Shown here piece after piece: positions 1 through 64,000 of a DNA stretch of 64,000 nt. Origin of the DNA: Salinibacterium xinjiangense (GTDB lineage Bacteria; Actinomycetota; Actinomycetes; Actinomycetales; Microbacteriaceae); assembly GCF_014645015.1 (NCBI RefSeq), contig NZ_BMLC01000001.1, forward strand, positions 124,001-188,000. Reading direction: 5' to 3'. The translations under genes and the position numbers were made by a program. Every line of letters begins with the position of its first letter. The stretch's first letter is position 1. Under the pieces are notes generated by a model, which did no database searches, was not told the origin of the DNA, and saw nothing but the letters and a program-made list of their open reading frames with translations.

Positions 1-378
1 GTCGAGGATGGTCCGGATGCTCTGGGCGGGGCTCTCGATGACGTTGACGTCGCGCATCCACAGCCCCGCCTCGCTCGACTCGATGTCGAGCCGGATCGAG
101 CTACTGAGGTCGGTCCTGGTCACCCAGTCGACGTCATCAACCTCGGTCGCAGAATCCAACAGGGCGAGCAGCTTCTTCGCCTCGTCGATGTACATGCCAT
201 GTCCAGCTGGAGACAGGTCCTCGTACTCGTCGAGCTTGCCGGGTATACCGATCCACGTCGCAATCGACGGATCGAGTTCCGCCATCGTGACCACCCACTG
301 CTCCGCGATTCGGTCGATCTCGGTCTGTGGGCGCGTATCGGGGGTGGTCGGACGTGAGTCTGCTGGAGAATCTGTCAT
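1..378 (-). CDS. DUF885-like protein, N-terminal part (cut by window edge)
   Basis: An open frame starts with ATG at 378 and runs off the left edge, giving 126 residues (starting MTDSPADSRP). The text LDPSIATWIGIPGK followed by DLSPAGHG, and later LWMRDVNVIESPAQSIR, matches my memory of the N-terminus of actinobacterial DUF885 proteins, which are large metal-peptidase-like proteins of unknown substrate. The frame is open throughout and has normal codon use. The rest of the protein, including any metal site, lies outside the window, so no activity can be assigned. It is separated from ptsH by 35 bp on the same strand. Confidence 0.7.
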   Translation of the reverse strand, partial: MTDSPADSRPTTPDTRPQTEIDRIAEQWVVTMAELDPSIATWIGIPGKLDEYEDLSPAGHGMYIDEAKKLLALLDSATEVDDVDWVTRTDLSSSIRLDIESSEAGLWMRDVNVIESPAQSIRTILD

Positions 379-413
379 GATTCGAGACTACTCACGACCA
401 GCCCCGGCATTAG

Positions 414-683
414 CTACTGCTTGTCGAGGTCGGTGTTCAGGAGCTCTGCAAGCGTGTCGAGTGCGGCCTCTGCCCCATCACCCTCTGCGGTGAGCGTGAC
501 CTCTTCGCCGTGGCCGATGCCGAGCGACAACACACCGAGGATGCTCGCGGCATTGACACTCTTGCCAGCGGCCGACGACAACTGCACCGAGACGCCCACC
601 CTGGCTGCGGCCTGCGCGAAAAGCGATGCCGGGCGGGCGTGAAGTCCGACGCTCGACGCTACTGTGACTTTTTTCTCTGCCAT
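414..683 (-). CDS. ptsH: HPr family phosphocarrier protein
   Basis: This 89-residue protein carries phosphate from enzyme I to the EIIA domains of the PTS. The active histidine is His15 in GLHARPAS, and the NAASILGV segment around residue 47 is the other HPr hallmark. Length is normal. An AGGAG ribosome site stands 6 bp before the ATG and overlaps the stop of the broken dehydrogenase upstream, so it was the last gene of the PTS operon. It is intact although its neighbours are decaying, which suggests it still serves other PTS permeases. No enzyme I gene is present in the window. Confidence 0.93.
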   Translation of the reverse strand: MAEKKVTVASSVGLHARPASLFAQAAARVGVSVQLSSAAGKSVNAASILGVLSLGIGHGEEVTLTAEGDGAEAALDTLAELLNTDLDKQ

Positions 684-691
684 GACTGCTC

Positions 692-1210
692 CTACGATTC
701 GATGATTACTTTGATGGCTTCGCCTCTCGCCACGATATCGATCGCGTCAAGAAGCCTGTCAAGGGGGAAAAGCGTGGGTGAGGAGGTCGCTCGCAACGAC
801 ATCGCCGGAAGCGATGAGTTGGCGTGCCTGCTTGTTTTGATCCGGGCTCGATCCGTTTACACCGACAACGGGTAATTCACGGTCGAGCACGAGATTCGAG
901 CCGACTGTGATGGTGGGGTGATCCTTCGGGGGCCGCCGAACAGGCTCAGCCTCCCCATCTTGCGAGCATCCGGAGCCCCCTTCTGTCCCCGGAGAGGAGG
1001 ATGAGGTCGAGCTCCACCCCTGCTGCGGCCCCAGCCAGTCGTGCCCCATTGATATCGACGAGGATGACACGACTGGCGTCGCGCGACCTGGCGAGTCGAA
1101 CGTGTCGGCAGTCGCTCGAGCAGGTTCCTGGCCGCGGAGAATACAGGCCAGCGGCTCGCGGCGTCCTCAAGACGAGTATCACCGGAGGCGTAGAACCCCG
1201 CTACCTTCAC
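692..1210 (-). pseudogene. zinc-dependent medium-chain dehydrogenase remnant
   Basis: Three pieces of a zinc-dependent sugar-alcohol dehydrogenase (sorbitol/iditol type) are found in order but in different frames. They are the N-terminus (MKVAGFYASGDTRLED, GTG start at 1210), the Rossmann beta-strand (DASRVILVDINGARL, about 1030-1080), and the C-terminus from ITVGSNLVLDRE to the end EAIKVIIES (stop at 692-694). The C-terminal piece has a one-base frameshift in a run of five G at 763-767. Large internal blocks, including the catalytic zinc site, are missing: about 170 codons remain against roughly 340 for the family. The intact ancestor probably oxidised the polyol phosphate delivered by the adjacent PTS permease (inference). 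Confidence 0.8.
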
Positions 1211-1216
1211 GATGTT

Positions 1217-1678
1217 TTAGTCATCCATATTCTCGGACTCCAGGAGCACGTAGACCTGCTCGGTCGTTGTGGCAGCGCGGAGTGCTGCTGCTTTCTCCGG
1301 ATGCATCAGCACCGTCGCCAACTTCGAGAGCAGGGCGATGTGGCCATTGCCCTTTGCGGCGATACCGAATGCCAGCCGGACATCGTTGCCATCCCAGTCC
1401 ACGCCTTCGGGGAAGCGCACAAGGGACAGGGCATCGGACCTCACCGAATCCTTCGAAGCAAGAGTTCCGTGAGGAATCGCAACACCCTCGCCTACGAACG
1501 TCGAGACAGAGTTCTCGCGGTCGATCATCGCGTTCACATACGATTCATCGATCGCGCCTACTGCCAGGAGACCTGCCCCGGCCTGGCGGATCGCATCATC
1601 GCGACTGGTCGCGGAGGCGTCGAGGTTGATCGACGCTTCGGCTAGCAGTTCTGCCAGCGGAATGCTCTCGGCTGCCAT
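1217..1678 (-). CDS. PTS EIIA component, mannitol/fructose type
   Basis: A 153-residue EIIA of the PTS_EIIA_2 family, which accepts phosphate from HPr and passes it to EIIB. The phosphorylated histidine is His70 in GEGVAIPHGT, and the later LSKLATVL segment fits the family fold. Length is normal for a free-standing EIIA. Its ATG overlaps the EIIB stop (ATGA at 1676-1680), so the two were translated together. The reading frame is intact although the membrane EIIC is broken, so it can no longer support transport through this permease. It may be on its way to loss or may have a regulatory role. Confidence 0.9.
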   Translation of the reverse strand: MAAESIPLAELLAEASINLDASATSRDDAIRQAGAGLLAVGAIDESYVNAMIDRENSVSTFVGEGVAIPHGTLASKDSVRSDALSLVRFPEGVDWDGNDVRLAFGIAAKGNGHIALLSKLATVLMHPEKAAALRAATTTEQVYVLLESENMDD

Positions 1679-1986
1679 CAGAGTTCCACCGTCTCGCCGT
1701 TTTCGATCGCCTTCACGAGCCTGGCAATCTTCGGGACCCCCGGGAAGAGCTGGACTGGCACGACCGGGATTCCAGGGAGGTCGCCACGAACCCGATCAGC
1801 CAGTCCGGTCTGGGTGGCAACCACATCGGCGTCGCGCGGAATAGTGGCCACCGGCGGGTGCTCGACAGCGATCCCACTCTTGGCGAGTTGCTTCCTGAGT
1901 GTGGAGTCGAGCATCACGCTGCTACCCATCCCCGCGTTACATGCAACGATCAGCTTCTTCACGCTTGACCCCTCGATTGTTGCCAT
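1678..1986 (-). CDS. PTS EIIB component, mannitol type
   Basis: This 102-residue protein has the EIIB phosphocysteine loop near its N-terminus (LIVACNAGMGSSVM, Cys16). In related operons this domain is usually the C-terminal half of a fused EIICB permease. The degraded EIIC frame runs directly into this region with an alternative frame, so the present free-standing EIIB may be the leftover of a frameshifted EIICB fusion. The ATG at 1986 begins MATIEGSSVKK, which resembles an interdomain linker followed by the first beta strand. Substrate specificity is inferred only from the family (mannitol or a related polyol). Confidence 0.85.
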   Translation of the reverse strand: MATIEGSSVKKLIVACNAGMGSSVMLDSTLRKQLAKSGIAVEHPPVATIPRDADVVATQTGLADRVRGDLPGIPVVPVQLFPGVPKIARLVKAIENGETVEL

Positions 1987-1989
1987 CAG

Positions 1990-2391
1990 TTGCTCCCGAT
2001 ATCTGTTTGATTGGTCCGGTTCTGGCGTCTGTCTGTGCCGGCTTGTCCAGCTTGTTGCTCGCCCTCTGCGCCCTGGCTTCTTTCAGGACGAGTTCGACCT
2101 TCTCGTTTCGTCCGAAGCCCAGCAGAACCGAGCCGACGACCGCTGCAACAGCCGCCGACAACACGATGGCCAGTATGTCTAGCCACAGGTTGTCAGTGGG
2201 TGACACCAGGATCCACGCGAGATGCTTCCCCGCGACGCAGCGCCGACGAGCCTGAGATTGAAGATCACATCCCAGATTACGCCGGTCGCTTCGCCGAAGA
2301 TCGCGGCGATAACCAGGACCGGCCTCATGAGCGCGTAAGCGGAAAAAGATCTCGTGGATTCCACCAGGGAAATGCACGACCATAACGGTCG
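1990..2391 (-). pseudogene. PTS EIIC (mannitol-type permease) remnant
   Basis: Only the C-terminal third of the membrane domain remains, in at least three pieces. They are HFPGGIHEIFF (near 2360), then YALMRPVLVIAAIFGEATG (another frame, near 2300), then LAWILVSPTDNLWLDILAIV (back in a third position, near 2190). GGIHEI and the tail with two hydrophobic helices are recognisable as mannitol EIIC. Two frameshifts and the loss of about 300 upstream residues make it non-functional. The HFPGGIHEI piece begins directly after the DeoR remnant, which marks a deletion junction at about 2391. Confidence 0.8.
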
Positions 2392-2745
2392 AACTTCGTG
2401 TGATCGGCGAGCACGACTGCGCGGCGCGACGCGACGCGACGCGACGATGAGAGACTGGCCTCGATCGGGTCGGAAGTGGTGGGTCCATGCTCGACGCTGA
2501 GTCGCTTGGTGCCCATGACTGCAACATCGGCAAAGACGACCGCGGTCTATGCGCGGGCCCAGTCTCCCACCACCATGCAGGCCCCTGGCATTGCACGGCG
2601 CTCGGGCGCTGTGAGATCCGAACGCACGGTTTTTGTTGTGACCGCAAGGTTTCGAGCCAGCACGGCGATATCCGGCCGACCCCGGGCATGCGCGGTGCCC
2701 ATGATCTGCCGGTGGCGTTCCAGTGCGTGAACCCTGGCCTAACTC
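2392..2745 (-). pseudogene. DeoR-family regulator remnant
   Basis: The N-terminal winged helix of a DeoR regulator is readable (LERHRQIM, then DIAVLARNLAVTTKTVRSDL). It is followed by a stop (TAG near 2550) and then by the C-terminal sensor end (FADVAVMGTKRLSVEHG, then AVVLADHTKFDRYG). About 100 residues of the sugar-phosphate sensing domain between the two are missing. This regulator would have controlled the PTS/dehydrogenase operon that follows it. A five-base tandem repeat sits inside the C-terminal piece. Nothing recognisable remains between 2746 and the polA stop at 2875. Confidence 0.75.
2426..2445. repeat. 5-bp tandem repeat, 4 copies
   Basis: Four exact copies of GCGAC follow one another inside the DeoR remnant, preceded by a near copy. 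The unit length is not a multiple of three, so gain or loss of a copy shifts the reading frame. Confidence 0.9.
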
Positions 2746-2874
2746 AGACCCCATTGTGGATCACATTGTCGAAATATGCGGACCAACCACATGTGGCTTT
2801 GCGCTGACACAGGTCCGCTTGTGTCTCGACGTCGACTACGAGCTACGGCGGGTTGCCGGTGTGGAATTGTTCGG

Positions 2875-5544
2875 TCAGTGCGCGGCCGCATCCCAGTTGG
2901 GGCCTGTACCGATTTGCACATCCAGAGGCACCCGGAGGTCTGCTGCGCCCGCCATCCGGGAACTCACGATGTCGGTGACGGTATCGAGTTCGCCGGCAGC
3001 GACCTCGAAGACGAGCTCATCGTGCACCTGGAGCAGCATCCTCGATTGCAGGTTCTGTTGCGTCAGGTCGGCATCGATACGAATCATCGCCAGCTTGAGG
3101 ATGTCGGCAGCCGTGCCCTGGATCGGAGAGTTGAGAGCCTGGCGTGCCGCATTCTCGCGCAGCACCCGATTCGACGACGACAAGTCACCGAAGGGCCGGC
3201 GACGACCATAGATCGTCGTGGTGTACCCGTCTGCCCGCGCCTGCACGACCACGTTTTGAAGGTATTCACGCACGGCACCGAACCTCGCGAAGTAGTCGGT
3301 CATGAGCTCCTTCGCCTCCGAGGTCTCGATGCGAAGCTGCTTGCTCAGCCCGAACGCACTGAGACCGTACGCCAGCCCGTACGACATCGCCTTCACCTTG
3401 GTGCGCATGACCGGGGTGACCTCGGCGGGATCGACACCGAAAATACGTGAGCCCACAAAACGATGGAGATCCTCGCCCTCGTTGAAGGAAAGTATCAGCC
3501 CCTCGTCACCGGAGAGATGAGCCATGATCCGCATCTCGATCTGCGAATAGTCGGCGGTGAGCAGGGTCTCGAATTCCGAGCCGGACTCGAACGCCGAACG
3601 GATGCGCCGACCCACCTCGGTCTTGACCGGCACGTTCTGAAGGTTCGGCTCGTTCGAGGCGATGCGACCGGTGCTTGAACCGGCCTGCTCGTAGGTCGTG
3701 TGCACACGACCTCCCGGATCCACCGCCTTATCGATACCGGTGATGATCTGCATGAGCTTCGTCGCATCGCGGTGCTGGAGCAGCAGGTCGAGGAAGGGAT
3801 GCGGCGCCTGCTCCTGGAGGTCGGCGAGGCTCGCGGCATCAGTCGAGAACCCGGTCTTGTTGGACCGGGTCTTAGGCATACCCAACTGGTCGAACAGCAC
3901 CTCCTGCAACTGCTTCGGGCTGCCGAGGTTGATCTCACGGCCGATCTCGGCATACGCCTTTGCGGCGGCATCGGCGGCTTTCGCTCCCAGCTCGGCAGTC
4001 AGTTCGCCGAGAATCCCGCGATTAATCGTGATGCCGGTGCGCTCCATCGTCGCCAGCACGGGCACGAGGGGGAGTTCGATGGTGTCCAGCACTGACTGCG
4101 ACCCCGTCTCCAGCTTGCCGGCGAGGTACTCCGCCACCCTCAGCACGTACCAGGCCTCGGTTGCCGGGCTGGCCGCCTCCGTCTCGGGAACCAGCTGGTT
4201 GGGATCCGACTGCTGGAGCGTCTCGCCCAGGTGGTCGTACACCTGCAATTCCAGCGACTCCGGCTTGCTGCCCGGCTTGATCAACCAGGCAGCCAGCATC
4301 GTGTCGAAGGCGATCCCCTCGAGCTCGAGCCCTGAGTTTCTCAGGATCTTCAGCTGAGCCTTCGACCCGTGCATGTGCTTCGGAGCATCGCTGGCAAGCC
4401 ACGACTCGAGTGCTGTGTAGTCAGGCCGACCTGGTGCCCAGGGCACGAACACCGTCTCGTTCCGCGAGGCGAGCCCGAAGCCCGTCACGGTGCCGCCCAC
4501 ACTCTCGACCTGGAAACCGAGCGGCAGGGTGCCCGCTTTCGACACGGTGGCGATCCACTTCCCCAGCTCCTCGTCGACCATGGTGTGGATGACCGGGATC
4601 GAGTTGGCCGGCGCGCTGGCCGTGAGCTCCTCCGCTGTCCCGTCGGCGTTGTCGGCGCCGGCGATCTTCAGGACGCGATCGAGCAGGGTTTTGAACTGGA
4701 GTTTGTCGAAGACCTCCCGCACCGCAGGTACGTTGATGGGCGCTCGAAGCAGTTGCTTCGGGCCGACCGGCAGGTCGACGTCGGTCAGCAGGTGGTTGAG
4801 CTTGCGGTTACGTACAGCCCTGTCTTTCTGCTCGCGCAACTTCTCGCCGACGACGCCCTTGATCTCATCGGCATGGGCGAGTACCCCTTCGAGGCTGCCG
4901 TACGCGGTGATCCATTTGACCGCCGTCTTCTCCCCCACCTTGTCGATGCCGATCAGGTTGTCTGAGGTCTCCCCCACGAGCGCAGCCACATCCGGGTACT
5001 GCTCGGGCTCGATTCCGTAGCGCTCGACCACGGCGTCGCGATCGTAGCGCTTCAACTCGGAGACCCCGCGGGCATTCGGATAGAGCAGCGTGACATTCGG
5101 CGTGACCATCTGGATCGCATCACGGTCGCCCGAGACCACGAGCACCCGATAACCCTCCGCGGCTCCCTGGCTCGCCAGGGTCGCCAGGATGTCGTCCGCC
5201 TCGAAGTCCTCCTTCGAGATCGTCACGATGCCCATGGCCTTGAGCGCCTCTTCCAGCAGTGGGATCTGTCCCACGAATTCCGATGGCGTCTCGCCCCTGG
5301 TTCCCTTGTATTCCGGATATTCGCGAGTGCGGAATGAGTAGCGGGAGATGTCGAACGCCACGGCCAGATGCGTGGGTTTTTCGTTCTGCAACAGCACGAT
5401 CAGCATCGAGAGGAAGCCGTGGATCGCGTTCGTGTGCTGGCCCTCCCTGTTCTGGAAACTGTCGACTGGCAACGCGTAGAACGCCCTGAACGCGAGCGAA
5501 TGACCGTCGATTATGAGGAGGGTAGGCTTTTCGATGTCCGACAC
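2875..5544 (-). CDS. polA: DNA polymerase I
   Basis: This 889-residue enzyme fills gaps and removes primers. The N-terminal 5' nuclease opens with LLIIDGHSLAFRAFYAL and contains SGDRDAIQM and the helix-hairpin-helix DNLIGIDKVGEKTA. The polymerase motifs are motif A DYSQIEMR (Asp665), motif B from about residue 714 (RTKVKAMSYGLAYG) and motif C VHDE (His841-Asp842-Glu843). The middle 3'-5' exonuclease domain lacks the acidic DxE motif: the equivalent stretch reads LGFQVESVGG, so proofreading is presumably absent, as in mycobacterial Pol I. The start is GTG with no ribosome site and a -10 box 6 bp upstream, pointing to a leaderless mRNA. It is divergent from the thioesterase gene. Confidence 0.97.
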   Translation of the reverse strand: MSDIEKPTLLIIDGHSLAFRAFYALPVDSFQNREGQHTNAIHGFLSMLIVLLQNEKPTHLAVAFDISRYSFRTREYPEYKGTRGETPSEFVGQIPLLEEALKAMGIVTISKEDFEADDILATLASQGAAEGYRVLVVSGDRDAIQMVTPNVTLLYPNARGVSELKRYDRDAVVERYGIEPEQYPDVAALVGETSDNLIGIDKVGEKTAVKWITAYGSLEGVLAHADEIKGVVGEKLREQKDRAVRNRKLNHLLTDVDLPVGPKQLLRAPINVPAVREVFDKLQFKTLLDRVLKIAGADNADGTAEELTASAPANSIPVIHTMVDEELGKWIATVSKAGTLPLGFQVESVGGTVTGFGLASRNETVFVPWAPGRPDYTALESWLASDAPKHMHGSKAQLKILRNSGLELEGIAFDTMLAAWLIKPGSKPESLELQVYDHLGETLQQSDPNQLVPETEAASPATEAWYVLRVAEYLAGKLETGSQSVLDTIELPLVPVLATMERTGITINRGILGELTAELGAKAADAAAKAYAEIGREINLGSPKQLQEVLFDQLGMPKTRSNKTGFSTDAASLADLQEQAPHPFLDLLLQHRDATKLMQIITGIDKAVDPGGRVHTTYEQAGSSTGRIASNEPNLQNVPVKTEVGRRIRSAFESGSEFETLLTADYSQIEMRIMAHLSGDEGLILSFNEGEDLHRFVGSRIFGVDPAEVTPVMRTKVKAMSYGLAYGLSAFGLSKQLRIETSEAKELMTDYFARFGAVREYLQNVVVQARADGYTTTIYGRRRPFGDLSSSNRVLRENAARQALNSPIQGTAADILKLAMIRIDADLTQQNLQSRMLLQVHDELVFEVAAGELDTVTDIVSSRMAGAADLRVPLDVQIGTGPNWDAAAH

Positions 5545-5550
5545 GTGCCC

Positions 5551-5556
5551 AGCCTA
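5551..5556 (-). promoter_or_regulatory. -10 box of a leaderless polA promoter
   Basis: TAGGCT on the minus strand fits TANNNT. It lies six bases before the GTG of polA, the spacing expected when transcription starts at the start codon. No Shine-Dalgarno sequence precedes this GTG. No clear -35 box was seen. Confidence 0.5.
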
Positions 5557-5587
5557 GCCGCGGGATCCGACAGCTCGAATTGACTGG

Positions 5588-6022
5588 ATGACCTACATGA
5601 CCAAGCTCCCCGACGACATCGACCCGGTCTTGCTGGAGATCATCGAGCGCACCAACGGTGGCGAGTTGTCGGTGAAGATGGGCGTCGAGTTCCTCGAGCT
5701 GTCTGCGACCTCCTCCGTCGCCCGGATGCCCGTGGAAGGCAACACGCAGGTGCTCGGCCTGCTGCACGGTGGGGCCCATGTCGTGCTCGCCGAATCACTC
5801 GGGTCGATCTCATCCGCGATCCACGCGGGCCCCGGGCGCTACGCGGTGGGAATCGAGATCAATGCAACCCATAGTCGTTCCATCACCTCCGGTTGGGTGA
5901 CCGGCACGTGCACGGCGATCTCGCTCGGGCGCAATCTCGCCACGCACGAGATCGTCATGACCGACGACGAGGGCAGGCGGCTGTCTACCGTGCGCATGAC
6001 CAACTTCCTGAGGGATCGCTGA
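5588..6022 (+). CDS. PaaI-type hotdog-fold thioesterase
   Basis: A 144-residue hotdog-fold protein of the PaaI/DUF4442-like acyl-CoA thioesterase group. The family signature HGG followed by a helix with a conserved acidic residue is visible as LLHGGAHVVLAESLGS (about residues 58-73). The central strand GIEINATHSR and the C-terminal strand with VTGTC also fit. Length is typical for single-domain family members. The natural acyl-CoA substrate cannot be read from the sequence; menaquinone-pathway DHNA-CoA hydrolysis is one possibility. It is divergent from polA and followed after 5 bp by a truncated phosphatase-like frame. Confidence 0.85.
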   Translation: MTYMTKLPDDIDPVLLEIIERTNGGELSVKMGVEFLELSATSSVARMPVEGNTQVLGLLHGGAHVVLAESLGSISSAIHAGPGRYAVGIEINATHSRSITSGWVTGTCTAISLGRNLATHEIVMTDDEGRRLSTVRMTNFLRDR

Positions 6023-6027
6023 CGCGT

Positions 6028-6327
6028 GTGACCATGGAGGTCGGCTGGGCTGGTATCCACAACGCAGGCGACCTCGGAGGATTACCGGGCCGCTTAGGTT
6101 CGACGCAATTCGGGCGGATACTCCGGATGCCGCGACCAGACACACTCACCGAGCGCGGCTGGGCGGAACTGGTGTGCTCCGGAGTGCGCACGCTCATCGA
6201 TCTGCGCGATACCGATGAGATCGCTGAACTTCCCCTGCGACTGGCTTCAGTCAGCTCGATTCATCGGCCGATAGGGGATCAGAGCGATGTCGAGTTCATG
6301 GAGCTGATGGCTCCATTCCTAGACTGA
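6028..6327 (+). pseudogene. protein tyrosine/serine phosphatase, N-terminal remnant
   Basis: The frame GTG ACC ATG begins 5 bp after the thioesterase stop. It encodes about 99 residues with the N-terminal pattern of the Y_phosphatase3 family: NAGDLGGLPGRLGSTQFGRI, then ERGWAELVCSGVRTLIDLRD. It ends at LMAPFLD with a TGA at 6325. The catalytic cysteine loop (HCxxGxxRT) and the whole C-terminal half are missing, and 6328-6480 contains no frame that would supply them. It is therefore probably an inactive fragment; the intact family is about 250 residues. Confidence 0.7.
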
Positions 6328-6480
6328 CGACGCCCGATGCTCCCCCGCCGATCTCGATAACGTCACCGCGAGACTGCTCGACTAATCCGACCGCGGATCT
6401 CGCCCGCGATCATGCACGGCAGACCGTTTCGTGTGCGGGGACCCCGAATCCGGGCGTAGCCGAATGCTCCGAGCCGCGCG

Positions 6481-7086
6481 CTATTTCTTCGCAGAGAGCT
6501 GCTCGATGATGGCCTGGGCCACATCGTGCATGGTGAGTCGGCGATCCATCGAGGCCTTCTGGATCCAGCGGAACGCCTCGGGCTCCGACAGCCCCATCTT
6601 CTCGTTGAGAAGCCCCTTGGCCCGGTCGACGAGTTTGCGCGTCTCGAAGCGTTCGACGAGGTCAGCTACCTCGGCCTCGAGAGTGAGGATCTGCGTGTAG
6701 CGGCTCAGGGCGATCTCGATCGCCGGCAGCAGGTCGCTGGGGGTGAACGGCTTGACCACGTAGGCGAGGGCACCAGCCTCTGATGCCCGCTCGACGAGCT
6801 CTTTTTGGCTGAATGCCGTCAGGAGTACGACGGGAGCGATGTGGTTCTTGCTCAGCCGCTCGGCAGCGGAGATCCCGTCGAGTTGCGGCATCTTGACGTC
6901 CATGATGACGAGATCGGGCCGCAACTCGGTGGCCAGGGCCACCGCGGTCTCGCCGTCGGCTGCCTCGCCGACCACTTCGAAACCGTTATCTCGGAGGATC
7001 TCGACGATGTCCATGCGGATGAGGGACTCGTCTTCAGCGACGACCACCCTCCTGGGAGTTGAGGTTACGGCGTCCTGGTCAGTCAC
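6481..7086 (-). CDS. pdtaR: ANTAR-domain response regulator PdtaR
   Basis: A 201-residue cytoplasmic two-component response regulator. Residues 11-130 form a receiver domain with the acidic pocket AEDES (Glu18-Asp19) and the phosphoacceptor Asp63 in LVIMDVKMP, plus the switch lysine in VVKPF. The C-terminal part (LVDRAKGLLNEKMGLSEPEAFRWIQKAS) is an ANTAR RNA-binding domain, which in this family relieves transcription termination by binding paired hairpins. The start chosen is the GTG at 7086 (MTDQDAV), because a longer frame would run through the tRNA-Leu gene. The cognate kinase PdtaS is not in the window. Confidence 0.93.
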   Translation of the reverse strand: MTDQDAVTSTPRRVVVAEDESLIRMDIVEILRDNGFEVVGEAADGETAVALATELRPDLVIMDVKMPQLDGISAAERLSKNHIAPVVLLTAFSQKELVERASEAGALAYVVKPFTPSDLLPAIEIALSRYTQILTLEAEVADLVERFETRKLVDRAKGLLNEKMGLSEPEAFRWIQKASMDRRLTMHDVAQAIIEQLSAKK

Positions 7087-7093
7087 GGATATC

Positions 7094-7099
7094 ACCCTA
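7094..7099 (-). promoter_or_regulatory. -10 box of a leaderless pdtaR promoter
   Basis: TAGGGT on the minus strand, seven bases upstream of the GTG start of pdtaR, with no ribosome site between them. This arrangement predicts a leaderless transcript. On the plus strand a TATTCT at 7103-7108 is a candidate -10 for the tRNA-Leu gene, so the two promoters would sit back to back within about 15 bp. Confidence 0.5.
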
Positions 7100-7125
7100 C
7101 GGTATTCTTTTGAGCGTTGTTGTGC

Positions 7126-7208
7126 GCCGGATTGGCGGAATGGCAGACGCGGAGCACTCAAAATGCTTTGTTCGTAAGGACGTGCGGGTTCAAGTCCCGC
7201 ATCCGGCA
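7126..7208 (+). tRNA. tRNA-Leu (anticodon CAA)
   Basis: The acceptor stem GCCGGAT (7126-7132) pairs with ATCCGGC (7201-7207), followed by discriminator A. The anticodon arm is GAGCA CTCAAAA TGCTT with anticodon CAA, reading UUG codons. A variable arm of class II size follows, and the T arm has GGGTTCAAGTCCC. CCA is only partly encoded (A-CA). It is convergent with the FHA gene and divergent from pdtaR. Confidence 0.95.
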
Positions 7209-7233
7209 CAACGGAGATCGACCCACACGCTCG

Positions 7234-8115
7234 TCACGCCCGCTCGCCTCGCGGCCCAGGCTGGCGCTTCTGGCGGGCTAGCTCACCTCCGACACGCCCG
7301 CCGTACGGGCGGCCGTGGTCTGCGAATTCCTCGCGGAAGAAGCCCATCCGCCACGGTCCGAGTTCGATCCGCGCGCCGGTGCGCAGGATGCGTCCACGAG
7401 GAGCCAGTCCCCGGGTGTCACTCCCCAGCTGCCCCTGTGGTGGCGCCGTCAGAAGGTGGAAGACATAGTCGTCATTCTCGTCGTGTCGGATTTCGGCATG
7501 CCGAAGCTCAAGTCCGTCCAGCTGCAGGTCGGCCTCCGCGCCGGACCCGATCACGGTCGTACCATCGAGCAGCACAAATTCCCGAGGAGGCGTGCCGTCC
7601 CACACCTTTGACCCCACGACGAAGATGAGCCGAGGGCGCCCACTGCCGCGGAGGTAATGGGTGGTGGTCACACGTCGTCTCACGCGGCGACTGACCGTGG
7701 GCACAATCGGGAACATTGTTGACGGAGGCATGGATATCTGCGGCGATCCCGGTGATCGCCGCAGGGCGTTCAGCAGAGCGCGGATGCCGCCTAGGCGAAC
7801 GTAAGTCGAGCCCGAGGCGAGCCTAGACAGCAGTGACGGGCGCACGGCACCTACCGACACCAAGACACCCTTCGGCCCCTCGACCGTCACTGTGAGTCCC
7901 TCATCGGCGAGACTGCCGACGAGACCGCTGGCGATGTCGGGGATGCCTCCCCTGAGGCTGGCGCGGCCAGCCAGGAACGCTGCGGGATTGTCGACGAATA
8001 CCGTGACAGCACTGCCTGACGCCGAAACCGTTCCCGAGATCAACTCAGAATCGATGCTGACCGAGAAACTAAGGTCGATGTCCAGCGTGATTCTGGACGG
8101 CCGAGTGGATGTCAT
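7234..8115 (-). CDS. FHA domain protein
   Basis: A 293-residue protein with a C-terminal forkhead-associated domain, which binds phosphothreonine peptides. The FHA core is visible from about residue 165: the opening strand LIFVVGSKVWDG, then the loop TTVIGSGAEADLQL, and RHAEIRHD in the place of the usual SRxHaxI motif. The N-terminal half (to about residue 140) is a strand-rich domain without a recognised family. No membrane segment is evident. The stop of the upstream small gene overlaps its ATG (8112-8115), so the two are co-translated. The kinase it listens to is not in this window. Confidence 0.8.
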   Translation of the reverse strand: MTSTRPSRITLDIDLSFSVSIDSELISGTVSASGSAVTVFVDNPAAFLAGRASLRGGIPDIASGLVGSLADEGLTVTVEGPKGVLVSVGAVRPSLLSRLASGSTYVRLGGIRALLNALRRSPGSPQISMPPSTMFPIVPTVSRRVRRRVTTTHYLRGSGRPRLIFVVGSKVWDGTPPREFVLLDGTTVIGSGAEADLQLDGLELRHAEIRHDENDDYVFHLLTAPPQGQLGSDTRGLAPRGRILRTGARIELGPWRMGFFREEFADHGRPYGGRVGGELARQKRQPGPRGERA

Positions 8116-8384
8116 CGCCCGCTCGAGGGTGCAGCCCCGCCACCTTCGGCGTCATTGGTGGTCACACGCAGGGTGCCGTTGAACTTCCAGGTGGCCCGGG
8201 GAGCGTCCGGGCCGATGTCACGTGGAACCTCCACTGTCATGTCGACAAGCTCGTAGTTCACTGCCGCCCCACGACCGGTCAGGTACGACCACATCTCGCG
8301 GCCCAGATCCGTCCAGTCCTGGATAGAACGGCCTTCAGGCCCATTCGGATTAGACGTAGATGATGTCGATCCTGTTTCGGACAC
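8112..8384 (-). CDS. small conserved protein co-translated with the FHA protein
   Basis: A 90-residue protein with a GTG start at 8384, chosen because GGAGGG lies 8 bp upstream; an extended frame up to 8498 has no such site and would cross the pyk downstream hairpin. The body reads IQDWTDLGREMWSYLTGRGA, then YELVDMTVEVPRD and a strand-rich end (TWKFNGTLRVTT). I do not recognise the family by name. The overlap with the FHA gene and the similar acidic, soluble character suggest the two products act together; this is inference. Confidence 0.65.
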   Translation of the reverse strand: MSETGSTSSTSNPNGPEGRSIQDWTDLGREMWSYLTGRGAAVNYELVDMTVEVPRDIGPDAPRATWKFNGTLRVTTNDAEGGGAAPSSGR

Positions 8385-8431
8385 GATGGATTCCCTCCGG
8401 TTGTGAGAGACACGAACTGCAAAACGAAGAA

Positions 8432-8471
8432 CGCTCTTCCCTCTTGACATCATTCTGTAGAGGAAAGAGCG
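8432..8471 (-). terminator. hairpin downstream of pyk
   Basis: CGCTCTTCCCTC (8432-8443) pairs with GAGGAAAGAGCG (8460-8471), with one C-A mismatch and a 16-base loop. It lies 49 bp after the pyk stop and before the start of the small FHA-linked gene. On the minus strand it is followed by a T-rich stretch (TTCTTCGTTTT). It could end or attenuate pyk transcripts. Confidence 0.6.
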
Positions 8472-8519
8472 CCTGCGCAAAGCTATTTGCACCGCCACGA
8501 CGATGTCTTCAGGAAACTA

Positions 8520-9974
8520 TCAGGCGTCGTCGTCGTTTTCCCACACCGGTGCTGCCGCATTGACGGCATCCCCGATGATGTGAACCCGGAGGTCGTTGGT
8601 CGAGCCGGAGATTCCGGGAGGGGAACCCGAGATGACGACGACCTTGTCACCGACCTCCGCAAGCCCTTCACCCAGAAGCACTTCGTCGACCTGTCTGTAC
8701 ATCGCATCCGTGTGGGTCACGCGTTCGACCACGAACGATTCGATGCCCCAGATCAGCGACATTCGGCGGCGGATGGCCGGGTCGGGCGTGAACGCCTTCA
8801 TCGGAACGCGGAACCGCAGCCGAGACATCCGGCGCGCTGAATCACCTGACTCGGTGAACACGCAGACATACCTGGCATCGACGAAGTCGGCCACCTCGGC
8901 GGCAGCGAGAGTGATCGCGCCACCCTGTGTGCGTGGCTTCGTACCCAGCGCAGGGATGCGCTCGAGGCCGTGTTCCTCGGTGGACTCCACGATGCGCGCC
9001 ATGGTCTGGACGGTGATGACCGGGTATTCCCCGACACTCGTCTCGCCAGACAACATGACAGCATCGGCGCCATCCAGGATGGCATTTGCGACGTCCGATG
9101 TCTCGGCGCGGGTCGGAACCGGTGAGGAGATCATCGACTCGAGCATCTGGGTAGCCACGATCACTGGCTTGGCCATGCGACGGGCGAGCTCGACCGTGCG
9201 CTTCTGCACGATCGGGACGGCCTCGAGGGGCAGCTCGACACCGAGGTCACCGCGGGCGACCATGATGGCATCGAACGCGTCGATGATGGCCTCGAGGTGG
9301 TCGACAGCCTGCGGCTTCTCGATCTTCGCGATGACGGGGACCTTGCGACCCTCCTCTGCCATGATCTCGTGCACGCGGATGATGTCGTCGGCATTGCGTA
9401 CGAACGAGAGAGCGATGAGGTCTGCGCCGAGCTTGAGGCCCCAGCGGAGGTCATCTTCGTCTTTCTCAGACAGGGCAGGTACGTTGACGGCAACCCCGGG
9501 GAGGTTGATTCCCTTGTTGTTCGACACGAACCCACCGACAATCACCTCGGTCGTGACGACTGGTCCATTGACCTCTGTGACCCTGACCTTGACCTTACCG
9601 TCGTCGATCAGCAGGAAGTCACCCGGTGAGACGTCATTGGGCAGCCCCTTGAAGGTGGTGCCGGAGAGTTCCCTGGTTCCCACGACGTCGTCCGTCGTGA
9701 TCTTGAAGATATCGCCCACCGCGAGGTCGTATGGGCCTGCCTCGAACTTGCCCAGCCGGATCTTGGGACCCTGCAGGTCTACCATCACGGCAACGGCGCG
9801 CCCGGAGTCTTCAGCGGCCTTCCGGACATTGGCGTAAACCTCTTCGTGCACGGCATAGGAGCCATGACTGAGGTTCATACGGGCTACATCGACACCTGCA
9901 TCGATGATCGCCCTGATGTTCTCGTAGCTCGACGTGGCTGGGCCGAGCGTCGCGACGATTTTGGCGCGTCTCAT
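8520..9974 (-). CDS. pyk: pyruvate kinase
   Basis: This 484-residue glycolytic enzyme makes pyruvate and ATP from phosphoenolpyruvate and ADP. It begins MRRAKIVATLGPATSS and contains the DLQGPKIR segment, the active-site lysine stretch IAKIEKPQAVDHL and the metal-binding MVARGDLGVELP. The B domain (about residues 70-170) and a C-terminal allosteric domain are present, so length is normal. It follows gltD on the same strand after a 45-bp gap that contains a GTG microsatellite. A hairpin follows its stop. Confidence 0.97.
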   Translation of the reverse strand: MRRAKIVATLGPATSSYENIRAIIDAGVDVARMNLSHGSYAVHEEVYANVRKAAEDSGRAVAVMVDLQGPKIRLGKFEAGPYDLAVGDIFKITTDDVVGTRELSGTTFKGLPNDVSPGDFLLIDDGKVKVRVTEVNGPVVTTEVIVGGFVSNNKGINLPGVAVNVPALSEKDEDDLRWGLKLGADLIALSFVRNADDIIRVHEIMAEEGRKVPVIAKIEKPQAVDHLEAIIDAFDAIMVARGDLGVELPLEAVPIVQKRTVELARRMAKPVIVATQMLESMISSPVPTRAETSDVANAILDGADAVMLSGETSVGEYPVITVQTMARIVESTEEHGLERIPALGTKPRTQGGAITLAAAEVADFVDARYVCVFTESGDSARRMSRLRFRVPMKAFTPDPAIRRRMSLIWGIESFVVERVTHTDAMYRQVDEVLLGEGLAEVGDKVVVISGSPPGISGSTNDLRVHIIGDAVNAAAPVWENDDDA

Positions 9975-9997
9975 ATCTTCCTTCTGTGGGTACTGCA

Positions 9998-10020
9998 GTG
10001 GTGGTGGTGGTGGTGGTGGT
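9998..10020. repeat. trinucleotide microsatellite (GTG)7
   Basis: Seven GTG triplets plus two bases, directly abutting the gltD stop codon (TGA at 10020-10022). The run ends about 23 bp upstream of the pyk start. On the mRNA strand it reads as a CAC/CCA run between the two genes. Confidence 0.95.
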
Positions 10021-11477
10021 CAGATTGCGAGTGCGTGATCGGTCGGTTTGACCGGGAACGGCAACAGTGTGTCACCTTCAAGATATTGATCGACAGCGGA
10101 TGCCGCCGCGCGGCCCTCGGCGATCGCCCAGACGATGAGTGACTGGCCGCGGCCAGCGTCGCCTGCAACGAACACGCCTGCTTCGCTGGTCTCGTACATT
10201 CCGTCACGCTCGATGTTGCCCCTGGCGTCGAACGGCACGGGCAACTGGGCGTCGATGGAACCAGATTCCGGACCCGTGAAGCCGAGTGCCAGAAGCACGA
10301 GGTCTGCCGGGATCTCGCGTTCGGTGCCCGACTTGGGCACGCGTCGCCCGTCGATGTACTCGGTCTCGGCAATCCGGATCGCCCGCACTTCGCCGGCGTC
10401 GTTCGACAGGAACTCCACGGTCGAGGCGAGATAGACACGTTCGCCGCCCTCCTCGTGGGCGCTGGACACCTCGAACAGAGCCGGTGCCATCGGCCATGGC
10501 TGGTGTTCGGGCCGTTCCGCGGGAGGCTGGAGGCCGATGGCGAGGTTGGTCACGGAGAGTGCCTGCTGGCGGTGCGACGTTCCGATGCAGTCCGATCCGG
10601 TGTCTCCTCCTCCGAGCACCACGACATGCTTTCCCTCTGCCGTGATCTGTTCTGCGACGGTGTCACCGGCGCCGGCCCTATTCGCCTGCACGAGATATTC
10701 CATGGCGAAATGCACACCCATGAGGTCCCGTCCGGGGACCGGGAGATCACGCGGAACTGTTGCACCGGTCGCGACGATGACAGCGTCGTACCTGGACTTG
10801 AGGTCGCTCCAGCTGATGTCGACACCGATTTCGACGCCCGCGCGGAATCGGGTTCCCTCGGCCTGCATCTGGGAGATCCGAAGCTCGATGTGCTTCTTCT
10901 CCATCTTGAAATCAGGGATGCCATACCGCAGCAGTCCGCCGATGCGGTCGTCCCGCTCGTACACCGCGACGGTGTGACCGGCCCTGGTCAGCTGCTGCGC
11001 GGCAGCGAGACCGGCCGGACCGGAGCCGACGATAGCGACGGTCTTACCCGTGAGTCGTTCCGGTGGACGCGGGGTGACGAGACCGTTCGCGAACGCCTGG
11101 TCGATGATGGACGCCTCGACCTGTTTGATGGTGACCGCCGGCTGGTTGATACCCAGCACGCAGGAGCTTTCGCAGGGAGCGGGACACAATCTCCCCGTGA
11201 ACTCCGGGAAATTGTTCGTGGCATGGAGGCGTTCGATCGCCTGCGCGCCCTCGCCCCGCCAGGTGAGGTCGTTCCATTCGGGGATCAGGTTGCCGAGCGG
11301 GCACCCCTGATGACAGAACGGGATGCCGCAATCCATGCAGCGCCCAGCCTGCCGCTTGAGCTCCGAGGCATCCTGCTGTTCATAGACCTCTTTCCAGTCC
11401 ATGAGGCGCAGGGCCACTGGTCGACGTTTGGCGGTTTCCCGCTCCTGTACCTTGAGGAATCCCTTGGGATCAGCCAC
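10020..11477 (-). CDS. gltD: glutamate synthase, small subunit
   Basis: A 485-residue flavoprotein that feeds NADPH electrons to the large subunit for glutamate formation. The N-terminal cysteine clusters for two [4Fe-4S] centres are visible ([18 protein letters not shown] and [15 protein letters not shown]). These are followed by the FAD loop [10 protein letters not shown] (about residue 150) and the NADPH loop [11 protein letters not shown] second FAD segment, [11 protein letters not shown], lies near the C-terminus. The GTG start overlaps the gltB stop by 8 bp, so the subunits are translationally coupled. Confidence 0.96.
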
Positions 11478-14400
11478 CGGTAACCTCCATGATTCGAGCC
11501 CAGGTCACGTCGCCGTCGGGGTCGAGCCCCTCGTCGATTGCGGCCTGGCGGGTCTGCAGCACCGCGGCGTAGTCGCGCGGCAGCACCTTGGTGAAACGCA
11601 GGACTGCCTCATCCATGTTCGCCAGCATTGCGGCAGCAACCACTGAGCCCGTCTCGTCGACGTGCCGCTGGAGCAGGTCACCCAGGATCTCGACATCGGC
11701 ACTGCCGAGTGCCGCGAGGATCAGCTCACCGGTACGCAGCGAATCGGCATTCACACGCTCGGTCGCCAGGTCGTAGATGTACGCCGTTCCTCCGGACATT
11801 CCGGCACCGAGGTTGCGCCCGGTCTCGCCCAGGATGACGGCGAGTCCGCCGGTCATGTATTCCAGGGCGTGGTCACCCACACCCTCAACGACAGCGGTCG
11901 CGCCCGAGTTGCGGACCAGGAAGCGCTCGCCCACGATGCCACGCAGGAACATGCTGCCCTGGGTGGCGCCGTAGCCGATCACGTTGCCCGCGATGACATT
12001 CTGTTCTGCGGGGAAAGTGCTCGACGCGCTCGGTCGGATGACGATCTGCCCTCCGCACAGCCCCTTGCCCACGTAGTCGTTGCTGTCGCCCTCAAGCCGG
12101 AGCAGGATACCCGCGGGCATGAACGCCCCGAGAGACTGGCCAGCGGTGCCGGTGAGGCGCACCTCGATGGTGCCGTTGGGCAGGCCGTTCTCGCCATGGC
12201 GCACCGTCACCTCATGACCCAGCATCGTTCCCACGGCTCGCTCGGTGTTGCGGATGGGCAACTCGATGACCACGGGGGTGCCGTGATCGAGCGCATCGGC
12301 ACTCAGTCTGATCAGTTGACGATCGAAGTGCTTCTCGAGCTCGTGATCCTGACTGACCCGGTTGATCCGCGGCTCGTCCTCGCCAAAGTCCGATCCGGCG
12401 AAGACCGGGCTCAGGTCGAGCCCGTCGGCCTTCCAGTGCTCGACGGCGCGAGCGGCATCCAGCAGTTCGCTACGGCCGATGGCCTCATCAAGACTGCGGA
12501 ATCCCAGCATCGACAGGTACTCGCGTACCTCCTGCGCCAGGAATTCGAAGAAGTTGACAATGAACTCCGGCTTGCCCGTGAAGCGAGCGCGAAGTTCGGG
12601 ATTCTGGCTGGCCACGCCGACGGGACACGTGTCGAGGTGACAGACGCGCATCAGGATGCAGCCCGACACCACGAGCGGCGCTGTGGCGAATCCATATTCC
12701 TCGGCACCGAGAAGCGCACCGATGATGACGTCGCGACCGGTCTTCATCTGGCCGTCGACCTGCACGACCACGCGGTCACGCATACCGTTGAGCATCAGCG
12801 TCTGCTGCGTCTCGGCAAGCCCGAGCTCCCACGGTGTTCCCGCATGCTTGAGGGAGTTGAGCGGGCTTGCGCCCGTGCCACCATCGTGACCCGATACCAG
12901 CACGACGTCAGCGAGAGCCTTGGTGACGCCGGCAGCTACCGCGCCGATACCGGACTGGCTCACGAGCTTGACGTGCACTCGAGCGGCGGGGTTGGCGCGC
13001 TTGAGGTCGAAGATTAGCTGCTTGAGGTCTTCGATCGAGTAGATGTCGTGGTGCGGGGGCGGCGAGATGAGGCCGACTCCGGCAGTGCCGTGGCGCGTAC
13101 GCGCGATCCACGGGTACACCTTATTGGCAGGCAGTTGACCACCCTCACCCGGCTTTGCTCCCTGGGCCATCTTGATCTGGATGTCGGTCGCGTGCGTGAG
13201 GTACATGCTCGTGACGCCGAACCGACCAGAGGCAACCTGCTTGATCGCACTGCGACGTTTCGGGTCGAGCAGCCGCTCGACATCCTCGCCGCCCTCACCG
13301 GTGTTAGACCTGCCGCCGAGCTGGTTCATGGCGATCGCCATCGTCTCGTGCGCTTCCTGGCTGATCGATCCGTAGCTCATCGCCCCGGTGCTGAAGCGTT
13401 TGACGATCGACGCAACAGGCTCAACCTCATCGAGCGGCACCACCGGCCGGACACCCTCTTTGATCGAGAAGAGACCGCGCAGCGTCATCAGGTTCGCGGC
13501 CTGGTCGTCGACCAGCTTCGTGTATTCGCGGAAGATGTCGTACCGGCGGGACCGCGTAGCGTGCTGGAGCCGGAACACGGTCTCGGGGTTGAACAGATGC
13601 GGCGGCCCCTCGCGACGCCACTGGTACTCCCCGCCTGTGATGAGTCGCTCGTGTGGGCTGGTGACGCCGTCCTCGGGGTAGGCCGAAAGGTGTCGGGCTG
13701 CGCTCTCCGCAGCGATCACATCGATGCCCACGCCACCCAACAGCGTGGAGGTTCCGGTGAAGTACTGGTCGACGAACGACTGGCCGAGACCCACCGCTTC
13801 GAAAGCCTGTGCGCCGGCGTAGGAGCCGACGACGGAAATCCCCATCTTCGACATGATCTTCAGCACACCCTTGCCGAGACCCTTGATCAGGTTGCCGACC
13901 GCTTTCTCGCCGGTAAGCCCCTGGATCATGCCGCTGCGTACGAGTTCTTCGGCAGTCTCCATGGCCAGGTAGGGGTTGATCGCCGATGCTCCGTAGCCGA
14001 TGAGGAGAGCGACATGGTGCACCTCACGCACATCGCCGGCCTCCGCGATAAGCCCCACCTTCATGCGGTTCTCTTCACGAATGAGGTGATGGTGCACTGC
14101 CGCAAGTGACAACAGCGATGGGATCGGCGCGAGGTCTTTGTTCGAGTCGCGGTCGGAGATCACGATGAACTGGGCTCCGCTGTGGATGGCCTCATCCACT
14201 TCGGAACACAGCTCGGCGAGCCGCTTCTCCATCGCCTTCTCGCCCCTGTCGACGCGGTACAGCGCGCGAAGTGTCACTGTCGGCCGCCGACCGCTCGAGG
14301 TCTCGAAGTGCTGGATCTTGGCCAACTCGTCGTTGTCGATCACCGGGAAGTCGAGCGAGATCTGCCTCGCGTGCTCCGGTGTTGCGGTTAGCAGGTTGAG

Positions 14401-16044
14401 CTCGGGACCCAGGCCCGACTTCATCGAGGTCACGACCTCTTCGCGAATCGAGTCGAGCGGCGGGTTCGTCACCTGAGCGAACTGCTGCGTGAAGTAGTCG
14501 AACAGCAACCGCGGTCGATTCGACAACACAGCGATCGGGGTGTCTGAGCCCATGGCGCCCAGCGGCTCGGCCGCGTTCTGCGCCATCGGGGTGATGAGCA
14601 TGCGCAGTTCTTCTTCGGTGTATCCGAAGGTGCGCTGGCGCCGGATCACCGACGCCGGCGTGTGGACGATGTGCTCACGCTGTGGCAGATCCTTCAACGC
14701 GATCCGGCCCGCTTCGAGCCATTCGGCCCACGGCTCTGCGGCAGCGAGCTCGGCCTTGATCTCGTCGTCCTCGATGATGCGACCCTGCTCGGTGTCGACG
14801 ACGAACATCTTGCCCGGTCGAAGACGACCCTTACGCACCACACGACTCGGCTCGATGTCGAGCACACCGATCTCACTCGCGAGCACCACGAGCCCCTCAT
14901 CGGTGACGAGGTAGCGGCCGGGACGCAGGCCGTTGCGGTCGAGGGTGGCTCCCACGAGGGATCCGTCGGTGAAGACTAGGGCGGCAGGACCGTCCCACGG
15001 CTCCATGAGCATGGAGTGGTATTCGTAGAAGGCGCGACGATCCGGATCGACATCAGCCTGGTTCTCATATGCCTCAGGCACCATCATCATCATCGCGTGC
15101 GGAAGCGACCGGCCAGCAAGGTTCAGAAGCTCGACCACCTCGTCGAACGATGCAGAGTCGCTGGCACCATCCGTGTTGATCGGGAGGATCGAACGGATAT
15201 CGCCGAGTACATCACTTTCGAGCTGCGACTGGCGCGCGCGCATCCAGTTGCGGTTGCCCTGCACGGTGTTGATCTCGCCGTTATGGGCGATCATCCTGAA
15301 CGGCTGGGCGAGCGGCCATGACGGGAACGTGTTGGTCGAGTACCGCGAGTGCACCAGGGCAAGCTTCGACGTGAACCGCTCGTCGGAGAGGTCGGGGTAA
15401 AACGGCTCCAGCTGGAGCGTCGTCACCATCCCCTTATAAACAAGGGTGCGCGACGACAGCGAAGGGAAGTACGCGTGCAACTCGTGCTCGGCACGCTTGC
15501 GCAGCCGGAAGGCCTGGCGTTCAAGATCCATGCCGCCGACAGGCCCGGCATCGTCTGTGCGCGTTGACTGCAGGAATACCTGCTCGAACGACGGCATCGC
15601 GCCCCGAGCGAGGTTGCCCAGGTTGTCAGGCTCGACAGGAACGTCACGCCAGCCCAGAACGCGCAGGTTCTCTTCTTCTGCCAGTGCGCCGATACCGGAT
15701 TTGATCGACTCTCGCTCGTCATCGTCGGTGGGCAGGAATGCCATGCCCACGATGTAGCGGCCGACCTCAGGAAGCTCGAATCCGGCCACGGCCCGAAGGA
15801 ACTCGTCAGGAATCTGGGTGACGATTCCAGCGCCGTCGCCGGTACCTGCATCAGAACCCACGGCGCCTCGGTGCTCGAGGTTTCGAAGCGCGCTGAGAGC
15901 CGTGTCGATGATGTCGTGACCCGCGGTACCGCGCAGGGTCGCGACCATCGCGAGCCCGCAGGCATCGCGTTCACGCCGGGGGTCATAGAGACCCCTGGCG
16001 CGTGGTACTGAACTGAAACGCTCGAAAGCTGGCGTGAGCGCCAT
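11470..16044 (-). CDS. gltB: glutamate synthase, large subunit
   Basis: A 1524-residue enzyme that transfers the glutamine amide to 2-oxoglutarate. The class II glutaminase domain should mature at Cys29 ([16 protein letters not shown]) by removal of a short propeptide. The FMN synthase domain follows, with the iron-sulfur cysteines [15 protein letters not shown], and the C-terminal GXGXG beta-helix carries a run of glycine-rich turns ([13 protein letters not shown]). The start is the ATG at 16044, supported by GAGGA 8 bp upstream; the frame remains open to 16077 without a better site. Length is normal for the bacterial enzyme. Confidence 0.97.
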
Positions 16045-16130
16045 GGCAACCGTCCTCACGAGTGTGCCTGAGCACAACTTGAACTTGCGGTGGGGGACGT
16101 CGGCGGCCCGAAGATAAACGCCCTGGGATG

Positions 16131-17228
16131 TTAGGGGCGAGTTGTACCAGTGCCGCTTGTGGCGAGCGAACCGGACGCGACCGTCCCAGACTCTGCGAGG
16201 GCTTCATCGCCGGGTTCGTCAGTGTCTGAATAGGTCTCCGAAGAGTCTACAGCACCTGCTCCGCTGCCCTCGTGACCCGGCACGTATGGGCTCGGCTCGA
16301 CGCCGGGATGACGACGCGACTGATACAGGAACAACGCGATTCCGAGGGCGACGGCGATGATCGCGCCCCACACATTTGTTCGGATACCGAAGAAGACTTC
16401 GCTGGGATCGACCCGGATCGACTCAAACCAGGCGCGACCGATGCCGTACCAGATCATGTAGAGCGCCCAGACCTTGCCCCACTGCAGTCGGGCGATGGGA
16501 TCACCGACCGGAACGGGAAGCGTCAGGCCACCGACAGGCCTGGCCACGAGACTGAATCGGCGTTCCATCGTCAGCAGGAACACGATGCCGACGACGTTCC
16601 AGATCATCTCGTACAGGAAAGTGGGATGGAAGAGGGTGCCGTCAGCAAGTCCAACGGGGAATGCCGCGTTCGTCGACTCGACCTCGAGACCCCAGGGCAG
16701 GCCAGTGGGCTGGCCGAACAACTCGTGATTGAAATAATTGCCGAGGCGACCGAGAGCCTGCGCGAGCAACATCGCAGGGGCGAGGGCGTCGGCGAAAGTC
16801 CAGAGACGTATTCCGGCAAACCGGCATCCGATCCATGCTCCGACAGCACCACCGATCAGCGAGCCGAAGAGGGCGTTCCCGCCGTTCCAGATGCGAACTA
16901 CTTCCCAGGGGTCGGCGCCGTCATAGAAATAATCGGCCGGATGGGTCAGCACGTGGTAGGCGCGCGCCCCGACGAGACCGAGGGGGACGGCCCAGATGAT
17001 CACATCGAGAACGACTCCGGACTCGACGCCGCGCCTGGTGAGCCTGCTGTTGACCAGCAGGGTTGCGGCGATGATGCCGACGAGGATGCACAAGGCGTAC
17101 GTGTGGATGGCGATGACCTGGTTCTCACCGATAGCCGGAATCAGGCCGTGCAGCCAACCGATCGGGATCTTGATCGGGATCTGCCACTCTTCTGGCGGGC
17201 TGGGAATACTGAGCGGCATAAGTGGCAT
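16131..17228 (-). CDS. lgt: prolipoprotein diacylglyceryl transferase
   Basis: This 365-residue polytopic membrane protein attaches diacylglycerol to the lipobox cysteine of lipoproteins such as the ABC-binding protein encoded in this window. The family signature is [21 protein letters not shown], with [11 protein letters not shown] and [12 protein letters not shown] further on. About seven hydrophobic helices are visible. An acidic, low-complexity cytoplasmic tail of about 70 residues ([20 protein letters not shown]) extends the protein beyond the usual 270-300 residues, as seen in other actinobacteria. The start at 17228 (MPLMPLS) has an AAAGGCGA site. Confidence 0.94.
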
Positions 17229-17299
17229 ACCGGTCGCCTTTCTGAGATGGGACTGACTGTGGAGCTGGAGCAAACGAGCGCTACTGGAGCCTTCCCGAG

Positions 17300-18082
17300 C
17301 TACGCAATCGTACCTGTTGCCAGCGCCGCAGCGGTTCGCGCGACCGCCGGCACTCCTCCGTCTGCGAGTGCCTTGACCAGCACTGACCCGACGATGGCGC
17401 CGTCGGCATATCCGAGCACTTCACGCACCTGGTCGGAAGATGATATTCCGACGCCAACACAAGCGTTCGTGGACCCCGCGTCGCGAAGGCGCGAGACGAG
17501 ACTACGCGCGGCGCTGTCGACATCCGCCCTCGCACCAGTGATGCCCATGGTGGATACGGCATAGACGAATCCGCGACTTTTCTCCACCGCAAGCCTGAGC
17601 CTCGCGTCAGAGGACGAGGGCGCCGCAAGAAACACGTGATCGAGATCGGTGCGTTCCGCTGCCGTGAGCCATGACCGGGCATTGTCGGCCGTGAGGTCTG
17701 GCGTGATCAGCCCGGCGCCACCCGCCGCGACGAGATCATCGGCGAATCGTTCGATGCCGTACTGCAGCACGGGGTTGAAGTACGTCATGACCAGAACCGG
17801 CGCAGAGACCCGCGCCGTAATCGCCGACACGGCCTCAAAAGCGTGCTCCAGTTTGAAGCCGTTCTCGAGAGCCCGCTGCGTCGCCTCCTGGATGACCAGG
17901 CCATCCATCACCGGATCGGTATACGGGATACCGAGCTCGATGATGTCGACGCCGTTCTCGACGAGCGCGACCGCAGCGTCGATGCTCGACTGCAGGTTCG
18001 GAAAACCCGCGGGGAGGTAACCGATGAGGGCGCCGGATCCTGCGGCCTTGCGAGCAGCGATCGTCGATTCGACAGTGCTCAC
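17300..18082 (-). CDS. trpA: tryptophan synthase, alpha subunit
   Basis: A 260-residue TIM barrel that splits indole-3-glycerol phosphate to indole for the beta subunit. The catalytic glutamate and aspartate are seen in [16 protein letters not shown] (about residues 47-62), and [10 protein letters not shown] and [11 protein letters not shown] mark the later loops. The GTG start overlaps the trpB stop (GTGA). Length is typical. It ends the trp block and is followed by lgt after 71 bp. Confidence 0.96.
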
Positions 18083-19335
18083 CGTTCGACCGCCGGAGAT
18101 GCCGATTCGAGGGACTCCGCGTCTTCGGCGACGAGCGCTGCGGTGTCGAGGATGTCGAAGTACTTCGCCGCGGTTTCCATGTCTTTATCCCCTCGACCGC
18201 TGAGGTTCACGAGGATGACGGAGTCCGGTCCAAGCTGCTTGCCCAGTTCCAGGGTGCCCGCCAGGGCGTGCGCTGACTCGATCGCCGGGATGATGCCCTC
18301 GGTCCTGCTGAGGAGCCGCAGCGCCTGCATGGCCTCGTCGTCGGTCACCGGAAGGTAGGTAGCCCTGCCGATATCGTGTAGCCACGAGTGCTCCGGGCCG
18401 ATGCCGGGGTAGTCGAGTCCGGCCGAGATTGAATGGGACTCCACGGTCTGGCCGTCCGCATCTTGCAGCATGTAGCTGTGCGCCCCGTGCAGCACGCCGG
18501 GTCGACCGCGAGAGATCGTCGCAGCGTGGCGCTCGGTGAGGTGGCCGTCGCCCGCCGCCTCATAACCGTAGAGCGCGACATCCGGGTCGTCGAGGAAAGC
18601 GTGGAAGATGCCCATCGCGTTACTGCCGCCGCCGACACAGGCCGTCACGGCGTCGGGAAGCCGTCCGGTCAGTTCGAGCACCTGGCGCCGCGCCTCTTCG
18701 CCGATGATCTTCTGGAAGTCCCTGACCATGGTGGGGAACGGATGCGGCCCGGCCACCGTGCCGAAGATGTAGTTGGTCGTCTCGACGCTCGTGACCCACT
18801 CGCGGTAGGCCTCGTTGATGGCGTCTTTCAGCGTGCGTGAGCCGCTGGTCACGGGGATGACCTCGGCGCCCAGTAACCGCATCCGGGCCACGTTGAGGGC
18901 CTGGCGCTCGGTGTCGACCTCGCCCATGTAGACCACGCACTCAAGCCCGAACAGGGCCGCAGCCGTGGCGGTCGCGACGCCGTGCTGGCCCGCACCGGTC
19001 TCGGCGATCACTCGCGTCTTGCCGATGCGCTTGGTGAGCAGGGCCTGGCCGAGCACATTGTTGATCTTGTGCGAACCAGTGTGGTTGAGATCTTCACGCT
19101 TCAGGATGATGCGAGCGCCGCCAGCATGCTCAGCGAACCTCGGCACCTCCGTGATGATCGACGGTCGACCGCTGTACGTCTTGTGCAGTTCGGTGAGCTC
19201 GGCCGCGAACGACGGATCCGATTTCGCGGCCGTGTATGCGGCATCTAGTTCATCGAGTGCCCCAATGAGTGATTCGGGAACGAATCGTCCGCCGAATTCT
19301 CCGAAATACGGGCCTAGTTCATCGCGCAGGTTCAT
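18079..19335 (-). CDS. trpB: tryptophan synthase, beta subunit
   Basis: A 418-residue PLP enzyme condensing indole with serine. The PLP lysine lies in [15 protein letters not shown], the phosphate-binding loop is [13 protein letters not shown], and the substrate motif is ETGAGQHG. Length is normal. The ATG overlaps the trpC stop (19332-19335) and its own stop overlaps trpA, so trpC, trpB and trpA form one coupled unit. Confidence 0.97.
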
Positions 19336-20105
19336 GATGCCAAAAACTCCCTAAGGGTCTGGACGGGGTCACCGTGGGTGACGAGGGCTTCCCCGACGAG
19401 CACGACGTCGGCGCCAGCCCTGCGGTAGTGGGCGACATCCGCAGGATGCTTCACAGCCGATTCGGCGACCCGGATCACGCCGCTCGGGATCATGTCTGCG
19501 AGGGAACCGAAGAGGTTCTGGTCGAGCTCGAAAGTGCTCAGGTCGCGCGCATTCACGCCCACGATGTCTGCACCAAGATCGAGGGCTCGATCGACCTCGT
19601 CCGCAGAGTGGGCTTCCACGAGCGGCGTCATCCCCAGCTCGTTGATGAGCCGGATCAGGCTCGACAATGTCGGCTGGTCGAGCGCTGCCACGATCAACAG
19701 CACGAGGTCGGCTCCAGCGGCACGAGCCTCCAGCACCTGGTACGGCTCGGCGATGAAATCTTTGCGCAACACGGGAAGGGACGTGGCAGCACGAACCGCT
19801 TCGAGGTCTTCGAGTGATCCCCCGAACTTGCGGCCCTCGGTGAGAACGCTGATCGCGCTCGCTCCGCCGAGATGGTACGCCTCAGCCAGCGATGCCGGAT
19901 CCGCAATCTCGGCAAGAGCACCGCGAGACGGGCTGGCACGCTTGATCTCGGCGATGATATGCACGGTGTCTCGGGGAGCAAGAGCCCCGAGTACGTCGAG
20001 CGCGGGTGCGCGGTTGGTAGCTTCGGCTTCCAGGTCGGCAAGGCTGCGTAACGAGCGGCGGACCGCAGCGTCGGCGAGAGCTCCTGCAACCAGATCGGCG
20101 AGCAC
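19332..20105 (-). CDS. trpC: indole-3-glycerol phosphate synthase
   Basis: A 257-residue TIM barrel catalysing ring closure of carboxyphenylamino-deoxyribulose phosphate. The key lysines are in [13 protein letters not shown] and VLRKDFI, and VGVNARDL and VAESAVKH are the C-terminal phosphate-site strands. The GTG start is joined to the stop of the HGxxPAAW gene (TAGTG). The protein is monofunctional; trpF is not fused and not in the window. Confidence 0.96.
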
Positions 20106-20338
20106 TATGCGTGGGTGGTCGGAGTGAGTTTATCCCCGCCGACCCCATAGCCGAGTCGTGCAAGGACGACGCCGGTGAGCGCACCGACGATCAGAAGCCC
20201 GACTGACGCGAACACGAGCCATGAGATGTTGAGCCAGAAGGCGAGAGTTCCGATCGCGAAAGCTAGGAGCATTATCATGACGGCCGTCCAGGCCGCCGGG
20301 GAGTTTCCGTGGCCAGGCTCAGACTCGATGCTCATCAT
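20105..20338 (-). CDS. HGxxPAAW-motif small membrane protein
   Basis: A 77-residue protein with the GHGNSPAAW motif near residue 10, followed by two hydrophobic helices (WTAVMIMLLAFAIGTLAF and WLVFASVGLLIVGALTGVVLA). This actinobacterial family is typically encoded beside trp genes; no function is established to my knowledge. It ends on the trpC start. The ATG at 20338 is preceded by AAGGA at a usual distance. Confidence 0.85.
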   Translation of the reverse strand: MMSIESEPGHGNSPAAWTAVMIMLLAFAIGTLAFWLNISWLVFASVGLLIVGALTGVVLARLGYGVGGDKLTPTTHA

Positions 20339-20406
20339 GCTCCATTTCCTTGGGGTACATCCCTAATTCTAGCCGGATGCCCGGGTCTTCGCGGTCGCGG
20401 ACCCGG

Positions 20407-20985
20407 TCAGCGGGTCGTGGGATCCGAGCCGCCACTCAGGGTGTCCCAGGCACCGAGCGGGGTTGTCGTGTCGTCAGCCGCAACGACCTCGGCGGCCTCG
20501 TATTTGCGGGTCGGACCGGCCCAGCGCGGCGACAACACGACCACGGCGACCCCCACCACAACGATGAGCAGCCCTGCCAGTACTGCCAGCCAGGGCCATG
20601 CTGCAGTGGAGACCGTTGTAACGATCGCGGCGATCGATTCAGGGCCGCTGACGGCGGTTGCCGCGGTGATTGTGGGAGCAGATGCATCGACCGGCGCCGC
20701 GATCGCAGAGATAGCGGTGACCAGGACGACGACACCGATGAGTGATTCGACGGCGCCCAACACGATCCTGAGCACTTTGCCTGCAATCGCCAGCGCTCCG
20801 GCAAGTGCGAGACACGCCAGCCCGAGTGCCGACAGCCCTGGAGCAGCAGCCTGGCCCGGAACATCGAGCGGTTGCCCGCCCTCGAGAACGAGGGAGAACC
20901 AGGACTGCGTCCAGCTGAGCAGGAGCAGGCCCCCCAACGCCGCGCCGGCAACGACGAGCAGCAGTTTGGCTCGGGCGGAGGTCAC
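20407..20985 (-). CDS. Trp biosynthesis-associated membrane protein
   Basis: A 192-residue protein with four hydrophobic segments. The first contains LLLVVAGAALGGLLLLSW followed by TQSWFSL, the signature of the actinobacterial Trp-operon-associated membrane protein family. The last helix precedes a charged tail (SPRWAGPTRKYEAAE). Its start overlaps the trpE stop by 4 bp. A role in tryptophan metabolism is inferred from conserved location only. Confidence 0.85.
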   Translation of the reverse strand: MTSARAKLLLVVAGAALGGLLLLSWTQSWFSLVLEGGQPLDVPGQAAAPGLSALGLACLALAGALAIAGKVLRIVLGAVESLIGVVVLVTAISAIAAPVDASAPTITAATAVSGPESIAAIVTTVSTAAWPWLAVLAGLLIVVVGVAVVVLSPRWAGPTRKYEAAEVVAADDTTTPLGAWDTLSGGSDPTTR

Positions 20986-22505
20986 GGGATGCGCCGCATG
21001 GCATTGGCCACGGCGACGGCCCGAAGCGGGGCGGCTGCTTTATTGTGCGCCTCCTGGTCTTCCGCGGCAGGGTCTGAGTCAGCAACCAGCCCTGCGCCAG
21101 CCTGGACGTGTGCGACACCTCCTACGAGAGTCGCGGTGCGGATGGCGATGGCGAGATCCGCATCTCCGGCGAAGTCGAAGTAGCCGACGACTCCCCCGTA
21201 GACCCCGCGCTGGGCGGGCTCCAGCTCGTCGATGATCTCGAGCGCCCTCGGCTTCGGCGCACCGGAGAGCGTTCCTGCCGGGAAGGTCGCCCGGAACACA
21301 TCGATCGAATTCGCGTCACCGGTCAGGTCGCCTTCGACCGACGATACGAGATGCATGATGTGACTGAAACGCTCGACCTGCATGAACTCGGTGACCTCGA
21401 CGGTGCCCGGGGTGCACACCTTCTGGAGGTCGTTCCTGGCCAGGTCGACGAGCATGAGATGTTCGGCCTGCTCCTTGCGGTCGGCGAGCAGCTCGTCGGC
21501 GAGTTCGCTGTCGCGCTCGGGGGTGTCTCCGCGCGGCCGGGATCCTGCAATCGGATGCATGTAGACCCGGTCGCCCGACACCTTGACGAGAGCTTCCGGA
21601 CTCGCCCCCACGATCGAGTACGGTTCGCCGTCGGTTCCGACCAGGGTGAGCAGATACATGTACGGAGACGGGTTGAGCGTACGAAGGACCCGGTACACGT
21701 CGATGGGCTCAGCCGTCACCTCGAGATCGAACCGCTGCGAGATGACCACCTGGAAGACGTCGCCGTCCCTGATGAACGTCTTCGACCTTTCGATTGCCGC
21801 AAGGTAGTCAGCCGGATCGGTGCGCGGAGTCGGTTCCGGCACGATCGACAGGTCGACATCGGCAAGCCACGCGCTGGTCGGCTGCGAGATGGCATCCTGC
21901 ATCGCGTCGAGTCGATGTTGCGCATCACCCCACAGCACGTCGCGCTCCACGGTGCCATCGTTGAGAGCGGCGGCGATGAGCATGACCGTGCCGAAGCGAT
22001 GGTCGAGCACCACGAGTTCTGAGACGAAGCTCAGCGCCTGGCCCGGAACCGAGAACTCGGCCGGAGGGATGTTCGGCAGGTGTTCGAGCTGGCGCACGGC
22101 CTCCCAGCCGATGAATCCGACCAGTCCGCCGGTCAGCGGTGGGTGCCCGTCGACCTTCGGGGTGTTCCAGCGTTCATAGAGGTGCCCGAGCGCTGCGAGC
22201 GGCTCGGTGGGGTGCGCGGCGCCGAGCGCGCGCTCGACAGGCAGGCCGTAGTCGAGCCACGTCGCCGAATCGCCATCCTGAGTCAGCACGCCGAAACTCG
22301 AGACACCAACGAAGGAGAATCTCGACCAGATGCCTCCCTGCTCGGCGGATTCGAGCAGGAACGTACCGGGCTTGCCCTCGGCCAGCTTGCGATACACGCC
22401 CACCGGCGTCTCACCGTCGGCGAAGATCTCGCGGATGACGGGGACGACGCGGTGGCCCGCCTCCAGCCTCAGCGTGAAATCGTCAGCCGTCGTGGAGTTA
22501 TGCAT
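20982..22505 (-). CDS. trpE: anthranilate synthase component I
   Basis: A 507-residue enzyme converting chorismate to anthranilate with a separate glutaminase (TrpG), which is not in the window. The chorismate-binding core shows PSPYMYLL, IVGASPEALVKV, HPIAGSRPRG and the magnesium site segment DLARNDLQKV, with TFPAGTLSGAPK near the C-terminus. The N-terminal LLESAEQGGIWSRFSFVG contains the LLES feedback element that binds tryptophan. The start overlaps hisI by 8 bp, joining the his and trp genes in one operon. No leader peptide is seen. Confidence 0.96.
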   Translation of the reverse strand: MHNSTTADDFTLRLEAGHRVVPVIREIFADGETPVGVYRKLAEGKPGTFLLESAEQGGIWSRFSFVGVSSFGVLTQDGDSATWLDYGLPVERALGAAHPTEPLAALGHLYERWNTPKVDGHPPLTGGLVGFIGWEAVRQLEHLPNIPPAEFSVPGQALSFVSELVVLDHRFGTVMLIAAALNDGTVERDVLWGDAQHRLDAMQDAISQPTSAWLADVDLSIVPEPTPRTDPADYLAAIERSKTFIRDGDVFQVVISQRFDLEVTAEPIDVYRVLRTLNPSPYMYLLTLVGTDGEPYSIVGASPEALVKVSGDRVYMHPIAGSRPRGDTPERDSELADELLADRKEQAEHLMLVDLARNDLQKVCTPGTVEVTEFMQVERFSHIMHLVSSVEGDLTGDANSIDVFRATFPAGTLSGAPKPRALEIIDELEPAQRGVYGGVVGYFDFAGDADLAIAIRTATLVGGVAHVQAGAGLVADSDPAAEDQEAHNKAAAPLRAVAVANAMRRIP

Positions 22506-22872
22506 CGGGGGCTCCTACTGCAGGTTCGAGCGGGTCGACGTCGAAGCAGGCATGAGCGCCGGTGTGGCAGGCTGGGCCGTGCTGGTCGACGGTCACGAGA
22601 AGGCTGTCTGCGTCACAGTCGAGAGCGGCTCCTCGCACGTATTGTGCGTTACCGCTCGTGTCTCCCTTGCGCCAGAATTCGCTGCGGCTGCGGCTCCAAA
22701 ACGTCACCCGGCCTTCGGTCAGTGTGCGACGCAGGGCCTCGACGTTCATGTAGCCGAGCATGAGCACCTCTTTACTGTCCCACTGCTGGATGATTGCGGG
22801 CAGCAGGCCGTCGCGATCGAACTTCGCACGCTCGATCACGGTGCCGACCGTCTCTGCCGTCAATTCGCTCAT
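22498..22872 (-). CDS. hisI: phosphoribosyl-AMP cyclohydrolase
   Basis: A 124-residue zinc enzyme that opens the adenine ring in histidine synthesis. The metal cysteines lie in [11 protein letters not shown] and CHTGAHACF, and [17 protein letters not shown] is the diagnostic central motif. It is monofunctional: the PR-ATP pyrophosphatase is the separate hisE gene. The ATG overlaps the hisF stop. Confidence 0.95.
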
Positions 22873-23621
22873 CGCACTATCATCCCGGACTCGTGAAGGG
22901 CGTGCTTGATCTCGCCCACTGTCAATTCTCCATTGTGGAACACGGATGCCGCGAGCACAGCGTCAGCCCCGGCAGCGATCGCGGGCGCGAAGTGGCCGAG
23001 TGCGCCAGCACCACCGCTCGCGATGACGGGGACGCTGCTGATCTCGCGCATCGCGGTGATCAATTCGAGGTCGAATCCGCGTTTAGTGCCGTCGGCGTCG
23101 ATCGAGTTCACGAGCAGCTCACCCGCGCCGCGCTCGATTGCTTCGCGCGCCCACTCGAGAGCGTCGAGGTCGGTCTCGGTGCGACCGCCGTGGGTGGTGA
23201 CGACGAACCGTCCACCACTGCGCTTCACGTCGAGGGAAAGCACGAGGGCCTGCGCGCCGAATCGGTCAGCGATCTCGCTCAACAGCTCGGGGCGGGCGAT
23301 CGCGGCGCTGTTCACGCCGATCTTGTCTGCACCGTGGGCCTGCAGCCGGGCGACATCGTCGGCCGTGCGGACTCCCCCGCCGACCGTCAAGGGGATGAAA
23401 ACCTGCTCGGCCGTGGCACGCACCACGTCGTACATGGTGGCGCGCTCGTCGACGGTAGCTGTCACATCGAGGAACGTGATCTCGTCTGCCCCCTGCTCGT
23501 AGTACTTGCGAGCGAGCTCGACGGGGTCACCGGCATCCCGCAGATCGAGGAAGTTGACACCCTTGACGACCCGCCCGGCAGAGACGTCGAGGCAGGCGAT
23601 GACCCTTACGGCGATGGTCAC
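22869..23621 (-). CDS. hisF: imidazole glycerol phosphate synthase, cyclase subunit
   Basis: A 250-residue TIM barrel that forms imidazole glycerol phosphate and AICAR using ammonia from HisH. The catalytic aspartates are in [14 protein letters not shown] and [13 protein letters not shown]. The barrel phosphate motif [13 protein letters not shown] is present. The start is the GTG at 23621. hisH is not in the window. The next gene upstream is hisG, 19 bp away. Confidence 0.96.
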
Positions 23622-23640
23622 GGCGCCACCACTGCGATCG

Positions 23641-24480
23641 TCATATGCGTGCGGCGTGGATCGAGCTCACGAGGATGGCGCGCGCTCCGACCTCGTAGAG
23701 CGCATCCATCACCTGGTTGGTGTCGACGCGGGGAACCATCGCTCGCACCGCCACCCACTCGGGATCCTGCATCGGCGAGATCGTCGGGCTCTCGAGCCCC
23801 GGAGTCACGGCGGTAGCCTGCTCCAGGTGCTCGAGCCTGACGTCATAGTCCATGAGAACGTACTGCCTCGCGACGAGCACACCCTGCAACCGGCGCTGCA
23901 GCGTCGTGATCCCGGGAAGCTGATCGTGTGCGCTGATGAGCACGGCCGTCGAATCGAGGATGACCGGCCCGAAGATCTCAAGGCCCTGGGCCCTCAGCGT
24001 CGAGCCGGTCGAGACCACATCGGCGACAGCATCCGCTACACCGAGCTTGACTGCGGATTCGACGGCACCATCCAGCGACACGATGGTGACCTGCACGCCC
24101 TGGCGAGCCAGGAAGTCACCGACAAGAGCCGGGTAGCTCGTCGCCACCCGCATGCCATCGAGACCCGCCAGCTCGGAGAAACGGCCGGGTGCCCCGGCGA
24201 ACCTGAAGGTGGATGCGCCGAAGTCGAGCGTGGTGATCTCGCGCGCCGGGCTGCGGGAATCAAGCAGCAGGTCGCGGCCCGTGATTCCGACATCGAGCGC
24301 GCCAGAGCCGACGTAGGTTGCGATGTCGCGGGGCCGCAGGTAGAAAAACTCGACGTCATTGCGCTCGTCGCGCACACTCAGTGCCCTCGGGTCGCGGCGA
24401 CCCGTGTATCCGGCTTCGGCGAGCATGTCGGCGGCGGTCTCACTAAGCGATCCCTTATTCGGGATAGCAATTCTCAGCAT
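23641..24480 (-). CDS. hisG: ATP phosphoribosyltransferase
   Basis: The first enzyme of histidine synthesis, 279 residues, long-form HisG with a C-terminal ACT-like regulatory domain that binds histidine. The opening [14 protein letters not shown], the [15 protein letters not shown]-like strand and the PRPP loop [14 protein letters not shown] are typical. The C-terminal segment [15 protein letters not shown] starts the regulatory domain. It is separated from hisE by a 143-bp stretch made almost entirely of 27-bp tandem repeats. Confidence 0.95.
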
Positions 24481-24515
24481 GGTGGTCTTTCGATCGATGT
24501 GGATGTGGGGGCGAC

Positions 24516-24649
24516 TTCACCGATGCCGATAGGCATCAGTGGTTCACCGATGCCTTGCGCGCCAGTGATTTACCGATGCCGACAGGCGTCAGTTGTTCAC
24601 CGATGCCGACAGGCGTCAGTTGTTCACAGATGTCGCCAGACATCCGCCG
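24516..24649. repeat. 27-bp tandem repeat duplicating the 3' end of hisE
   Basis: Five consecutive units start at 24516, 24543, 24569, 24596 and 24623 (27, 26, 27, 27 and 27 bp). The last one is the real end of hisE including its stop codon (tca at 24624-24626). The others are diverged copies beginning TTCACCGATGCC and ending in GTCAGTTG or similar. Each unit contains a short dyad (GATGCC and GGCATC in the first), so each could fold as a small hairpin. Confidence 0.9.
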
Positions 24650-24887
24650 GGGTGATGCCCTTCGCGACCATCAGTACCTGCAGGTGATAGAGCAGTTGCG
24701 ATATCTCTTCGGCCGTCTCGACGTCACTCTGGTACTCGGCAGCCATCCATACCTCGGCAGCCTCCTCGACGATCTTCTTGCCGATGGCGTGCACGCCAGC
24801 GTCGAGTTCGGCGACCGTGCCGGAGCCTTCGGGGCGCGACACGGCCTTCTCACTCAGCTCAGCGAACAGTTGATCGAAAGTCTTCAC
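24624..24887 (-). CDS. hisE: phosphoribosyl-ATP pyrophosphatase
   Basis: This 87-residue protein catalyses the second step of histidine synthesis. The MazG-like helices contain the acidic motif [16 protein letters not shown], and [10 protein letters not shown] is a standard C-terminal end. The start is GTG at 24887. The reading frame is intact, but its last nine codons are the first unit of a tandem repeat that continues into the gap to hisG. Confidence 0.94.
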
Positions 24888-24912
24888 CGTTCAAGGGTAC
24901 TAGCGGCGGGCG

Positions 24913-27213
24913 CTACACCCTGACGGCCACAGGTTCCAACCTCACGATGATCGCCTTCGAGACAGGCGTCATGCTCTCGTCAGCCGCACTCGCAAGGGGA
25001 ACCAGCACATTGGCTTCGGGATAATATGCCGCCGCGCATCCTCTCGCCGTCGGGTAGGACACCACGCGATAGTTGAGCAACTCGCGATCGGGCTCCCCCG
25101 GCCACTCGCTGATGATGTCGACGCGCTGCCCGTCGCTGAGCCCGAGCTCAGTGAGGTCATCCGGATTCACGAAGATGACATCGCGACCGTTTTTCACCCC
25201 GCGATAGCGGTCGTTGAGACTGTAGATCGTGGTGTTGAACTGGTCGTGCGATCGCATGGACTGCAGGATCAGCCTGCCGGCGGGCCGCTCAAGGTGCTCC
25301 AGCTCGTTGACCGTGATTATGGCCTTGCCAGCAGCTGTGTCGAACCGTCGCTCGTCCCGGGGACCGTTCGGGAGTATAAAGCCGCCCTTGCGGCGAACAT
25401 CCTCGTTGAACGACTCGAAACCGGGAACCACTCTCGAGATGTGATCGCGGATGAGATCGTAATCCCGTTCGAATCCCACCCAGTCGATGCCGTACCTGTC
25501 TCCGATCGTGGCCTGTGCAAGCCTGGCCACGATCGCGACCTCCGACAGGATGCCTGGAGCCACCGGAGCCACCCGACCGTGCGTCGCGTGCACCGCGCAG
25601 ACGCTGTCTTCGACCGAGAGGAACTGCGGACCGGTCGCCTGCAGGTCGATCTCGGTGCGACCGAGAGTCGGCAGGATCAGCGCCTCGTCGCCGATCACGG
25701 CGTGGGAGCGGTTAAGCTTCGTCGACACCTGCACCGTCATCTCGGCGCCGCGCATGGCCGCCTCGGCCACCGTGGTATCAGAGATGGCGCTGACGAAATT
25801 GCCGCCAAGGGCGAAGAACACTTTGATGGCACCGTCGCGCAGCCCTTCGACTGTCGCCACCGAGTCGGCTCCGTGTTCGCGCGGGGGCTCGAACGAGAAT
25901 TCTCGACCGAGGGCGTCGATGAACTCCTCGCTCATCTGCTCCCAGATGCCCATCGTGCGGTCACCCTGCACATTGCTGTGCCCGCGGATGGGGGATGCCC
26001 CGGCCCCGGGCTTGCCGATGTTGCCCCTCAACAGCAGCAGGTTGATGAGCTCCTTGAGCGTTTCCACAGATTTCTTCTGCTGTGTGAGACCCATCGCCCA
26101 CGTGATGATGACGCGGTCGGCTGCGAGATAGCGGGTCGCGAACTCGTCCAGTTCGTCGGTGCTGAGCCCAGTGGCCGCCAGGACGGCAGCCTCGTCCAGA
26201 TTCGCGATGTGCGCCCTGAATTCGTCGAGCCCCACGCTGTGGTCGGCCAAGAACGTGTGATCGAGCACAGTGCCAGGCGCCGCGGCCTCCGCATCGAGAA
26301 CCCGCTTCGACGTCGCCTGCAACAGCGCCATGTCTCCGCCAGAGCGGATCTGCAGGTACTGGTCGGCCAGCGCGGTACCCTGCCCGATGATTCCGCGCAC
26401 CTTCTGCGGATTCTTATATCGGATGAGCCCGGCCTCCGGCAGCGGATTCACCCCGATGATCGTGGCGCCGTTGCGCTTCGCCTGCTCCAGTGCCGTCAGC
26501 ATCCTGGGATGATTCGTGCCCGGATTCTGCCCCATCACGATGATGAGGTCGCTTTTGCCGAAGTCTTCGTAGGCGATGGTCGATTTGCCGACGCCGATGA
26601 CCTCGTTCAAGGCAAGACTCGTTGACTCGTGACACATGTTGGAGCAGTCGGGCAGGTTGTTGGTGCCGAACGCCCGCACGAAGAGCTGGTAGGCGAAGGC
26701 CGTCTCGTTGGCTGTGCGCCCGCTGGTGTAAAAGGTGGCTTCATCCGGCGACGCAAGGCTGTTTAGCTTGTCGGCGACGATCGAGATCGCGTCGGTCCAG
26801 CTGACGGGCACGTAGTGCGTGGCGCCCTTCGCCCGGTACATCGGCTCGGTCAGTCGGCCGAGCAGCCCAAGCTCGTATTCTGAGATGCCGAGCATGTCGT
26901 CGATGGAGTTTTGAGCGAAGAAGCTCCTGGGCACCGTGACCGGGGTCGCTTCCCAGGTGACGGCCTTCGCGCCGTTCTCGCAGAACTCGGCCGGGGTGCG
27001 ATGATCTGGATCCGGCCAGGCGCAACTCATGCAGTCGAACCCGCCCTTCTGGTTCATGGATGTCATCAACTGGGCCGTGCGCAGTGGCCCCATGTCCCTG
27101 AGGGCTGGGCCCATGGAATTCAGGATGGCGGGGATGCCGACAGCCCAGGTCTCCCGATGGCCAATCTCCAGGTCTGGGTAGGCGCCGGTCTCGCCGGTTT
27201 CGCGAATGCTCAT
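24913..27213 (-). CDS. FdhF/YdeP-family molybdopterin oxidoreductase
   Basis: A 766-residue bis-MGD enzyme of the FdhF/YdeP group, cytoplasmic (no Tat signal). The N-terminal FDCMSCAWPDP (Cys61, Cys64) and FCENG (Cys78) are characteristic, but the classical four-cysteine cluster is incomplete. The molybdenum ligand is likely the cysteine in DCSNMCHESTS (about Cys194); there is no in-frame UGA and so no selenocysteine. Later cofactor-binding segments include GNIGKPGAGASPIRGHSNVQGD and RSHDQFNTTIYS. It overlaps the fdhD stop (ATGA). No NAD-linked or membrane partner is encoded nearby, so its electron acceptor and true substrate are unknown. Confidence 0.88.
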   Translation of the reverse strand: MSIRETGETGAYPDLEIGHRETWAVGIPAILNSMGPALRDMGPLRTAQLMTSMNQKGGFDCMSCAWPDPDHRTPAEFCENGAKAVTWEATPVTVPRSFFAQNSIDDMLGISEYELGLLGRLTEPMYRAKGATHYVPVSWTDAISIVADKLNSLASPDEATFYTSGRTANETAFAYQLFVRAFGTNNLPDCSNMCHESTSLALNEVIGVGKSTIAYEDFGKSDLIIVMGQNPGTNHPRMLTALEQAKRNGATIIGVNPLPEAGLIRYKNPQKVRGIIGQGTALADQYLQIRSGGDMALLQATSKRVLDAEAAAPGTVLDHTFLADHSVGLDEFRAHIANLDEAAVLAATGLSTDELDEFATRYLAADRVIITWAMGLTQQKKSVETLKELINLLLLRGNIGKPGAGASPIRGHSNVQGDRTMGIWEQMSEEFIDALGREFSFEPPREHGADSVATVEGLRDGAIKVFFALGGNFVSAISDTTVAEAAMRGAEMTVQVSTKLNRSHAVIGDEALILPTLGRTEIDLQATGPQFLSVEDSVCAVHATHGRVAPVAPGILSEVAIVARLAQATIGDRYGIDWVGFERDYDLIRDHISRVVPGFESFNEDVRRKGGFILPNGPRDERRFDTAAGKAIITVNELEHLERPAGRLILQSMRSHDQFNTTIYSLNDRYRGVKNGRDVIFVNPDDLTELGLSDGQRVDIISEWPGEPDRELLNYRVVSYPTARGCAAAYYPEANVLVPLASAADESMTPVSKAIIVRLEPVAVRV

Positions 27214-28085
27214 CGTGCTGCCACGTTCTCTCTGCTTGGTGCTTCACTGGATGCTGCTGCTGCAATTCGTTCCTCGCCCGAGTACACGACCATGGAGTCG
27301 CCCCGCAGGAAGCCGACCACGGTCATCCCGAGCTCTGAGGCGAGTTCAATGGCGAGCGACGATGGGGCAGACACGGCGGCCATCATCGGGATACCCGCCA
27401 TCGACGCCTTCTGGGTCAGCTCGAAACTCGCCCGGCCCGAGACCATCAGCACCGTACTGCGCAGCGGCAGACGGTCTTCTTTCACGGCCCAGCCGATGAC
27501 CTTATCGACCGCGTTGTGCCTGCCCACGTCTTCGCGCAAAACCAGCAGCTCACCGGTGACTCCGTCGAAGAGCGCAGCGGCGTGGAGCCCTCCGGTCTTC
27601 TCGAACACGTCCTGGCCAGCGCGGAGTCGCTCCGGCAGCGCGACAAGGAACTCGGGACTGATGGACAGATGGTCGTGGGCGACCGGATAGGCGGACAGTG
27701 TTCGAACGGCATCGATGCTCGCCTTGCCGCACAGCCCGCACGAACTCGTCATATAGAAGTTGCGCTCGAGACTGGGATCCGGTTTCGGAACGCCCGGCGA
27801 GAGGCTCACATCGAGGATGTTGTAGGTGTTCTGCCCGTCCACCGTCGCTCCTGCGCAGTAGCGGATGGCTCCGAGCTGGTCACCACGCGAGATCACCCCT
27901 TCCGACACCAGGAAGCCCGCTGCGAGGTCGAAGTCGTGCCCAGGTGTGCGCATCGTGATGCTGAGCGCGGTGCCCGCCACCCTGATCTCGAGCGGCTCCT
28001 CGACGGCAAGAACATCGTCGCGCATCACCGGCTCCCGGCCGACTGTGATCCTCGTTACCCTGCGGCGTGCGGTGATTCTACCCAT
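27210..28085 (-). CDS. fdhD: formate dehydrogenase sulfurtransferase FdhD
   Basis: A 291-residue protein that moves sulfur from cysteine desulfurase to the bis-MGD cofactor, activating the oxidoreductase encoded next. The required CxxC is Cys116-Cys119 in TSSCGLCGKAS. REDVGRHNAVDKVIG and SGRASFELTQKA are conserved later motifs. It overlaps the fdhF-like gene and is transcribed divergently from mobA across 86 bp. Confidence 0.95.
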   Translation of the reverse strand: MGRITARRRVTRITVGREPVMRDDVLAVEEPLEIRVAGTALSITMRTPGHDFDLAAGFLVSEGVISRGDQLGAIRYCAGATVDGQNTYNILDVSLSPGVPKPDPSLERNFYMTSSCGLCGKASIDAVRTLSAYPVAHDHLSISPEFLVALPERLRAGQDVFEKTGGLHAAALFDGVTGELLVLREDVGRHNAVDKVIGWAVKEDRLPLRSTVLMVSGRASFELTQKASMAGIPMMAAVSAPSSLAIELASELGMTVVGFLRGDSMVVYSGEERIAAAASSEAPSRENVAAR

Positions 28086-28171
28086 GGTCTATGCCTAGCA
28101 CTGTCCGCACCTGGTCGTGACCGAATCCCCGCATTCCGACCGCATCACCAGAAAACTCCTAGAGTGGAAGC

Positions 28172-28783
28172 ATGCTTTTCGATGCCCTGATTCTCTCCGG
28201 CGGCAGGTCAAGCAGGCTGGGCGGGCATCCCAAATCCGAGCTCGTCTTCGAGGGCGCAACACTGCTGCAGCGCACCCTCGACGCGGTCCAGGATGCCCGG
28301 CAGATCGTGCTCGTGGGTGAACCCGGCGGGGCAGAACTCTCCCCCACCACCGTCGTCACGCGCGAGACCCCTGCCTTCGACGGCCCCGCTGCCGCAATTG
28401 CAGCCGGGCTGGAGGCGGCCACCGGGCGCCCCGCCGAGTGGATCGTGGTGCTCGCCTGCGACATGCCGTTCGCGGCCAGAGCGGTGCCGGTGTTGCTGGC
28501 CAACGCCGCCGGTGACGGCGTGCTCGCGGTGGATGATTCCGGACGGCGGCAGTACCTGCTCGCCTGTTACCGCCGGGGCGCGCTGCTCAAGGCGAGGGCT
28601 CGCTCGGTCGGGGGCATGTCGGTGCGAACACTCATCTCAGGACTCAGCACCAGCGACGTCCCGATTCCTACGGGATCGTCTATCGATATCGACACCTGGG
28701 CGGATGCCGCGTTACTCGACATCGCGTTCCCGCAGATCCCTCACGAACAGATCCGTCACGAAACCGGAGTGAACCATGACTGA
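28172..28783 (+). CDS. mobA: molybdenum cofactor guanylyltransferase
   Basis: A 203-residue nucleotidyltransferase that adds GMP to molybdopterin to form MGD, the cofactor of the neighbouring oxidoreductase. The GTP-binding motif at the N-terminus is LILSGGRSSRLGGHPKSEL (family LAGGxSxRMGxDK). VLACDMPFAARAVP contains the Mg-binding aspartate. A 15-bp exact-frame duplication near the C-terminus gives QIPHE-QIRHE. It overlaps the next gene by 8 bp. Confidence 0.88.
   Translation: MLFDALILSGGRSSRLGGHPKSELVFEGATLLQRTLDAVQDARQIVLVGEPGGAELSPTTVVTRETPAFDGPAAAIAAGLEAATGRPAEWIVVLACDMPFAARAVPVLLANAAGDGVLAVDDSGRRQYLLACYRRGALLKARARSVGGMSVRTLISGLSTSDVPIPTGSSIDIDTWADAALLDIAFPQIPHEQIRHETGVNHD
28733..28762. 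repeat. 15-bp tandem duplication in mobA
   Basis: CAGATCCCTCACGAA at 28733-28747 is repeated with one change at 28748-28762. It is in frame and adds five residues close to the C-terminus. Confidence 0.9.
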
Positions 28784-29060
28784 GCATGACGAAGCAGAGA
28801 CCCGCCGCGTTCTGGCCGAATGGGCCGACGAACTCGCGGGGCAACTCGGGGCCGCCGAAGCACCGATCGACATCGACGAGATCCTGGCGATCGCCGGCAC
28901 AGCCGCACACACGGTGCTGCGCCCGGCCGCGCCACTCACGACCTACCTCCTCGGCTACGTCGCGGGTCGGGCCGGGAATGACTCCACGACCGCACTCGCG
29001 GATGCGGTCGAGACCGTGCGCCGCCTTGCGGCCGAGCGCGGCTCGAACCCGCGCGAATGA
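28776..29060 (+). CDS. DUF6457-like small protein linked to Mo cofactor genes
   Basis: A 94-residue all-helical protein starting MTEHDEAETRRVLAEWADELA, with DIDEILAIAGTAAHTVLRPAAPLTTYLLGYVAGR in the middle. This resembles the short actinobacterial family found beside mobA and moeA, for which no activity is known to me. It overlaps mobA by 8 bp at the start and moeA by 4 bp at the end, so it is translated with them and probably acts in cofactor maturation or delivery (inference). Confidence 0.75.
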   Translation: MTEHDEAETRRVLAEWADELAGQLGAAEAPIDIDEILAIAGTAAHTVLRPAAPLTTYLLGYVAGRAGNDSTTALADAVETVRRLAAERGSNPRE

Positions 29061-30235
29061 GCAGCGGAAAGGGCGGACCCGGCATCGAATGGCATGAGGC
29101 TCGGCGACTCGCTGCCGCAGCAGCATCCGGACCCGAGATAGCCGTCGTGAACCTCGCCGAATCCATCGGCCTCATGCTGGCGGGCGACGTCGTGGCACAA
29201 CAGTCGATCCCGCATTTCGCGTCGTCGGCGATGGATGGTTGGGCTGTCGTCGGCGAGGAGCCGTGGATGCTCGGATCCCCCGACAGCCTCACACCGGGTT
29301 CAGCGTGGCCGGTCGTCACGGGCCAGCAGCTCCCCATCGGAATCCGAGGTGTGCTGAGAAGTGAGCACGGAGCTGTGGACGGCCGTGAACTGCGCCCCAA
29401 CGAGCGCGCCACGAGCGACGAACCGCGCCCCGGCCAACATGTGCGCCTACCCGCAACCGAAGCGACCCGCGGCGAGATCGTGGTCACAGCGGGCTGCATC
29501 GTCAACCCGGCACACGTCGCGCTCGCGGCCGCCTGCGGTCTGGACGAGCTCACGGTGCATCCGCGACCCACTGTCGCGATCCTCACGACCGGGGATGAGG
29601 TGACCGCAGCGGGTCTGCCGTCAGCGGGGTCGGTACGGGATAGTTTCGGCCCGCAGCTGCCATCAGTGATCGCCATGCTGGGCGGCTCCGTCCACTCGAC
29701 GACACGTGTCGGCGACGATGAGGATGCCACGGTCGCAGCCCTCACGACGGCCGCCGCCGTGGCGCGCCTCGTGGTCACCACCGGGGGCACCGGACATTCC
29801 AGCGCCGATCACCTCCGGTCGTCCCTCGCGCGATTGGGGGCCACCATCGTGATCCCAGCGCTGGCCATGCGACCAGGCGCTCCGACGATGCTCGCGCAAC
29901 TGCCGGGTGGCCAGTTGGTGCTCTGCCTTCCGGGCAACCCCCTGGCAGCACTGATGGGGCTGTTCACTGCCGGAGGGCCGGTGCTTGCCGCGCTCTCGGG
30001 CAGGTCCGAGATATCCACGCACCGCATTCGGCTGGCGACCGACGTCGCAGGCAGCCCGACGGCAACCAGGCTTCTGCCGTACTCCCTGGGCGAAAAACTC
30101 GCGTCACCGACGCCATGGACCGGTTCGGCGATGATGCGAGGACTCGCCTCGGCCGACGGGGTGCTGGTTGTGCCGCCAGAGGGCGCTGCTGCCGGTAGCG
30201 AGCTCGACGCGCTGCCGCTTCCGTGGTTGCGTTAG
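29057..30235 (+). CDS. moeA: molybdopterin molybdenumtransferase
   Basis: A 392-residue enzyme that inserts molybdate into molybdopterin-AMP. The N-terminal motif FASSAMDGWAVVG, the central strand VAILTTGDEV, the substrate loop VVTTGGTGHSSADHL and LCLPGNPLAALMGLF are all recognisable. Length is normal. It is the last gene of the plus-strand mobA operon and is followed by a strong hairpin that also lies at the end of the convergent FKBP gene. Confidence 0.94.
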   Translation: MSSGKGGPGIEWHEARRLAAAAASGPEIAVVNLAESIGLMLAGDVVAQQSIPHFASSAMDGWAVVGEEPWMLGSPDSLTPGSAWPVVTGQQLPIGIRGVLRSEHGAVDGRELRPNERATSDEPRPGQHVRLPATEATRGEIVVTAGCIVNPAHVALAAACGLDELTVHPRPTVAILTTGDEVTAAGLPSAGSVRDSFGPQLPSVIAMLGGSVHSTTRVGDDEDATVAALTTAAAVARLVVTTGGTGHSSADHLRSSLARLGATIVIPALAMRPGAPTMLAQLPGGQLVLCLPGNPLAALMGLFTAGGPVLAALSGRSEISTHRIRLATDVAGSPTATRLLPYSLGEKLASPTPWTGSAMMRGLASADGVLVVPPEGAAAGSELDALPLPWLR

Positions 30236-30241
30236 CGAAGA

Positions 30242-30283
30242 AACGCGAGAGTCACTGGAGCAGGTGCCAGCGACTCTCGCGTT
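30242..30283. terminator. bidirectional terminator between moeA and FKBP genes
   Basis: AACGCGAGAGTC (30242-30253) pairs perfectly with GACTCTCGCGTT (30272-30283). An inner CTGG/CCAG pairing extends the stem to about 16 bp with a single mismatch. It is the whole gap between two convergent genes, so it can stop transcription from both sides. Confidence 0.8.
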
Positions 30284-30293
30284 GACGATCGAA

Positions 30294-30668
30294 CTACTTC
30301 ACGCCGAGCAGGTCGATCACGAATGTGAGCGTGCGGCCCGAAAGCCGGTGTCCGCCGCCAGCCGGCCCGTAAGCAAGGTGCGGTGGCGCAATGAGCTGCC
30401 GGCGTCCGCCGACCTTCATGCCGGGGATACCCTCCTGCCAGCCCTTGATGAGTGAGGCGAGGGGGAAGTTGATCGACTGGCCGCGGCTCCAGCTGGAGTC
30501 GAACTCCTCGCCGCTCTCGAAGTCGACGCCCAGGTAGTGCACATCGACGGTCGATCCGGCCTGCGCCTCGGCGCCGGTGCCCTCCTCGATGTCGATGATC
30601 ACAAGGTCGCTGGGCTCGGGGCCCTCATAGAACTCGACTTCTGGCTTGGTTCTCGGTGAATCTGTCAT
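30294..30668 (-). CDS. FKBP-type peptidyl-prolyl isomerase
   Basis: A 124-residue single-domain FKBP without a signal peptide, so it acts in the cytoplasm. Conserved active-site features include VDVHYLGV, GEEFDSSW, LIKGWQEGIPGMKVGGRRQLIAPP and AYGPAGGG. The C-terminus FVIDLLGVK is the normal end. It assists prolyl isomerisation during folding; the specific clients are unknown. It lies between rpe and the moeA terminator. Confidence 0.93.
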   Translation of the reverse strand: MTDSPRTKPEVEFYEGPEPSDLVIIDIEEGTGAEAQAGSTVDVHYLGVDFESGEEFDSSWSRGQSINFPLASLIKGWQEGIPGMKVGGRRQLIAPPHLAYGPAGGGHRLSGRTLTFVIDLLGVK

Positions 30669-30710
30669 GTGACTAGCTAAGCAGATGCCGGATGCCGCCG
30701 CGCCCGTCCG

Positions 30711-31370
30711 CTAGTGGGAGTGCTGCGCCGCGAGCGAACGTAACAGGTCGATGCGGGCGGCCGGGTCATCCGACCTGAAGACCGCCGAACCCGCGACAAA
30801 CGTGTCTGCGCCGGCGTGCGCTGCAATCGAGATGGTCTCTTCGTCGATCCCGCCGTCGACCTGCAGCCACACATCCAGCCCGGCCTTACCCACGGCGTCA
30901 CGCAGGAGCCCGAGCTTCGGCATCACGGACTCCATGAAACTCTGGCCGCCGAATCCGGGTTCGACCGTCATGACGAGCACCTGGTCGAATTCGGGGAGCA
31001 GGTCGAGGTAAGGCTCGACCCGCGTGCCGGGCTTCAGCGCGATGCCAGCGCGGGCTCCGATGTGACGCAACTTCCTCGCGAGGGCGACGGCATCCTGTGC
31101 TGCCTCCGCGTGGAAGGTCACCGAGAACGCACCGGTCTCGGCATAGCCCGGCGCCCAGCGATCGGGATCGTCGATCATGAGGTGAACGTCGAGCGGGCGC
31201 GCCGAGACCTCCTGCAGCCGCCCAACCATCTGCAGCCCGAAGGTCAGGTTCGGCACGAAATGGTTGTCCATCACATCGACGTGAATCAGGTCGGCGTTGG
31301 AGATGCTCGCGACATCGCGCTCGAGGTTGGCGAAGTCTGCGGCGAGAATGCTGGGGTTGATGCGAACCAT
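30711..31370 (-). CDS. rpe: ribulose-phosphate 3-epimerase
   Basis: A 219-residue TIM barrel of the pentose phosphate pathway. It starts INPSILAADFANLERDV and shows the metal-binding LIHVDVMDNHFVPN. MTVEPGFGGQSFMES and VDGGIDEETI are the remaining active-site strands. It lies 9 bp after the rsmB stop in the fmt-rsmB-rpe unit. Before insertion of the molybdenum cluster the next gene was probably hisE (inference from gene order in relatives). Confidence 0.96.
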   Translation of the reverse strand: MVRINPSILAADFANLERDVASISNADLIHVDVMDNHFVPNLTFGLQMVGRLQEVSARPLDVHLMIDDPDRWAPGYAETGAFSVTFHAEAAQDAVALARKLRHIGARAGIALKPGTRVEPYLDLLPEFDQVLVMTVEPGFGGQSFMESVMPKLGLLRDAVGKAGLDVWLQVDGGIDEETISIAAHAGADTFVAGSAVFRSDDPAARIDLLRSLAAQHSH

Positions 31371-31379
31371 GGTGAGAGC

Positions 31380-32759
31380 CTAGCCAGTGACCCACTCGAC
31401 CTGCGCCTTCGACAACAGCTGGATGAACATGCCGTCGGTACCGTGCCGGTGCGGCCACAACTGCACGTGGGTGGCGTCAGGCAGGTCGAGCGGCTCCTTG
31501 ACGATCGACTGCAGCACCGCGGGCGTATCCATGCGCTCGATGTCGACCGCCCTGCGCAGCACCGAGGTCACGATCGCCTTCGTCTCGGCCGCATGCGGCG
31601 AACACGTCACGTAGGCGAGCAGTCCGCCTGGCTTCAGCGCGGCGATGGCCGACGCCAGCAGCTTCGCCTGCAGGTTGCCGAGCCCTGCGACATCGCTCGG
31701 CTGCTTGCGCCAGCGGGCTTCGGGGCGGCGACGGAGCGCCCCGAGACCTGTGCACGGGGCATCCACCAGGATGCGGTCGAACGATGCCGGGTACAGCGCG
31801 CCCACCTCGGTGCCGTCGAGCTCCCACACCTCAGGCGGAGATGGGAACACCGCGAGAGCCTTCCGCACCAGCTCAGCGCGGGCCGGCACGAGCTCGTTGG
31901 CTGTCAGGATGGCGCCACCGGCGCGAGCCTCGGCCGCGAGCAGCGCGGCTTTCCCGCCCGGCCCCGCACACAGGTCGAGCCACTGCTCGCCCGCGCGGAT
32001 CGGCCGTGCCCTGCTGAGCGAGAGCGCGGCGAGCTGGGATCCTTCGTCCTGCACCCGCGCCCGCCCCTCGCGTATTGCCGCGAGGTTCAGCGGGTCACCG
32101 TGGTCGAGAATCACTCCCACCGGCGAGAAGGCCGCGGGATAGGCATCCAGCTCGTCCACCGTCGATTCGTGGGGCAGGGCAGCGATCGAGACCCGTGGCG
32201 CGACATTATCGGCCGCCAGGGCGCTCTCCAGCTCGGCCTCGCGACCCTCGGCGACCAGCACCTGCCTGAACGCACGCGTGACCCAGAGAGGATGCGAATA
32301 CTCGAACGCGAGCGCTTCCTCACCCGATCCCGCCTCGGCCATCACCCTCTCGCGCCAGGTGTCGGTGTCGGTACGGGTGATGGTGCGCAGTACCCCGTTG
32401 ACGAACCCGACCGCGGAGTTGGAGCCGACGGTCTTGGCAAGCTCGACCGACTCATCGACGGCGGCGTGCTGTGCCACCCGCATCGACAGCAACTGGTGGC
32501 AGGCGAGTCGCAACACATCGAGCACGGCGGGGTCTATCTTGTCCGTGCTCCGGTTGGCGGCCATCGCGATGACGCGGTCGTAGTAGCCCTGCATGCGCAG
32601 GGTGCCGTAGGTAAGTTCGGTGGCGAGCCCGGCATCCGCTTCAGACAGCTTCGCGCGGCCCAGCCGCACGGGAAGCAGCAGGTTGGCGTAGGCGTCAGAG
32701 TCACGCACAGCCATGATCACGTCGAGCGCGATGCGGCGGGCGGGCTGGGGCTGGCTCAC
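31380..32759 (-). CDS. rsmB: 16S rRNA m5C967 methyltransferase
   Basis: A 459-residue SAM-dependent RNA methyltransferase. The N-terminal NusB-like RNA-binding domain (about residues 5-150) is followed by the methyltransferase fold. It contains the SAM loop DLCAGPGGKAALLA and the two catalytic cysteines, in DAPCTGLGALRRRPE and TCSPHAAET. The GTG at 32759 is chosen because GGAGG lies 7 bp upstream and it overlaps the fmt stop (GTGA). Confidence 0.93.
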   Translation of the reverse strand: MSQPQPARRIALDVIMAVRDSDAYANLLLPVRLGRAKLSEADAGLATELTYGTLRMQGYYDRVIAMAANRSTDKIDPAVLDVLRLACHQLLSMRVAQHAAVDESVELAKTVGSNSAVGFVNGVLRTITRTDTDTWRERVMAEAGSGEEALAFEYSHPLWVTRAFRQVLVAEGREAELESALAADNVAPRVSIAALPHESTVDELDAYPAAFSPVGVILDHGDPLNLAAIREGRARVQDEGSQLAALSLSRARPIRAGEQWLDLCAGPGGKAALLAAEARAGGAILTANELVPARAELVRKALAVFPSPPEVWELDGTEVGALYPASFDRILVDAPCTGLGALRRRPEARWRKQPSDVAGLGNLQAKLLASAIAALKPGGLLAYVTCSPHAAETKAIVTSVLRRAVDIERMDTPAVLQSIVKEPLDLPDATHVQLWPHRHGTDGMFIQLLSKAQVEWVTG

Positions 32760-33730
32760 GATGATGCCTCCGTTGATGTGAGGGCGAGAGCGGGCGCGCC
32801 GTCGCGACCTCTCCACCACGATGCGGCATCCATCGCCTTCCGGCCTGCGGGATGAACGGTCACGAGCTGGAGGGGATCTGTCGCTGTGCCGACGAGCACA
32901 ATGGAACCGACCAGGTCGATCACGCCCGGTTCCTGTCGAGCCGCATCCCTCGCGATAGCAACGTCGAGCAGCTTGAGCCGCACCCCGTCGATCGTCGTGA
33001 AAGCACCGGGCTCGGGTGTGACACCCCTGATGACGGCATCCACGGCAGAAGCGGGCTGGGTCCAGTCGATGTCACCGTCAGCGAGAGCGAGCTTGGGGGC
33101 AAGGGTGACATCGCCACGCTGCACCTCGCCACGAGCCGAACCGTCGGCAAGGGCGTCTACGACCCCCAGCAACAGCTCAGCGCCAGTACCGGAGAGCGAC
33201 TCGAGGAGGTGCCCGGCGGTCTGGTTCGCGCCGATGGTGGCGGTCATCCTGCCGTATATGTCGCCGGCATCGAGCTCGGGAACGAGCTGGAACACCGTGG
33301 CGCCCGTGACGTCGTCGCCAGCCATGATCGCGCGCTGCACGGGAGCCGCCCCCCGCCACCGCGGTAGCAGGGAGAAGTGCAGGTTGATCCAGCCGAGTCG
33401 TGGTGCTGACAGCAATGGCTCCCTGACGAGCCCGCCGTACGCGACGATGACACCGAGATCAGGCTGGAGCTGCTGCACCAGTTCTGTTGCCGAGCCCGCA
33501 AGACGGTTCGACCTGATGACGGGAATACCCAGCTTCTCGGCCTCGACCGCAACCGGAGTCGCGGTCAGCACACCGCGACGACCCTGCGGAGAATCTGCGC
33601 GGGTGACGACGGAGACGACGTGGTGGTGTGAGGCGGCCAGGAGCGACAGGCTCGGAACGGCCGCGGCCGGACTGCCGGCGAAGACAAGCCGCAGGGAGGG
33701 TGACGGGGAGTCTGACAGTGAAGATGACAT
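32756..33730 (-). CDS. fmt: methionyl-tRNA formyltransferase
   Basis: A 324-residue enzyme that formylates initiator Met-tRNA with 10-formyl-THF. The formyl donor-binding and catalytic motif is seen in INLHFSLLPRWRGAAPVQRAI, with the DVTGATVFQL strand. A C-terminal OB-like tRNA-binding domain is present. The start is the ATG at 33730, six codons before the first beta strand (LRLVFAGSP); a longer frame reaches into the priA region and lacks support. Confidence 0.93.
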   Translation of the reverse strand: MSSSLSDSPSPSLRLVFAGSPAAAVPSLSLLAASHHHVVSVVTRADSPQGRRGVLTATPVAVEAEKLGIPVIRSNRLAGSATELVQQLQPDLGVIVAYGGLVREPLLSAPRLGWINLHFSLLPRWRGAAPVQRAIMAGDDVTGATVFQLVPELDAGDIYGRMTATIGANQTAGHLLESLSGTGAELLLGVVDALADGSARGEVQRGDVTLAPKLALADGDIDWTQPASAVDAVIRGVTPEPGAFTTIDGVRLKLLDVAIARDAARQEPGVIDLVGSIVLVGTATDPLQLVTVHPAGRKAMDAASWWRGRDGAPALALTSTEASS

Positions 33731-33773
33731 CCCCGCAATTCTCTCGCGAATCGCGAGCGGGCGTCGCCACGGC

Positions 33774-35792
33774 TCAGGAGTCGAGGAACGGCTCAACGTC
33801 GTCCAGCCTGATGCGGAGGTTGGGCGTGGCGGGAGCGTAACCCTGGCGAGAGCCCGCGCGCTTGCGGCGGGAGGTCGCCGAACGGATCAACTCCGAACGC
33901 AGGGCGGCCGCGACATCCGTCCCATTCGCGTAGTCGAACCGGAGGATGGTACGCACAAGCGGGGGTTCGAGATCGACGGGGCCGAGCACGTCGATTCCCG
34001 AGACACCGGATGCCGCGACAGCCGCTTCCACAGCCTCCACGGAGCCCGTGACAGTGGCGACCCTGATCGCGGGCGGGAAGCGCAGGCTGCGCCGGTCGGC
34101 AAGCTCGGAGCGCGCGTAGTCGGCATGGCGCCACGTGACGAGAGTGGACGCCAGTGCGCCCCCCACCCCGACGAGCACCGATGGCGCTCCCCCGGCCGCC
34201 AGTGCCACCGCGTTCGACCACCAGCGCAGGCAGTCTTCGCCGACTCTCAGGCTCTCTCGTGCAACCATGCGCTCGCCGTCGAGCAGCAATACCGCGCGGT
34301 AGCCGCCCGCCGCGATCGGTTCGGCGCCGCGCGTCGCGATCACGAGCGCTGGGCCCGATCCCACTGCCTGCACCTGGTGTTCACCGTCGGCGACGATGAT
34401 GCGGATTCCCGGAAAGGCCCGGCCGAGATCCTCCGCAGTGCGGATCGTGCCGACACCGACGAACCTGAGCTTCTCACCCTCGCAGTGCTGGCACTTCCAG
34501 GCCGCGGCCAGCGCCCCACACCACGCGCAGGCCGGCACGGATCGGGCAGTCTTCTGCAGTAACGGACCCTCGCAACGCATGCACCGGGCAGTCTGCTGGC
34601 AGTCTGCGCAGGTGAGCCGAGGCGCGTAGCCGGGTCGTGCGACCTGCACCAGCACAGGGCCGGTCTCCAGGGCTGTGCGTGCGATCTTCCACGCGGTCGA
34701 CGGAATCCGAGCCTGGGCCGCCAGCCGGTCCTCCGAGGATTGCTGGGCCGTGGGGATGACCTTGGGCAGCTGCAGCGGCCGGGGCGAGACCGACCTCAGC
34801 CATCCGATCTCTACGAGCCTCTCGACCTCGGTGCTGCGAGAGTGACCGAAGAACATGAGCGCGCACGACTGCTGTTCCTGGCGCACCAGTGCGGCATCCC
34901 TGGCGTGGACGTAGGGGCTCAGCGGTTCGCTGTGAAGCGGATCGCCATCGTCCCAGAGCGCGATGAGCCCGAGCGTACGCGCCGGGGCGTAGACCACCGA
35001 GCGGTTTCCGATGATGACAATCGGCTCATCTCCGAGGCACCGCAGGAACGCGCGATACCGATCGGGGTTCGATTGCCGCGCGTCGAGTCTCACAACCTGC
35101 GAGCCCGGCAGCACATCGAGCAGTGCCGAATGCAATTGCTCCTGGTCGCGATAATCAGGGACCGCGAGGATGGCACTTCTCCGGCCGGCGATCGTTGCTG
35201 CGGCGGCCGCGGCCATCGTGACCGCCCAACCCCCAACCCAGGTGGATTCAGCATCGGCGGGATGCACCTCGCGCACCAGCGGGACGGCGTCGACCGCGAG
35301 CCGCTCGTTGCCCGCGATAGCCGACTCCAACACCCCGACCCCGTATGACTCGATGGGGGCGGGAGGGCTGGTGACTACTGCCGGAGCCTGCTCGGCCGCG
35401 AGCAAGGCTGCCTCCACGCGCACCTGCCGTTTCGGCACGGCGAGCCGGACGATGTCGGTGGCTGAGCCTGCCGCGCGATCGGCGGCCCTTCGGGCGAGCG
35501 CCCATACCTCCGGTGCGAGAACCCGGATCGGCGAGACCACCGAATCCAGTTCACTGAGCGTTCCCACGTACTCGCCGCGCGATGCGATCTCGACGATGAT
35601 GCCGTCGGCGACCCGGCCTGCAGACCGCAACGGAACCCGCACCCGCACTCCCGGAACTGCCGCATCCACCCACTGGTCCGGAATGCCGTAGTCGAAGAGC
35701 CGGTCAAGCTGCGGCACGGATGAATCGATCAACACCTTCGCGACGGATCGCACCGGCCCGCTGGCTGGCGTGCTGCCTGGCGCCTCAATCAC
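33774..35792 (-). CDS. priA: PriA-like primosomal protein (helicase-deficient)
   Basis: A 672-residue homologue of replication-restart protein PriA. The eight zinc-binding cysteines are present (CADCQQTARCMRC and CAWC, then KCQHC). The ATPase core is degenerate: where Walker A (GVTGSGKT) is expected the text reads TWVGGWAVTMAAA, and the DEAH box is replaced by LWDDGD. This loss is usual in actinobacterial PriA proteins, which probably load the primosome without unwinding DNA. The N-terminal 3'-OH binding domain (VLIDSSVPQLDRLFDYGIP) is intact. It lies upstream of fmt on the same strand. Confidence 0.93.
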   Translation of the reverse strand: MIEAPGSTPASGPVRSVAKVLIDSSVPQLDRLFDYGIPDQWVDAAVPGVRVRVPLRSAGRVADGIIVEIASRGEYVGTLSELDSVVSPIRVLAPEVWALARRAADRAAGSATDIVRLAVPKRQVRVEAALLAAEQAPAVVTSPPAPIESYGVGVLESAIAGNERLAVDAVPLVREVHPADAESTWVGGWAVTMAAAAAATIAGRRSAILAVPDYRDQEQLHSALLDVLPGSQVVRLDARQSNPDRYRAFLRCLGDEPIVIIGNRSVVYAPARTLGLIALWDDGDPLHSEPLSPYVHARDAALVRQEQQSCALMFFGHSRSTEVERLVEIGWLRSVSPRPLQLPKVIPTAQQSSEDRLAAQARIPSTAWKIARTALETGPVLVQVARPGYAPRLTCADCQQTARCMRCEGPLLQKTARSVPACAWCGALAAAWKCQHCEGEKLRFVGVGTIRTAEDLGRAFPGIRIIVADGEHQVQAVGSGPALVIATRGAEPIAAGGYRAVLLLDGERMVARESLRVGEDCLRWWSNAVALAAGGAPSVLVGVGGALASTLVTWRHADYARSELADRRSLRFPPAIRVATVTGSVEAVEAAVAASGVSGIDVLGPVDLEPPLVRTILRFDYANGTDVAAALRSELIRSATSRRKRAGSRQGYAPATPNLRIRLDDVEPFLDS

Positions 35793-35799
35793 TGCAGCA

Positions 35800-35839
35800 C
35801 AACCGCACTACAGTCTGATCGCACTGCAGTCTGGTCGCA

Positions 35840-35847
<8 letters not shown>
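35800..35847. repeat. 16-bp tandem repeat over the metK stop codon
   Basis: Three units of 16 bp at 35800-35815, 35816-35831 and 35832-35847, each ending in ACTACAGTC or ACTGCAGTC. The third unit contains the metK stop (cta at 35840-35842); the other two are downstream copies reaching the priA start. Confidence 0.9.
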
Positions 35848-37036
<1,189 letters not shown>

Positions 37037-37057
37037 ACTGTCAAACTCCAGAGGTGA

Positions 37058-38329
37058 TTAGCGTGCTGATACGAGGTCAAGAATACGGTCGGCGACAGAC
37101 AGTTTGGTGCCGGTAGCTTCGGCGGCGACCACACCTGACGAATCAACCACGGAAATCGTGTTGTGGGCCGTTGCGAATCCTTCGGTCCAGCCAACCCTGT
37201 TGATCACGAGCAGGTCTGAGCCCTTGCGCGCAATCTTCTCCCGGCCGAGCGAGAGCAGCTTCGCGTCATCAAGTTCGGTCTCAGCCGCGAATCCGACGAT
37301 GAGCTGCCCTTGCACCCTGTGATCGGCCAGCGACCTGAGGATGTCGGGATTGCGGATAAGCCGAAGCTCCAGCACGTCGCCCTCGCGGTCTTTCTTGATC
37401 TTCGACTCTGCCACTCGCTCTGGTCGGTAGTCGGCAACGGCGGCCGCCATGATGACGACCCCGTGGGACGGTGCCTCTGCCGCCACAACTTCGGCGAGCT
37501 CTGCCGTCGTGCCGACCGTGATGACGCGGATTGATGCAGGATGCTCGACCTCGAGATTCGCGACGACCAGCGTGACCTCGGCTCCCCTGGCGGCAGCTGC
37601 GGTGGCCAACGCCACACCCTGCCGACCGCTCGAACGGTTACCGATAAAGCGCACGGGATCCAGCGGCTCCCTGGTGCCACCGGCGGTGATCAGGATGCGA
37701 CGACCCGCCAGATCCTGCGGAGCGACGGCCGATAACCCCGCGGCAACGATCTCGTCGACCTCTGACATGCGGCCTGGGCCGGAATCCGTGCCAGTCAGTT
37801 GCCCGACCGCCGGGCCGACGATGGTGATTCCGCGATTCCGCAGCAGCTGGACGTTCGCTACGGTCGCCGGATTTTGCCACATCTCGGTATGCATGGCGGG
37901 GGCGATGATGACGGGCGCGGTGCTGGCCAGGATGGTGTTGCCCAGCAGGTCGTCGGCAAATCCTCCAGCGAGCTTGGCGATCGAGTTAGCGGTGGCGGGA
38001 GCCACCACGACCAGGTCTGCTGCCTGCCCGATGGCGACGTGCCTGACCTCAGCCACCCCCTCGTATAGATCCGAGTGGACGAGATTCCTGCTGATCGCTT
38101 CAAGCGTGGGCCTGCCGACGAACCGCAAAGCACCCTCTGTGGCGACGACATGAACGTCGTGGCCAGCGAGCACGAAGGCCCGAACAACTCCCACAGCCTT
38201 GTACGCAGCGATACCGCCTGTGATACCGACGACCACGTTAAGCCGACGTGCCATCACGTGAGCGGGCAGGGCGCCTACAGGCATGGTGCCAGCAGGCGTG
38301 GCGCCGACAGGCGTAGCTTCAACAGGCAT
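37058..38329 (-). CDS. coaBC: bifunctional phosphopantothenoylcysteine decarboxylase/synthase
   Basis: A 423-residue flavoprotein for two steps of coenzyme A synthesis. The N-terminal CoaC part begins NVVVGITGGIAAYKAVGVVR and has the PAMHTEMWQNP motif and VVAPATANSIAKLAGG. The CoaB part starts near ITAGGTREPLDPVRFIGNRSSG. A 25-residue N-terminal extension is encoded by five 15-bp repeats, giving [MTL]-P-x-x-x units. The start at 38329 is supported by GGAG 9 bp upstream, but initiation at the later ATG 38254 (MARRLNVVV), just before the conserved fold, cannot be excluded. Confidence 0.92.
   Translation of the reverse strand: MPVEATPVGATPAGTMPVGALPAHVMARRLNVVVGITGGIAAYKAVGVVRAFVLAGHDVHVVATEGALRFVGRPTLEAISRNLVHSDLYEGVAEVRHVAIGQAADLVVVAPATANSIAKLAGGFADDLLGNTILASTAPVIIAPAMHTEMWQNPATVANVQLLRNRGITIVGPAVGQLTGTDSGPGRMSEVDEIVAAGLSAVAPQDLAGRRILITAGGTREPLDPVRFIGNRSSGRQGVALATAAAARGAEVTLVVANLEVEHPASIRVITVGTTAELAEVVAAEAPSHGVVIMAAAVADYRPERVAESKIKKDREGDVLELRLIRNPDILRSLADHRVQGQLIVGFAAETELDDAKLLSLGREKIARKGSDLLVINRVGWTEGFATAHNTISVVDSSGVVAAEATGTKLSVADRILDLVSAR
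38255..38329. repeat. 15-bp tandem repeat encoding the CoaBC N-terminus
   Basis: Five in-frame units of 15 bp read MPVEA, TPVGA, TPAGT, MPVGA and LPAHV. Two units begin with ATG, so the repeat multiplies possible start codons in front of the conserved MARRLNVVV. Confidence 0.9.
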
Positions 38330-38370
38330 CGACCCGGTCTCCGAAACCGACAACGGAAAAGCGGCGGTAG

Positions 38371-38631
38371 TTACTCTGAACTCAGGCGCTTGAGCTCGAG
38401 CCTGTCTTCGTTAATCTCGCGAAGCGCAACCGAGAGCGGCTTGTCTTCGATGGTCGAGTCGACGAGGGGTCCGACATTGTCAAAGAGGCTTCCCTCGTGC
38501 AGGTCGGCGTAGTAGTCGTTGATCTGGCGGGCGCGCTTTGACGCGAAGATGACCAGCTGGTACTTCGAGTCGACCTTCGAGAGCAGTTCGTCGATCGGCG
38601 GGTCGATGATGCCGGAGTGCTTGTCAACCAT
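38371..38631 (-). CDS. rpoZ: RNA polymerase omega subunit
   Basis: An 86-residue omega subunit that stabilises the beta' subunit. It contains [34 protein letters not shown], the conserved MxR-like helix with SKRARQIN, and the C-terminal [22 protein letters not shown] site precedes its ATG. It lies between gmk and coaBC, the standard order in this group. Confidence 0.96.
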
Positions 38632-38715
38632 GGGGGCTCCTTGCCTGGTGGGGACTGGTTAGTGCTGCACGGCCATGTGCCACGCACGATGCTCTGTGCA
38701 TGACGACAGCGAAAG

Positions 38716-39624
38716 TCAGCGGGAAATCGGGGCGCCGATGGGCGCATCCATCAATTCTACGACTTCCTGGGCTGCCTGGCTGACTTCCCGGTTCACGACC
38801 TTCGCGTCGAACTCATCCTGGGCCGCTAATTCCATCCTTGCCGTATCGAGTCGACGCTGTTGTTCCTCAGGTTTTTCGGTGCCCCGACCGATCAGTCTGC
38901 GCACCAGTTCTTCCCACGTCGGGGGGAGCAGGAACACGAGAAGTGCCTCGGGCATCACTGCCCTGACCTGTCGGGCACCCTGCAGATCGATCTCGAGCAT
39001 GACCCGTTTTCCGGCGGCGAGAGCATCATCGATGGGAGGTCTCGGCGTGCCGTAGCGGTAGGAGTTGTGAACGACGGCCCACTCGAGCAACTCGTCGTCG
39101 GCGATCTTACGATCGAATTCCTCGTCACTCACGAAGTAGTAGTGCACACCGTCGATCTCGCCGGGACGCGGGGTGCGAGTGGTTGCCGACACACTGAGCA
39201 TCACGTTCGGAAAGTTCTCACGGATGTGCGCAGAAACCGTCCCCTTGCCCACCGCCGTCGGCCCGGCGAGCACGATGAGCCGGCTGGGCTCGGCGCCCTG
39301 ACGGGTCACGAGATAGTCACGAAGCCTGATGCGCTGGCGAATACCGAGGCCCCCGACCCGCTTCTTGTCTGAGATGCCCAGCTCGGCCATGACCCGTCCC
39401 ACGCGAGCGGGGCCCAGGGTCGGAACACTCGTCAGGAGCTCGGTCACCCGAAGTGTTGCCCCGGCACTCGCGGGATCAGACCACGCGGACTGCGCCACAG
39501 CCAGCGCGGTCTTCTGCTTCGACGCGATTGACTGCTTGACGGCGGCTCGAGCCCGCCTCGCGGCGATTGCTGCCCGACCCGCCGCCGCCCGGTCCACCTC
39601 GGGTGGTGCCGGCCTCGGGCTCAT
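38716..39624 (-). CDS. gmk: guanylate kinase with N-terminal mIHF domain
   Basis: A 302-residue fusion. Residues 1 to about 112 form a mycobacterial-type integration host factor domain ([12 protein letters not shown], then [18 protein letters not shown] and [15 protein letters not shown]), a DNA-binding protein that is separate in mycobacteria. From about residue 115 the guanylate kinase follows with Walker [10 protein letters not shown] (121-129), [19 protein letters not shown] and [16 protein letters not shown]. The kinase makes GDP from GMP. The ATG overlaps the pyrF stop, and no stop or internal start separates the domains. Confidence 0.92.
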
Positions 39625-40469
39625 CGTGCAACTCCCGAGGCGAGGATGGCGGCCTGACTGCTGAGCTCGGTGCGCGCGCCATCGGGGCCAGCGCGAAGCA
39701 CACTGCGGCCGAGGTTGGCGATGACGTTGCCCGACACGAGGCCGAACAGGGCGGGAAGTTCGGTGATCAGCGCACCCTGTTCGCCGAATCCCGGGGCGAG
39801 CACCGGTGTCTTCGAGAGACTGGATGCGTCAATGCCGTAGTCGGCCGACCGCACTGTGGCCCCGATCACCACACCGATCGAGCCGAGGCCCGGCGTTGAA
39901 GAATTGAGAGACTGCACCTCCTCGACGATACTCGCGGCCACCGTTCGCCCGCGGTATTCACCCCGGCCGAGCACGGCGGTCTGCGTATCGACCGACTCGG
40001 GGTTCGACGTCGCCGCAAGCACGAACAAACCCTTACCGCCAGCGTTGGCAAGATCGATCACATCCGTGAGAGAACCCACGCCCTGGTACGCAGCGAGGGT
40101 CATCGCATCGGCTTCGAGCGCAGAACCCGGTGTGAGCCAGGCTGCGCCGTATGCCGCAACGGTCGAGCCAACATCGCCACGCTTCGCATCGGCGATCACG
40201 AGCAGCCCGGCTCCGCGAGCCGCAGCGAGTACGGCCTCCAGCGCCACAAAACCCTTGGAGCCGAAACGTTCGAAGAAGGCAACCTGCGGCTTGACGATTC
40301 CGACGACCCCGGCCGCGACATCCACGCACCGAAGGCCGAATTCACGAGCACCCGCGGCCGAATCCGGCAGGCTCCACTCGTCGAGCAGGAACGCATGGGG
40401 GTCGATGCCGAGGCACAGACGACCGCTCGTGGTGAAGACAGCGTCCAGTCGCTCGCCGAAACTAAGCAT
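39621..40469 (-). CDS. pyrF: orotidine 5'-phosphate decarboxylase (type 2)
   Basis: A 282-residue enzyme making UMP. The catalytic Asp-Lys pair is in [19 protein letters not shown]. The longer length and the motif [12 protein letters not shown] fit the actinobacterial type 2 form. It opens [22 protein letters not shown]. It overlaps carB by 8 bp upstream and gmk by 4 bp downstream. Confidence 0.95.
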
Positions 40470-43400
40470 GTGCTACTTGCGACCGTGCCAATCGTTCCGC
40501 GCGGTCGATCGCATAATCCTGCAGCGAACGCACCTCGAATCCGTCACGGATCGCCTCAAATGACGCCACGGCCGCACCGAGCTGGGCGATCGTGGTGAAG
40601 AGTGGCTTATCGGCGGCGACCGTGGCCGTGCGGATCTCGTATCCATCTGCCCTGGCGCTTCGACCGCTCGGCGTGTTGATGACCACGTCGACCTCGCCCC
40701 GGTTGATGAGCTCGACAATCGAGGGCTCGCCCTCGACGACCTCCTGGCCCATGAAGTACTTGCGAACCACCCTGGCTTCGATGCCGTTGCGAGCCAACAC
40801 CTCTGCTGTGCCCTCGGTTGCGAGAATTTTGAATCCGAGCTGGCTCAGCCGGAGCACTGGCAGCACGATGGCACGCTTATCACGGTCGGCGACAGACACG
40901 AAGACAGCTCCGCTCGACGGGAGGCCCCCATACGCGGCCTCCTGGCTCTTCGCGAACGCCTTGGGGAAATTCGAGTCGATGCCCATGACCTCGCCGGTCG
41001 AACGCATCTCCGGGCCGAGAACCGAGTCGACGACGTGGCCTTCGACGGTGCGGAAACGTTTGAACGGCAACACGGCCTCTTTGACCGAGACCGGTGCATC
41101 CATCGGGACAATGGAGCCGTCCTGTGCGGGCAGCATGCCATCGGCAACGAGCGAGCGGATGTCGCGGCCGACCATGACCAGCGCAGCTGCCTTCGCCAGC
41201 GGAATGCCCAGCGCCTTCGAGACGAAGGGGACGGTTCTGGATGCCCGGGGATTCGCCTCGAGCACGTAGAGGATTCCCTGGCCGATGGCGAACTGCACGT
41301 TGATGAGCCCACGCACGCCGATTCCGGCCGCGATCCCCCGTGTTGCTTCGCGCACGCGGTCGATGACGTCACGCCCGAGGGTGACGGGGGGCAGGGTGCA
41401 GGCGGAGTCGCCGGAGTGGATACCGGCCTCCTCGATGTGCTCCATGATGCCGCCGATGTACAGCTCGGTGCCGTCGTAGAGCGCATCGATATCGATCTCG
41501 ACGGCGTCATCGAGGAACCTGTCGACCAGCAGTGGGGAGCCCGGCGCGATGATGGCCTGATCCTTGACCCGCTCGAAGTAGTCGGCCATCGACTCGGAGT
41601 CGTAGACGATCTCCATGCCGCGACCGCCGAGAACGTGCGACGGGCGCACGAGCACCGGGTACCCGATGTCTTCGGCGATCGTGATCGCCTCGTCGCGGTC
41701 GGTCGCGGTTCCGTTCTTCGGGGCGATGAGTCCGGCCTCCGCCAGGATCTTCGAGAACAGCCCACGCTCTTCTGCGAGGTCGATCGCCTCAGGGGTCGTG
41801 CCGAGGATCGGCACGCCCGCATCCTTCAGTCCCTGTGCGAGACCCAGCGCGGTCTGGCCGCCGAGCTGCACGACGACACCGACGAGCTCGCCGGACTGCG
41901 ACTCGGCGTGGATGATCTCGAGCACGTCCTCGAGCGTCAGCGGCTCGAAGTAGAGCCTGTCGCTCGTGTCGTAGTCAGTTGACACGGTCTCGGGATTGCA
42001 GTTGATCATGATGGTCTCGAAACCCGCATCCGACAGGGCGAAAGACGCATGCACGCAGGAGTAGTCGAACTCGATTCCCTGGCCGATCCGGTTCGGACCG
42101 GAGCCGAGGATGATGACCTTGCGTCGATCGCTCGGCGTGACCTCGGTCTCGAGGTCGTAGCTCGAGTAGTGGTACGGCGTGAGCGCAGGGAATTCACCGG
42201 CGCAGGTGTCGACGGTCTTGAAGACGGGGCGCACGCCGAGCTGCCAGCGCAGCGCCCGCACCTCGGCCTCGGCGATTCCGCGAAGCTGTGCGATCTGTAC
42301 GTCGCTGAAACCGTGGTCTTTGGAAAGCCTGAGGAGATTCGCGTCGAGGGCTCCTGCGGAGGCGATGTCGTCCGCAACCTCGTTGATCAGCGCGATCTGG
42401 TCGATAAACCACGGGTCGATCGCCGTGGCCTCGAAGACCTCGGCTGTCGTCGCACCGGCACGCATGGCCTGCTGGACAGTGACGATTCGACCGTCGGTGG
42501 GAATGGATGACACGGCCAGAAGCTCGGCCTTGTCGCCGGGTTCGCCCTCCCAGTGGAAGCTGCTGCCCCGCTTCTCGAGCGAGCGCAGCGCCTTCTGGAG
42601 AGCGGTCGAATAGTTGCGGCCGATCGCCATCGCCTCGCCGACCGACTTCATGGTCGTGGTCAGCCGCACATCGGCTGCGGGGAACTTCTCGAACGCGAAG
42701 CGCGGGACCTTGACCACGACATAGTCGAGGGTCGGCTCGAACGAGGCTGGTGTCACCTTCGTGATGTCGTTCGGAATCTCATCGAGCCGGTAGCCGATGG
42801 CCAGTTTCGCGGCAATCTTGGCGATCGGGAATCCGGTGGCCTTGGATGCGAGGGCACTCGATCGCGAGACACGGGGGTTCATCTCGATGACGATCACGCG
42901 ACCGGTGGCCGGGTCGATGGCGAACTGGATGTTGCATCCACCCGTATCGACGCCCACGGCGCGGATGATCTCGATGCCGATGTCACGGAGGTTCTGGTAT
43001 TCGCGGTCGGTGAGGGTCAGTGCAGGAGCGACCGTGATGGAGTCGCCCGTGTGCACGCCGACGGGGTCGACATTCTCGATGGAGCAGACGACCACGGTGT
43101 TGTCTGCCGTGTCGCGCATGAGTTCGAGCTCGTATTCCTTCCAGCCGAGGATCGACTCCTCCAGCAGCACCTCCGTGGTCGGGCTCTGGTGCAGTCCGTC
43201 GGTGACCATGCGAATGAGTTCTGCTCGGTCGTAAGCGAATCCCGAGCCCAGCCCGCCCATAGTGAAGCTCGGACGGATCACCAGTGGGAAGCCGAGATCC
43301 TCAGCGAACTCGACAGCCTCAGCGACAGTGTGCGCGATGTAGCTCTTCGCGACGTCAGCGCCGACATCCAGCACGAGCTGCTTGAAAATCTGTCGATCTT

Positions 43401-43779
43401 CGCCCTTGTTGATCGCCTCGAAGTTGGCGCCGATGAGCTCGACGTCGTACTTCTCGAGAATGCCGTGCTTGTGGAGGTCGATCGCAGCGTTCAGGGCGGT
43501 CTGGCCACCCAGGGTCGGCAGGATCGCGTCCGGCTTCTCTTTCGCGATGATCGTCTCGATGACCTCCCACGTGATCGGCTCGATATATGTCGCGTCTGCG
43601 AAATCAGGATCGGTCATGATCGTGGCCGGATTCGAGTTGACCAGGATGACCCGCACGCCCTCCTCGCGCAGCACACGGCAGGCCTGGGTGCCGGAGTAGT
43701 CGAACTCTGCAGCCTGGCCGATGACGATCGGGCCTGAGCCGATCACCAGGACGGAGTTGATGTCTGGGCGCTTAGGCAT
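40462..43779 (-). CDS. carB: carbamoyl phosphate synthase, large subunit
   Basis: A 1105-residue protein with two homologous ATP-grasp halves. The first begins [20 protein letters not shown] and has [20 protein letters not shown]; the second begins [21 protein letters not shown] and has [20 protein letters not shown]. An MGS-like regulatory domain with [14 protein letters not shown] closes the protein. It overlaps carA by 8 bp. Together they make carbamoyl phosphate for the pyrimidine operon; arginine synthesis would share it. Confidence 0.97.
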
Positions 43780-44914
43780 TGGTTTCTTTCCGGGCGCTCA
43801 GCACCATGTCGCGGAATCGGTCGAAGAGATAATTGGCATCGTGCGGCCCGGCGGCGGCCTCGGGGTGGTACTGCACCGAGAAGGCCGGGATGTCGAGGGC
43901 GTTGAGACCCTCCACCACGTTGTCGTTGAGGTTCACGTGGCTCACTACGACACGCCCGAAGCCTGCCGGGCTCTCCGAGATCGCCCCGATCGGGGCATCC
44001 ACGGCAAAGCCATGATTATGGCTGGTGATCTCGGTGCGACCCGTGGCGACGTCGACGACGGGCTGGTTGATGCCGCGGTGCCCGAACGGCAGCTTGTACG
44101 TGCCGAAGCCGAGGGCGCGACCGAGCAACTGGTTGCCGAAGCAAATCCCGAAGAACGGCAAACCCTCTCTCAGCACGTCCTGCAGCAATTCGACATGGCC
44201 GTCGGATGCCGCGGGGTCGCCGGGCCCGTTCGAGTAGAACACCGCGACCGGGTCGATCGCGAGCAGCTCATCGATCGAGATCGACTGGGGAAGCACATGC
44301 ACCTCAAAGCCGCGAGCGACGAGGTGGTTGATCGTCGAGGTCTTGACTCCGAGGTCGAGGACGGCGAGGCGACCGATGCTCCCGGCGTCAGGCGCGACGA
44401 CATAGCCGACCTCCGTCGAGACCTCGGCAGACAGGTTCTGGCCAGACATCAGCCCGGCATCGCGCACGATGGATAGCTGGGCTTCAGGATCGAGAGCCGC
44501 ATCCGCGCCGGAGAAGACACCGCCGCGCATCGACCCGGCATCCCGCAGCCGTCGGGTGACGGCCCGAGTGTCGATACCGCTGATGCCGACGACCCGCTCG
44601 GAGACCAACAGGTCACCAAGTGATCCGTTCGCCCTGTAGTTGGAGACGACACGACTGGGATCGCGGACGACGTATCCGGACACCCAGATCCGCGATGACT
44701 CCATGTCTTCATCGTTGACACCGGTGTTACCGACGTGCGGTGCGGTCATCACGACGATCTGGCCGGCATAGCTCGGGTCGGTCAGGGTCTCCTGATAGCC
44801 GGTCATGCCGGTGGCGAAGACCACCTCCCCCAGGGTGCGACCGATTGCGCCATAGGCGCGACCCGGATAGCGAGTGCCATCCTCGAGCACAAGTACTGCT
44901 GGTTCGAAACTCAC
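43772..44914 (-). CDS. carA: carbamoyl phosphate synthase, small subunit
   Basis: A 380-residue glutaminase that supplies ammonia to CarB. The nucleophile is the cysteine of [15 protein letters not shown], and the His-Glu pair is in [15 protein letters not shown]. The N-terminal half has [18 protein letters not shown]. The start is GTG at 44914. The PH-like protein gene ends 13 bp upstream. Confidence 0.97.
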
Positions 44915-44927
44915 GCCGCCTGCTTTC

Positions 44928-45419
44928 TCATGGGAGATCTTTTCTATCCGCGAGCACTGACCTGGCGGCCCGCTCGAATTCTGTGGGCTCTGCCATACGG
45001 AGATAACTGTCGACGACCCGGTCGCCGAGCATCCACTCGATGAGGTGCAGGCCGTCTTTTTCGACGACCCGGTCGATGGTCCAGGTGGCCCTGCGGATGT
45101 CGCGGAGGTCGCCCCGCGGGATGAACAGGTCCTTGCCCGGCAGCTGCAACAGGATGCCGGTCTCGGCGACCACCGCTGTCACATTGCTGCGGAACCCGAG
45201 CCCATGCACAGCAATGCGATCGAGTGGATCACCACTCCCTGTCGTCGCGACGTACTTACCGTTGAGCGTCGTGAGGACAGCGCCGAGGTCGACCGGAGCC
45301 GCCTGGAGCGGCACGATGTCGCGCTGGCGGCGGCGGCGGCCCATCCAGCCGAGCACCATGAGGAGCAGCAACACTGCCAGGAAGACCACGACGATGGCCT
45401 GCAGGATCGTCCTATCCAT
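44928..45419 (-). CDS. PH-like membrane-anchored protein of the pyr operon
   Basis: A 163-residue protein with one N-terminal transmembrane helix ([19 protein letters not shown]), a basic stop-transfer RRRRQR, and a soluble C-terminal domain rich in strands ([21 protein letters not shown], ending with a helix). It matches the actinobacterial family sometimes annotated as a transporter, later as a PH-like domain, that sits between pyrC and carA. The ATG at 45419 overlaps the pyrC stop by 8 bp. Function is unknown; the position suggests a link to pyrimidine metabolism, which is inference. Confidence 0.75.
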
Positions 45420-46749
45420 GAGCGCCACCATTGCCGGCAACGGCATCCTTCGCGACGGTATCGGCATCGACGAGTTCGCCGTCGCTTACCGTCAGGTAGC
45501 CGTTATGGATCGTCGTGATGACCCGACCGGGCAGCTGGCGCCCCAGGTACGGGGAGTTGACTCCCTTGCCGCGCAGGTCATTCACGGAGAATGTACGAGA
45601 CGCCGCGGGATCGTACAGCGTGAGATTCGCCGGGCTCCCGATGGCAAATGCCGAGTCGTAGCCGGACAGCCGACCGATCTCGGCGGGCTTCGATGACAGA
45701 ACCCTCGCGACGTCCGACCAATCGAGCATTCCGCTCTCCACGACGGCGGCATGCACGACGCTCAGCGCCGACTCCAGCCCGACCATGCCGTTGGCTGCTT
45801 CACCCCAGGCGCAGTCCTTGGCCTCGACAGGATGCGGAGCGTGATCGGTGGCGACGATGTCGATGGTGCCGTCAGCGAGAGCCTCCCTGAGGGCCAGCAC
45901 GTCTTCGTCGCGCCTCAGCGGCGGGTTCACCTTGAATCGTGAATCGTAGCTGCGCGCCAGTTCTTCGGTCAGCAACAGGTGGTGCGGTGTGACCTCGGCC
46001 GTGACATCCACTCCCCTGGCTTTGGCCCATCGGATGACGTCGGCCGATCCCGCGGTCGAGACGTGGCAGACGTGCAGGCGCGCGCCGACGTGCTGGGCGA
46101 GCAGCACGTCGCGGGCGATGATCGACTCCTCGGCGACGGCGGGCCAGCCTGCCAGGCCCAGCTCGTTGGAGAGTGCGCCCTCGTTCATCTGGGCGCCGAG
46201 GGTCAGTCGCGGATCCTGGGCGTGCTGGGCGACGACTCCGCCGAAGGTGGTGACGTATTCGAGGGCGCGGCGCATGAGCAGCGCGTCGTGAACGCAGTGA
46301 CCATCGTCGGAGAACACCCTGACGTGGGCTCGAGACTGTGCCATCGCACCGATCTCGGAGAGCTGCTGCCCCGCGAGCCCGGCCGTGACGGCTCCGATCG
46401 GGCGAACCGTCACATAGCCGTGCTGCTGGCCGAATGCCTGCACCTGCTCGACGACGCTTGCAGTGTCCTGCACCGGCAGGGTGTTGGCCATCGCGAAGAC
46501 CGCGGTGAATCCACCAATCGCCGCCGCGCGGGAACCGGTGAGCACTGTTTCGCTCTGCTCGAACCCCGGCTCCCTGAGGTGGGTGTGCAGATCGACGAGC
46601 CCCGGCAGGGCGATGAGCCCGGCCGCGTCGATCGACTGCGACCCCGACGACTGCGACCCCGACAACTGGTCGACGAAGCGGCCGTTCTCGATGAACAGAT
46701 CTCTTGAGGTTCCATCGGGCAACCGTGCTCCGATAATCCTGATGCTCAT
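45412..46749 (-). CDS. pyrC: dihydroorotase
   Basis: A 445-residue type I dihydroorotase, closing the dihydroorotate ring. The metal-binding start [12 protein letters not shown], the later [17 protein letters not shown] and the catalytic [11 protein letters not shown] are visible. A small insertion near residue 30 ([11 protein letters not shown]) comes from a 15-bp tandem duplication in the N-terminal strand region. It overlaps pyrB by 4 bp and the PH-like gene by 8 bp. Confidence 0.96.
46636..46665. repeat. 15-bp tandem duplication in pyrC
   Basis: Two 15-bp units (46636-46650 and 46651-46665) differing at one base encode SSGSQ and LSGSQ near the N-terminus of dihydroorotase. Confidence 0.85.
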
Positions 46750-47699
46750 GCGCGGGCCTCCCCGGTTCCAGAAAGCAGGTGGTACAGCACAGCCATCCTT
46801 ATCGATACCCCGTTGGCGACCTGCTCGAGCACGGTCGATCGCTCAGAGTCGGCGGCGCCCGAGGATATCTCGAGCCCGCGATTCATGGGCCCCGGATGCA
46901 TCACCATGCTAGCCGCAGGAAGACGGGCGACCCGTTCGTCGTCGAGCCCCCACTGGCGGCTGTACTCCCTCGCGTTCGGAAAGAATGCCGCTGTCATGCG
47001 TTCGGCCTGGATGCGCAGCATCATCACCACGTCCGGTCCGGCATCGACGGCGGCATCGAGATCGAGGGTGACCGTGGCGGGCCAGCCCTCGGTGCTGACG
47101 GGCAGAAGGGTCGCCGGGCCGACAAGCTGCACGCTGGCGCCGAGCGTCGAGAGCAGCCAGAGATTGGATCGCGCGACCCGCGAGTGCAGGATGTCGCCCA
47201 CGATGGCCACCGTCACCCCGTCGAGCGCCCGGCCGCGCGAGGCACTCCCGTGCAGTCGCTTACGGATCGTGAACGCATCGAGCAGCGCCTGCGTCGGATG
47301 CTCGTGGGTGCCGTCCCCCGCGTTGACGATGCCGGCATCGATCCAGCCGCTGTCTGCCAGGACCCTGGGAGCCCCGGATGCCCCGTGGCGGATGACCACG
47401 GCATCCGCCCCCATCGCGGCGAGCGTCTGTGCGGTGTCTTTCAGGCTCTCGCCCTTCGACACGCTCGACCCCTTCGCGCTGAAGTTGATCACATCCGCAC
47501 TGAGGCGCTTGGCAGCGACCTCGAACGATACCCGCGTGCGCGTGGAGTCTTCGAAAAAGAGATTGACGACGGTTTTGCCACGGAGGGTCGGGAGTTTCTT
47601 CACCTCACGGTTCGCGACATCCGCCATGTCCTCTGCGATGTCGAGGATGGCGACGGCCTCGTCCCTGGACAGGTCTTTCGTTGAGAGCAGGTGCCTCAT
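46746..47699 (-). CDS. pyrB: aspartate carbamoyltransferase, catalytic subunit
   Basis: A 317-residue transferase of pyrimidine synthesis. The carbamoyl phosphate site is [13 protein letters not shown] with the mobile loop [14 protein letters not shown]. The [14 protein letters not shown] motif and [13 protein letters not shown] near the end are standard. No regulatory pyrI chain is present. It overlaps pyrR (ATGA) and pyrC. Confidence 0.97.
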
Positions 47700-48223
47700 T
47701 CGATCGTCACCTCGTCTACGCCATCGATCTCCGCCAGCCGAACCATGATTCGTTCCGACGTGGAGGTGGGGAGGTTCTTACCGACGAAATCCGCCCTGAT
47801 CGGCAGCTCTCGGTGGCCGCGGTCGACCAGCACCGCCAGCCTGACAGTGCGGGGTCTCCCGAGGTCGCTCAGCGCATCCAGGGCGGAGCGGATCGTGCGT
47901 CCTGAATAAAGCACATCGTCGACGAGCACCACGGTCTTGCCGTCGATACCACCGGCGGGAATGGTCGTCCGGCCCGGGGCACGGGTGGGGTTCTTCGCGA
48001 GGTCATCGCGGTACATCGTGACGTCGAGCGAGCCGACGCTGACGGTTCCCGGCTCGATTGCGTTCAGGATCACGCTCAATCGAGTCGCGAGGGTGACTCC
48101 GCGAGTGGGGATGCCGAGGATGACGAGCCCGGCCGCCCCCCGATTGGACTCGAGGATCTCGTGGGAGATGCGAGTTAGAGCGCGGGCGATATCAGCCTGC
48201 TGCAGCACATGGCGTGCAGTCAT
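47696..48223 (-). CDS. pyrR: PyrR regulator / uracil phosphoribosyltransferase
   Basis: A 175-residue bifunctional protein that binds pyr mRNA and senses UMP. The PRPP-binding loop is [22 protein letters not shown], and the RNA-facing [18 protein letters not shown] segment is conserved. It starts the pyr operon. The ribosome site AAGGGAG lies 5 bp before the ATG, and a hairpin matching the PyrR-binding loop sits just upstream of it, so PyrR probably represses translation of its own operon. Confidence 0.95.
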
Positions 48224-48237
48224 TCTGACTCCCTTCC

Positions 48238-48253
48238 CCGTCTCTCTGGACGG
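48238..48253 (-). promoter_or_regulatory. PyrR-binding hairpin in the pyr leader
   Basis: The minus strand reads CCGTCCAGAGAGACGG, a 5-bp stem closing a CAGAGA loop, and matches the PyrR recognition loop (GUCCAGAGAG). It ends about 2 bp before the ribosome site of pyrR (48229-48235). This fits translational repression, as described for mycobacterial PyrR. A candidate -10 box TACGAT lies at 48279-48284, which would give a leader of about 50 bases. The gap up to lysE (48285-48456) shows nothing else. Confidence 0.8.
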
Positions 48254-48456
48254 AACTTAAAGGATGTCTGTCGCTTTTATCGTAGCGCCCATTCCCCGGC
48301 TCATTCTTCGAGCGTCCGTCGGCCCGGAGGAGGTCGGTCACACAAACGTCGACCCTTGGCACGTGGCGGAGTGGGGTGACCATGGACCGATTGCCCGCGA
48401 AAGCAGGTACCCGTCATGAATTGGCCTGATTCGCCCGCAGGCAATACCGTGAGAGC

Positions 48457-49065
48457 GTGATTTTCTCCGCCGTCATCGCCGGCTTCTTCTCGGGCGCAGC
48501 GCTCATCATCGCCATCGGAGCCCAGAATGCTTTCGTGCTTCGGCAGGGAATACGGCGCGAACACGTGCTGCCCATAGTCGCGGTATGCGCGCTCTCGGAT
48601 GCCATCCTCATCGCACTCGGCGTCGCCGGGATCGGCACCCTCGTGACGGCAGCGCCTCTCATCCTGGAGATCATCCGATGGGCTGGTGTGCTTTTCCTTG
48701 TCGGATATGCGATCGTCGCCGCACGCCGGGCGATCCGCCCGAATGCCCTCGTGGTCGGCGGTAGCGATGCGATCAGCCGCACGGCGGCGATCGCCACCGT
48801 GCTTGCCCTGACGTGGCTCAACCCACACGTTTACCTCGACACGGTGCTGCTGCTCGGTTCGCTTTCGACGGCTCACGGACCCGAGGGACGGTGGTGGTTC
48901 GCGGGCGGGGCCATCGTGGCCAGTCTCGTGTGGTTCACGTCGCTCGGATTCGGCGCACGGCTATTGCGTGGGCTCTTCGCAAAGCCCGCGGCCTGGCGCA
49001 TCCTCGACCTCAGCATCGCCGCAGTCATGCTCATTCTCGCGGTGCGGCTCATACTGCCGTCCTAA
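48457..49065 (+). CDS. LysE/ArgO-family amino acid exporter
   Basis: A 202-residue membrane protein of the LysE family, exporting lysine or arginine in characterised members. It begins GFFSGAALIIAIGAQNAFVLRQGI, the ArgO/LysE signature, and has LALTWLNPHVYLDTVLLLGS, also diagnostic. Six hydrophobic helices are visible. The start is GTG. No LysG/ArgP-type regulator accompanies it. It is divergent from pyrR and convergent with the ABC permease gene. Confidence 0.92.
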   Translation: MIFSAVIAGFFSGAALIIAIGAQNAFVLRQGIRREHVLPIVAVCALSDAILIALGVAGIGTLVTAAPLILEIIRWAGVLFLVGYAIVAARRAIRPNALVVGGSDAISRTAAIATVLALTWLNPHVYLDTVLLLGSLSTAHGPEGRWWFAGGAIVASLVWFTSLGFGARLLRGLFAKPAAWRILDLSIAAVMLILAVRLILPS

Positions 49066-49073
49066 CTGGCCGC

Positions 49074-49115
49074 GGCCCAGCGCTTCAGGTCCAGCGCGTC
49101 AGGTCCAGCGCTTCA
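49074..49115. repeat. 14-bp tandem repeat over the ssuC-like stop codon
   Basis: Three 14-bp units (49074-49087, 49088-49101, 49102-49115), each GG[CT]CCAGCGC[TG]TCA. The permease stop (tca at 49099-49101) is the end of the middle unit. An additional unit lies downstream in the gap to lysE. Confidence 0.9.
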
Positions 49116-49989
49116 GCAGGTGCATCTCCAGGAGCCCGATGAGCGCATCCGTCGTCTTCCCGAGCACCGCCAGCAACACGATGGCCAGGAACGTGCGATC
49201 GAGTCGTCCGTTGTTGGCAGAATCGCTGAGCAGGAATCCGAGTCCCATGGATGCCGCGATCAGCTCGGCCGCGACGAGAAACAGCCATGACTGCGCGAGC
49301 GCGAGCCGGAGCCCGGACACGATGCTCGGAACGACGGCGGGAAGCTGCACCTGCCGCAGCAGCTGGAGCCGTCCCAGGCCGTAAGCCCGACCGAGCTCGA
49401 CGAGATGCGGATCCACATGCCGGAGCGCTCCGGCTACCGTCGTGTAGACCGGGAACAGCGCACCGATCGCGATGAGAGTGACTTTTGAGTCTTCGTTGAT
49501 GCCCAGGTACAGGATGAGCAACGGAACCCACGCGAGCGACGGCACCGCCCTGAACGCTCCGATGGTCGGCACGAGAAATGCGCTTGCCACCCTCGAGAGA
49601 CCCACGAGTGATCCGATGACCAGCCCGATGCCGGCGCCGGCGACGAAGCCGATCAGCACCCGCTGCACGGAGATTCCCACGTACGGGCCCAGTTGCCCGC
49701 GCGCGGCCAGGTCGATGCCAGCCAGCCAGACGCTCGTCGGTGACGGAAGTCGGTACGCGGGTACGAGTCCCGTCGCCGAGATGAACTGCCAACCACCGAG
49801 CAGCAGCACCGGCACTACGAAGCCGAGAGCAATCACCCACCGCTTCGAATGAATGGCCCCTCGGCGTCGCTGGCTGAGCGCGGTGCCGGCGGCCGAATAT
49901 CCGTAACCCGAGACGTATTGCACAAGACTCGCAGCCGACTCCGTGGTGGAGTCGGCTGCGAGGTCGTGCTTCTGGGCGTTCTCAGCCAA
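49099..49989 (-). CDS. ABC transporter permease, nitrate/sulfonate/taurine type
   Basis: A 296-residue inner-membrane permease of the SsuC/TauC type. The N-terminal 45 residues are a soluble extension, followed by a first helix and VLIGFVAGAGIGLVIGSLVG. The EAA loop that contacts the ATPase is LVELGRAYGLGRLQLLRQVQLPAVVPSIVSGL. The start is TTG at 49989, overlapping the binding protein stop by 8 bp. The gene ends in a 14-bp tandem repeat that carries the stop codon. Confidence 0.9.
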   Translation of the reverse strand: MAENAQKHDLAADSTTESAASLVQYVSGYGYSAAGTALSQRRRGAIHSKRWVIALGFVVPVLLLGGWQFISATGLVPAYRLPSPTSVWLAGIDLAARGQLGPYVGISVQRVLIGFVAGAGIGLVIGSLVGLSRVASAFLVPTIGAFRAVPSLAWVPLLILYLGINEDSKVTLIAIGALFPVYTTVAGALRHVDPHLVELGRAYGLGRLQLLRQVQLPAVVPSIVSGLRLALAQSWLFLVAAELIAASMGLGFLLSDSANNGRLDRTFLAIVLLAVLGKTTDALIGLLEMHLLKRWT

Positions 49990-51019
49990 TGACCGAGGGG
50001 TCCGACTTGTCGATGAACTCGGTGTTGAAGAGCGAGTCGAGGGCGGAGTCGATCAGGTCCTGGCTCGCGACGTCTCCGGATTCGACGAAGATCGGCCCGA
50101 TGAAGGCCAGCACGTCGTGCTGCTTCTTGCCCGGCTTCGGGTCGACCTCGAGGTTGGTGCGGTCGGCAATCACCGAGGTCGCGATAGCGGGATCGATACC
50201 GGCAACCGTTGCAAGGATGCCTGCCGTCTCCTCCGGGTTGGCGATGGCATATTCGCGAGCCTTCTCGTAGGCGTCGACCACCAGCTGGGCGAGGTCAGGC
50301 GACTTCTCGAGGAAGCTCTCTGTGGCGTTCAGGAACCCGTAGCTGTTGAAGTCGATGTTGTCGTAGATGATCTTCGAACCGGCGGTCGCGACACTCGTCG
50401 AGAGCAGCGGATCCAGTCCCGACCATGCGTCGACAGCACCAGACTCCAGGGCAGCCTTCCCGTCGGCGTGCTGCAGGTTCTGCACTGTCACGTCGTTCAG
50501 TGTGAGTCCGGCTTCACCGAGCGACTGCAGCAGGAAGAAATAGGGATCCGTGCCCTTCGTCGCGGCGATCGACTTGCCCTTGAGCTCCGAAACCTTCGTG
50601 ATCGTCGAGCCGGCGGGAACCAGGATCGCGGCCCAGTTGGGCTGCGAGTAGATGTCGATGGCCTGGATCGGCGATCCGTTGGATCGCGCGAGCAGCGCGG
50701 CAGATCCCGCGGTCGATCCGACGTCGATGGCCCCGGCGCGCAGCGCCTCGTTCGCCTTGTTCGACCCGGCAGACTGCACCCAGTTAATCGCGACCTTGCC
50801 TTCCGTGGCATCCTCGAGCCAGCCCTGGTCCTTGATGATCAGGCTGAGTGGGTTGTAGGTGGCGAAATCGATGTTCAGCACATCCGCACTCCACTCACCC
50901 GGAAGGGTGCTTGCAGGCTCCGGCTCGGCGACGGCGCCCGAACCCTCACCGGCGCAGCCCGACAGTGCGATGGCTACCGTTGCGGCAATGGCGATCAAGG
51001 GCAGAAACTTTTTCTTCAC
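49982..51019 (-). CDS. ABC transporter substrate-binding lipoprotein, SsuA/THI5-like
   Basis: A 345-residue secreted lipoprotein. The signal sequence KKKFLPLIAIAATVAIALSGC has a lipobox LSGC with Cys22 as the acylation site, processed by Lgt and Lsp. The mature part, with LEDATEGKVAINWVQSAGSNKANEALRAGAIDVGSTAGSAAL-like text, fits binding proteins for sulfonates, nitrate or pyrimidine precursors. The GTG at 51019 is used because GAGGAG lies 4 bp upstream. The ligand cannot be decided; no desulfonating monooxygenase lies nearby. Confidence 0.88.
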   Translation of the reverse strand: MKKKFLPLIAIAATVAIALSGCAGEGSGAVAEPEPASTLPGEWSADVLNIDFATYNPLSLIIKDQGWLEDATEGKVAINWVQSAGSNKANEALRAGAIDVGSTAGSAALLARSNGSPIQAIDIYSQPNWAAILVPAGSTITKVSELKGKSIAATKGTDPYFFLLQSLGEAGLTLNDVTVQNLQHADGKAALESGAVDAWSGLDPLLSTSVATAGSKIIYDNIDFNSYGFLNATESFLEKSPDLAQLVVDAYEKAREYAIANPEETAGILATVAGIDPAIATSVIADRTNLEVDPKPGKKQHDVLAFIGPIFVESGDVASQDLIDSALDSLFNTEFIDKSDPSVIG

Positions 51020-51027
51020 GGTGCTCC

Positions 51028-51864
51028 TCAAAATGTGTGTACAGGGTGGTGGGTTGACACGCCGAGCCCCTCCAGGAGCTCGGCACGCAGGTGCGCCAGG
51101 GAGGAGTCGCCGCGATCGCGCGGACGGGTTCCCGGGACGGTGATAACGGAGCGGATGACGGCTCCGGAGTTGCTCGCATAACCGGACTCGACGCCGAGCA
51201 GCACGACGCGGTCAGCGAGGTACAGCGCCTCTTCGACGTCGTGGGTGACGAACAGGATGGTGGCGGGTTCTGCTGCGTGGATGTCGAGCAGCAGATCCTG
51301 CATGGTGAGCCGGGTCAGTGCATCGAGCGCTCCGAACGGCTCGTCGAGCAACAGCACTCCCGGTCCGCGGGCGAGGGCACGGGCGAGGGATGCCCGCTGG
51401 GCCATGCCACCAGAGACCTGGCGCGGACGAAGGCTTGCGGCATCCGTCAACTGCACGAGCTCGAGCAGTTCCGCGACCCGGTCACGTCGTTCACCGCGAG
51501 GCGTGCCCTTGGGCAATCCGAGGTCGACGTTGGCCTCGATGGAACGCCACGGAAGCAACCGCGGCTCCTGGAAGGCGATGGCCGAGCGCTGGTCGATGCC
51601 GGTGAGGGCCGAGCCGTCGATGCGCACAGATCCTCTGTCGGGAACGTCGAGTCCGCCCACCTGGCGCAGCAGGGTGGACTTGCCGCTGCCGGAGGCTCCG
51701 ATGAGCGCGACGATCTCGCCCGGTGTGATCTCAAGCGACACATCCCGCAGTACCCGGCGCGGTGGATCCTTCGAGGTCGCGCCGGCGAAGGAGCGCTCGA
51801 CATCGACGAGAGACACCGACAGTGCTGGTGCACTGCGCCCGGGAATGGCTGTCGCTGAGGTCAT
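51028..51864 (-). CDS. ABC transporter ATPase, SsuB/TauB type
   Basis: A 278-residue ATPase for the importer encoded downstream. Walker A is GASGSGKST (about residue 55), the signature motif is VSGGMAQRASLARALA, and Walker B with the D-loop is LLLDEPFGALD, followed by the switch histidine in FVTHDVEEALYLAD. It is the first gene of the importer operon. TAACGT lies six bases upstream of the ATG and may be a leaderless -10. Confidence 0.93.
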   Translation of the reverse strand: MTSATAIPGRSAPALSVSLVDVERSFAGATSKDPPRRVLRDVSLEITPGEIVALIGASGSGKSTLLRQVGGLDVPDRGSVRIDGSALTGIDQRSAIAFQEPRLLPWRSIEANVDLGLPKGTPRGERRDRVAELLELVQLTDAASLRPRQVSGGMAQRASLARALARGPGVLLLDEPFGALDALTRLTMQDLLLDIHAAEPATILFVTHDVEEALYLADRVVLLGVESGYASNSGAVIRSVITVPGTRPRDRGDSSLAHLRAELLEGLGVSTHHPVHTF

Positions 51865-51925
51865 CCCTGCACGTTACGGGCTAGAGCTAATCATTCGGCA
51901 GCCGGGACGTAACCCTGCGTCATGC

Positions 51926-51991
51926 TTACCGCAGGCGACGTCGGGGCTTGCCGCAGGCGGTGTCGGGGCTTGCCGCAGGCAACGTCGGGAC
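51926..51991. repeat. 22-bp tandem repeat downstream of nusB
   Basis: Three 22-bp units (51926-51947, 51948-51969, 51970-51991) reading TTxCCGCAGGC with a GTCGGGGC tail. They begin 3 bp after the nusB stop and occupy the gap to the ABC transporter operon. No coding frame or known regulatory site is seen in the unit. Confidence 0.9.
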
Positions 51992-51994
51992 CGA

Positions 51995-52408
51995 TCAGCT
52001 GCGGCTGGCTGCGATCCGTCCCAACAGGCCATTCACGAAGCCTGCCGAGTCGTCAGTGCTGTGCAGTGTCGCCGACTCGACGGCTTCTGAAATCGCGACG
52101 CTGTCAGGTACCTCGGTGTTGTAGAGGATCTCCCAGACGCCGATGCGCAGCAGCGCCCGGTCGACCGCGGGCATGCGCGCGAGAGTCCAGTCCTGCGCAT
52201 AGGTCTCGATGAGTTCATCGATCTCATCACCGTGTTCGGTGATGCCGATCACGATGTCGCGCGCGTATCCCCATGATGACGCGCGCTTGGTGTCCCCCTC
52301 AGCACGGGCCTGCTCGGCGGCGAGCACGGTGTTGATCGACTCTTCGCGAACGTCGGCTCCGTACAGCACATCAAGGGCGCGCTTGCGTGATTTGGTACGA
52401 GCGCCCAT
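51995..52408 (-). CDS. nusB: transcription antitermination factor NusB
   Basis: A 137-residue all-helical RNA-binding protein for rRNA antitermination. The family opening TKSRKRALDVLYGADVRE and the VDRALLRIGVWEILYNTEVPDSVAISEAVESA segment are clear. GFVNGLLGRIAAS is the standard end. It follows efp after 30 bp. Confidence 0.95.
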   Translation of the reverse strand: MGARTKSRKRALDVLYGADVREESINTVLAAEQARAEGDTKRASSWGYARDIVIGITEHGDEIDELIETYAQDWTLARMPAVDRALLRIGVWEILYNTEVPDSVAISEAVESATLHSTDDSAGFVNGLLGRIAASRS

Positions 52409-52438
52409 CAGGCTGCGGCCTCCGGTGTCGTCATGGTC

Positions 52439-53002
52439 TTAGTCATTGACGCGGCCGAGGTATGAGCCATCACGAGTGTCGACCTTGACCCTGGTGCCCT
52501 GTTCGAGGAACAGCGGGACCTGGATCTGGTAGCCGGTCTCGACGGTTGCGGGCTTCGTGCCGCCGGTCGAACGATCGCCCTGCAGGCCGGGCTCCGTGTA
52601 GGTGATCTCGAGAGTGACGGATGCCGGCAGCTCGACATAGAGCGGGTCGCCGTTGTGCAGCGCGATGGTCACGTTCTGGTTCTCGAGCATGAAGTTTGCG
52701 GCGTCACCGACGTTGGCGGGCGACAGTGTGATCTGGTCGTATGTGCCCACGTCCATGAAGACGTAGTTCTCGCCGTCTTTGTAGAGGTACTGGAAGTCCG
52801 CACGGTCGACGACTTCGGTTTCGATCTTCGCTCCGGCGTTGAACGTGCGGTCCACGACCTTGCCGCTCATGACGTTCTTGACCTTCGTGCGCACGAATGC
52901 GCCACCCTTGCCTGGCTTGACGTGCTGGAAGTCGATGACGGTCCACAGCTGGCCGTCCATGTTGAGAACGACGCCGTTCCTGATGTCAGCGGTTGAGGCC
53001 AT
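52439..53002 (-). CDS. efp: translation elongation factor P
   Basis: A 187-residue EF-P, which rescues ribosomes stalled at polyproline. Domain I carries the tip [17 protein letters not shown]; this actinobacterial type usually uses an unmodified lysine. The three-domain length is normal and the end [24 protein letters not shown] is standard. GGAACACTCCC precedes its ATG. Confidence 0.97.
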
Positions 53003-53072
53003 GGGAGTGTTCCGTTCGTTGGTGACAGCGTTGGTCGAGACCGACCATCGATTCTACGTGTTGGGCGGGTCG

Positions 53073-53102
53073 CTAGCGAACGAGCCTCGAGCGAACGAGG
53101 CT
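53073..53102. repeat. 15-bp duplication over the aroQ stop codon
   Basis: CTAGCGAACGAGCCT at 53073-53087 is repeated as CGAGCGAACGAGGCT at 53088-53102 (13 of 15 identical). The first copy carries the aroQ stop; the second codes for the preceding SLVRS-type residues. Confidence 0.85.
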
Positions 53103-53513
53103 CAACGCGAGGCTGTATGAGTCGAAACCGAATCCTGCGATCACACCGGTAGCCACAGCCGAGATCACGCTCGTGTGCCTGAACTGCTCGCGAGCGTGGG
53201 GGTTGCTCAGGTGCACTTCGACGAGGATCAAGCCGGCCGAGGTCACCAGTTTTGCTGCATCGCTGAGGGCGTACGAGTAATGCGTGAAGGCTGCGGGATT
53301 CAGGATCACGGGGCTCGAGGTATCCACGGCCTCGTGCAGCCACCCGATCAGCGTCGCTTCGTCGTCGGTCTGGCGCAGGTCGATGGTGAGGCCGGATGCC
53401 TCGGCCTCGAGCCGCACCCGAAGATCGTCGAGGGTGCCACTGCCGTACACGTCGGGCTCGCGAGTGCCGAGCCTGCCGAGGTTCGGGCCATTGAGAACGA
53501 GGACTGTGGTCAC
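53073..53513 (-). CDS. aroQ: 3-dehydroquinate dehydratase, type II
   Basis: A 146-residue dehydratase of the shikimate pathway. The catalytic Arg-Tyr loop is GPNLGRLGTREPDVYG, and the substrate site is ILNPAAFTHYSYALSDA followed by VEVHLSNPHAREQFRHTS. The AAF replaces the more common GAY or GGL without loss of the asparagine. It lies next to efp, but it is separated from aroB by an inserted segment of about 4.7 kb. A small duplication overlaps its stop. Confidence 0.93.
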   Translation of the reverse strand: MTTVLVLNGPNLGRLGTREPDVYGSGTLDDLRVRLEAEASGLTIDLRQTDDEATLIGWLHEAVDTSSPVILNPAAFTHYSYALSDAAKLVTSAGLILVEVHLSNPHAREQFRHTSVISAVATGVIAGFGFDSYSLALSLVRSRLVR

Positions 53514-53580
53514 GGGTTCGAGTGTATCGAGACACCACCGGGATAACGCGCCGCCCTGATCGACCTCCGACTGCGCAGGC

Positions 53581-54528
53581 TTACAGCACGTTCTTCGGCA
53601 GGCGATGGATCGTCACTGCACCCACGGCGGCAAACGGGTGCAGGGGGTCCGGTTCGCCGGAACCGGTCGGACCCCCGAGGCGGGTGTGCCCAACCGCGCT
53701 CATGACGGAATACGCGTCCCCAAGATCCCAGCCGTGCTGCCCCGTGAGAAACGCGAACATATCCTCGTAGCCACGCGTGATACTTTCCTGGACCGGATCG
53801 CCGAGACCGACGAATATCCATTCATCCGCGGTCTCGACGCGCGGCGCGCGCAGCGGCATATTCTTGACCAGGTCAATACTGACCACCGCAGTGCCCTCGG
53901 CTTCGATGGCGACGAACGAGGACTCGCCCTCCGCCATCAGCGCGTGGATGTCGCCGATTGACAAATAGGCTCCGGGCACCATGACGGGAAGGTAGACCCT
54001 GGATCCGGGTCGGCACTCGGTGAGGTCCATATTGCCGCCCTGCGGATAGCTGGGCATGATCGTTGAATTCACACGCTCTGCCGGTGCGGTTCCGATGCAC
54101 CCGATCATCGGTCTGGCGTCAAAGACGTGCCGCTCCGTGACGTGCACTCCGTCTGCATCAATGGGTATCTGGCGAGTGAACACCGTGTCACCCATGACGC
54201 GTCTCAACGCTCCAGTACCGGGGATGCTGACCGACCAGCCGTGCTCTTTCAACCGGATCTCGTGGATCGTCACCACGAGCGCATCCCCGGGCTCAGCACC
54301 CTCCACGTACACCGGACCCGTCACTGGGTTGATGCCCACGGTGAGCTTTTCCATGTCGTGATGCTGGTGCAGTTGTTCGTACACCGCATCGCTGGTTTCG
54401 AAGCCGATCGTCTCGCCCGTACCCGGCGCAATGCGTAGGGCCGGCGGGGTATCGGCTCCGAAACCAAACTTGCCGTGCGACTTGTCGAGAAAGTGGTCGA
54501 TCGTCCCGGTCCGATGAGAATCGGTCAT
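53581..54528 (-). CDS. acetamidase/formamidase family protein
   Basis: A 315-residue FmdA/AmdA-family protein that would release ammonia from a short amide. Diagnostic parts are PVTGPVYVEGAEPGDALVVTI, MIGCIGTAPAE, GGNMDLTECRPGSRVYLPV and GDIHALMAEGE. The length fits the bacterial short form. The ATG overlaps the stop of the APC permease, so uptake and hydrolysis are co-translated. The actual amide is not known. Confidence 0.9.
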   Translation of the reverse strand: MTDSHRTGTIDHFLDKSHGKFGFGADTPPALRIAPGTGETIGFETSDAVYEQLHQHHDMEKLTVGINPVTGPVYVEGAEPGDALVVTIHEIRLKEHGWSVSIPGTGALRRVMGDTVFTRQIPIDADGVHVTERHVFDARPMIGCIGTAPAERVNSTIMPSYPQGGNMDLTECRPGSRVYLPVMVPGAYLSIGDIHALMAEGESSFVAIEAEGTAVVSIDLVKNMPLRAPRVETADEWIFVGLGDPVQESITRGYEDMFAFLTGQHGWDLGDAYSVMSAVGHTRLGGPTGSGEPDPLHPFAAVGAVTIHRLPKNVL

Positions 54529-55979
54529 GAGAGCGACTCGCCCGGCCCCACGGCGGGCACCTTCGTCACGTCGAGATCATCTGCGCCCTTCTCGGCGTCC
54601 TCGCCAGAGAATTCGGTCTTTCTGCCGCTGATTCGGTAGTAGAAGAAGACTCCCGCTCCGAGAACCAGCCAGATTACGCCGCCGATCTTGGCCTGCGGTG
54701 CTGCGTTCAGCAGTACATATCCAATGATCAGGAACCCGAGAATCGGCACGACGAGATGAAGAAGGTAGTTGTGCGACTTCTTGCGCACCACGTAATACAC
54801 GATGACGGCGAGGTGCAGCATCATGAACCCAAACAGGGCGCCGAAGTTCACGAGGGCTGCGATCAGGTCGATCTGCCCGACAAAGAACAGCACCAGAACG
54901 GCGGAGATTGCCGAGACGACGAGAACTGCATTTCGCGGGATCTGTCGACGGTCGATGCGTGACAGAAATGCGGGCAGCTGCCGGTCTCGGCTCATGGAGT
55001 AGAGCAACCTGGACGTAGCGGCCTGGGCTGCCATCGCGTTGGCGATTCCGACGGCCATCACGTTGACCACGAAGAACGCCGTCATCCACCCGCTGTTCGA
55101 GGCCGCCTGCACCAGGATAAAGAACGCGTTGCCAACCTCGTCGTCGCCGAACGATTCCCGTCCCCCGGCGAGGGCACTGGCCAGCCAGGTCTGCAGGATG
55201 AACAGGAAGGCGACCACGAAAAGCGCCATGATCATGGCGCGGCCGGCAGCATTGCGACCGCCGGTCGCTTCCTCCGACATGGTCGAAATGCCGTCGAAGC
55301 CCAGGAAGCTGAGCACCGCGATCGACAGGGCCGACGCGATGAGCGGCCCCGTCACCTTGCTTGCGTCCCATAGTGGGTCGATGGTGAAGGCAGCGTCGGG
55401 AATCGTGTTGCCGCTTAACGCATTGACAGCTATGACGACAAAGATCACCACGAAGGCGAGCTCGATGGCCAGGAAGATGCGGTTGATCCGTTTGATGGAA
55501 CTGATTCCCAGCAGGTTGATCACCGTGTTGATGACCACGAAGATCACCGCCCACATCCAGCGGGGAGAGTCCGGGAAGATGCCGACCATCGACTCTGCGG
55601 CGAAGACGTACAGCAGTGTTGGCACCAGCAGATAGTCCAGCAGGATTGCCCAGCCCGCGAAGAACCCGGCGGTCGGGTGGATCCCGCGCCCCACATACGA
55701 GAAGACCGAGCCGGCCAGCGGGATCGACTTGGCCATCTGCTGGTAAGCGAGCGCCGTGAAAATCATGGCGATCAGGCCGATCAGGTAGACCAGCGGAACC
55801 ATTCCACCCGCCGCGTTGTAGACCACGCCGAAGATTGCCCACGGTGCAATCGGCACCATGAACACGAGTCCGTAGATCAGCAGGTCCAGGGTGGAGACGG
55901 AACGCTTGAGTTCCTGTTTATAACCGTAGGACTCGAGCTGCTGCTGCGGCGTGAGATCCGGCGAATCTATTCTCGACAT
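54525..55979 (-). CDS. APC-family amino acid permease
   Basis: A 484-residue permease with about twelve hydrophobic helices. The first helix (LLIYGLVFMVPIAPWAIFGVVYNAAGG) and AGSVFSYVGRGIHPTAGFFAGWAILLDYLLVP match the APC family (YjeH/EAT-like). The C-terminus is a charged tail (KTEFSGEDAEKGADDLDV). The start is taken at the ATG 55979 (MSRIDS), which is closer to an AGAAAGA site than the upstream ATG at 56012. The substrate could be an amino acid, amine or amide; context with a peptidase and an amidase suggests a nitrogen compound. Confidence 0.88.
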   Translation of the reverse strand: MSRIDSPDLTPQQQLESYGYKQELKRSVSTLDLLIYGLVFMVPIAPWAIFGVVYNAAGGMVPLVYLIGLIAMIFTALAYQQMAKSIPLAGSVFSYVGRGIHPTAGFFAGWAILLDYLLVPTLLYVFAAESMVGIFPDSPRWMWAVIFVVINTVINLLGISSIKRINRIFLAIELAFVVIFVVIAVNALSGNTIPDAAFTIDPLWDASKVTGPLIASALSIAVLSFLGFDGISTMSEEATGGRNAAGRAMIMALFVVAFLFILQTWLASALAGGRESFGDDEVGNAFFILVQAASNSGWMTAFFVVNVMAVGIANAMAAQAATSRLLYSMSRDRQLPAFLSRIDRRQIPRNAVLVVSAISAVLVLFFVGQIDLIAALVNFGALFGFMMLHLAVIVYYVVRKKSHNYLLHLVVPILGFLIIGYVLLNAAPQAKIGGVIWLVLGAGVFFYYRISGRKTEFSGEDAEKGADDLDVTKVPAVGPGESLS

Positions 55980-56072
55980 CTTTGTCTTTCTGTTGAAGTG
56001 GGGGAACTGCATTATGAGAGCTGACCGTGCTGCGCTGCGGTGGTGCTGGTGGAAAAGAAGAGGGCTGAGGCG

Positions 56073-56987
56073 CTATCCCTGACGGTCAGACCGCGCGAGG
56101 AATGAAGCGATCACAGCGCGGAAGGCTTCGGGCTGCTCAAGGTGAGAGCAATGACTGGCGCCGGGGAAGACGTGGCTCGATACCGACGGAATATGCTCGA
56201 CGAATGGCGCCCAGGTGGCTGGTGTTGCTTCATCGAACTCCCCGGCGACGACCAGCGTCGGCGCGATGATCTGATCGAGCCTGTCGATAATGGTCCAGTA
56301 GCGAAGTGTCCCGACGATGCGGAACTCGTTGGGGCCGTTCATCGTGTGATACACCGTGGGGTCCGCCTCCATTTGACCCTCGCTCTCCGCGAAGCCGCGG
56401 GGGGCCGGCACTACTCGGCAAACGTGGCGGTCGTAGAAATCTCTCGTCGCTGCCAGGTACTCAGGATCGTGAATCGTGCCGTTTGTCTCGTGGCGCGTCA
56501 GGGCATCCTGCGTCTCTTGTGGAAGATGGGCGCGAAGCTCATTGGCACCCTCCACCCACAACTGCATGGATGCCGGTGAGTTGCAGATGCTGAGGCTGGC
56601 CAGGCCAGCGGGGCGTTCAACGGCGATCTCCGCTCCCAGCATTCCGCCCCATGACTGCCCGAGCAGGTGATATTCGGTGATTCCGAAGTGCTCTAGCAGA
56701 TTGTGGAATTCTTCGACGAAAAGGCGTGGACTCCAGAATTCGGCTGGAGCGTCCGGTAGGTGTGTGCTGTTGCCGCAACCAAGCTGGTCGTAAAAGATGA
56801 CGGTGCGCCCCGTGCTGGTGAGATCAGCCAGGTTGTTCAGGTAGTTGTGGGCCATACCCGGTCCCCCGTGCAAAACGACGAGCGGCAGCGCACCCGGCAA
56901 GGGGTTCGTTGGGGTGACGACTTTGGCCCAGGTCTCCCACTCGTGAAACGGCACTCTCGCCGTCGTCGCGTTCGTTGTTTCAGCCAC
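56073..56987 (-). CDS. proline iminopeptidase-family alpha/beta hydrolase
   Basis: A 304-residue S33-family peptidase without signal sequence, so it is cytoplasmic. The oxyanion motif is VVLHGGPGMAHNYL (HGGPG at 40-44), the nucleophile Ser112 lies in LLGQSWGGMLGAE, and the aspartate and histidine follow in VVAGEFDEATP and GASHCSHLEQPE. In the S33 family this form trims N-terminal residues or hydrolyses amino acid amides. It starts the operon with the APC permease and acetamidase and faces the GntR regulator. Confidence 0.9.
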   Translation of the reverse strand: MAETTNATTARVPFHEWETWAKVVTPTNPLPGALPLVVLHGGPGMAHNYLNNLADLTSTGRTVIFYDQLGCGNSTHLPDAPAEFWSPRLFVEEFHNLLEHFGITEYHLLGQSWGGMLGAEIAVERPAGLASLSICNSPASMQLWVEGANELRAHLPQETQDALTRHETNGTIHDPEYLAATRDFYDRHVCRVVPAPRGFAESEGQMEADPTVYHTMNGPNEFRIVGTLRYWTIIDRLDQIIAPTLVVAGEFDEATPATWAPFVEHIPSVSSHVFPGASHCSHLEQPEAFRAVIASFLARSDRQG

Positions 56988-57032
56988 CGTTGCTCCTGTT
57001 GTTCATTCCCGAGGATCATCATGTCCTACGAA

Positions 57033-57046
57033 TGGTCTAATAACCA
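57033..57046. promoter_or_regulatory. candidate FadR-type operator
   Basis: TGGTCTAATAACCA is an inverted repeat (TGGT, six bases, ACCA) located between the divergent peptidase and gntR genes. The TGGT/ACCA half-sites resemble those of FadR-subfamily GntR regulators, so the gene product at 57128 is the likely binder and would control both directions. Confidence 0.45.
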
Positions 57047-57127
57047 ACCTTTCTTTTTGCTGAGATGGCGCTCGTCCTGGTTCGCGGTGATTCGGGGTTC
57101 GAAGTTGAGTCTGGCGAGTATGCGTTA

Positions 57128-57898
57128 ATGGTGGTTATGACGCACCTCGAGACCCCCGTTCTGCCGAGCAGTCTCGACGCGCCACTCAACGGCGCATCCC
57201 GGGTCGACGAGATTTACGATCGGCTGGTCACCGCTATCGCCATCGGTGAGTACCTGCCCGGGGCGCGACTTCCTGCGGAACGCGAACTGGCAGCCAATTT
57301 GCGAGTCGCGAGAATGACCGTGCGCGAAGCTCTCTCGCGGTTGGTCGAACAGGGAATGCTCGTGAAGGCCCGCGGGCGCGGCGGCGGCTCCTTTGTACGC
57401 GAGCAGTGGACCGCGATATCCAGCGCTTCCGTACATCGCACCCTCTCGGCGCGATGGGAAGCGCTGCGAGACACCTGCGAAGCGATGATGCACCTGTCTG
57501 GCGCCGTGGCCCTCGCTGCGGCAGAGAAGCGCACCGATGACGACGTGATGGTCCTCCGTGCTCGGTTGGAGGATTATCGCCTCGCAGAGTCTGGTAGTGC
57601 CGCTCAGAAAGCAGATGAGCGTCTGCACATCGCTATAGCTGATGCTGCCCACAATGTGACGCTCAAACGGATGCTCGCTGAGCTCGAAAGCCAGGTGAGC
57701 ATCGCCGCTCCGTCGCATGTGTGGGGATTCCCAGAGGGGCAGCGAGAGATGGAACAGCGTGCTCTCGTGGATCATCAGAATCTGGTGGAAGCCATCTGCG
57801 AAAAGCGCTGCCCGGATGCGGGGGCCATCGGGCTCGCGCACGCGCGCATCGACATGGAACTTCTGGAGGCGGCCCTTCACAGGGCGGGAGCACCCTGA
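57128..57898 (+). CDS. GntR-family (FadR subfamily) regulator
   Basis: A regulator of about 256 residues. The N-terminal winged helix is clear (RVDEIYDRLVTAIAIGEYLPGARLPAERELAANLRVARMTVREALSRL, given here only as its span, residues 25-72), and the GRGGGSFV hairpin follows. The C-terminal FCD-type all-helical domain has the metal-binding residues spread in DERLHIAIADAAHN and DHQNLVEAI. Ligand would be an intermediate of the adjacent peptidase/amidase pathway. The start is uncertain: ATG at 57128 or 57137 are both possible, and an ATG at 57065 is also in frame. Confidence 0.85.
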   Translation: MVVMTHLETPVLPSSLDAPLNGASRVDEIYDRLVTAIAIGEYLPGARLPAERELAANLRVARMTVREALSRLVEQGMLVKARGRGGGSFVREQWTAISSASVHRTLSARWEALRDTCEAMMHLSGAVALAAAEKRTDDDVMVLRARLEDYRLAESGSAAQKADERLHIAIADAAHNVTLKRMLAELESQVSIAAPSHVWGFPEGQREMEQRALVDHQNLVEAICEKRCPDAGAIGLAHARIDMELLEAALHRAGAP

Positions 57899-57901
57899 GC
57901 A

Positions 57902-58247
57902 CTACGGTCGCGACTCGGGGACGCGCACTGCTCCGACGGCGATCAGTATCCCGCCGGTGATCCTGTTGATAGCGCGCACGACCGGGGCGATGTGAGCCAG
58001 CGGCGGGCAACCTCGGTGGCGAAAATCACCGCGGCGAAGCCCATCAGTGCGATGGAGAACACACCGACCGTGGGGTTCAGCAGGTTCGTCAGGGCTCTGC
58101 GCCGATACGCGGCCCAGAGCGAGCGGAGTTCGTGCCCGGTGCCCTGCCCTGAGTCAGGGCCGCACACAACACACGCGCCGAGCGCGCTTCGGGAAGAACG
58201 GTCAGCATGGCGGCGACGAGCGCGAATCCCAGAGGGACCCGGTAATG
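57902..58247 (-). pseudogene. LysE-family transporter remnant
   Basis: Three pieces of a LysE/RhtB exporter remain in different frames. They are an N-terminal helix (FALVAAMLTVLPEARSARVLCAALTQGR, near 58150-58240), a central LTNLLNPTVGVFSIALMGFAAV (near 58000-58085), and a C-terminal helix RAINRITGGILIAVGAVRV ending at a stop at 57902. About 90 residues between the first two pieces are missing. It fills the gap between gntR and aroB and is probably a leftover of the inserted segment. Confidence 0.75.
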
Positions 58248-58248
58248 C

Positions 58249-59322
58249 TCACACGCCGACTTCCTGGTAGGCCGCATATAGCATCGCCTCGTCGGGGCCG
58301 GCGAGCACCGAGGGCTTTCCGACATCGTCCAGCACGATGAACCGGATCATCCCGGCCCTGGCCTTCTTATCACGCTGCATCGTCGCGAGAAGGGTGTTCC
58401 AGCGGCCGAGCGAGTAGTCAATCGGCAGGGTGAGTGACTCGAGGATCGAACGGTGGCGGTCGACGACGGCATCAGAGAGTGAGCCGGCCAGCCTTCCCAG
58501 CTCCGCGGCAAAGACCATGCCCACGCTGATAGCCGCACCGTGGCGCCAGCGGTAGCGCTCGGCGTGCTCGATCGCGTGACCCAGCGTGTGTCCGTAGTTC
58601 AGGATCTCCCTCGGGCCAGACTCCTTGAAATCCTCACCGACCACCCGTGCCTTCAGCCCGATTGACAGTTCGACCACGCGGCGGAATTCGGCGCTGTGCG
58701 GATCCGTCACGAGATCGACATCGGCTTCGATGATGTCGAGGATCTCGGGTTCACCGATGAACCCGCACTTCACGATCTCAGCGAAACCGGCCAGAATCTC
58801 GTTGCGCGGCAGGTCGTCGAGCACGTCCAGGTCGGCGATCACCGCGGCCGGTGCGTAGAACGAGCCGACCAGGTTCTTGCCCTCGGCCGTGTTGATGCCG
58901 GTCTTGCCACCCACGGCCGCATCCACCATTCCGGCGACACTCGTCGGGCACTGGATGAGTCGCACACCGCGAAGCCAGGTCGCCGCGACGAAACCGGCGA
59001 GGTCTGTCGTCGAGCCTCCCCCGAAACCGATGACCGCATCGGTGCGCGTGAAGTCGGTCTGGCCCATGATGCCCCAGCAGAACGCGGCGACCTCGACGCG
59101 CTTTGCGTCCTCGGCATCCGGAACCTCTGCCAGCAGCACCTCATAGCGATCGGAGAGCGAGTCACGCAGGGCGTTGGCGCGAGCGCCGAGAGTGGATGGA
59201 TGCACGATCAGCACCTTGGAAACGCGTGTGCCGAGGTGTTCTGCCACTGTCGAGAGTGTGCCGTTACCGATGATCACGTCATAGGGATCTGTGCCCTTGA
59301 CGGGGATGACGGTGGAGGTCAT
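58249..59322 (-). CDS. aroB: 3-dehydroquinate synthase
   Basis: A 357-residue NAD- and zinc-dependent enzyme converting DAHP to dehydroquinate. GFGGGSTTDLAGFVAATWLRG binds NAD, and LIQCPTSVAGMVDAAVGGKTGIN and LNYGHTLGHAIEHAE contribute the metal and substrate residues. The ATG overlaps aroK by 4 bp. Its partner aroQ is displaced by the inserted segment. Confidence 0.96.
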   Translation of the reverse strand: MTSTVIPVKGTDPYDVIIGNGTLSTVAEHLGTRVSKVLIVHPSTLGARANALRDSLSDRYEVLLAEVPDAEDAKRVEVAAFCWGIMGQTDFTRTDAVIGFGGGSTTDLAGFVAATWLRGVRLIQCPTSVAGMVDAAVGGKTGINTAEGKNLVGSFYAPAAVIADLDVLDDLPRNEILAGFAEIVKCGFIGEPEILDIIEADVDLVTDPHSAEFRRVVELSIGLKARVVGEDFKESGPREILNYGHTLGHAIEHAERYRWRHGAAISVGMVFAAELGRLAGSLSDAVVDRHRSILESLTLPIDYSLGRWNTLLATMQRDKKARAGMIRFIVLDDVGKPSVLAGPDEAMLYAAYQEVGV

Positions 59323-59879
59323 GACTGCTGCCTTTCGAGCCAGTGGGCGATCTGTTGGGCCACCCTGTCCAGCGGCTGGCTGGACGTGTCGATGGCGAAG
59401 CTGGAGAGCCGGTCGTAGATCGGCTGCCTGGCGTCGACGAGCGCCTGCCAGGCACCGATCCCATCGGCCAGCAGTGGCCGTTTCCCACTGGAGATTCGAG
59501 CCTCGACGGCCTCAGCCGAAACCGTCAGCTGCACGACCGGATACTGGGCGAGGTCGGCCTGGGTCCTCGGATCGAGCACAGCCCCTCCGCCCAGGGTCAC
59601 CACGGCCCGCTCCACCAGCGCCTCCGCCACGACATCGCGCTCGATCGAGCGGAAGTGCGACTCGCCATGCTCGGCGAAGATCTCGGCGATCGTGCCATGG
59701 CGTTCGACGATCCGTTTATCGGTGTCGATGAACGGCACGTGCAGCAAACGGGCGAGCCGCTTGCCGGTGCGCGTCTTACCGGCACCGGGTGCCCCGATCA
59801 GCACGACGGCGGCGCCGTCAGCGGGCTCGTTCACGCCCGGTTCACTCACGCCCGGCTCGCTCACGCCCGGCTCGTTCAC
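59319..59879 (-). CDS. aroK: shikimate kinase
   Basis: An enzyme of up to 186 residues that phosphorylates shikimate. Walker A is GAPGAGKT, FIDTDKRIVERHG and ESHFRSIE bind shikimate, and VTLGGGAVLDPRTQ follows. The N-terminal 15 residues (NEPGV, SEPGV, SEPGV) come from 15-bp tandem repeats; each unit supplies an in-frame GTG, at 59879, 59864, 59849 and 59834. The true start cannot be decided; initiation at 59834 would still give a full kinase domain. Confidence 0.9.
   Translation of the reverse strand: MNEPGVSEPGVSEPGVNEPADGAAVVLIGAPGAGKTRTGKRLARLLHVPFIDTDKRIVERHGTIAEIFAEHGESHFRSIERDVVAEALVERAVVTLGGGAVLDPRTQADLAQYPVVQLTVSAEAVEARISSGKRPLLADGIGAWQALVDARQPIYDRLSSFAIDTSSQPLDRVAQQIAHWLERQQS
59820..59879. 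repeat. 15-bp tandem repeat at the aroC-aroK junction
   Basis: Four in-frame units of 15 bp (GTGARYGARCCGGGC on the coding strand, the last diverged) form the start of aroK. Related shorter copies (TGAGCGGGC) continue upstream to the aroC stop at 59900. Each unit contains GTGA, a start codon overlapping a stop codon in another frame. Confidence 0.88.
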
Positions 59880-59899
59880 GCCCGCTCACCCATGCCCGC

Positions 59900-61105
59900 T
59901 CATTCAGGTTGCGACGATCTCGACGTGACGAGCTCTGCCGGGATGGATGCGAGGTAGGCGTCGAGGTTGCGCTTGGTCTCTCCGACGGAATCCCCGCCGA
60001 ACTTCTCGAGCACGGAGTTCGCGAGCACGAGGGCGACCATGGCCTCCGCGACGACACCCGAGGCGGGTACCGCGCAGACGTCGGAGCGCTGATGGTGTGC
60101 CTCGGCCGCGGCGCCGGTTGCGACATCCACCGTCCTGAGGGCATGCGGAACTGTCGAGATCGGTTTCATCGCGGCCCTGACGCGCAGCAGCGTACCCGTG
60201 CTCATGCCGCCCTCTGTGCCGCCAGCGCGGTCGCTCAGCCTCGTGATGCCGTCCGGCCCGATGATGAGCTCGTCGTGGGCTTCGGATCCTCGGCGGCGGG
60301 CCGTCTCGAAACCGTCTCCGATCTCCACGCCTTTGATGGCCTGGATGCCCATGATCGCGGCGGCAAGCTGGGAGTCAAGCCGGCGATCCCAGTGCGTGTA
60401 CGAACCGAGCCCCGGTGGAAGACCGTAGACGAGAACCTCGACAACCCCGCCGAGGGTGTCGCCGTCGTTGTGGGCCATGTCGACCTCCGCGACCATGGCG
60501 GTGGACGTCTCGGGGTCGAAGCAGCGCAGCGGGTCAGCGTCGAGCGTGGCGACGTCCCCGGCCCCCGGCAGCGGTGAACCGTCAGGAACACGCACCGTTC
60601 CGATGGCGAGCGTGTGGCTGAGGATCCGGATGCCGAGCTCGGACAGGAAGGATCGGGCTATAGCGCCGAGGGCGACCCGCGCGGCGGTCTCCCTCGCACT
60701 CGCGCGCTCCAGCACATTTCGGGCCTCGGGGAAGTCGTACTTCTGCATGCCGACAAGGTCGGCATGGCCCGGTCGCGGGCGGGTCAGGGCCGCTCCTCGG
60801 CCTTTCGGCAGCGCATCCAGGTCGACCGGCACCGCACTCATGACGTCGACCCAGCGCGGCCACTCGGTGTTGCCGATGCGCAGCGCGATCGGGCTGCCCA
60901 TGCTCGCACCGAAGCGAATGCCTCCGCTGATCGAGAGCTCATCCTGCTCGAATTTCATCCGAGCCCCGCGGCCGTAGCCCAGCGAGCGACGATGCATGTC
61001 TGACTGGATCGCCTCGGGTGTTACGGGAACGCCAGCGGGAAGTCCCTCGAGTATGGCGACGAGTTCGGGACCGTGCGACTCACCAGCCGTCAACCAACGC
61101 AGCAT
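59900..61105 (-). CDS. aroC: chorismate synthase
   Basis: A 401-residue FMN-dependent enzyme. It begins [21 protein letters not shown], the first signature, and has [15 protein letters not shown] and the FMN-binding [29 protein letters not shown] and [13 protein letters not shown] are C-terminal signatures. Length is normal. It is followed within 21 bp by aroK across a repeat-rich junction. Confidence 0.97.
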
Positions 61106-61159
61106 GCCCCAATCCTCCCATAGCGCGCGGCGCTCACCGCACTCGGTGGTCGGACTGCG

Positions 61160-62041
61160 TCAGGGGGTGAGGGCTTCGCGCATCGCGCCGATGACCGCCG
61201 CCTCATCGGGGAGCTCGATCGTGGGGTCGGCGTTGACGAAGATACGGATCTGCCCGACGGCCTGGTTCACCAGCAGGTCGAGGCCGGAGATCACTGCTCC
61301 GCCGGCGTCAGTTCCGCCAGCCCCAGACCCGCCCGCGTCAGACCCGCCCGCGTCAGACCATGACCGCGCGAGGTCGCTCGGCCAGGGATCGTATGCGACG
61401 TCGAACAACGTTGCGGAGCATCGGATTTCGCGGGAGAACTCGGGCAGGCTCTCCCCTCCAGGAACCGTGCTGATCACGGCGTCGGGTCGGCCCGTGAGCG
61501 ACCCTGCCCAGGGAATCACCGTGACCGTCACACCGAGCACTCGCCCCAGCACAACGAGGTCCGCCGCCTTCGCGGGTGTCCGGGCGAGCACCTGCGCTTC
61601 TGTCACGCCGAGCCGTGCGACTCCGGCGATGACGGAGGCGGCTGTCGCCCCCGCCCCGAGGACGTGCACGAGAGTCAGGGCATCCACTCCCGCGTCCCGG
61701 AACGATCGCTCGACGCCGTACACGTCGGTATTGAATCCGCGCAGGGAGCCGTCGGCGTCCCACAGCACGGTGTTGGCAGCCCCCACCAGGTCGACCAGTT
61801 CGTCCCGGGAATCCAACAGCGGCAGGATGTCACGCTTCAGTGGCATCGTGAGCGAGAGGCCGCGCCAACTGGAGTCACGCGTGCCTACGTAGCGCGCGAG
61901 CGACTCCCCCGTGACATCCGCGGAACCATAGCTCCAGTCAAGGCCGAGTACCCGGTATGCGGCCCTGTGAATCGAGGGCGACAGCGAATGCGAGATCGGC
62001 GAACCCAGAACCGCGAGCCGGCGACGAGCTGCCTCACTCAC
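61160..62041 (-). CDS. aroE: shikimate dehydrogenase
   Basis: A 293-residue NADPH enzyme reducing dehydroshikimate. The substrate site is SPISHSLSPSIHRAAYRVLG, with the catalytic Lys69 (SLTMPLKRD) and Asp106 (GFNTDVYG). The cofactor loop is LGAGATAAS. Just before the conserved SGLDLLVNQAVGQ lies an insertion of four DAGG-type units (residues 229-248) produced by a 15-bp repeat. The GTG at 62041 is used as it overlaps the mltG stop by 8 bp and precedes the conserved fold directly. Confidence 0.94.
   Translation of the reverse strand: MSEAARRRLAVLGSPISHSLSPSIHRAAYRVLGLDWSYGSADVTGESLARYVGTRDSSWRGLSLTMPLKRDILPLLDSRDELVDLVGAANTVLWDADGSLRGFNTDVYGVERSFRDAGVDALTLVHVLGAGATAASVIAGVARLGVTEAQVLARTPAKAADLVVLGRVLGVTVTVIPWAGSLTGRPDAVISTVPGGESLPEFSREIRCSATLFDVAYDPWPSDLARSWSDAGGSDAGGSGAGGTDAGGAVISGLDLLVNQAVGQIRIFVNADPTIELPDEAAVIGAMREALTP
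61298..61357. repeat. 15-bp tandem repeat inside aroE
   Basis: Four in-frame 15-bp units read SDAGG, SDAGG, SGAGG and TDAGG. The first two units are identical in nucleotide sequence (TCTGACGCGGGCGGG). They expand a loop that in other AroE proteins has a single AGG. Confidence 0.93.
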
Positions 62042-63446
62042 AGTATGTGGCGTTCTCGGCGCTCTCGTCGCACCACGCGAACAGCCTGTCGACCGCGGCC
62101 TGGTGCTCGTCTGCCGTCGTCGAGAACACGGTTTCACCGGTCGCAAGGTTGATCGGGACAAAGAACAGCCAGGGGCCGTCTACCGGATTCAACGCGGCAT
62201 CGATCGCGAGGTCACCCGGCAGGCCGATAGGGCCCGCCGGCAGGCCGGGGTTGGCGTAGGTGTTGTAGACGTTCGACGGATCCGCCCTCTCCTCCGGCTC
62301 GGTCCAGACCGAGTCGAACCGACCGGTGCCGTAAGCGACGGTCGCATCGGACTGCAGGTTGATGTCCTGCTCGATGCGGTTCTGGAACACCCGCGAGATC
62401 TTATAGAAATCGTCGGGGTTGGCGCCGGCTTCACGCTGGATGATCGAGGCCATGATGAGCGTGTTGTAGCGGTTCTCCGGTGCGACGCCCGCGGCGTCCA
62501 GCCTGCCGATCGTCGTATCCACGAGCAGCTGCAGGATCTGCTGCGCAGTCTCCCCGCCCTGAAGTTCGTAGGTGGCCGGGAAGAGATAACCCTCGAGCGT
62601 CGGTGCCTGCTCCGGAAGCCCGTACGCCTGCGGATCCTCGGCGGCGGCTGTCACCTCCTCAAGAGGAAGTCCTGTCGTCTCGGCGATCACCTCCAGTGAG
62701 GTCTGCAGCGAGATCCCCTCACGGAGCAGGAGTTTGTCCGTCACCTTATTGGCGCTGTCCTGAAGGGCGGTCACCGCCGTCTCGGCGCTCATCATCTTCT
62801 GCAGTCGCCAGTTTCCCGGCAGGAATCCGACATCAGGGTTGGTCACAAGGTAGTCGTACACGGCGTCGTAGGTCATGGTGACGCCAGCCTCGTGGAGTTC
62901 CCGCGCGACATCCGAACCGATGTCCCCGGATTGGACCGTCACGATGGCTTCCTCACCATTGCCCGATCCCTCGTAGTCAGTGGGCAACTGGATTCCCAGA
63001 AGCTCGCGCACCTGGGTGTTGTAGGTGGTCCAGCCATACGCCGCCACCGCCCCGCCAGCGCTGAGCACGAGCACGATCGGAAGCAGGATCTTCAGCCAGC
63101 GCTGGTTCCGCTTCTTCGGGCGATCGCCGCCGCCGCCGCCCCTGCGGGAGCGGCCCCCTGATCCCGGACCGTCGCCACCTGCCGACCACTGTTCGCGTTC
63201 TCGAGCCGCCCGGCGACTGCCCGGCGCAGCAGGGTCCGTCGCCCGGCGACCCTGTGCAGCCGCCGCCGCCGCAACGGCAGTTGCGGCTGTCCCAGCTGGA
63301 GCTTCCTGGGACGGCCGCGCACCGAACAGTTGGGCGAAGGAATCGAGCTCCGTGGGCTCGTGTGCCGACTCCTTCGGTGGTGTCACAAGGGGCGCCGCCG
63401 TCGGCCGCTGTGCGAAGATCTCATCCCAGCTCGGCTCGTTTGCCAT
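62034..63446 (-). CDS. mltG: endolytic murein transglycosylase
   Basis: A 470-residue membrane-bound lytic transglycosylase that ends growing glycan strands. The N-terminal 150 residues are a cytoplasmic, low-complexity region rich in Ala, Gly and Arg. One transmembrane helix follows (ILLPIVLVLSAGGAVAAYGW), then a LysM-like and YceG domain. The catalytic glutamate is about Glu339 in SIIQREAGANPDDFYKIS, and RVFQNRI with the LPAGPIGLPG segment completes the fold. The start at 63446 (MANEPSW) is chosen over an earlier frame inside ruvX. Confidence 0.93.
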   Translation of the reverse strand: MANEPSWDEIFAQRPTAAPLVTPPKESAHEPTELDSFAQLFGARPSQEAPAGTAATAVAAAAAAQGRRATDPAAPGSRRAAREREQWSAGGDGPGSGGRSRRGGGGGDRPKKRNQRWLKILLPIVLVLSAGGAVAAYGWTTYNTQVRELLGIQLPTDYEGSGNGEEAIVTVQSGDIGSDVARELHEAGVTMTYDAVYDYLVTNPDVGFLPGNWRLQKMMSAETAVTALQDSANKVTDKLLLREGISLQTSLEVIAETTGLPLEEVTAAAEDPQAYGLPEQAPTLEGYLFPATYELQGGETAQQILQLLVDTTIGRLDAAGVAPENRYNTLIMASIIQREAGANPDDFYKISRVFQNRIEQDINLQSDATVAYGTGRFDSVWTEPEERADPSNVYNTYANPGLPAGPIGLPGDLAIDAALNPVDGPWLFFVPINLATGETVFSTTADEHQAAVDRLFAWCDESAENATYCE

Positions 63447-63450
63447 GATC

Positions 63451-63912
63451 CTATGATCCTTCGGGGGTGTCGACGATGAGACCAGGAGGTGTACCAGCCG
63501 CGCGCTCGAGGTCGAGGGCATGTTGCAGAATTATAACGGCGGCAACCTGATCCACCACTGAGCGTGAATTTTTCGCGTTCCTGCCAGACGCCCGAAGCGC
63601 CGAATTGGCTGACACAGTAGACAGCCTCTCGTCGACCATGCGAACGGGAATCCCCAGATCGCGAGCGATCTGCGCGGCAAACCCTCTCGCGTCATCCGTC
63701 GATGGGGTGTCGCGGCCCGACAGCGCTATCGGCAGCCCGACCACGATCTCGACGGCGTCGATCTCTGCAGCGAGTTGTGCAATGCGAACCAGGTCGCCCC
63801 GCCCCCGCTGCACGGTCTCGACCGGCGTGGCCAGCATTCCGTGAAGATCGCTGCGGGCCACCCCGATGCGCACTTTTCCCACATCGACACCGAGTCGCAC
63901 GCCGGTTCGCAC
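63451..63912 (-). CDS. ruvX: Holliday junction resolvase-like nuclease (YqgF)
   Basis: A 153-residue RNase H-fold nuclease thought to process pre-16S rRNA. The first acidic strand is RLGVDVGKVRIGVARSD, then VVGLPIALSGRD, VRMVDERLSTVSA and DQVAAVIILQHALD carry the remaining catalytic residues. The GTG start shares its G with the alaS stop (TAGTG). Order alaS-ruvX-mltG-aroE is standard for actinobacteria. Confidence 0.95.
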   Translation of the reverse strand: MRTGVRLGVDVGKVRIGVARSDLHGMLATPVETVQRGRGDLVRIAQLAAEIDAVEIVVGLPIALSGRDTPSTDDARGFAAQIARDLGIPVRMVDERLSTVSANSALRASGRNAKNSRSVVDQVAAVIILQHALDLERAAGTPPGLIVDTPEGS

Positions 63913-64000
63913 TATCGCGACACTGCCGCGGTGATCGCTTCGAGCGCAGCTCCGATGGCGGTGACGTCAGAGCCACCGCCCTGTGCGAGGTCGTCTTTTC
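63912..64000 (-). CDS. alaS: alanyl-tRNA synthetase, C-terminal end (cut by window edge)
   Basis: Only the last 29 codons are inside the window: KDDLAQGGGSDVTAIGAALEAI and the end AAVSR. The KDDLAQGGG text is the DHHA1 substrate-binding motif at the end of alanyl-tRNA synthetase. The position before ruvX agrees. Confidence 0.88.
   Translation of the reverse strand, partial: KDDLAQGGGSDVTAIGAALEAITAAVSR

Follow-up and report, generated by a model that had tools for sequence, protein, structure and literature searches.

In the genome of Salinibacterium xinjiangense, the interval between aroB and aroQ holds a module in which an S33-family hydrolase, an APC permease and an acetamidase/formamidase-family amidase (AMD) form an operon faced by a divergent GntR/FCD regulator. 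The module is a real, conserved unit, and its genes stand side by side in many actinobacteria. The gene set seems to be uncharacterised; no description of it was recognised in the open-access literature searched, and one may still exist. The chances are about even (roughly 0.5) that it is a self-contained operon that moves horizontally and serves the catabolism of small amino-amides. Positions are those of the window, the whole stretch of 64,000 nucleotides that was analysed.

A conserved gene order between aroB and aroQ

The S33 hydrolase of the proline-iminopeptidase family (304 aa; 56073..56987), the APC permease (495 aa; 54525..56012) and the AMD (a short member of its family, 315 aa; 53581..54528) are all encoded on the minus strand. 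The first two genes are separated by 60 bp, and the start of the AMD gene overlaps the stop of the APC gene by 4 bp. The regulator gene lies divergently on the plus strand (57128..57898); its frame is open from 57065, and its start is more likely ATG 57128 or 57137. The flanking genes on the minus strand, aroB (58249..59322) and aroQ (53073..53513), were identified by the DHQ synthase and DHquinase_II models of Pfam, and the module does split them as an earlier note on this DNA had claimed. The four genes that it named are also all in the positions it gave, with Pfam or TIGRFAM scores above cut-off (S33, TIGR01250, 249.8 bits against a curated cut-off of 167.65; APC, AA_permease_2, 128.1 against 27; AMD, PF03069 or FmdA_AmdA, 102.6 against a gathering cut-off of 27; regulator, GntR 67.8 and FCD 51 bits). 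Besides the module and the LysE remnant described below, the list of open reading frames has nothing in the aroB-aroQ interval, and a sigma-70 promoter scan of positions 53400-58400 found no promoter.

The earlier note proposed looking for the same gene set in other genomes. That search was run on 80 named loci picked by their AMD, so that what counts as a result is the presence of S33 and APC, that of AMD being given. S33, APC and AMD occur in the same order in 67 of the 80, and 64 of these 67 have a divergent GntR gene. Because this order recurs so widely, the gene set is not a chance association, and the view that it is not a real unit is ruled out. The outcome that would have refuted the earlier note, a lack of co-occurrence in other genomes, was not obtained. 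Divergent GntR homologues, 41-71% identical to that of the window, were found in 67/80 loci, two of them as fragments at contig ends. Contig ends truncate six loci (L046, L062, L080, L083, L095 and L103), which were scored as incomplete among the 80. The loci were recounted without a filter on stretches of 100 aa or less or with an overlap of at least 50 bases with a better one; this filter had hidden the AMD in L081, L083 and L084 and the two GntR fragments. Among 16 family genomes that have a close S33, the window's included, 11 carry the S33-APC-AMD set; these genomes are partly shared with the 80 loci. At class level there were 24 non-own APC matches, of which 22 were compared as loci: AMD is adjacent in 15 of these 22, S33 in 8 and neither in 3. 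In 23 plasmid records with an APC relative, many of them near-identical, AMD is adjacent in at least 17 and PIP in 2.

Partial versions of the module are also found. Three uncut loci (L037, L043 and L054) have GntR-APC-AMD without S33, two genomes (L172 and L173) have GntR-S33-APC without AMD, and AMD occurs without the other module genes in L048, L065, L074 and L113 and alone in 5/15 order-level AMD genomes. Since S33-less loci and solitary AMD genes exist, the pathway is not obligate. The operon could also be read as an APC-AMD pair for scavenging nitrogen from acetamide- or formamide-type compounds, with S33 as a loosely associated peptidase. The solitary AMD genes would suit this reading, as would the APC-AMD pairs without adjacent S33 in actinobacterial families, Deinococcus and enterobacterial plasmids, part of which, in other actinobacteria, have UrtA/AmiC-superfamily proteins upstream. 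However, the S33-less version is remote, with permeases 44-47% identical to that of the window and an AMD closer to the enterobacterial AMD (31-35%) than to the window's, and S33 is the first operon gene in 67/80 loci, and lies behind the conserved palindrome in 64 of the 65 regions scanned. The window AMD also scores only 65.4 bits on the FmdA formamidase equivalog NF045496, far under its cut-off of 500. Scavenging of this kind is a decidedly unlikely function of the module. The same score rules out a plain FmdA formamidase. The AMD has 5ubu and 2ii1 as PDB relatives, and the mean column identity in an alignment of 11 members (A1) is 83%.

An operator-like palindrome and the history of the slot

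A motif scan of homologous regions found an operator-like palindrome between the S33 and GntR genes (57030..57054, no strand), which reads AAAGGTT-N8-GACCATT on the minus strand. It is present in 64 of 65 GntR/S33 intergenic regions, against a mean of 1.06 in shuffles; none of 100 shuffles of the window had it. The 65 regions are that of the window and those of the 64 loci, out of 80, in which both GntR and S33 were matched less than 900 bases apart. In a genome search with the N8 spacing, the window copy was the sole perfect match. Since there were 9 and 8 matches in all and the control had 1 and 3, some one-mismatch sites may be real. With the N9 spacing, which excludes the window's own site, only two-mismatch matches appeared, 8 and 8, where the control gave 5 and 5. 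The earlier note had pointed to a TGGT/ACCA dyad in this region. TGGT-N6-ACCA is literally present and overlaps the palindrome in a different register, but TGGT-N3/8-ACCA is found in only 2/65 regions, window included; its register as a conserved site is ruled out, and the wider palindrome (57031-57051 in the window) is what has been kept.

The earlier note also suggested that the segment arrived by transfer and then eroded, leaving a piece of a LysE gene next to aroB. Transfer is supported because the module is absent from the aroB-aroQ slot in all 20 congeners compared (out of 25 non-own congeners in which aroB was matched), and because the window copy groups with Arthrobacter/Pseudarthrobacter in a comparison of 54 loci. 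These 54 were left from 87 inputs after removal of sixteen Curtobacterium loci (thinned by hand) and of 17 loci without one of the three proteins. The remnant also exists (57903..58122, minus strand), as judged by nucleotide similarity to intact congener genes, for example 82.5% over 80 nt with the gene of L248; its Pfam score is 14 bits, under the cut-off of 25.6. However, an intact LysE gene (PF01810, 126-135 bits) occupies the same slot in 6/20 congeners. From this sequence comparison, the remnant is native to the slot, a neighbour of the module and not its cargo, and it does not serve as a sign of erosion. LysE as a piece of the imported segment is ruled out.

Candidate substrate and pathway

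In blastp searches against seven E. coli K-12 permeases, the window permease matched PuuP and PlaP best (E 2e-57 and 1e-54), and LysP, GabP, CycA, AdiC and FrlA at 2e-14 or weaker. In a tree with these seven permeases, it is sister to PuuP/PlaP at 28-29% identity, outside their clade. All 12 module-type permeases compared, window included, have a PuuP-like TM1 without the glycine motif G-[TAS]-[GS]-x-F, which we take to be tied to carboxylate binding. AdiC, annotated as an arginine:agmatine antiporter, has this motif although agmatine has no carboxylate; because AdiC carries it, the motif is no clean sorter of substrates. With this reservation, the permease would be expected to take a substrate with an amine and without a free alpha-carboxylate.

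In the S33 enzyme, S112, D252, H279, E221 and E253 are invariant in a 15-sequence alignment (A2). We take the first three to be the Ser/Asp/His triad and the two glutamates to hold the N-terminal free α-amine; their register to E213/E245 of 1mt3 was counted from the alignment. A role in importing and breaking down short peptides that begin with Pro or Ala would agree with membership of TIGR01250. However, the TM1 glycine motif is missing, APC proteins seldom carry peptides, and peptide degradation leaves the amidase unexplained, so that this function is very improbable. In its favor, PMC4981722 gives peptidase activity for PipA and AapA.

For the catabolism of small amino-amides, the following order of events can be proposed. 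The APC permease would import the amine-bearing substrate, and the S33 enzyme, acting as an L-amino-acid amidase or aminopeptidase, would take off the aminoacyl part. The FmdA/AmdA-family amidase would then hydrolyse the remaining amide, or an alternative simple one, to ammonia. The GntR/FCD protein, bound at the palindrome, would repress the operon until it binds the substrate or product. What makes the amide pathway of the earlier note likelier is the subfamily of the permease together with the anchor residues of S33; it remains a candidate function read from sequence. Also in its favor, UrtA/AmiC-superfamily proteins are encoded upstream of APC-AMD in other actinobacteria, and two S33 enzymes of LuxR-linked systems cleave Pro- and Ala-beta-naphthylamides (PMC4981722).

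A neighboring possibility, unlikely on balance, is a substrate made of a small amine of the ethanolamine or polyamine type that has been N-acylated or aminoacylated, such as HEHEAA, the compound sensed by PipR. Here S33 would split the amide, the released amine would be used, and AMD would process the remaining half or a by-product. This would suit a permease that is sister to putrescine importers, and on alphaproteobacterial plasmids the window S33 has relatives that lie, as in the PipR system, beside LuxR-type regulators with an autoinducer-binding domain and ABC importers. A Deinococcus neighbour of the glutamine-synthetase family also matches gamma-glutamylputrescine synthetase best, albeit at 323.9 bits, below the cut-off of 650. 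However, the window module lacks a LuxR regulator, an ABC importer and any amine-catabolic enzyme, 32 actinobacterial loci (L172-L203) gave no glutamine-synthetase-family match at E 1e-8, and members of the AMD family are known for primary amides. Against the amino-amide reading, the glutamine-synthetase-family neighbours seen in Deinococcus and on the 'A. citreus' plasmid would fit an amine substrate too.

Comparison with known systems

Among known proteins, PuuP and PlaP are the nearest of the seven K-12 permeases and have the TM1 motif in common with the module permease, but they form a separate clade, and PuuP adjoins the puu genes. The best PDB match of the window S33 is 3nwo (467 bits), presumably the M. 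smegmatis enzyme, a proline iminopeptidase that groups in the S33 tree with the GntR-S33-APC loci L172 and L173 (81% and 77% identical); in contrast to the module, these companions lack AMD. The match to 7a6g, which we take to be an L-amino-acid amidase/L-proline amide hydrolase, is 320.5 bits. It has the triad and anchor glutamates in common with the window S33, but groups with three LuxR/ABC-linked plasmid enzymes, outside the clade of APC-linked enzymes. The PDB title of 7a6g is putative proline iminopeptidase.

Acetamidase operons (amiC-amiR-amiE with an ABC transporter; formamidase with urt genes) similarly combine an amidase, a transporter and a regulator for amide nitrogen (PMC13209695). 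They have other transporters and regulators, and no S33 enzyme is named in the available part of that source. The list of open reading frames has no AmiC-like sensor next to the amidase in the window module.

The pip systems (PipR-PipA-AapA of Pseudomonas GM79; OryR, XccR and NesR) resemble the module in having a PIP-family S33 beside a ligand-responsive regulator and an importer, and genes of the oryR type in Xanthomonas have an APC-superfamily gene upstream, according to PMC4981722. Their regulator, however, is a LuxR-type activator and their importer usually of the ABC peptide type, where the module has GntR/FCD, APC and an added amidase. No LuxR-type regulator lies next to the window S33, the adjacent one being GntR/FCD, and the S33 tree gives the APC-linked enzymes a clade of their own, apart from three exceptions. 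How pip genes beside plant-responsive regulators act is described as unknown in PMC10134790. It is conceivable, but unlikely, that the module is an actinobacterial (Gram-positive) counterpart of these systems, in which a plant-derived amide signal of the same kind would enter through APC and be destroyed by the PIP-type enzyme and the amidase, with a GntR repressor in place of the LuxR solo and spread by gene transfer. The compact four-gene unit offers a second, simpler handle on the substrates of these S33 enzymes, since the module and the pip systems have the enzyme family in common and the other genes point to amides or amines, and it would give a function to permease and amidase subfamilies whose labels in the records examined are no more than generic.

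Composition and distribution of the module

The S33 hydrolase, APC permease and acetamidase-family genes that an earlier note placed between aroB and aroQ, faced by a GntR regulator, are all present there with profile scores above cut-offs, and they make up a real, conserved and mobile catabolic module that is apparently undescribed. On the minus strand, the hydrolase, of the proline-iminopeptidase (PIP) family (56987-56073; TIGR01250, 249.8 bits against a cut-off of 167.65), is separated by 60 bp from the permease (56012-54525; two amino-acid permease families, about 128 bits each), and the permease gene overlaps by 4 bp that of the FmdA/AmdA-family amidase, hereafter AMD (54528-53581; PF03069, 102.6 bits, cut-off 27). 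The GntR/FCD regulator (GntR 67.8 bits, FCD 51 bits) is encoded in the opposite direction, on the plus strand, and ends at 57898; its reading frame is open from 57065 onward, and an ATG at 57128 or 57137 is taken as a likelier start than 57065. The permease matches 22 NCBIfam models, none of them at cut-off. Identification of AMD as the NCBIfam FmdA formamidase equivalog was rejected (65.4 bits, 500 required). The same genome carries a second acetamidase/formamidase-family gene (locus L265, 5242; contig C2, about 591300-592000), 29% identical to enterobacterial AMD.

An AMD alignment was scanned against named genomes and 80 of 91 confirmed loci were retained; as the loci were picked by AMD, its presence is given and its neighbours are the finding. 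The earlier proposal to look for the same gene set elsewhere was borne out, since the order S33-APC-AMD occurs in 67 of these 80. A divergent GntR gene accompanies 64 of the 67, two being fragments at contig ends, and is absent from three (L060, L061, L099). Contig ends interrupt 6/80 loci, and 7/80 deviate, with GntR-APC-AMD lacking S33 in L037, L043 and L054 and AMD lacking the other module genes in L048, L065, L074 and L113. Hosts include Cryobacterium, Frigoribacterium, Curtobacterium, Agreia, Arthrobacter, Microbacterium, Kocuria and relatives. At family level a close S33 is found in 16/199 genomes, 11 of them with S33-APC-AMD, the window counted in; at order level a close AMD is found in 15/396, with S33-APC-AMD in 8, APC-AMD in 2 and AMD alone in 5. 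Both searches are concordant with the 80-locus scan but not independent of it, because genomes are apparently shared in part (e.g. G139 with L056). The module is sparse, conserved and at times incomplete.

Several loci carry additional genes. On one side of the AMD homologue of L048 (8185-10703; 79% identical) stands a GntR-family regulator unlike that of the module, and on the other an Asp/Glu/hydantoin racemase gene (PF01177); this arrangement may be a clue to the substrate. In Paenarthrobacter L065 (8004-9924) the homologue immediately follows a ketopantoate-reductase-family (PanE/ApbA) gene. Glaciibacter L038 (9964-12275) has, behind the module, another S33-APC pair that is more distant (38% and 42% identical). 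In Microbacterium L096 and L098 (about 9970-11480) the gene after the amidase, on its strand, encodes another APC-type permease, a distant one (24% identical).

The permease has similar neighbours outside Micrococcales. Among the class-level loci fetched (22 of 24 non-own APC matches), it adjoins AMD in 15, S33 in 8 and neither in 3. On plasmids a permease relative occurs in 23 records, many of them near copies, with an acetamidase-family gene adjoining in at least 17, a PIP-family gene in 2 (Pararhizobium and one E. coli plasmid) and neither in 1, three further records lying outside the count. PIP, APC and FCD regulator genes are consecutive on the Pararhizobium plasmid, and a glutamine-synthetase-family gene is added in Deinococcus and an 'Arthrobacter citreus' plasmid. 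Of two E. coli plasmids (L138, L145), one has AMD-APC beside IS26, and the other has PIP-APC flanked by two copies of IS26, close to blaTEM-1; among 5426 E. coli genomes, near-identical AMD-APC occurs in 10 and the PIP-APC pair in 1.

In other actinobacteria, mostly of family f94 with one genome each of f115, f4 and f1, a UrtA/AmiC-superfamily protein is encoded upstream of APC-AMD (cluster of nine, one probably in a wrong frame). Peripla_BP_6/5 was matched by all four scanned. One scored 152.8 bits against the NCBIfam urea-binding UrtA model, under its cut-off of 492.75; in comparison with solved structures this protein matched 8tg1 best (121.5 bits; urea-binding proteins about 80, AmiC 51). 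The signal peptide is apparently missing, by eye, from the start of two. The protein in L183 (7564-8652) and relatives, immediately upstream of APC-AMD and apparently without a signal peptide, is possibly a cytoplasmic amide sensor.

Arrival at the aroB-aroQ slot

Arrival of the module by transfer, as suggested earlier, is well supported, because it is absent from the slot in congeners and its tree position crosses families. Of 25 non-own congeners with an aroB match, 20 were fetched, and none has the module between aroB and aroQ. The gap is below 100 bp in 12, including 51 bp in the closest congener (aroB 94% identical); six have an intact LysE-family ORF (L245, L247-L250, L256; PF01810 in 6/6, 126-135 bits). 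In one the gap measures 585 bp, and in one the two genes flank an insert of 2.3 kb that carries GntR-like and ABC-like ORFs. Among 27 genus genomes, a permease at E 1e-80 or better is found in two, the window's own and G958; the latter has a 48% relative and behind it, at a contig end, a distant amidase. A tree built from concatenated S33, APC and AMD of 54 loci places the window copy with Pseudarthrobacter/Arthrobacter L045, L070 and L116 (local support 0.996), and the L045 genome apparently belongs to family f2, the window's to f1.

The LysE remnant (57903-58122) had been taken as a sign that the imported segment eroded. This reading fails against the intact LysE-family ORFs in the same slot of 6/20 congeners, and the remnant, which shares 82.5% identity with the intact L248 gene across 80 nt, is best read as the decayed form of a neighbouring gene that is native to the slot, rather than as cargo. 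In congener L262 (1133-3427) the slot holds a GntR-like and ABC-transporter-like cassette, read by eye, so that it accepts varied cargo.

A palindrome upstream of the S33 gene

The TGGT-N6-ACCA dyad proposed between the S33 and GntR genes exists in the window, but just 2 of the 65 intergenic regions compared, that of the window among them, contain TGGT-N3/8-ACCA (shuffles 0.91). When all 4-base dyads were counted over these regions, GGTC-N9-GACC was found in 35 (0.6 expected) and GTCT-N7-AGAC in 30 (0.1 expected). A pattern drawn up post hoc from these counts, WGGT[CTA]-N7 to 10-[AGT]ACCW, occurs in 64/65 regions, which are related and not 65 independent events (shuffles: mean 1.06, maximum 4); its commonest form is AAWGGTCTTG-N4-GAGACCWTT. 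The palindrome is kept across genera although site sequences differ. The window copy (57031-57051, minus strand) lies 44-64 bp upstream of the S33 start and is the sole perfect match genome-wide, some 1-mismatch sites exceeding control; 100 shuffles of the window gave none. In the simplest reading, the GntR/FCD protein would be a local repressor acting at this palindrome.

Predicted substrates and relation to pip systems

S33 residues S112, D252, H279, E221 and E253 are invariant in 15 sequences, and the two glutamates correspond, counted along the alignment, to E213 and E245 of tricorn-interacting factor F1 (1mt3), which grip the amino end of the substrate. Thus, the S33 substrate should have a free alpha-amine. 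The permease is sister to PuuP and PlaP (E 2e-57, 1e-54) and distant from LysP, GabP, CycA, AdiC and FrlA. In the comparison, 12/12 module-type permeases share a P-[IM]-[AST] motif in TM1 with the two putrescine importers; at that position LysP, GabP, CycA, AdiC, FrlA and 5oqt (GkApcT) have G-[TAS]-[GS]-x-F, a stretch that binds carboxylate. This suggests an amine without free carboxylate as permease substrate, although AdiC, annotated as also exchanging agmatine, has the glycine motif. As the AMD family hydrolyses amides, the three proteins together point to amino-amides, and the module is predicted from sequence to be a variant of amide/aminoacyl-amide utilisation.

In pip systems, LuxR-type plant-responsive regulators stand beside PIP-family genes. 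One report (PMC4981722) states that both enzymes of Pseudomonas GM79 split Pro- and Ala-beta-naphthylamides, that the response is lost in an importer mutant and excessive in peptidase mutants, and that oryR-type genes of Xanthomonas are preceded by a gene of the APC superfamily, whose product, the authors suggest, may import the signal. The ethanolamine derivative HEHEAA elicits the PipR response, according to two others (PMC7301841, PMC10134790). On plasmids of Rhizobium, Aureimonas and Nitratireductor, genes related to the window S33 have as neighbours ABC importers and LuxR-type regulators (autoinducer-binding and LuxR DNA-binding domains in 3/3), and these loci resemble pip systems.

In the S33 tree, APC-linked enzymes form one clade (24 tips, support 0.83), which also holds 3nwo and two copies without adjoining APC. 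Three APC-linked enzymes fall outside it, namely those of the E. coli plasmid and of L190 and one from Deinococcus whose gene is 6 kb away from that of its APC. Three LuxR-linked plasmid enzymes and 7a6g form a separate clade (0.87); one Rhizobium LuxR-linked S33 branches deep, and an ABC-linked Shinella enzyme adjoins the APC-linked clade. Unlike pip systems, the window module has neither LuxR nor ABC importer and is therefore not a member of them. By analogy it may nevertheless work like them, and if the link to plant signals were true, the module would gain in interest.
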